From a virus: DNA of 20,759 bases. The notes beneath the pieces were generated by a model. It was not told the origin of the DNA and searched no databases. It was given only the letters and a program-made list of their open reading frames with translations. Position numbers and translations under genes: made by a program. Location: positions 1 to 20,759 of the IMG/VR virus record IMGVR_UViG_3300001831_000098; one strand, given 5' to 3'. Below are positions 1-20,759 of the stretch, one piece after another. Position 1 is the stretch's first letter; each line of letters opens with the position of its first letter.

Positions 1-4
1 AACA

Positions 5-112
5 TCACCATACTCCAGGAATTAGTTGACCTGTAGCAGCATAGGATCCCATGGCAGCGATAACACCAATCATGGCAGCCCAGCCATTAATACGTTCTGC
101 GCGTTCGTTCAT
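5..112 (-). CDS. hli: Very short high-light-inducible protein (Hli), 35 aa
   Basis: High-light-inducible proteins are single-helix members of the chlorophyll a/b-binding family that bind pigment in the thylakoid membrane and protect photosystems under stress; cyanophages commonly carry them. The 35-residue product is almost only the family core: residues 6-16 read ERINGWAAMIG, matching the pigment-binding pattern E-x-x-N-G-R-x-A-M-x-G with Trp in place of the usual Arg at position 11. The rest is one hydrophobic helix ending in a short GQLIPGVW tail. The ATG at 112 is preceded by a strong AAGGAG ribosome site six bases upstream, and the TGA is at 5-7, so the gene is complete. It overlaps the end of the upstream 56-aa ORF by 26 bp and is last in the unit transcribed from about 1140. 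The extreme shortness is a phage-type feature. Confidence 0.88.
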   Translation of the reverse strand: MNERAERINGWAAMIGVIAAMGSYAATGQLIPGVW

Positions 113-257
113 TGTTTTTCTCCTTAGTTTTGTTGTAAACAATAACTCTGCCGTTTTCATGACTGAAAACTAATTCGTCATCGTGCCCCCAGCAGAGTTC
201 TTCATATAGGGCATTAAGTTTTCGCATGTCCTCCCAGAGGGCATTTTCATTCGACAT
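87..257 (-). CDS. Small unknown protein, 56 aa
   Basis: I do not recognise this gene. The product is small and highly charged: it begins MSNENALWEDMRKLNALYEE and ends in a Lys/Arg-rich tail (NKTKEKNNERTRR), with no membrane segment or signal peptide. I chose the ATG at 257 over an in-frame TTG at 296 because ATG is the ordinary start and it overlaps the end of the preceding gene (stop at 247) by 11 bp, suggesting translational coupling. Its own 3' end contains the Shine-Dalgarno site of the following hli gene. It is probably a cytoplasmic accessory protein of the hli/petF unit, but no function can be assigned. Confidence 0.7.
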   Translation of the reverse strand: MSNENALWEDMRKLNALYEELCWGHDDELVFSHENGRVIVYNKTKEKNNERTRRTY

Positions 258-519
258 GTTTTGCTTTGAGATCTGGATTTGGTTGAGAAGGAGCAAAAGG
301 ACTTCTTGATCGATTTTTGATTACGATAAATGCATCCTTTTGATAGGTGACAGTTCCAAAGGGTTTTGCCCATTTTGGATTTGCATCGGGATGAGTAGCA
401 GTGCCAGTTACAGCCATACCGCCAATCTCAACTACAATGTCATCTCCAGATTCCCATTCCAGTTTTTGTAATGCATCTTGGAAGTCATGCATCCAATGAT
501 CTTCATTAATAATGGTCAT
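247..519 (-). CDS. Unknown protein downstream of ferredoxin, 90 aa
   Basis: This is an unrecognised 90-residue soluble protein with a mixed composition. It has an acidic N-terminal half ([20 protein letters not shown]), a central Gly/Val-rich stretch that looks like beta-strands, and a Pro/Ser/Lys-rich C-terminal tail. There are no Cys clusters, membrane helices or recognisable motifs. The ATG at 519 overlaps the ferredoxin stop (TGATG), so translation is probably coupled to petF. Position in the photosynthesis-related unit suggests, but does not show, a role with the ferredoxin or Hli proteins. Confidence 0.75.
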   Translation of the reverse strand: MTIINEDHWMHDFQDALQKLEWESGDDIVVEIGGMAVTGTATHPDANPKWAKPFGTVTYQKDAFIVIKNRSRSPFAPSQPNPDLKAKHVE

Positions 520-809
520 CAGTAAAGATTTTCCTCTTGGTCCGTTTCAATGACAAGATCAGAAGTTGGATATGCAACACAGGTTAGAACAAATCCAGCA
601 TCCATTTGATCATCATCAAGGAACGATTGGTCTCCTTGATCAACGGTGCCGCTAACGATTTTTCCTGCACAGGATGAACAAGCACCTGCACGGCAGGAAT
701 AGTTCATGTCAATACCCTGCTCCTCTGCGGCGTCCAGGATGTACTGGTCGTCTTCGCAAGTGATGGTTTGATCTCCATCAGGAGTACGGAGAGTAACATT
801 AAAAGCCAT
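519..809 (-). CDS. petF: Plant/cyanobacterial-type [2Fe-2S] ferredoxin
   Basis: This small soluble electron carrier accepts electrons from photosystem I and passes them to reductases such as FNR or bilin reductases. The 96-residue length is normal for the family. The four cluster ligands are present: Cys39, Cys44 and Cys47 in the C-x4-C-x2-C loop ([10 protein letters not shown]), and Cys77 in VLTCVAYP. The protein is acidic, with an Asp-rich loop and the usual C-terminal acidic ExxLY end. It starts at ATG 809 just after a 28-residue membrane ORF and overlaps the next gene by TGATG. Ferredoxins are known cyanophage auxiliary genes. Here it sits between two hli genes, so it was probably co-transcribed from the promoter near 1147. 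All catalytic residues are intact. Confidence 0.96.
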
Positions 810-811
810 TT

Positions 812-898
812 TCAGTAAGTTTCGGATAATTGTTCAACAGAGTACGCCAACAGAACAAAGAAGGCGATGCTAGTGATTGTAAAGCAAATCTGTACCAT
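812..898 (-). CDS. 28-aa single-helix membrane peptide between hli and petF
   Basis: This tiny ORF fills the gap between hli and petF. It starts at ATG 898, two bases after the hli stop (TGA at 901-903), and ends with TGA at 812-814, three bases before the petF start. The product begins [20 protein letters not shown]: one hydrophobic helix of about 18 residues followed by a short acidic tail (VEQLSETY). This is the size and form of a photosystem or cytochrome b6f small subunit, but I cannot match it to PetN, PetL, PsbT or any named one. Its exact fit into the operon supports it being translated. Function is unknown. Confidence 0.65.
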
Positions 899-900
899 TG

Positions 901-1119
901 TCAAATGCCGAAGGCACCGAAGAAGAACAAACTGCCAGTAGTAGCATAAGAGATAACAGCAGCAGCAAAACCTAGCATAGCAGTGCGACCGTTCAGCTTC
1001 TCTGCTCTCTCAGCATATGGCTCATAACCATAACGCTCCATTGCTTCTTTAGTCATATACATCGTGGGTTCTTTGGCAAACATGTTCATTTGCCCGAACT
1101 CATTCTTTGTTACAGTCAT
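901..1119 (-). CDS. hli: High-light-inducible protein (Hli), 72 aa
   Basis: This thylakoid single-helix pigment-binding protein of the Hli family is presumed to protect photosystems during infection. The core motif is complete at residues 40-50 (EKLNGRTAMLG, with E40, N43, R45, A47, M48 and G50), followed by a transmembrane helix to about residue 70. The N-terminal 35 residues form an Asn/Met/Tyr-rich extension typical of longer phage Hli. It is the first gene after the promoter at 1147-1175, with a leader of only about 20 nt. There is no clear Shine-Dalgarno sequence; instead a small hairpin (1120-1137) lies directly before the ATG at 1119. The next ORF starts two bases after its stop. Confidence 0.94.
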   Translation of the reverse strand: MTVTKNEFGQMNMFAKEPTMYMTKEAMERYGYEPYAERAEKLNGRTAMLGFAAAVISYATTGSLFFFGAFGI

Positions 1120-1137
1120 TTTACATTTTGTTGTAAA
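1120..1137 (-). promoter_or_regulatory. Leader hairpin directly before the hli start
   Basis: On the minus strand TTTACA and TGTAAA pair (6 bp) around a six-base loop ACAAAA, ending one base before the hli ATG. It occupies the place where a ribosome site should be, and it contains an immediate ATGTAA start-stop pair. It may affect hli translation; this is inference from the inverted repeat alone. Confidence 0.35.
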
Positions 1138-1146
1138 TCTTTACAT

Positions 1147-1175
1147 AGTATATAGTAAAAAAGCACCCCTGTCAA
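1147..1175 (-). promoter_or_regulatory. Sigma70-type (early) promoter for the hli-petF unit
   Basis: The -35 box is TTGACA (1170-1175) and the -10 box is TATACT (1147-1152), separated by exactly 17 bp. The start of transcription would be near 1140, about 20 nt before the hli ATG. The -35 box is located in the loop of the upstream terminator hairpin and the spacer consists of the 3' stem arm plus the T tract. Confidence 0.8.
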
Positions 1176-1186
1176 GGGGGTGCTTT
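1157..1186 (-). terminator. Intrinsic terminator of the 21-gene sugar operon
   Basis: A perfect 10-bp stem (1160-1169 with 1177-1186, AAAGCACCCC/GGGGTGCTTT) with a 7-base loop is followed by six T residues on the minus strand. It begins 14 bases after the stop codon of the last glycosyltransferase. On the plus strand no T tract follows, so it works for minus-strand transcripts only. It overlaps the promoter of the next unit. Confidence 0.9.
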
Positions 1187-1199
1187 GTAGTATTCAATA

Positions 1200-1988
1200 C
1201 TATTTTCCTTCAAATCCTGGCGGTAATGTTCCGTAATACGGATTTAACTCCAACATTTTACTCCAATCTTGATCTGCTGCCTGATTTTTCCAGAACTGCC
1301 ATAGACCGTCATGACTACTGCGATGGAATACATCGATATGAATATCATGAATATCTGATCCCAAATCAATCTTATACAAGAATAAAGGAATAGCAAATGT
1401 TAGACCAGAGTTGTAGACTAAATCGTCAGCAACTGCTCTTGGTTTACATCCATTATCCAGTTTATACTTGTCACCTCTAACATGAAAGCGAACTAGTTTT
1501 TCGGCATGATGACGAGTAATTAGATAGCAGGCAGTAGAAAAATCATTTACAAACCTTCTATGAATTTGAACACTGATAGAAGCTGGATTAATAATCGCCA
1601 ACTGAACTACATCATAAGCATAAGGAATCTTGGAAAAGAAATCCTTCCAGGTAAACTGCCAATGAGAAATTGTAGATAGATCGCAATCGTCTTCCATGAT
1701 CAAAGCACATGGAGCGTCTGTCTCCAAGAACATCTTCAGTGCTTTGAGGTGAGAAGTTACACAACCAACTTCTCCAGAACTCATAGCATCAGGATATCGA
1801 CCTTTCAAGATCTCACTAAGATCATTATCGCCCCTACCATCATAAGCGGAGACTCTTTGATAGTCTTCGATCTCCCAGTACTTAAATTGATCTTCCATGT
1901 ATTGCCAACGATCTGGTTTTTCATCCAGATTGATACAATAGATAGGAGGGAGACCTTTTAGTTTGTATATTGCTTTATTCTTTTCCAT
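1200..1988 (-). CDS. Glycosyltransferase family 25 (LPS galactosyltransferase type)
   Basis: GT25 enzymes move a sugar, commonly galactose, from UDP-sugar to a lipooligosaccharide or protein-linked acceptor in the cytoplasm. The N-terminal block INLDEKPDRW (residues 19-28) and the region GEVGCVTSHLKAL (72-84) followed by MEDD (98-101) are the characteristic GT25 features; EDD is the probable metal/nucleotide site. At 262 residues it is the normal size. The ATG at 1988 overlaps the upstream GT2-like gene by 14 bp, and there is no good Shine-Dalgarno sequence, which fits coupled translation. It is the last gene of the operon, 14 bp before the terminator. Donor and acceptor cannot be told from sequence. 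Confidence 0.85.
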   Translation of the reverse strand: MEKNKAIYKLKGLPPIYCINLDEKPDRWQYMEDQFKYWEIEDYQRVSAYDGRGDNDLSEILKGRYPDAMSSGEVGCVTSHLKALKMFLETDAPCALIMEDDCDLSTISHWQFTWKDFFSKIPYAYDVVQLAIINPASISVQIHRRFVNDFSTACYLITRHHAEKLVRFHVRGDKYKLDNGCKPRAVADDLVYNSGLTFAIPLFLYKIDLGSDIHDIHIDVFHRSSHDGLWQFWKNQAADQDWSKMLELNPYYGTLPPGFEGK

Positions 1989-2718
1989 AAGAAGGTTTTT
2001 GAGAGTTAATCAAGATTTGATTGAGGATTGCGATTTTTTCATTAAAGATATTAACTTTTCCATCCCAAATAGTTCCTCCCCTAAAATGTAAAAATTTACC
2101 ATCCATAATAGTTTCCATGTTAATCAGTTCGACACCTTTATATTCTCCCCCAAATACACAGTCAACTGGATGGGGTTGAATATTATTCATGGTCAAGAAA
2201 TTATATGACTCTCCACCAGTATCGCATAGTTCTCCACCAAAAGATCCAGGGAAAAATCTAATCTTAGGTTCAAGATCACGAATCTTGGGCATATTCAAAA
2301 AAGTAAAACCTGGCCAAAGATAATTAACATCTCCCCTACTTTGCATCAGAGAGCATATATCCTTGTCTTTCATGAAATCAACAAAGTCAAATTTTTCCAT
2401 TAAGAAGCAATCACTATCTACTAGGAAAACAATATCATCCGAACAAGTCTTGAAAATAATATTGTCTAATGCAAATTGAATAGCATTTGCATGAGATGCT
2501 GATGGACCACCTACCCTATGATTAGTGTTCAGAAAGTAATAAAGTTTACCTTCATACTTATCACACAGTCTTCTAAATTTGTCTCCCAATACGGGATCAT
2601 TAGAATCATCAATGGCAATAATCTGAAAATCGCATTCTAGATTTTCAATAAACTTAGAAACTTGTAGATTTAGAAACTCTGGAGAGTTTACTACAGGAGT
2701 AAAAATTTTTAGCATCAT
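1975..2718 (-). CDS. GT2-like (GT-A fold) glycosyltransferase
   Basis: This is a probable nucleotide-sugar glycosyltransferase with a GT-A fold. The N-terminus (LKIFTPVVNSPEFL), the acidic strand end IIAIDDSND (residues 33-41), the GGPSASHANAIQFAL helix (70-84) and the metal-binding DSD at 101-103 (FLVDSDCF) follow the order of family 2 enzymes. The length of 247 residues is usual for a soluble single-domain enzyme, and no membrane helix is present. Two adjacent ATG codons (2718 and 2715) could serve as start; the first overlaps the preceding stop as ATGA. The donor sugar is unknown. It lies in the downstream half of the glycan operon, between a P4H-like oxygenase and a GT25 enzyme. Confidence 0.75.
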   Translation of the reverse strand: MMLKIFTPVVNSPEFLNLQVSKFIENLECDFQIIAIDDSNDPVLGDKFRRLCDKYEGKLYYFLNTNHRVGGPSASHANAIQFALDNIIFKTCSDDIVFLVDSDCFLMEKFDFVDFMKDKDICSLMQSRGDVNYLWPGFTFLNMPKIRDLEPKIRFFPGSFGGELCDTGGESYNFLTMNNIQPHPVDCVFGGEYKGVELINMETIMDGKFLHFRGGTIWDGKVNIFNEKIAILNQILINSQKPSYGKE

Positions 2719-3275
2719 TTAAATGGAGGTCCTACTACCCAACCGACTAAAGATTCTCTTGTTCCCATCATTACCTCAGTAACTCTATGAGAACAATCAG
2801 AATGAAACACAACTAACTCTTGATTGTCTAATGGAAAACGAATATGTTTATCCATCATGAATTCCAAGTAACCACCAGAGTAGTCAATCTCATTTTTATT
2901 TAAAGATAATATAAAACTTATCTTTCTCATTTTACCAAATTGTCTGCTATCTGGCAACCAATTATATTCGTCTCCATGCCAACCATAAAACATTCCCTGA
3001 TCGTATCTTCTTTTTTCAAACTCGATAGTATCAAAATCAAAATTCCAATTATTAATACTATTAACTTCAGTTATGATGGGCAGAATAATATCGGTTAACT
3101 TTTGACTAGAAACATCACAAACCTCAAAATTCATTTGATATTCAGAATCTACCGTCTCATCAGAAAGATCTTCGCGAAGATAGTAGTCATCAAAGTTAGA
3201 CAACTCTTCTTTAATAATATCAAATGTATCATCATCTAGTTTAGAAACTAGATATCGGTGCATATAATAATTCAT
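2715..3275 (-). CDS. 2-oxoglutarate/Fe(II)-dependent oxygenase (prolyl 4-hydroxylase-like)
   Basis: This probable non-haem iron dioxygenase would couple 2-oxoglutarate decarboxylation to hydroxylation of a substrate. The facial triad is visible: His100 and Asp102 in YGWHGDE, and His163 in CSHRVTEV. Arg173 in GTRESLVGWV is placed to bind 2-oxoglutarate. The length (186 residues) and C-terminal core resemble P4H-type phage oxygenases. It overlaps the genes on both sides by 4 bp (ATGA). In this context it may hydroxylate a sugar, lipid or protein component of the glycan, or act on phage proteins; the substrate is not evident. The N-terminal 80 residues are acidic and less conserved. Confidence 0.82.
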   Translation of the reverse strand: MNYYMHRYLVSKLDDDTFDIIKEELSNFDDYYLREDLSDETVDSEYQMNFEVCDVSSQKLTDIILPIITEVNSINNWNFDFDTIEFEKRRYDQGMFYGWHGDEYNWLPDSRQFGKMRKISFILSLNKNEIDYSGGYLEFMMDKHIRFPLDNQELVVFHSDCSHRVTEVMMGTRESLVGWVVGPPFK

Positions 3276-3991
3276 CGCTTTTGAAGAACAACTTGATACT
3301 CATCCATAATAAGATCAAATCCATTTTCCATTAGGTATGGAATAGAATACTTTGCTTTACCATAATCCGACTCTTCTTCACTAATAATCTTCGGAGTAGT
3401 ATTTCTAACATCATCAATTAGAACAACACCATTCTTACTAATAATATCGCAATCAACTAATAGTTGTGCTTCTCTCAAATGAAGTTCAGCAGTTGGTTCA
3501 ATAGGAGTCATATCTCCAGTGTCCATGTACAGAAAATCAATTTGTCCTTCTCCTGAAGCAAGGAACTGCTCAGATGACATTACATAATATTCAATATTAG
3601 ATAAACCCTTAGTAACTTCTTTACTGCGGTTGATATGTCTTTGTTCCAAATCTACAGTCATGAATTCAATATCAGTTCCCTGAATCAATTCACCAACTAC
3701 GCGAGTAAAACATCCAGCAGACCAATCCCAAACATCAGGATTTTCTGGTTCCCAATACTTAGTATCATCTTCATTGCAACCAGGAAACTTACCGTCAACA
3801 AAACTCCTTGTAGTACCAAGTTCAACGATTGTTTTGAAATTGTTTTTCAAAACTTGATCCCAACAATAGCGCATCGTGTCATAACGAAACTTTGGAACTC
3901 TGCCGTAGTATTCTTCAAATTGCTCTTTGGTAGTATAGTTCCAATGAGCATTATCCATATACTCCTTATACTTTTCTAAAGCATCAGACAT
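3272..3991 (-). CDS. Class I SAM-dependent methyltransferase
   Basis: This is a Rossmann-fold methyltransferase of the type found in polysaccharide clusters (Methyltransf_24/TylF-like). Motif I is IVELGTTRSF (residues 55-64), the acidic strand-2 residue is Asp114 in FMTVDLE, and DFLYMDTGDM (152-161) resembles the metal-binding or motif IV region of O-methyltransferases. At 239 residues it is a standard length. The ATG at 3991 has a good upstream site (GGAGGAAAC) and lies inside the end of the previous gene by 8 bp. It probably O-methylates a sugar of the glycan made by this operon; this role is inferred from neighbours only. Confidence 0.75.
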   Translation of the reverse strand: MSDALEKYKEYMDNAHWNYTTKEQFEEYYGRVPKFRYDTMRYCWDQVLKNNFKTIVELGTTRSFVDGKFPGCNEDDTKYWEPENPDVWDWSAGCFTRVVGELIQGTDIEFMTVDLEQRHINRSKEVTKGLSNIEYYVMSSEQFLASGEGQIDFLYMDTGDMTPIEPTAELHLREAQLLVDCDIISKNGVVLIDDVRNTTPKIISEEESDYGKAKYSIPYLMENGFDLIMDEYQVVLQKR

Positions 3992-5006
3992 TATAAAGTT
4001 TCCTCCACTGATTTAGGGTTTTCTCTTGGTGCTCCTTAGCACATTCTTTCATTATAGCACAGATCTCTTTTTTGTTTTCTTTGATCGTATTCAAAGCTTC
4101 TGGTATTTCAGAGAAGTCATCAATATAAACTGCAAACCTATCATAGTATTCATTATACCATTCGCAGGTACTAACAGTGTCTTTATACAATCCACTACCA
4201 AACCAATAATTAGATATCTTAGATAAATGCAAGATAAAGTCTTCTGATGGAAGAATTACTGGAAGACCAATGTTCATTAACTCAAATGCAGCAAGTTTAG
4301 AGTATTGATCTGGAAGAATAAAGTATGCATGATACTTTTTCGCAAGTTCTTCTAGTCCTGAGTATCCCTTATACTTACATGGATCTGCAGATAAACCATA
4401 AGATCTAATCATCTTTACAGAATCTTGGAAGAGAGTATCGTTATGATACCTAGCAACTAGAATATCTCCTCCCTCCAATTCTTCACCATAGTCTCCCCCA
4501 AAACCAATAAGATCTAGAGACTCTTCTTCTGACAATGGTTTATCAATAGAAACTCCAATTGGACGAATTACTTCGTTTTCAATATTAACTCCATGAACAT
4601 GTGCCCAAGTTCTTTCGAACTCAGTATAAGGAATTACTTCAACATTATTTTTCTTAGCCGACTCATTGAAAAGAGTATGATACTCCTTATCTTGAGTCAT
4701 CTCATAATTAAATCTATTACAAACCCAAACAATAAGTCTTCCAGAGAACTCATCAAGATTCTCTAGAAAAATTCTAGATAAAGGTGCAGTATCAGAAGTA
4801 ATAATATAGTCAAAGGAATTGAAATAATCCTTATTCTCTGCCCAAATTTTGTTTGCCAGATCTTTAGTAATCTGATAAACATCTCTTTCAATAATTTGAT
4901 TCCAGATAGAGAACTTATTAGTAAGTTCAAGACCTAGTTGATCACAAACATACTGATGATCTTTCAAGCACCCATAATGGTGCGATAGATGTAATACTTT
5001 TGTCAT
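3984..5006 (-). CDS. Probable GT-B glycosyltransferase
   Basis: This 340-residue soluble protein looks like a two-domain GT-B enzyme. The N-terminal domain starts KVLHLSHHYG, and the C-terminal half contains a GT4-like donor-site segment AAFELMNIGLPVILPSE (residues 239-255), where Glu242 matches the nucleotide-sugar-binding Glu of family 4. The linker around residues 145-155 (VIRPIGVSID) is also typical of GT4 enzymes. It starts by ATGA overlap with the epimerase gene and ends 8 bp inside the methyltransferase gene. Overall similarity to named families is low, so the fold is better supported than the family. Confidence 0.65.
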   Translation of the reverse strand: MTKVLHLSHHYGCLKDHQYVCDQLGLELTNKFSIWNQIIERDVYQITKDLANKIWAENKDYFNSFDYIITSDTAPLSRIFLENLDEFSGRLIVWVCNRFNYEMTQDKEYHTLFNESAKKNNVEVIPYTEFERTWAHVHGVNIENEVIRPIGVSIDKPLSEEESLDLIGFGGDYGEELEGGDILVARYHNDTLFQDSVKMIRSYGLSADPCKYKGYSGLEELAKKYHAYFILPDQYSKLAAFELMNIGLPVILPSEDFILHLSKISNYWFGSGLYKDTVSTCEWYNEYYDRFAVYIDDFSEIPEALNTIKENKKEICAIMKECAKEHQEKTLNQWRKLYNV

Positions 5007-5899
5007 TGCTCAGAAATCCAATCTTCTAATTTAATTTTCGCTTTCCATCCATAAACACTTTCAATTTTGCTAGTGTCTGCAAGACTTTTGCGTGCTTCCG
5101 CTGGTCTGGGCGGAATATGAACAATATCATCAGAAATCATTTCTGCGATTGCTCTTACTGATAACTCCCTACCTGTTCCGATGTTGTAAACTTCCCCATA
5201 AGTAGGAGCATCCTTTTCAGCAACAGTTAGATTTGCGGATGCAATATCAGAGACATTAATAAAGTCTCTTGTCTGAAGACCGTCACCAACAACAGTCAGA
5301 GATTTTCCTTCTGCTCTTTGCTTCAAGAAAATACCCATTACAGGAGCATACTGACCTGTCTTTGGTTGACGAGGACCATACACATTGAAATAACGAAGTG
5401 TTACTGTATTTACACCATATAGATCGGAGTACATTTTCATCAAATGTTCTCCTGAGAGTTTAGATACAGAGTAAGAGTTCAAAGGATCTGGTTGATCACT
5501 TTCAACACAAACCTTATCAGTCAAACCATAGATTGCAGCAGTAGATGAGAAAACAACTTTCTCAACATGTGCAAGTCTAGCTGCTTCCAACACTATAGTA
5601 GTACAGCAAATATTATTCAAATATGTCTCTGCTGGATTTTCGATACAGAAAGAGATCGAAACATCAGATGCTAGATGAAAAACATAATCAACATCTTCGC
5701 AGAGTTTTACTAGGCGATCAAGATTGTTTGGATTAATATCAAACTTATAATTTTCTGCTAGAGGATTCCAAAAATAATAGTCATGACTATTTGCACATTC
5801 GGCATCAACTACCCTTACCTGATATCCATTTTCAAGAAGATGATCTACAAGATTAGATCCAATAAATCCAGCTCCACCTGTAACTAAACATTTTTTCAT
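5003..5899 (-). CDS. NAD-dependent sugar epimerase/dehydratase (GalE-like extended SDR)
   Basis: This nucleotide-sugar epimerase or dehydratase belongs to the extended short-chain dehydrogenase family. It has the NAD-binding VTGGAGFIGSNL (residues 6-17), the Ser-Thr of FSSTAAIYG (117-125), the catalytic Tyr143/Lys147 (YSVSK) and the substrate-domain RYFNVYGPRQ (169-178). These features fit UDP-glucose/GlcNAc 4-epimerases or UDP-glucuronate C4 epimerases. At 298 residues it is slightly short (GalE is about 335). It may supply UDP-Gal or UDP-GalNAc for the GT6 or GT25 enzymes encoded nearby, which is an attractive but untested link. It overlaps both neighbours by 4 bp. Confidence 0.88.
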   Translation of the reverse strand: MKKCLVTGGAGFIGSNLVDHLLENGYQVRVVDAECANSHDYYFWNPLAENYKFDINPNNLDRLVKLCEDVDYVFHLASDVSISFCIENPAETYLNNICCTTIVLEAARLAHVEKVVFSSTAAIYGLTDKVCVESDQPDPLNSYSVSKLSGEHLMKMYSDLYGVNTVTLRYFNVYGPRQPKTGQYAPVMGIFLKQRAEGKSLTVVGDGLQTRDFINVSDIASANLTVAEKDAPTYGEVYNIGTGRELSVRAIAEMISDDIVHIPPRPAEARKSLADTSKIESVYGWKAKIKLEDWISEQ

Positions 5900-6819
5900 G
5901 CCATTATCAATAAGTCATTTAATCGGTTTACATAGGTGTGTTCATCTCTAATGAAGTTCATTGCTTTACGCATTTTCTCTTCAGTACAAGATTTATAGTC
6001 ATCTACAATCCTATCATATAGAGTATCAAGATCATTGTCAAATGTTACATGTTCTCCGAATAAATCTTGAAGTTCTGGCATATTGCTGCCGCACCATTTG
6101 CCGTAACTAATACTCTTGAAGATTCTACAAGGATAATACTTACCCATATCAAAGAAAGGTTTTTCTCTAATATCAAACGAGATGTAAGAATCTCTAACCA
6201 TTGCAATGTTTTGGTTAATGTTTGGGGGATTACCTTCGTACAAGGAATATCTTCCACTGTAACCACCAACATTTACAAAGTTCTTACCTTTCTTCTCAAT
6301 ATTCTCTACAAACTTTCTGATGTTTTCTCCTTGCATCGATCCAACAAAGAATATATTTTCTTTGCTGTCGTCATACAGTTCTACTGGACATTGATCAATC
6401 TCTTCAGGTAAAAGATCTGTTGCCCATTTTGTTACGATGGTCTTGGTAGGATGCTCATAAAAACTTCCTCCAATATTCTCAACACTCGGCCAAACATAAT
6501 CAGGTCCGTAGTGCCAATACTTTGCTTCATGAACAAAGTTGTACACTAACAGATCTTCATACTTTTCTCTGCGTTCAAACTTGAACGCTTCATCAGAGTT
6601 ATGAATGAAGTATTTGCAATCTGGACGCAGAGGCATCTTTTCACAAACCTGATGCTCAGTAATGAATACAGAGTTTGAGAAATCAACAGAACTTACATCA
6701 TCAGAATCATCATACCAATGAACTTCATGCCCAAGATGATCTGCTGCTCTCCAATACCCATAATGAATATAAGAGTGTGTATGACTGTGGAGCTTGTGCC
6801 CCCAGATTACAATTTTCAT
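5896..6819 (-). CDS. Probable GT-B glycosyltransferase (CgeB/GT1-like)
   Basis: This 307-residue protein begins MKIVIWGHKLHSHTH. Its C-terminal region (CRIFKSISYGKWCGSN, then a helical domain ending EHTYVNRLNDLL with His294) resembles CgeB/YkvP-like GT-B transferases, in which a conserved H-TY-R motif closes the protein. The segment KENIFFVGSMQGENIR begins the donor-binding domain. No membrane helix is present. The family assignment is tentative and the sugar is unknown. It is joined to both neighbours by 4-bp overlaps, in the middle of the transferase block. Confidence 0.6.
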   Translation of the reverse strand: MKIVIWGHKLHSHTHSYIHYGYWRAADHLGHEVHWYDDSDDVSSVDFSNSVFITEHQVCEKMPLRPDCKYFIHNSDEAFKFERREKYEDLLVYNFVHEAKYWHYGPDYVWPSVENIGGSFYEHPTKTIVTKWATDLLPEEIDQCPVELYDDSKENIFFVGSMQGENIRKFVENIEKKGKNFVNVGGYSGRYSLYEGNPPNINQNIAMVRDSYISFDIREKPFFDMGKYYPCRIFKSISYGKWCGSNMPELQDLFGEHVTFDNDLDTLYDRIVDDYKSCTEEKMRKAMNFIRDEHTYVNRLNDLLIMA

Positions 6820-7460
6820 TCTTTAATCCTCAAAGGTAACCAGAATCTTTGATCGGGAGACATAAACTCAACCGAAGGATATGAAGTCAATGGTTGATCT
6901 GTTCCGTTGGAACTTGTTTGATAAAAGACTGGGTTATCACAAGCATAAACATCATAGTATTTCTGAATATCAGCAAAACCAATGTCATGATGATCAGAGA
7001 TTAGATAACCATGATATGCAATTCGCTTGCATAGATCAACATAATCTGGATTGATGTAGAGGATAGCATGAGCACCAACCATGTTATAAACACGAACTAG
7101 GTCAGCGTATCCATCAACTTCATCCCACTGAACACATGGTCCAGAATGAGAGTTCATACGCCCCCAAGAAGAGATTCCAAGATAGAGAGCATCAGCATCA
7201 TCTGGAATCTCAATATCATCAACAAAATTAAGAGGAAGACAGTCATCTTCTAACAGGATAAAAGGAGGATCAATCTCCTCTAATGCAACTGCATGAGAAT
7301 ACGCACAACCCCTCTTACCAATAGGATCCTTGAATCCAGAAACTCTGATTATGTTTTTAAATCCAAGATCCTTTAGATTTTTTTCCAGAAGTTCTTTTCT
7401 TTCTGGTTGATCATCAAGATTGATATAAACAACTGGAATATCAGTCAGTTTCAGTTTCAT
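6816..7460 (-). CDS. GT25-like glycosyltransferase (second copy type)
   Basis: This shorter relative of the GT25 family is 214 residues long. The hallmark VYINLDDQPERKELLE occupies residues 11-26, KRGCAYSHAVALEEI 49-63 and ILLEDDC 68-74, with EDD at 71-73. These occur in the same order as in the 262-residue GT25 gene at 1200-1988, but the two proteins diverge strongly elsewhere, so this is not a recent duplication. It overlaps the GT6 gene and the GT-B gene by 4 bp each. It probably adds a hexose to the glycan; the specificity is not readable. Confidence 0.78.
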   Translation of the reverse strand: MKLKLTDIPVVYINLDDQPERKELLEKNLKDLGFKNIIRVSGFKDPIGKRGCAYSHAVALEEIDPPFILLEDDCLPLNFVDDIEIPDDADALYLGISSWGRMNSHSGPCVQWDEVDGYADLVRVYNMVGAHAILYINPDYVDLCKRIAYHGYLISDHHDIGFADIQKYYDVYACDNPVFYQTSSNGTDQPLTSYPSVEFMSPDQRFWLPLRIKE

Positions 7461-8155
7461 GAGCGTAGTTCAGCATGATTTTTCTTGAGAGCAATAATCT
7501 TGGGTTCATAAGGATAATCCTTATTGTCCATTTGCTCTTCAGCGAAGCAGTAAGATGGAGTTAGACTCAGGGCAGGAGGGTTATCAATCAGATAACGATT
7601 CATCTGAGACTCGTCATGCCATAGAGCAATAACATCGTTCTCCAAGTCTTTGGTTACACGATCAGCAATAACCTCAGACATCTTCAAGAACTCTTTAGTC
7701 GATCCCCCGTTGAATCCACCAGCGTAATAGTTCTCCCCTTCTTCTCCAGGAGCAACATATGCGAGAGACTTGGGATTGCGATCGTAGGAACGAGACTCTT
7801 TTGGTAGAAAAGATTGATATGGATGCATGGTTGCAACAATACCATCAGAAAGAACTTCGTCCCCAACCTTATCAACAATACCCATGTCTACATCAAAGTA
7901 GTAGCAGTAGTCGAAGGTAGAGATGAAATCTTTTTCCTTCATGAAGTAGTTGTACCTTTTCAGAGTAGGAATTGGCCAATCTTCATGTTCAATTTGAGAG
8001 ACTCTAACATTACTAGATGCATCAACTTCGTGTTCTGTAAACAGAAGACACTCCATATGATGATCTGGTAAAAAATTATCCGCAATGTTATCGTAGAGTC
8101 TTTCTACGAATTGGATATATTTGTTTGTCGCGATAGTAAGAATTAGAACTCTCAT
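7457..8155 (-). CDS. Glycosyltransferase family 6 (ABO/alpha-1,3-Gal/GalNAc transferase type)
   Basis: GT6 retaining enzymes transfer Gal or GalNAc from UDP-sugar in alpha-1,3 linkage to galactose, often Fuc-alpha1,2-Gal, as in the ABO enzymes. Seen here are HEDWPIPTLKRYNYF (residues 57-71), YYFDVDMGIV (85-94) with the metal-binding D88-V-D90, MHPYQ (110-114), YYAGGFNGG (143-151) and LWHDESQMNRYL (178-189), all in family order. I use the ATG at 8155 (232 aa), which has GAGG seven bases upstream and starts one base after the preceding stop; a TTG 12 bases further upstream is unlikely. Bacterial family members usually carry NxN in place of DxD, so DVD is notable. It is likely to act after the fucosyltransferase encoded in the same operon. 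Confidence 0.9.
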   Translation of the reverse strand: MRVLILTIATNKYIQFVERLYDNIADNFLPDHHMECLLFTEHEVDASSNVRVSQIEHEDWPIPTLKRYNYFMKEKDFISTFDYCYYFDVDMGIVDKVGDEVLSDGIVATMHPYQSFLPKESRSYDRNPKSLAYVAPGEEGENYYAGGFNGGSTKEFLKMSEVIADRVTKDLENDVIALWHDESQMNRYLIDNPPALSLTPSYCFAEEQMDNKDYPYEPKIIALKKNHAELRS

Positions 8156-8156
8156 C

Positions 8157-8888
8157 TCATACCTCAATGTAATTTACATTATCGAAAATAAAGAAACCTT
8201 TATTTTTATGTTCTTCAACTGTTCCGTGCAAGAAGCAGTTTAACTCTACTTTAGAGTTGCACTTGTATTTAACCGCTGCTGCCATGGAGTTTCCTCCAGA
8301 ATACAAGCAGTAATAACTCTTTGCGCTATTGATAATATTAGCATACTGAAAGATACTTTCGATCTCCAGTTGATTATTCTCAAAAGCAAATCCACCTTCC
8401 AAAGATAGTGAATTTACATTCTTAAAGGTAACAAAGAGAGCATCGTCAGGAACGTGCTCTTCTACAAGAGAAAACAATTTATCAGCATCATAAAACTCCC
8501 CAACATTATTCTTGAGAAGAGTGTGGGCAGAAAGATCGACAATAGTTTTATCTTTATATTCTTCTAGAAATTCTGCTTCATAGTAAATCTCAGGGTATCT
8601 ACCATCTCCAGCAAATCCATGCCTAATCTCTGCAGCAGAAACAATATTATCAGTTACTCCATGAGATAGATCTGGAGCTACAGATCCTACGTTAGGATTA
8701 TTCCTAGCAATCCCCTTGACATAAGGATTGTCTTTCCAACAAAAGTCATAGATTTCTGGGTTCCTGTAAGTGTTATGAATACTTACATGAAAGTCAACTC
8801 CCTTCTCATGGAAAAGTCTTGGTAGAGTTGTAAACTGAAGATTATCCCCAAGTCCTCCCCAAGGTTGGGCAAAGTATACGTTAGACAT
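8157..8888 (-). CDS. Putative GT9-like/GT-B glycan protein, 243 aa
   Basis: The assignment is uncertain. The N-terminal FAQPWGGLGDNLQFTTLPRL (residues 6-25) resembles the glycine-rich start of heptosyltransferase-like (GT9) proteins, where GDN follows the first strand. A later segment, YYCLYSGGNSMAAAVKY, resembles the region of GT9 enzymes that contacts the nucleotide sugar. The protein is short for a full GT9 enzyme (usually 320-350 aa). No membrane helices are seen. It starts 8 bp inside the FkbM gene end and is followed one base later by GT6. A transferase or a non-catalytic relative are both possible. Confidence 0.5.
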   Translation of the reverse strand: MSNVYFAQPWGGLGDNLQFTTLPRLFHEKGVDFHVSIHNTYRNPEIYDFCWKDNPYVKGIARNNPNVGSVAPDLSHGVTDNIVSAAEIRHGFAGDGRYPEIYYEAEFLEEYKDKTIVDLSAHTLLKNNVGEFYDADKLFSLVEEHVPDDALFVTFKNVNSLSLEGGFAFENNQLEIESIFQYANIINSAKSYYCLYSGGNSMAAAVKYKCNSKVELNCFLHGTVEEHKNKGFFIFDNVNYIEV

Positions 8889-9570
8889 TATTATTCAAAT
8901 AAATGAAATCAGTTCCGAATTGGACATTAGTGTCTCCATAATGCAGTTCAAAGTTATTCTCTTCCAAGAAAGAATTGACGTTACTAAACAGACACTGACC
9001 TTCATAAATTGGATTCATTTCAAGTTCAGTATGAATTACTTTTACGGAAGAAAGTAATTGTCCCATGGACTTGAGAGCAATCAACTCTGCACCCTGAAGA
9101 TCCATCCACATTAGATCAACTCTATCTATACCATTTTCTTCACAGAAGGTATCCAAACGAATACATGGAACTTCTAGTTCATTTTGTACATATCGTTCGA
9201 TATGATCGTAAGATCCGTTCGATTTGTAAAGACTAGAAGCACCTCTATTGCCATCAAACCAAGGAGTTTCAGTCTCCTCTGGATTGATCGGATAGAACGT
9301 ACAAGTTCCATTATAATCATTGACTGCTTGATTGATTACAGTAATGTTGTCAATATCCTTAGTATTCTCAAGACAAACCTGATAAGAATCTGGATTTGCT
9401 TCAAACGCAAAGATACGAGCATTCTTGTACTTTTTAGAAAACTCAATTGATTCTAAACAGTGCAAAGAACCAACATCAAAAATCACTGACACATCATCAG
9501 GATTCTTGAAATATTGGTTCGCGTACTGACAGAACGTATGAATTGAACTGACTGTGTATTGAGTTGTCAT
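8881..9570 (-). CDS. FkbM-family methyltransferase
   Basis: This is a SAM-dependent O-methyltransferase of the FkbM family, common in polysaccharide and LPS gene clusters. It contains motif I VIFDVGS (residues 29-35), acidic FEANP (56-60), TVINQAVNDYNG (77-88), and the family's IRLDTF...VDLMWMDLQGAE (137-162) block. At 229 residues it is typical. The probable substrate is a hydroxyl of a sugar in the glycan built by this operon. It starts with ATG at 9570, overlapping the HAD gene end by 4 bp. Confidence 0.87.
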   Translation of the reverse strand: MTTQYTVSSIHTFCQYANQYFKNPDDVSVIFDVGSLHCLESIEFSKKYKNARIFAFEANPDSYQVCLENTKDIDNITVINQAVNDYNGTCTFYPINPEETETPWFDGNRGASSLYKSNGSYDHIERYVQNELEVPCIRLDTFCEENGIDRVDLMWMDLQGAELIALKSMGQLLSSVKVIHTELEMNPIYEGQCLFSNVNSFLEENNFELHYGDTNVQFGTDFIYLNNNV

Positions 9571-9911
9571 TTTACTAGATTATCTTCAAAGAAATTATCG
9601 TCTGTTATTGCTTTATCATCAATGTAATAATCAGCATATGGTTTTCCAAGCATCAATCGATGAAACTTACAACCCCAGGAAACTAGTTGATTGTAAGTTT
9701 CTTCATAGCAATGAGCATATGCTAAGACTTGATCATCATCAGTTCTACCCATACCTCTTGCAGTAAAATAGATTACTTTGTAACCATTATCATATAGACT
9801 GTTGATTCTGGAAATTCTATTTGGATATGGTTGTGCCTTTGAATAATCACCATATGTTTGGGAGCATATGGTGTTATCAATATCGACTACAATTGTCTTC
9901 AGTTCAGCCAC
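9567..9911 (-). CDS. Small HAD-family phosphatase
   Basis: This cap-less or minimal haloacid dehalogenase-fold hydrolase resembles the capsule-biosynthesis/KdsC-like phosphatases. Nucleophile Asp10 and acid/base Asp12 are in VVDIDNTIC, Thr50 is in YFTARG (motif II), Lys90 is in MLGKPYADYY (motif III) and Asp98-Asp99 in IDDKA (motif IV), so all four motifs are intact in 114 residues. The likely start is GTG at 9911, inside the end of talC (13-bp overlap); no in-frame ATG precedes the DIDN motif. Next to a kinase, isomerase and nucleotidyltransferase, it is the natural candidate for the GmhB-like step that removes the distal phosphate of a sugar bisphosphate. This role is inference. Confidence 0.75.
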   Translation of the reverse strand: MAELKTIVVDIDNTICSQTYGDYSKAQPYPNRISRINSLYDNGYKVIYFTARGMGRTDDDQVLAYAHCYEETYNQLVSWGCKFHRLMLGKPYADYYIDDKAITDDNFFEDNLVK

Positions 9912-10570
9912 GCAGAGAAGTCCTTATCAAAACGTTGAATTGCTTCCGTAGTCTTGGGATGCTCAACCATCTCGCGAATAACGGGAAGACCAGTAGTTAC
10001 AATGTCTGCACCTTGACGCCATGCATCAGCAACGTCAGTTCCAGTACGAATACTACCAGCAATGATTTCGCAATCAAGAGAGTTCTCTTTGATGTAGTAA
10101 CGAGTACGATCAAGAACTTTAGCAACGTCTCCACCATGCTGCTTTAGGCGGCAGTAGAAAAGAGAAACGTAATGAGCACCAGCAGAAGCACACATTTGTA
10201 GTTGCTGTTCAGTGTAGCAAGCAGTTGCATTGATACGAACACCTGCTTTACTAGCAGTCCTAATTGCACGAAGACCCTCAAAACCAACAGGGATCTTCAC
10301 ATGGAACTGATTGCAGACAGGAGAGAACTTTTCATACAGTTCGTTTGCCTGACGAACCATACCATCATAATCAATGGCAAAGACTTCTGCGCTGAGCGAA
10401 AGATCTTCTGCACCACAATACTCAGCAAGTTTCTGGATCAAACCCTCGAAACTTCCTTTGGGTTCTTTAGCAATGATTGAAGGATTGGTGGTAACGCCTT
10501 GAATGACGCCCATTTCATTAGCTTCAATAATCTCATCAAGATTCGCTGTATCAGCAAAAAGATAGTTCAT
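9899..10570 (-). CDS. talC: TalC-type transaldolase (fructose-6-phosphate aldolase family)
   Basis: This class I aldolase transfers dihydroxyacetone units (F6P + E4P to S7P + GAP) or cleaves F6P; cyanophage talC is a known auxiliary gene that redirects host carbon into the pentose-phosphate pathway. Schiff-base Lys92 lies in FHVKIPVGFEGLRA. Other family blocks are GVTTNPS (25-31), GVRINATACYTEQQ, SLFYCRLKQHGGD and the phosphate-binding AGSIRTGTDVADAW; TTGLPVI is near the end. The 223-residue length fits TalC. The ATG at 10570 has a perfect AAGGAGG site four bases upstream (10575-10581), the strongest in the operon, suggesting high expression. It lies inside a nucleotide-sugar gene block rather than next to zwf. 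Confidence 0.93.
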   Translation of the reverse strand: MNYLFADTANLDEIIEANEMGVIQGVTTNPSIIAKEPKGSFEGLIQKLAEYCGAEDLSLSAEVFAIDYDGMVRQANELYEKFSPVCNQFHVKIPVGFEGLRAIRTASKAGVRINATACYTEQQLQMCASAGAHYVSLFYCRLKQHGGDVAKVLDRTRYYIKENSLDCEIIAGSIRTGTDVADAWRQGADIVTTGLPVIREMVEHPKTTEAIQRFDKDFSAWLN

Positions 10571-10992
10571 TCGTCCTCCTTGAATACGTAGGTTTTTCCA
10601 TCTTCGACGATGTTTGAATCAGTGTCATCGTCCTTGTTTGACCATTCTATCACAACTGTGTCCTCCAGTGCAATACGCATATGCATAAGACCAGGAGGAA
10701 TATGGAATACATCTCCTGCTTCCAAAACAAGAGATTTATTCTTGGCACGACCAATTCGCATACCAACCTTAAGTTTTCCAGACTGAATGTAGTAATATTC
10801 GTCCTTCTTTACATGATACTCCATACTACTTTGAGTACCCGCTTTCATAAAGACTTCTTTCAGCGTAAAGTCTTCAGTTGCGAATACTGTAGTTATGTAT
10901 CCCCAATATTTTTCTCTCTTTTCTTCGCACTTAAGTACGGGAGGGAGATCTTGTCTACCGTAACTATTGTCCGTAGTATTTGTTGATGCCAT
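10567..10992 (-). CDS. Cupin-domain protein, possible sugar-phosphate isomerase/epimerase
   Basis: This single-domain cupin is 141 residues from the ATG at 10992. A longer reading frame exists upstream, but it lies inside the araD-like gene and does not look conserved, so I use MASTNTTDNSYG as the start. Cupin motif 1 is MEYHVKKDEYYYIQSGKLKV (His and Glu ligands) and motif 2 is GDVFHIPPGLMHMRI (His ligand). This is close in form to the C-terminal domain of mannose-6-P isomerase/ManC and to small sugar isomerases. It may act as an isomerase in the adjacent pentose block or recognise a sugar phosphate. It overlaps araD by 29 bp and talC by 4 bp. Confidence 0.75.
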   Translation of the reverse strand: MASTNTTDNSYGRQDLPPVLKCEEKREKYWGYITTVFATEDFTLKEVFMKAGTQSSMEYHVKKDEYYYIQSGKLKVGMRIGRAKNKSLVLEAGDVFHIPPGLMHMRIALEDTVVIEWSNKDDDTDSNIVEDGKTYVFKEDE

Positions 10993-11656
10993 TCTTTCGT
11001 TCAAAATGTTTAGTGTAAAGATCTTTACTGAATTTAGATTGCTTGAGATTTGGGTTGATGGACTTAGTATAGTATGCCATCTCAGCAATTTCCTCTAACA
11101 CTATAGCACACTCTAGAGTTCTTTTGGGGGAATCTGAGAAAACCATAACTCCATGTCCAGGCAAAAGAATTGAAGGAATATTCAGAGGATTAATTTTGTT
11201 ACTCTGGAAAAAATCAACTACAGACTGACCGAGATTTTTCTCATATTCATCCAATTCAAACTCTTCTAACTGACGAGCAACAGGAACATCTCCAAGAAAA
11301 TAATCAGCATGTGTTGTTCCTAAGATTGGGATTGGTTCCAATGCCTGCGCCCATGAAGTAGCAAACTTGGAATGACTATGAATAATGGATTTGATTTCTG
11401 GAAATGCTTTATAGATCTCTAAATGAATTGCAGTATCTACAGATGGTTTCATTCCAGAGATCAATCTTCCACTGTAGAGATCCACAATACAAAGTTGACT
11501 ATAAGTTAGCTCAGAAAAGTTGACCCCAGAAGGTTTGATGACAATGCTCTTTCCATCTTCAGAAAGAACGCTGGCATTTCCCCAGGTCAACTTTACTAAA
11601 TTATTTTCTTTTAGACTTTTATTTAATGCTAAACAGTCTTCAATTTCCCTATTCAT
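10964..11656 (-). CDS. araD: L-ribulose-5-phosphate 4-epimerase (AraD/UlaF-like class II aldolase)
   Basis: This is a zinc-dependent class II aldolase-superfamily protein that strongly resembles AraD, which interconverts L-ribulose-5-P and D-xylulose-5-P. From memory of E. coli AraD (231 aa), the matching segments include LTWGN, IKPSGV, IHSHS, GTTHADYF, LPGHG and the C-terminal YYGQ. Zinc ligands are His93, His95 and His168; Asp118 and Tyr228 correspond to the catalytic pair D120/Y229. The length of 230 is essentially identical. Fuculose-phosphate aldolase is a weaker alternative: the GTTHADYF segment and YYGQ end favour AraD. It is linked to the kinase by ATGA overlap. In a phage with no arabinose operon, it would connect host xylulose-5-P to an L-pentose. 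Confidence 0.88.
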   Translation of the reverse strand: MNREIEDCLALNKSLKENNLVKLTWGNASVLSEDGKSIVIKPSGVNFSELTYSQLCIVDLYSGRLISGMKPSVDTAIHLEIYKAFPEIKSIIHSHSKFATSWAQALEPIPILGTTHADYFLGDVPVARQLEEFELDEYEKNLGQSVVDFFQSNKINPLNIPSILLPGHGVMVFSDSPKRTLECAIVLEEIAEMAYYTKSINPNLKQSKFSKDLYTKHFERKNGINKYYGQ

Positions 11657-12432
11657 ACACTGCCCGTTGACACAAACTCAGATGCTTTTTTGTTTGCATA
11701 ATCTGGATCACCAGTTGCTAGAAGAGCGGCATAGAAGCAATCCCCAGCACCAATAATATTTACTACATTTTCTACAGGGTATCCTTTGTATGGAACACCA
11801 TTCATTACACAACCCTCAGCACCTTTAGTTACACAGATATTTGTAATTCTATCAGTATGCTTCGATTCGCTTTCATTGCAAACAAAATAATCAATATCAA
11901 AATATCGATCATAGTTTGGTTGTTTACTTGAAACCTGAGATGATGCGTAAGTTATTTTTCCAGAATCAGTTGCATTCTTAATGAATGTTTCGGTAATAAA
12001 TCCACAACGATAATCAGCAAAAGCAATAATATCAAACTCTGAAAGATGAACTCCACCATCAGTCAAAAAAGAATGAGAGAACTCATCATTGACTTCATTA
12101 ATTTGAAGATGCTTGTATCGAGAATCTCCGTGAGAAACCCAATAACGAGTCTTTACGTTATTCTTACCTTGAAAATGATTTACTACTCTAACATTGTAGA
12201 GAGATTCAAAGTTATCACAATGATCATCTGCCATAGAAGTTAGAAAAGTTACATCTCTCCCAAATCCAGCGAGGAATTTTGCTACGTTTGCTGCACCGCC
12301 ATAATGATAGTAATGACTTTCTGGAGTAGTTTTGATAGTAGGAGACTCCAATGAAAGACCGCAAGCTCTCAACTCTACGGTCTCATCAATAATAGTGTCC
12401 CCAACAATCAGATATTTCAGATTTTCTCGCAT
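11653..12432 (-). CDS. PfkB-family sugar kinase, HldE1-like
   Basis: This ATP-dependent carbohydrate kinase has an N-terminus like the kinase half of HldE/RfaE (heptose-7-P 1-kinase): LIVGDTIIDETVEL (residues 8-21), LESPTIKT (28-35), HYGGAANVAKFLAGFG (43-58). The glycine-rich C-terminal signature is NIIGAGDCFYAALL with catalytic Asp231 (GAGD 228-231), preceded by VTKGAEGC. At 259 residues it is shorter than the HldE kinase domain (about 315), losing loop and C-terminal segments. Its partner nucleotidyltransferase is encoded in the previous gene with a 16-bp overlap, mirroring the two halves of HldE split apart. It is likely to phosphorylate C1 of an aldose phosphate; the exact sugar is inferred. 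Confidence 0.85.
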   Translation of the reverse strand: MRENLKYLIVGDTIIDETVELRACGLSLESPTIKTTPESHYYHYGGAANVAKFLAGFGRDVTFLTSMADDHCDNFESLYNVRVVNHFQGKNNVKTRYWVSHGDSRYKHLQINEVNDEFSHSFLTDGGVHLSEFDIIAFADYRCGFITETFIKNATDSGKITYASSQVSSKQPNYDRYFDIDYFVCNESESKHTDRITNICVTKGAEGCVMNGVPYKGYPVENVVNIIGAGDCFYAALLATGDPDYANKKASEFVSTGSV

Positions 12433-13277
12433 GATTCCAACTCCCTAATCTTGTGCATTGTATTGGTTGTCGAATAGTTTCCAACCAAAGGATAGACCTT
12501 AATCTGAATGTCTTCAGGAATAACATCCCGTTCCCTGACTTCATCAGCAGTCCATTCAGATCCTTTCACAATAACGTCTGGAGCAAGAGTCTGATAGAAT
12601 CCCTGAAGTTCCTCAGTAGAATCAAAGATTACAACCTCATCAACATATCGATTAGTTTCTAGAACCTTACGACGATCTTCTTCGTTATTGATGGGACGAC
12701 TATCGCCTTTCAGTTCTTTAACGCGGCGATCAGAATCAATAGCAACGATGAGTTTGGTTCCCTGGGACTTAGCAAACTTAAGAAGTTCGATATGACCCTT
12801 ATGAAGAATATCAAAGACACCGTTCGTAAGAACAATTCCAGTATTGGAATCAATCTTTGTTACTCGTTTGACATGACGACCTTCTCCCCATGCTTCATTC
12901 AACCACATGGTTGACATCTCTCGCATTTCAATCTGAGAGGACAACCAAGTCCCCAGACAGAGGACGTTAGAGTCATTGTGCTCTCTAGACTTAACAGCAG
13001 TCAACTCATTATGTGCAAGCACTGCACGTACACCAGCAAAACGATTAGCAACAATGCTCATACCAACACCAGTTCCACAAATCAAAATACCACGATCTGC
13101 TTCTTTGCTACCCACAATTGTAGCAAGTTGTGCGGCATAATCAACATAGTCAACACTAACATCAGAAGTATATGGTCCAATATCAATGACTCGATATCCC
13201 TCCCCCTTCAAATAAGTTTTAAGTTGCTGCTTGTTTTCAACTCCGTTATGATCAGAGGAAATAATAATAGTTTTCAT
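12417..13277 (-). CDS. Fusion: RpiB/LacAB-type sugar isomerase + HldE2-type nucleotidyltransferase
   Basis: This is a two-domain enzyme. Residues 1-143 form a complete RpiB (ribose-5-P isomerase B) domain: SSDHNG (7-12, His10), the catalytic Cys67 in ICGTGVGMSIVANR, REHNDSNV with His100, and the phosphate-binding GEGRHVKRV (131-139, Arg134/Arg138). Residues 146-286 form an HldE2/RfaE2-type cytidylyltransferase-fold domain: VLTNGVFDILHKGHIELL (149-166) with the HxGH motif at 159-162, GDSRPINNEEDR, and VKGSEW. The fused activities suggest isomerisation of a ketose phosphate at the start and nucleotide activation at the end of one pathway. Standard HldE joins kinase and transferase instead. It is ATGA-linked to GT11 and overlaps the kinase by 16 bp. 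Confidence 0.92.
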   Translation of the reverse strand: MKTIIISSDHNGVENKQQLKTYLKGEGYRVIDIGPYTSDVSVDYVDYAAQLATIVGSKEADRGILICGTGVGMSIVANRFAGVRAVLAHNELTAVKSREHNDSNVLCLGTWLSSQIEMREMSTMWLNEAWGEGRHVKRVTKIDSNTGIVLTNGVFDILHKGHIELLKFAKSQGTKLIVAIDSDRRVKELKGDSRPINNEEDRRKVLETNRYVDEVVIFDSTEELQGFYQTLAPDVIVKGSEWTADEVRERDVIPEDIQIKVYPLVGNYSTTNTMHKIRELESCEKI

Positions 13278-14059
13278 AGAAATTCAAAATTACCAAAAGG
13301 AAGATCGTTGATACTTTTTTGAGCGCATTCTCCGCCAAACCAATTTTTAGGAGCAATAACTTTTTGACTTTTTGCTAACCAAGCTCCCCACCAACTAAAG
13401 GAACTATTAGCAATTATATGATATTTACACAAAGACATCAAGCATAGATCGCAATCTGTTGCGTTACCCTCAGCAATCATAAATCGATCGTTGTCAAATA
13501 ATTCTTGAGTTTTGCACCATTCAGAATCATCAGAGAATACAATAACTGGAAGATCTGGAAGTTTAGAAAGTGCCTCCTCATAATAACTCATGGGTTGAGT
13601 TGGATGATTCGGATTGACAACATAATCTCCCCTACGAATATGTAAAGAAATCACATCACCTTCAATAAAAGACCTACATGTCTCTAAAAGTTCTTCATTA
13701 AAAGTAAAATCATTACGAATCTCATCTTCAATATGCTTGAAGTACTTTTCGGTTTGAAAATATCCAACTAAATCAACATCATCTGGACAGTTTACAAATA
13801 ACTCTTCATCAAAATCATGACGCCTCTCCCATAAAATATTTGCCTCCTGAAAGCAAATATTATTTTTTAAAGTATTTGGAAATACATCATAAAGAATGAC
13901 ATCAGAATTTTTTACATTATCATCCTGATACCCAAATGATTCTCTTGGAGGAATAGCAAAAGTAAATCCCCTATTAGAAGCGATACCCTTTAAAGAAGCA
14001 TATTGAAACATCTGATTGGCAAGTCTACCAAGATTTCCTAGGCGGTTAATTGTAATCAT
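13274..14059 (-). CDS. GT11 alpha-1,2-fucosyltransferase
   Basis: GT11 inverting enzymes transfer L-fucose from GDP-fucose in alpha-1,2 linkage, usually to galactose (H-antigen type). Visible motifs are GNLGRLANQMFQYASLKGIA (8-27), SLHIRRGDYV (138-147, donor-binding HxRRxD) and ANSSFSWWGAWLA (217-229), the three family signatures in order. The length of 261 is a little under the usual 270-300. The donor can be made by gmd and fcl at the start of the same operon. It begins two bases after the stop of the oxygenase gene and overlaps the isomerase fusion by 4 bp. Activity on beta-galactose is an inference. Confidence 0.93.
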   Translation of the reverse strand: MITINRLGNLGRLANQMFQYASLKGIASNRGFTFAIPPRESFGYQDDNVKNSDVILYDVFPNTLKNNICFQEANILWERRHDFDEELFVNCPDDVDLVGYFQTEKYFKHIEDEIRNDFTFNEELLETCRSFIEGDVISLHIRRGDYVVNPNHPTQPMSYYEEALSKLPDLPVIVFSDDSEWCKTQELFDNDRFMIAEGNATDCDLCLMSLCKYHIIANSSFSWWGAWLAKSQKVIAPKNWFGGECAQKSINDLPFGNFEFL

Positions 14060-14061
14060 GT

Positions 14062-14658
14062 CTATCCGTAATTAAATGAAATTGATATTCTTGGTTCTGT
14101 ATTTTCTCCTGGAGGAACACAATGAACAAAATTTGACGGGAATATTAGTAAAGATCTTTCTACTGGCATAATAGATTTACATTCGGCATTATACTCGTTC
14201 TTTTCATATGCAGGAACATAGTGATTAAAATCAGGGTGCCTAAAAGTTATTGGTGCAGATCCTTCAGGAACTTTGCAGTAGTAAACTCCACTAAAATAAA
14301 ATGGGACATGTCCATGAAATTCTTGAAATAGAGAGCCATTTTCATATACGTTCCACCACCAATCTCTAGATTTAATATAATCGAGTCTAAATTTTAAAAG
14401 TTCAGCATATCTTTTTAGTGACTCATCGATAGAACTTAGTAAGTTACTAAAAATAGGATTACTATATTCTGTACAAAAATTATTGGTAGGACTGTTCTTA
14501 CCAGAATACCAAATTTCAGATCCCTTACCCTCAACTTTATCTTTATTCTGAAGAATATGTTCAGAGATTTTATTGTTTTCTTCTATACTTATCAATTCTT
14601 CAGTTGACCAAAGAACTGTAGGGAAGAGAAGTCCATAATCATCTTTAGGCATAGTCAT
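14062..14658 (-). CDS. Phage-type 2OG-Fe(II) oxygenase (2OG-FeII_Oxy_5-like)
   Basis: This is a putative dioxygenase of the type often found in T4-like cyanophages. The core runs WWWNVYENGSLFQEFHGHVP (residues 100-119) with His115/His117, then SGVYYCKVPEGSAPITF, and the second half has LLIFPSNFVHCVPPG (His179) followed by RISISFNYG (Arg190, 2OG-binding). A classical HxD is not apparent, as is usual for this subfamily. At 198 residues it is typical. It is inserted between fcl and the fucosyltransferase, so it may act on the fucose-containing glycan or simply travel with the cluster. The ATG at 14658 overlaps fcl by 4 bp; a second ATG six bases on is possible. Confidence 0.75.
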   Translation of the reverse strand: MTMPKDDYGLLFPTVLWSTEELISIEENNKISEHILQNKDKVEGKGSEIWYSGKNSPTNNFCTEYSNPIFSNLLSSIDESLKRYAELLKFRLDYIKSRDWWWNVYENGSLFQEFHGHVPFYFSGVYYCKVPEGSAPITFRHPDFNHYVPAYEKNEYNAECKSIMPVERSLLIFPSNFVHCVPPGENTEPRISISFNYG

Positions 14659-15575
14659 CTCGCAACAAAATCAAGATACCATTCATATGTTGACCTAATA
14701 CCATCTTCTAGAGAAATCTTAGGTTCCCATCCAAGAGACTTGATTTTACTTACATCCAACACTTTGCGTGGAGTTCCATTTGGTTTATCAGCATCCCAGT
14801 GCATGTTTCCTTTGAAACCAACTACATTAGAAATAGAAGATGCTAGCTCTCGAATAGTTACATCAGTACCAGTACCAACGTTAATTGGTTCTGGATCATT
14901 ATAATCCCTCATACAAACAAAACATGCTTCAGCAAGATCATCTACATGAAGAAATTCTCTCATAGGACTTCCATCACCCCAGAGAGTAACATCAGTCTTT
15001 GCCTCATGAAACTTACGAATTAGAGTTGGAAGAACGTGTGCGTTTTCCAAATCAAAATTATCATTTGGACCATACAGATTAGTAGGCATCAATGAAATTG
15101 CATTGAATCCATACTGCTTACGATATGCCTGACACATCTTAATACCAGCAATCTTTGCAATGGCATAAGCATCATTTGTAGGTTCAAGAGGACCTGTCAT
15201 CAGATACTCTTCTTTGATTGGTTGTTCGCACATCTTAGGATAGATGCAGGAAGAACCCAGGAAAAGAAGTTTCTTAACACCAAACTTGCGAGCAGCATGA
15301 ATGATGTTTGACTGAATCATCAAGTTGTCATAAATGAAATGACCAGGATAATTACTGTTAGCGCCAATACCGCCAACTTTAGCAGCAGCAAGATAGACAT
15401 ACTCGGGTTCGTTATTTTTGAAAAATCGCTCAACGTCATCTTGCCTACGCAAGTCAAAATGACTTGATGGTGTTGAAAGAATGTTGGTATACCCCTTCAT
15501 ATGAAGCATACGGACGATTGCTGAACCAACTAGACCCGTATTGCCAGCAACATAAACACGACTATTACTGTCCAT
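14655..15575 (-). CDS. fcl: GDP-L-fucose synthase
   Basis: This bifunctional NADPH-dependent epimerase/reductase converts GDP-4-keto-6-deoxymannose to GDP-L-fucose. It has the cofactor loop [10 protein letters not shown] (residues 11-20), the SSCIYP segment that holds the catalytic Ser/Cys, [12 protein letters not shown] with Tyr/Lys of the YxxxK motif, and [14 protein letters not shown] typical of WcaG/Fcl. The ATG at 15575 is chosen because the frame further upstream has only TTG and the protein then starts as usual (306 aa). It overlaps gmd by 11 bp; GAGG lies 12 bases upstream. This is the second gene of the operon and a well-supported partner of gmd. Confidence 0.96.
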
Positions 15576-16566
15576 AGATACACATGTCCTCAATTAGTTC
15601 ATCAAAAGAAATTTCTGGTTCCCAACCAAGTTCTTTTTTTGCTTTCGAAGAGTCTCCAAGCAGAGACTCAACTTCAGTCGGGCGAAAATATTTAGGATCT
15701 ACGTAGATGACTGGTTTTTTAGTGTTCCAATCAAATCCAACTTCCTTTTCTCCTTCCCCCATCCATTCAATCTTCATTCCAAAGTAAGGAGCAGCTTTCT
15801 CAACAAACTCTCTTACAGAATATTGTTGTCCAGTAGCAATAACGTAATCTTCAGGTTTTTCTTGCTGAAGCATTAACCACATTGCTCTAACAAAATCTTT
15901 TGCATGACCCCAGTCGCGCTTTGCATCCAGATTGCCAAGATATAAATTCTCTTGAAGTCCAACAGAAATTCTGGACAATGCTTGAGTAATCTTCCTAGTC
16001 ACAAATGTCTCTCCGCGACGAGGAGACTCGTGATTGAAGAGGATACCAGTACAAGCATACATGTTATATGCTTCTCTATAGTTTTTAGTAATCCAATATC
16101 CATATACCTTTGCACATCCGTAAGGAGAACGTGGGTAGAATGGAGTTGTTTCTTTTTGAGGGACTTCTTGAACAAGTCCAAACATTTCGGAGGTAGATGC
16201 TTGATAGATTCTTACGTCCTCTTCCATACCAAGGAGACGAACCGCCTCCAAAATGCGAAGAGTTCCCACAGCATCCACATCCGCAGTGTATTCAGGCATT
16301 TCAAAGGATACTTTGACATGACTCTGAGCACCAAGATTGTAAATTTCATCTGGTTTAACTTTTTGAATAACCCTGACTATATTGGTAGAATCAGTAAGAT
16401 CCCCATAATGCAAATTAATACGATTGTAAATGTGATCAATACGATGAGTATTAATCAAGGAAGATCGGCGGACAATACCATGAACTTCATACCCTTTACT
16501 AAGAAGAAGCTCTGCTAAGTATGATCCGTCTTGCCCCGTAATACCAGTAATTAGAGCGACTTTCAT
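15565..16566 (-). CDS. gmd: GDP-mannose 4,6-dehydratase
   Basis: This enzyme catalyses the first committed step from GDP-mannose to GDP-L-fucose (or GDP-rhamnose). The NADP-binding start is [18 protein letters not shown] (residues 5-22). Further blocks are VRRSS, the Thr/Ser-Glu of STSEMFG, the catalytic [10 protein letters not shown] (YxxxK) and the signature [20 protein letters not shown]. At 333 residues it is near the usual size (about 340-370). It is the first gene of the 21-gene operon, about 20 bases after a terminator/promoter element; its leader is roughly 14 nt with no clear ribosome site. All key residues are present. Confidence 0.97.
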
Positions 16567-16586
16567 TTATAGATTATGTTTCTTAG

Positions 16587-16615
16587 ATTATACTAAAAAA
16601 GGACGGTTTACGCAA
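16587..16615 (-). promoter_or_regulatory. Candidate promoter for the sugar operon
   Basis: A perfect -10 TATAAT (16587-16592) lies 17 bp after TTGCGT (16610-16615), a half-matching -35. The -35 lies in the loop and adjoining stem of the terminator hairpin, the same arrangement as at 1147-1186. Transcription would start near 16580. Confidence 0.6.
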
Positions 16616-16622
16616 CCGTCCT
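16595..16622 (-). terminator. Intrinsic terminator upstream of gmd
   Basis: A perfect 9-bp stem (16600-16608 with 16614-16622, AGGACGGTT/AACCGTCCT) with a five-base loop is followed by six T residues on the minus strand. It would end the transcript that starts near 17285 and insulate the sugar operon. Because structured RNA precedes it, an attenuator role for gmd is also possible. Confidence 0.9.
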
Positions 16623-16642
16623 ATTAGGTCTTTACATGCACG

Positions 16643-16664
16643 CCAAGTTATTTTTTTAACCAGG
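16643..16664 (-). other. Imperfect hairpin before the terminator
   Basis: On the minus strand CCTGGTTA pairs with TAACTTGG around six A residues, with one T-T mismatch and one G-T pair. It follows the tandem hairpin array and may be its degenerate continuation. It rests on the inverted repeat only. Confidence 0.3.
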
Positions 16665-16699
16665 TAATAACTAAATCCTGAGCGGGAGTAACCCCATCC

Positions 16700-16800
16700 G
16701 CACCACTTACTTTTAGGAAGCAAGAAACCATTAGAGGGTCAATGACTCCACCACCTAGTTTTAGGAACTAGGAAACCCGAGGGGTCGTTAAACCCATCCC
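16700..16800 (-). repeat. Tandem array of related RNA hairpin modules
   Basis: This non-coding stretch between the 78-aa gene and the terminator contains two aligned modules of about 50 nt. Each has GGTTT, a 7-bp hairpin with the identical loop CCTAA, then TGGTG. Hairpin 1 (16754-16772) has stem CCTAGTT/AACTAGG; hairpin 2 (16706-16724) has CTTGCTT/AAGTAAG. The stems differ in sequence yet both pair, one through a G-U pair that exists only in minus-strand RNA. Each module is preceded by a GG-rich/CCC-rich short helix (GGATGGG...CCC type), and a third degenerate unit appears to follow. It lies in a transcript ending at 16595, so it is a 3' element of that unit or a leader for gmd on read-through. 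Confidence 0.65.
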
Positions 16801-16819
16801 GACCAGGGCAGTTTTTAAG

Positions 16820-17056
16820 TCACTCCGCGACTACATCGTCTTTTACATAACAAGGAACACGATCTGGATCTAACCATTTTGTGTATTCAAAATCATCTAT
16901 GGCAGTCAGAAGTTGCATCTGATTGTCAAGAAGATACATATCGCTGTAGCGTTTGGTCCAACTATTTGCTTTTTGAATGCGATAGTCGGGGAACCCGTTG
17001 TCTAGGGTTCCACACTCAACATAACGATAGGGAAAACGCTCTAGGAGAATTTTCAT
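16820..17056 (-). CDS. Unknown small protein, 78 aa
   Basis: This gene is not recognised. The 78-residue soluble protein is rich in Tyr, Asp and Arg (begins MKILLERFPYRYVECGTLDN, ends in an acidic VKDDVVAE tail). There are no membrane segments or metal motifs. The ATG at 17056 overlaps the stop of the preceding gene (ATGA). It is the second and last gene of a short unit driven by the consensus promoter at 17292-17320, followed by the hairpin array and a terminator, so it is probably an early phage protein. Confidence 0.75.
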   Translation of the reverse strand: MKILLERFPYRYVECGTLDNGFPDYRIQKANSWTKRYSDMYLLDNQMQLLTAIDDFEYTKWLDPDRVPCYVKDDVVAE

Positions 17057-17268
17057 GCAACCTCAGCAGATTCAAGATCACGAACAATGCAGTCAATCAA
17101 GATTTCATAATCATCGAGTGCATCTCCAGAGAATACTACTCCAGAGTTTTCATAGAAACGTCGAACTTTTTTAAAGAGTTTAGGATTCTTTACGTCAAGG
17201 TAAATGTCCCCAGATGCAGCAGCACGAAGAGTGCTGATCTCTTTTTTGAACTTTGCCGTCAGTGCCAT
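17053..17268 (-). CDS. Unknown small protein, 71 aa
   Basis: This is an unrecognised, mainly helical 71-residue protein with a Lys-rich N-terminal half (MALTAKFKKE, LFKKVRRFYE) and an acidic C-terminal half (DALDDYEILIDCIVRDLE), suggesting binding to nucleic acid or to another protein. I use ATG 17268 rather than an upstream in-frame TTG at 17289, because the predicted transcription start (about 17285) would lie downstream of that TTG. The leader would be about 17 nt without an evident Shine-Dalgarno site. It is coupled to the next gene by ATGA. Confidence 0.75.
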   Translation of the reverse strand: MALTAKFKKEISTLRAAASGDIYLDVKNPKLFKKVRRFYENSGVVFSGDALDDYEILIDCIVRDLESAEVA

Positions 17269-17291
17269 TGATTTGTTTGGTTTACCCAATC

Positions 17292-17320
17292 ATTATAAGG
17301 AAAATTCGCAGGGTTGTCAA
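17292..17320 (-). promoter_or_regulatory. Consensus sigma70-type promoter
   Basis: TTGACA (17315-17320), 17 bp, TATAAT (17292-17297): a perfect match to the bacterial housekeeping consensus, ten bases after the stop of the 2OG oxygenase gene. The expected start is near 17285, ahead of the 71-aa gene. It is probably an early promoter read by unmodified host RNA polymerase. Confidence 0.88.
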
Positions 17321-17329
17321 GGACTTTTT

Positions 17330-17983
17330 TCAAAATCGAGTAACTGGTTCCAAGTAAAAATTTCCAGAGATAGAAATTCTATAATCATCAGAAGTATAGA
17401 ATGGATAAACTACATGTCTTAATTTGGACGGAAAGATAAGTATAGTTTTTTCATAACTACTATTCAATTTAATCTTAAAATCTTCAATTCCAGAAACAGG
17501 ATCAGTATCCAGAAAACAAAAAGTGCCCGCATATTTTTGAGTCGGATTACCTCTCCTTTCTTTAAATTCATCTTCCTCACAACTGTAAGGAATTTTCATC
17601 CAGATCACAAAACTATAAAGACCGCTATGATGATGAACTGGATTAAATTCATACTTTTTTTGATAGTTAACCCACAACATTTTTAAATTTAAATCTATCG
17701 ACCCATTAGGAGCGGAAAAAATTTTATAACTTTTCATCAATTCAAAATTTTGTTCAAACTCTCCACAAAGATTTCTAAGATATGTTTCTACTTTATTGAA
17801 CTGATAGAAAGGCATCTGAGTCAGATCATAAGTTTCTTCTAAATTACCAATTAATCTATCAGTAATATCAAGTTTTTCATTTCTAGATTGCTCCGAAGCA
17901 GACAATAAAATATCATAAATTTCATCAGAAATTTTTGTTTGAATAAATCCGTTGTGTGTTGGAAATCTTGTAACTTCTGCCAT
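17330..17983 (-). CDS. Phage-type 2OG-Fe(II) oxygenase, 217 aa
   Basis: This putative dioxygenase has the same general layout as the oxygenase at 14062-14658 but diverged sequence. LWVNYQKKYEFNPVHHHSGL (residues 103-122) supplies a His cluster (117-119), and the second half has ILIFPSKLRHVVYPF (His190) and YRISISGNF (Arg202). Between them is an insertion with KERRGNPTQKYAG. The family is widespread in T4-like cyanophages with unknown substrates. It starts with ATG 17983, shortly after the tRNA-Pro gene, and appears to be in the same transcript from the promoter at 18150. No strong ribosome site is visible. It is followed ten bases later by the next promoter. Confidence 0.75.
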   Translation of the reverse strand: MAEVTRFPTHNGFIQTKISDEIYDILLSASEQSRNEKLDITDRLIGNLEETYDLTQMPFYQFNKVETYLRNLCGEFEQNFELMKSYKIFSAPNGSIDLNLKMLWVNYQKKYEFNPVHHHSGLYSFVIWMKIPYSCEEDEFKERRGNPTQKYAGTFCFLDTDPVSGIEDFKIKLNSSYEKTILIFPSKLRHVVYPFYTSDDYRISISGNFYLEPVTRF

Positions 17984-17999
17984 TATTTTTTAGCATCAA

Positions 18000-18073
18000 T
18001 CGGAATGACAGGATTCGAACCTGCGACATCTCGCTCCCAAAGCGAGTGCTCTACCAAACTGAGCTACATTCCG
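18000..18073 (-). tRNA. tRNA-Pro, anticodon UGG
   Basis: A complete cloverleaf is present. The acceptor stem is CGGAATG/CATTCCG, the D arm GCTC...GAGC, the anticodon stem CTCGC/GCGAG with loop TTTGGGA (anticodon TGG at 18037-18039), and the T arm GCAGG-TTCGAAT-CCTGT, with discriminator A at 18000. No 3' CCA is encoded. The sequence closely resembles cyanobacterial proline tRNAs, consistent with capture from a host. It starts four bases after the pseudoknot of the leader and precedes the 2OG oxygenase gene by 16 bp. Confidence 0.96.
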
Positions 18074-18077
18074 TCGC

Positions 18078-18143
18078 GGTAGGTTCCTGTCGCCGCCAGT
18101 CCTGAACCCACCAGAAGGGGACTGCCGCAGTTGATATCTCAAC
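18078..18143 (-). ncRNA. Structured leader: 5' hairpin plus H-type pseudoknot before tRNA-Pro
   Basis: At the predicted 5' end of the transcript a hairpin GTTGA-GATA-TCAAC (18143-18130) is followed by two crossing helices. Stem A pairs CAGTCC (18124-18119) with GGACTG (18102-18097). Stem B pairs GGTGGGTTC (18112-18104) with GAACCTACC (18086-18078). The order A5'-B5'-A3'-B3' defines a compact H-type pseudoknot with loops of 6, 1 and 10 nt. Stem B has one U-G pair in minus-strand RNA that would be an A-C mismatch on the other strand. The stretch is visibly richer in G and C than its surroundings. I cannot match it to a named riboswitch. RNase P cleavage of the adjacent tRNA would free it. Confidence 0.6.
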
Positions 18144-18149
18144 GAAATA

Positions 18150-18178
18150 ATTATATTACTTTTTAAAGAATCTGTCAA
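18150..18178 (-). promoter_or_regulatory. Consensus sigma70-type promoter for the pseudoknot/tRNA-Pro unit
   Basis: TTGACA (18173-18178), 17 bp, TATAAT (18150-18155), again a perfect consensus. It is embedded in the last codons of the 54-aa ORF (its stop overlaps the spacer). The expected start near 18143 coincides with the first base of the 5' hairpin. Confidence 0.85.
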
Positions 18179-18320
18179 GTGGTTCCCAATGCTGCCATTC
18201 ATACTTATGAACTGCCCACATACCCAAGATGGGAACAAATACAAGACAAAATCCCATCACTCCAAGACACCATGGAGTTTCCATTACCATTCTAGCAATA
18301 TGCCCTAGTTGATGCATCAT
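18156..18320 (-). CDS. 54-aa single-pass membrane protein
   Basis: This ORF starts at ATG 18320 (a second ATG follows directly) and ends with TAA at 18156-18158. The product has an amphipathic N-terminus (MMHQLGHIARMVME), a hydrophobic helix at about residues 18-37 (CLGVMGFCLVFVPILGMWAV) and a Trp/His/Lys-rich tail ending DRFFKK. Its start overlaps the stop of the 27-aa ORF (ATGATG), and an AGGTAGG site lies upstream. No known family is recognised. Its 3' end carries the promoter for the tRNA-Pro unit. Packing and the coherent membrane topology support a real gene. Confidence 0.68.
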   Translation of the reverse strand: MMHQLGHIARMVMETPWCLGVMGFCLVFVPILGMWAVHKYEWQHWEPLDRFFKK

Positions 18321-18400
18321 CCCCGATACCTACCTGGCCAAGTAAGTTCCATTGCCGAAACAAGTAAAACAATAAAAACAAATACAAATAAAGTACTCAT
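18317..18400 (-). CDS. 27-aa membrane peptide after zwf
   Basis: This tiny ORF has its ATG (18400) overlapping the zwf stop as ATGA and its TGA (18317-18319) overlapping the start of the 54-aa ORF. The product begins MSTLFVFVFIVLLVSA, a single hydrophobic helix, and ends with a basic tail (PGRYRG). Such size and form resemble photosystem small subunits or phage membrane peptides, but I recognise no family. Double stop/start coupling is the main evidence that it is translated. Confidence 0.58.
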   Translation of the reverse strand: MSTLFVFVFIVLLVSAMELTWPGRYRG

Positions 18401-19737
18401 GCTGGATAATCCCAATTAGTAATTAGTTCTGTTTTTTGTGTTGGTCCCCATGTGCCAGAATGATAGATATAAGGATCAGTACGTATGGGGCAACTATCCC
18501 CAGTGCAAAGTAAATCATCGACAATTCTCCAAGATTCCATTACTTCATCAGCATGTACAAAATGAGATTGATCTCCATTGATAGCATCATAAAGAAGTTT
18601 TTCATAACCATCAACTCCCAACCAATCTGGATATCTATGAGTTAAAGTAGCTGGTTCTACACCTTTACTCATTCCAGGAGTTTTAATATCCATCATAATA
18701 TCAAGGTGTGCATGAGGTTGTAGTCTCATAACAATTCTGTCCTTAACTTCTCCCTCAAATAGTTGTTGCGGAGGTGCTTTAAACTTAATTACAACTTCTA
18801 CACACTGATAAGGCATACGCTTACCAGTCATGACGCGAAAAGGAACTCCCTCCCAACGCCAGTTATCACAGTATAAAGTACCAGCAGCGAAGGTAGGAGT
18901 GTTACTATCAGGATCAACGCCATCTTCAGTTTTGTACCCAATGTATTGTCCAAGGATCATATCCTCCCCTAAACGAGTAGCAGCAAGAACTTTAGTCTTC
19001 TCACGACGAATCTCCCTCGCATCCATACGACAAGGAGGTTCCATAGCAATCAATGCAAGAACCTGAAGAACATGGTTCTGCAACATATCCCGAACTTGTC
19101 CAGCAGTTTCATAATATTGAGCACGTCCTTCGCAACCGATAGTCTCAGTAGCATAAATCTGTATCTCTTCTATGTACTGCCTGTTCCAAAGTGGTTCCAA
19201 TAGTATATTGCTAAAACGGGTGGCAAGGATATTATTAACAGTATCTTTGCCGAGATAATGGTCAATGCGATATACTTGTTTCTCGCGTAGATGTCCAGCC
19301 ACCACAGATTGTAAACGATCAGCAGATTTATAGTCGTATCCAAAGGGTTTTTCGATAACCACCCTCGATCTTTCTGGGTCGTTAAGTTTTTCTGCTTCTT
19401 TGAGATTTTTAATTGCATTTGCATACCTCTCTGGTGGAACAGATAAGAAGTAAGTATTATCGTGCAAATAATCTGGCAAGTGACGTAGTGTTTTTACATT
19501 GTCCAGATCTGCCGAAACGTAATCTAGATGATGTAAAAATTCTTCAGGATAATCTCCAAGAGATTCTTTCCATTGTGCTGCTGTTGGTTGTCTTCTAGCA
19601 CAACCAGTAATCAAAAAATTATCTGGTAAAAGATTTTTTTGCCAGAGTTTATAAAGTGCAGGTATTAATTTTCTTTTACACAAATCTCCAGTAGCACCAA
19701 AAATTACAATACCACTAGTGTGCGGTTCCGTTTCCAT
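18397..19737 (-). CDS. zwf: Glucose-6-phosphate 1-dehydrogenase
   Basis: Zwf catalyses the first step of the oxidative pentose-phosphate pathway, making NADPH and 6-phosphogluconolactone; phage copies are thought to boost NADPH and pentose for nucleotide synthesis. It shows the NADP site VIFGATGDLCKRKLIPAL (residues 11-28), EKPFGYD (129-135) and the active-site RIDHYLGKDTVNNILATRF (157-175), then normal C-terminal blocks. I choose ATG 19737 (446 aa) over a longer frame because GGAGG lies six bases upstream and the protein then begins just before the NADP motif. It is somewhat shorter than cyanobacterial Zwf (about 500). It overlaps the upstream 45-aa ORF by 23 bp and the 27-aa ORF by 4 bp. 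Confidence 0.97.
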   Translation of the reverse strand: METEPHTSGIVIFGATGDLCKRKLIPALYKLWQKNLLPDNFLITGCARRQPTAAQWKESLGDYPEEFLHHLDYVSADLDNVKTLRHLPDYLHDNTYFLSVPPERYANAIKNLKEAEKLNDPERSRVVIEKPFGYDYKSADRLQSVVAGHLREKQVYRIDHYLGKDTVNNILATRFSNILLEPLWNRQYIEEIQIYATETIGCEGRAQYYETAGQVRDMLQNHVLQVLALIAMEPPCRMDAREIRREKTKVLAATRLGEDMILGQYIGYKTEDGVDPDSNTPTFAAGTLYCDNWRWEGVPFRVMTGKRMPYQCVEVVIKFKAPPQQLFEGEVKDRIVMRLQPHAHLDIMMDIKTPGMSKGVEPATLTHRYPDWLGVDGYEKLLYDAINGDQSHFVHADEVMESWRIVDDLLCTGDSCPIRTDPYIYHSGTWGPTQKTELITNWDYPA

Positions 19738-19852
19738 TATAGTCCTCCGAATCGTAATAAACGGTTTCACCTTTAAATCGTCCAAATGCGAGGGTGGCAC
19801 ATACAAAGGGTATTGCCAAGATTGCAAGGGCATGTCCTAGTAGATTTTCCAT
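19715..19852 (-). CDS. 45-aa membrane protein overlapping the zwf start
   Basis: The ATG at 19852 lies three bases after the preceding stop, and the TAG at 19715-19717 lies inside zwf (23-bp overlap). The product begins MENLLGHALAILAIPFVCAT and forms one hydrophobic helix (about residues 4-24) followed by an acidic, Tyr/Asp/Asn-rich soluble tail. The zwf Shine-Dalgarno site is in its 3' end, so translation may be coupled. The family is not recognised. The alternative is a long leader for zwf, but uninterrupted packing with its neighbours favours a gene. Confidence 0.6.
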   Translation of the reverse strand: MENLLGHALAILAIPFVCATLAFGRFKGETVYYDSEDYNGNGTAH

Positions 19853-19855
19853 ATT

Positions 19856-20017
19856 CTATCGATATTGTCCTGGGACATAATTTGGATTTTGATTCATAAA
19901 TTCATCCAATAACGCACCATATTCTTTGAACCTTCTATCCCCCGCAATAAAATTTCTTTGTCTCATCCAAACTGCATCAATAAGCAGTTCAACTTCTTTT
20001 TTACTGAATTCTCTCAT
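19856..20017 (-). CDS. Small helical protein, 53 aa
   Basis: This is an unrecognised 53-residue soluble protein. It begins MREFSKKEVELLIDAVWMRQ, a predicted amphipathic helix, continues with a basic segment (RNFIAGDRRFKEYG) and ends in an Asn/Pro-rich tail. The ATG at 20017 is used instead of a non-ATG start further upstream, since the longer N-terminus would overlap the 34-aa ORF and has unlike composition. The charge pattern could suit binding to nucleic acid or protein. It is followed three bases later by the 45-aa membrane ORF. Confidence 0.65.
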   Translation of the reverse strand: MREFSKKEVELLIDAVWMRQRNFIAGDRRFKEYGALLDEFMNQNPNYVPGQYR

Positions 20018-20058
20018 GAGATAGTTCTTAGTATTTGTTTGCTTTATGTATGAGAGTT

Positions 20059-20163
20059 TTACTCTCTTTTGGCGATGACATAACCTAATAAGACTCCGCT
20101 TAACCAAGCAATATAAAGGTATAAAATGCTGGAAACGAATTCAATAAATTCACTCCATTCCAT
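20059..20163 (-). CDS. 34-aa membrane peptide
   Basis: The ATG at 20163 overlaps the end of the 37-aa ORF by 14 bp and the TAA is at 20059-20061. The product starts MEWSEFIEFVSSILYLYIAW and has one hydrophobic helix (about residues 10-31) ending in a basic AKRE. A GAGG site lies in the 15 bases before the start. The family is unknown. The 41 bp that follow hold no further feature I can support. Confidence 0.55.
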   Translation of the reverse strand: MEWSEFIEFVSSILYLYIAWLSGVLLGYVIAKRE

Positions 20164-20263
20164 CTTCAATCTCCTCATATAGAGGACATGGTTCTTCAAA
20201 TAGTAATAACATTCTAAGTTCTTTAACCCTTTCTAATAACTGTTCGTAATCTTCTTCGGTCAT
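20150..20263 (-). CDS. 37-aa acidic peptide
   Basis: The ATG at 20263 overlaps the stop of the 60-aa membrane protein (ATGA) and the TGA is at 20150-20152. The product is very acidic and helical (MTEEDYEQLLERVKELRMLL...), with a heptad-like spacing of Leu/Val in the first 21 residues that could form a short coiled coil, then a Glu-rich tail. No family is recognised; it is supported by coupling on both sides. Confidence 0.55.
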   Translation of the reverse strand: MTEEDYEQLLERVKELRMLLLFEEPCPLYEEIEDGME

Positions 20264-20442
20264 TTTTCTCTGAACAAATCTTCTACCTGTTTGCGAGTCT
20301 TATTCATTTTTTCTTTTTCGCGTTCAGAATGTTTATACCCATGTTTACCATGAACTATAAAATGACCTTGAATAATCATCGTTATACCAAAAAGGAATAG
20401 AGTTACTACTCCTATCCACTCTACAATTTTATTTGTAACCAT
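20260..20442 (-). CDS. 60-aa single-pass membrane protein
   Basis: This unrecognised phage protein has one transmembrane helix (about residues 6-30, IVEWIGVVTLFLFGITMIIQ and following) and a strongly charged cytoplasmic tail rich in Lys, Glu and Arg (KHSEREKEKMNKTRKQ). The start at ATG 20442 overlaps the preceding gene by 22 bp, and the end is linked by ATGA to the 37-aa ORF. This topology is common among early cyanophage small proteins, but nothing indicates a specific role. Confidence 0.68.
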   Translation of the reverse strand: MVTNKIVEWIGVVTLFLFGITMIIQGHFIVHGKHGYKHSEREKEKMNKTRKQVEDLFREK

Positions 20443-20639
20443 GGCAGTAAGGGAGGAATCACTCCGATAAGTCGAAGCAGACCTTCAGCAAAAAGTGCAA
20501 GAACAACCCAACCAACACACATGCTGATAATCGAAGCATTACGATTATGCTTTCGTATGGCAGCATCAATCATCTCCTGAACTTCTTCACGACTCAACCT
20601 TTCTGGTGGTTCAACACCCTTTCCCCAATCCTTAAACAT
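20421..20639 (-). CDS. 72-aa membrane protein with N-terminal charged helix
   Basis: This gene is not recognised. Residues 12-34 are charged and predicted helical (ERLSREEVQEMIDAAIRKHN); residues 37-66 are hydrophobic (one or two membrane passes, SMCVGWVVLALFAEGLLRL, then IGVIPPLLPW). The ATG at 20639 overlaps the stop of the preceding gene by one base (TAATG). Part of the small-membrane-protein run upstream of zwf. Confidence 0.68.
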   Translation of the reverse strand: MFKDWGKGVEPPERLSREEVQEMIDAAIRKHNRNASIISMCVGWVVLALFAEGLLRLIGVIPPLLPWLQIKL

Positions 20640-20759
20640 TATTTTTCATCTCCAAGCATTTTTGCAAGGGGATCTTTTTCACCTTTTACAATTGCACATG
20701 CTCTTTTGTAGAACATGTTGTTAGTGTTGCCAGAAGCCTCGAAGGTCTCCTTGACTTTC
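20639..20759 (-). CDS. C-terminal end of an unknown protein (partial)
   Basis: An open frame enters from the window edge and stops with TAA at 20639-20641. The visible 39 residues are basic and hydrophilic, including TFEASGNTNNMFYKRACAIV and ending DPLAKMLGDEK. It is cut by the window, so size and function cannot be judged. The stop overlaps the start of the 72-aa gene by one base. Confidence 0.6.
   Translation of the reverse strand, partial: KVKETFEASGNTNNMFYKRACAIVKGEKDPLAKMLGDEK

Follow-up and report, generated by a model that had tools for sequence, protein, structure and literature searches.

Theta ribozymes are HDV-like pseudoknotted phage RNAs that abut tRNA genes. They lie at the tRNA 3' end, cleave themselves and have a P3 hairpin within a fold that is a nested double pseudoknot (PMC10879173). 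The wcaG and manA motifs (RF01761 and RF01745), known from T4-like cyanophages and from marine metagenomes, are structured RNAs whose function is unproven (PMC2864571). Phage T4 carries RNA C and RNA D (119 and 139 nt), two small stable RNAs that are sited 3' of tRNA within the tRNA cluster, and rnaD abuts tRNA-Arg. The put antiterminator RNAs of phage HK022 are promoter-proximal structured RNAs of the phage transcript that form nested hairpins. SAM-II and preQ1 are riboswitches of H-type pseudoknot topology with conserved loops.

The locus studied here lies in the window, the whole 20,759-nt stretch of viral DNA that was analysed (IMG/VR record IMGVR_UViG_3300001831_000098). Its minus strand at 18143-18078 consists of a P0 hairpin and an H-type pseudoknot with a 6-bp stem (S1) and a 9-bp stem (S2), preceded by a promoter and followed by tRNA-Pro(UGG). 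The first-pass annotation had described a perfect promoter and, between it and tRNA-Pro, a 5' hairpin and two helices, 6 and 9 bp long, that cross each other. Read on the minus strand, this description is accurate, and the promoter scores 12/12. The features are as follows.

18150..18178, minus strand: sigma-70-type promoter TTGACA-17-TATAAT (12/12 consensus match)
18130..18143, minus strand: P0 hairpin GUUGA-GAUA-UCAAC, read 18143-18130 (sequence; pairing kept in many relatives)
18125..18129, minus strand: linker UGCGG from P0 to the pseudoknot (near-invariant in the alignment)
18119..18124, minus strand: S1 5' strand CAGUCC (two-sided changes in 5 of 6 pairs)
18113..18118, minus strand: L1 CCUUCU with the conserved core CCUU (alignment)
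18104..18112, minus strand: S2 5' strand GGUGGGUUC (two-sided changes in 6 of 9 pairs)
18103, minus strand: junction A, a single nucleotide from the S2 5' strand to the S1 3' strand (sequence, alignment)
18097..18102, minus strand: S1 3' strand GGACUG (covariation)
18087..18096, minus strand: L3 GCGGCGACAG, a 10-nt loop (near-invariant in the alignment)
18078..18086, minus strand: S2 3' strand GAACCUACC (covariation)
18000..18073, minus strand: tRNA-Pro(UGG), 4 nt past S2 (ARAGORN and Rfam)
17330..17983, minus strand: 2OG-Fe(II) oxygenase gene, 3' of the tRNA (Pfam PF13759 at 3.2e-10; phrog_81)

The oxygenase gene is outside the conserved unit and is missing after the element in phage S-SKS1. 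In the window precursor, an RNase P cut would be expected between 18074 and 18073.

Like theta ribozymes, the element is a pseudoknotted phage RNA next to a tRNA gene; unlike them, it is located 5' of the tRNA, lacks P3 and has a single A between the S2 5' and S1 3' strands. A theta or HDV-like ribozyme was accordingly rejected as a candidate, given that the alignment has one A only in place of the P3 and nested double pseudoknot and that the element does not fit cleavage at a tRNA 3' end. The wcaG and manA motifs are likewise structured cyanophage RNAs, but they precede metabolic genes whereas the element mostly precedes tRNAs, and their models do not match it. The parallel with T4 RNA C and D that the first-pass annotation had drawn extends to genomic context, as T4 RNA C and D also come from a tRNA cluster in a phage of the T4-like group, but not to the RNAs themselves, which do not match the family model in any meaningful way and share nothing with the element in Rfam. 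The T4 genome gave no family match, and an unfiltered search of its tRNA region returned weak matches only; the best, at 12 bits, was discarded as a homologue because it falls inside tRNA-Leu. The element shares a promoter-proximal position with HK022 put but is a pseudoknot, usually occurs once and often has no operon to protect. It shares its topology with SAM-II and preQ1 but has neither an Rfam match nor a coherent downstream pathway. Rfam 15 contains no family for the element in gathering or permissive mode (window at E<=10, 12 diverse loci at E<=1), so that no known family of different structure, the counter-evidence named in the first-pass annotation, emerged. The output for the window and the 12 loci comprises tRNA, wcaG elsewhere and chance matches only; a weak match to YrlA (E 2.3) was set aside as due to the tRNA. 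The cyanophage ncRNA literature searched, outside which the 2017 Weinberg survey falls, describes wcaG, manA, glnA, PhotoRC-II, CfrI and abiF but not this element. None of the families tested includes the element, which represents an apparently undescribed family of structured phage RNA, itself a broad kind.

Taken alone, the pseudoknot in the window is not significant. An equal or longer pseudoknot occurs in 285 of 20,000 dinucleotide shuffles (1.4%) and in 130 of 4,138 70-nt windows across the contig, and the nested fold of the element is not unusually stable (z = -0.57). The element is nevertheless certain because, in its homologues, both stems covary and BLAST finds the element itself. Among phage records, BLAST detects it in SynMITS9220M01 (9e-12), S-SKS1 (4e-9) and S-SCSM2R, with further matches in P-SSM2, P-SSM5, S-SM2, Bellamy, ACG-2014f, RB11-B, S-B05, S-B43 and S-H68. 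Three pattern scans of IMG/VR, followed by parsing, raised the sample to at least 123 unique copies, nearly all of which come from viral contigs in IMG/VR or from T4-like cyanophages, and 48 diverse sequences were aligned for covariation. The family model matches the window at 4.5e-15, a value obtained with the window itself in the training set.

A single copy is present in 25 of the 26 matching phage records (7 isolate genomes and 18 of 19 IMG/VR records), a count that leaves out a second match of 16 bits in record G004. The remaining record, G005, has two copies, which precede tRNA-Arg and tRNA-Pro, respectively. The isolates RB11-B, S-B05 and S-H68 also have one copy each. The family model finds no copy in T4, S-PM2, syn9, P-SSM4, P-SSM7, S-SSM5, S-SSM7, S-CRM01 or S-TIM5, the 12-bit match being the sole weak one in this set, and none in S-RIM2 R9_2006 or S-H25 (one weak 15-bit match). 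A host origin was also considered and rejected: 78 exact-pattern matches in bacterial genomes are chance-like on inspection, and the model finds three matches of 25-30 bits in 390 cyanobacterial genomes, none with the pseudoknot.

The refuting outcome named in the first-pass annotation, an absence of covariation at homologous loci, was tested on these homologues, and both stems covary. Standard pairs occupy 99.0% of the S1/S2 cells in the 48 sequences. The covariation score is 0.572 compared with 0.228 +/- 0.012 in shuffles, none of which reaches it, and it drops to at most 0.104 when the pairing partners are slid; the shuffle control ignores kinship, whereas the slid control takes kinship in, and the gap is large. 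Two-sided changes are found in 11 of the 15 pairs, a count equalled by 55 of 500 shuffles, and we thus place weight on the other covariation measures, which no shuffle reached. G-U pairs outnumber A-C pairs in the stems by 104 to 2, which identifies the minus-strand RNA as the conserved strand. The G-U pair of S2, the stem B of the first-pass annotation, is possible in the minus-strand RNA only, as stated there. The sequence of P0 varies while its pairing is kept, with many different stems among copies that do not carry the common P0 sequence; the table of P0 stems was compiled by seeking stems and is weaker evidence than that for S1 and S2. Judged from these sequence comparisons, the RNA structure is almost certainly real.

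The linker UGCGG, the L1 core CCUU, the junction A and the L3 sequence GCGGCGAYAG are near-invariant in the 48-sequence alignment, a conservation that was partly selected by the search patterns. The linker is also conserved in the listed matches to a pattern that did not require it, and L3 is present in 70 of the 76 unique matches listed for a pattern that spans P0 and the linker only.

P0 starts exactly 6 nt past the -10 box in 98 of the 103 compact copies listed, and this spacing places the predicted +1 at the first base of P0 (G18143 in the window). The element thus has, as expected of a small RNA, its own promoter with a predicted +1 at the RNA 5' end, except in some lineages. An adjacent promoter was not seen by eye in S-SM2 and RB11-B, and a free 5' end would therefore need processing there.

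The downstream neighbour changes. Among the at least 123 unique copies, 50 precede tRNA-Arg(UCU), 23 tRNA-Pro(UGG), 23 a second promoter and 26 assorted ORFs, and one is at a contig end, by classes that were assigned automatically and are approximate. A gap of 1-4 nt separates the element from the tRNA in all 90 tRNA-followed copies listed in a looser set, 3 nt in 55 of them. S-SKS1 lacks the tRNA and the oxygenase gene and keeps the element, which is directly followed by a relative of window gene 17053-17289 with its own promoter. The relatives of S-SKS1 show the same arrangement, with the element retained, the tRNA and oxygenase absent and a separate promoter in front of the next gene. In P-SSM2 (AY939844, 144,034-144,104), the element is located ~20 nt upstream of purM. 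Among the proteins encoded downstream are a Phd-like antitoxin and members of families without a known function. The element is thus conserved with no fixed neighbour gene, as seen in S-SKS1 and the mixed contexts. A tree of the elements implies 28 context changes; it was built on 55 columns, too few to rely on. At loci L018, L032, L077, L173 and L202, the small gene after the element has a relative that matches the Phd-like antitoxin (phrog_375). At loci L009, L010, L102, L144, L217, L303, L343 and L363, the next promoter is separated from the element by a TGCCAG...CTGGCA hairpin, which might serve to terminate a free RNA. No clear terminator was found after many tRNA-less copies.

What does the RNA do? 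The element is kept with a tRNA, without a tRNA and before a separate promoter, and the RNA itself therefore seems to be selected. A leader of a single gene would keep its gene, which the element does not; its shifting neighbours thus argue against an oxygenase leader and for an independent small RNA. The presence of one copy in nearly every matching record also counts for an independent small RNA, as does the hairpin before the next promoter in loci of the L009 and L303 types. Against independence, the position of most copies before one of two tRNAs and the pair in G005 hint at a tRNA link. The first-pass annotation had offered three functions. A ligand-binding leader for the oxygenase finds no support, given the retained element in S-SKS1 and the unrelated genes downstream elsewhere. 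A stability element on the 5' fragment left by RNase P is compatible with the data, and the 5'-terminal P0 fits it, but the invariant loops are unexplained by stability alone. A small stable RNA is the best supported of the three, given its own predicted promoter and the absence of a fixed neighbour, and the chances that the product acts independently appear to us evenly balanced.

A cis-acting 5' leader, which would shield the RNA end from RNases, aid polymerase elongation in a put-like manner or prepare the tRNA precursor for RNase P, competes seriously with this reading, since fusion to one of two tRNAs is seen in most copies, and we regard it as possible rather than probable. The location of P0 at the predicted +1, the placement of the element immediately ahead of transcribed units of any kind, the short fixed tRNA gap and the two copies ahead of two tRNAs in G005 all fit such a leader. 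However, there is usually one copy per genome despite many operons, the element is kept where the promoter of the next gene immediately follows, RNase P would strip the leader off the tRNA, and the loops are more conserved than stability alone would need. We consider a metabolite-sensing riboswitch of the H-type pseudoknot kind, acting on the downstream gene, improbable. Its topology and invariant loops recall known small riboswitches, cyanophages harbor other putative riboswitches (wcaG, also in the window), and the start codon is 7-31 nt away in some copies, but the tRNAs, Phd-like antitoxin, purM and unknown proteins downstream share no common pathway, the copies display neither a recurrent terminator nor a conserved start-codon distance, and no Rfam riboswitch matches. 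That the element is a chance fold or a DNA-level repeat without RNA function is scarcely credible: a pseudoknot of such size is not rare in a single sequence, but the covariation, the strand-specific wobble asymmetry and the loop conservation refute this reading.

We propose, with about even confidence, that the element is a phage-encoded structured small RNA of ~70 nt that is released by RNase P where a tRNA follows and acts in trans. Transcription would start at the first base of P0, as the promoter spacing suggests, so that the 5' end is held in a hairpin and none of it is loose. P0 would be followed by UGCGG and then by the compact H-type pseudoknot that the covariation shows. Where a tRNA lies downstream, host RNase P would cleave the transcript 1-4 nt past the pseudoknot, generating a mature tRNA and the small RNA; where no tRNA lies downstream, the RNA would end in some other way or lead a longer transcript. 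The near-invariant linker and L3 most likely touch a host or phage protein, through which the RNA may act in trans; this is the weakest step of the proposal. As a more speculative extension, which we hold to be rather doubtful, the RNA could define a new class of viral RNAs that usurp a host function in trans, with the invariant pseudoknot binding a host factor of RNA processing, translation or defence, for example as a decoy, and RNase P freeing both this effector RNA and the tRNA from one fusion transcript. A CsrA sponge and a 16S or anti-SD mimic were also considered and dropped, the former because S1 does not keep its GGA across copies and the latter because the bases that show the resemblance are variable. 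The element adds to the T4-like marine cyanobacterial viruses, including the model isolates P-SSM2, S-SM2 and S-SKS1, an RNA family that is strongly supported and apparently undescribed. The element is short, usually single-copy and tightly conserved, so that the infection systems already in use allow direct tests of it. It suggests that a phage tRNA can have a functional RNA in its leader.

The analysis also yielded observations on neighbouring genes. In ACG-2014f (L404), the tRNA-Arg just downstream of the element is missing from the annotation; ARAGORN finds tRNA-Arg(TCT) at 2557-2630 and tRNA-Asn(GTT) at 2844-2915, and the GenBank record has neither. In the window, a second 12/12 promoter (17292-17320, minus strand) precedes the small gene 17053-17289 (phrog_552). 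Farther along the minus strand, tandem wcaG RNAs at 16632-16732 and 16739-16835 (67.6 and 45.9 bits) lie directly 5' of a GDP-mannose dehydratase-like gene (15565-16566), and the tandem arrangement is also found in L054.
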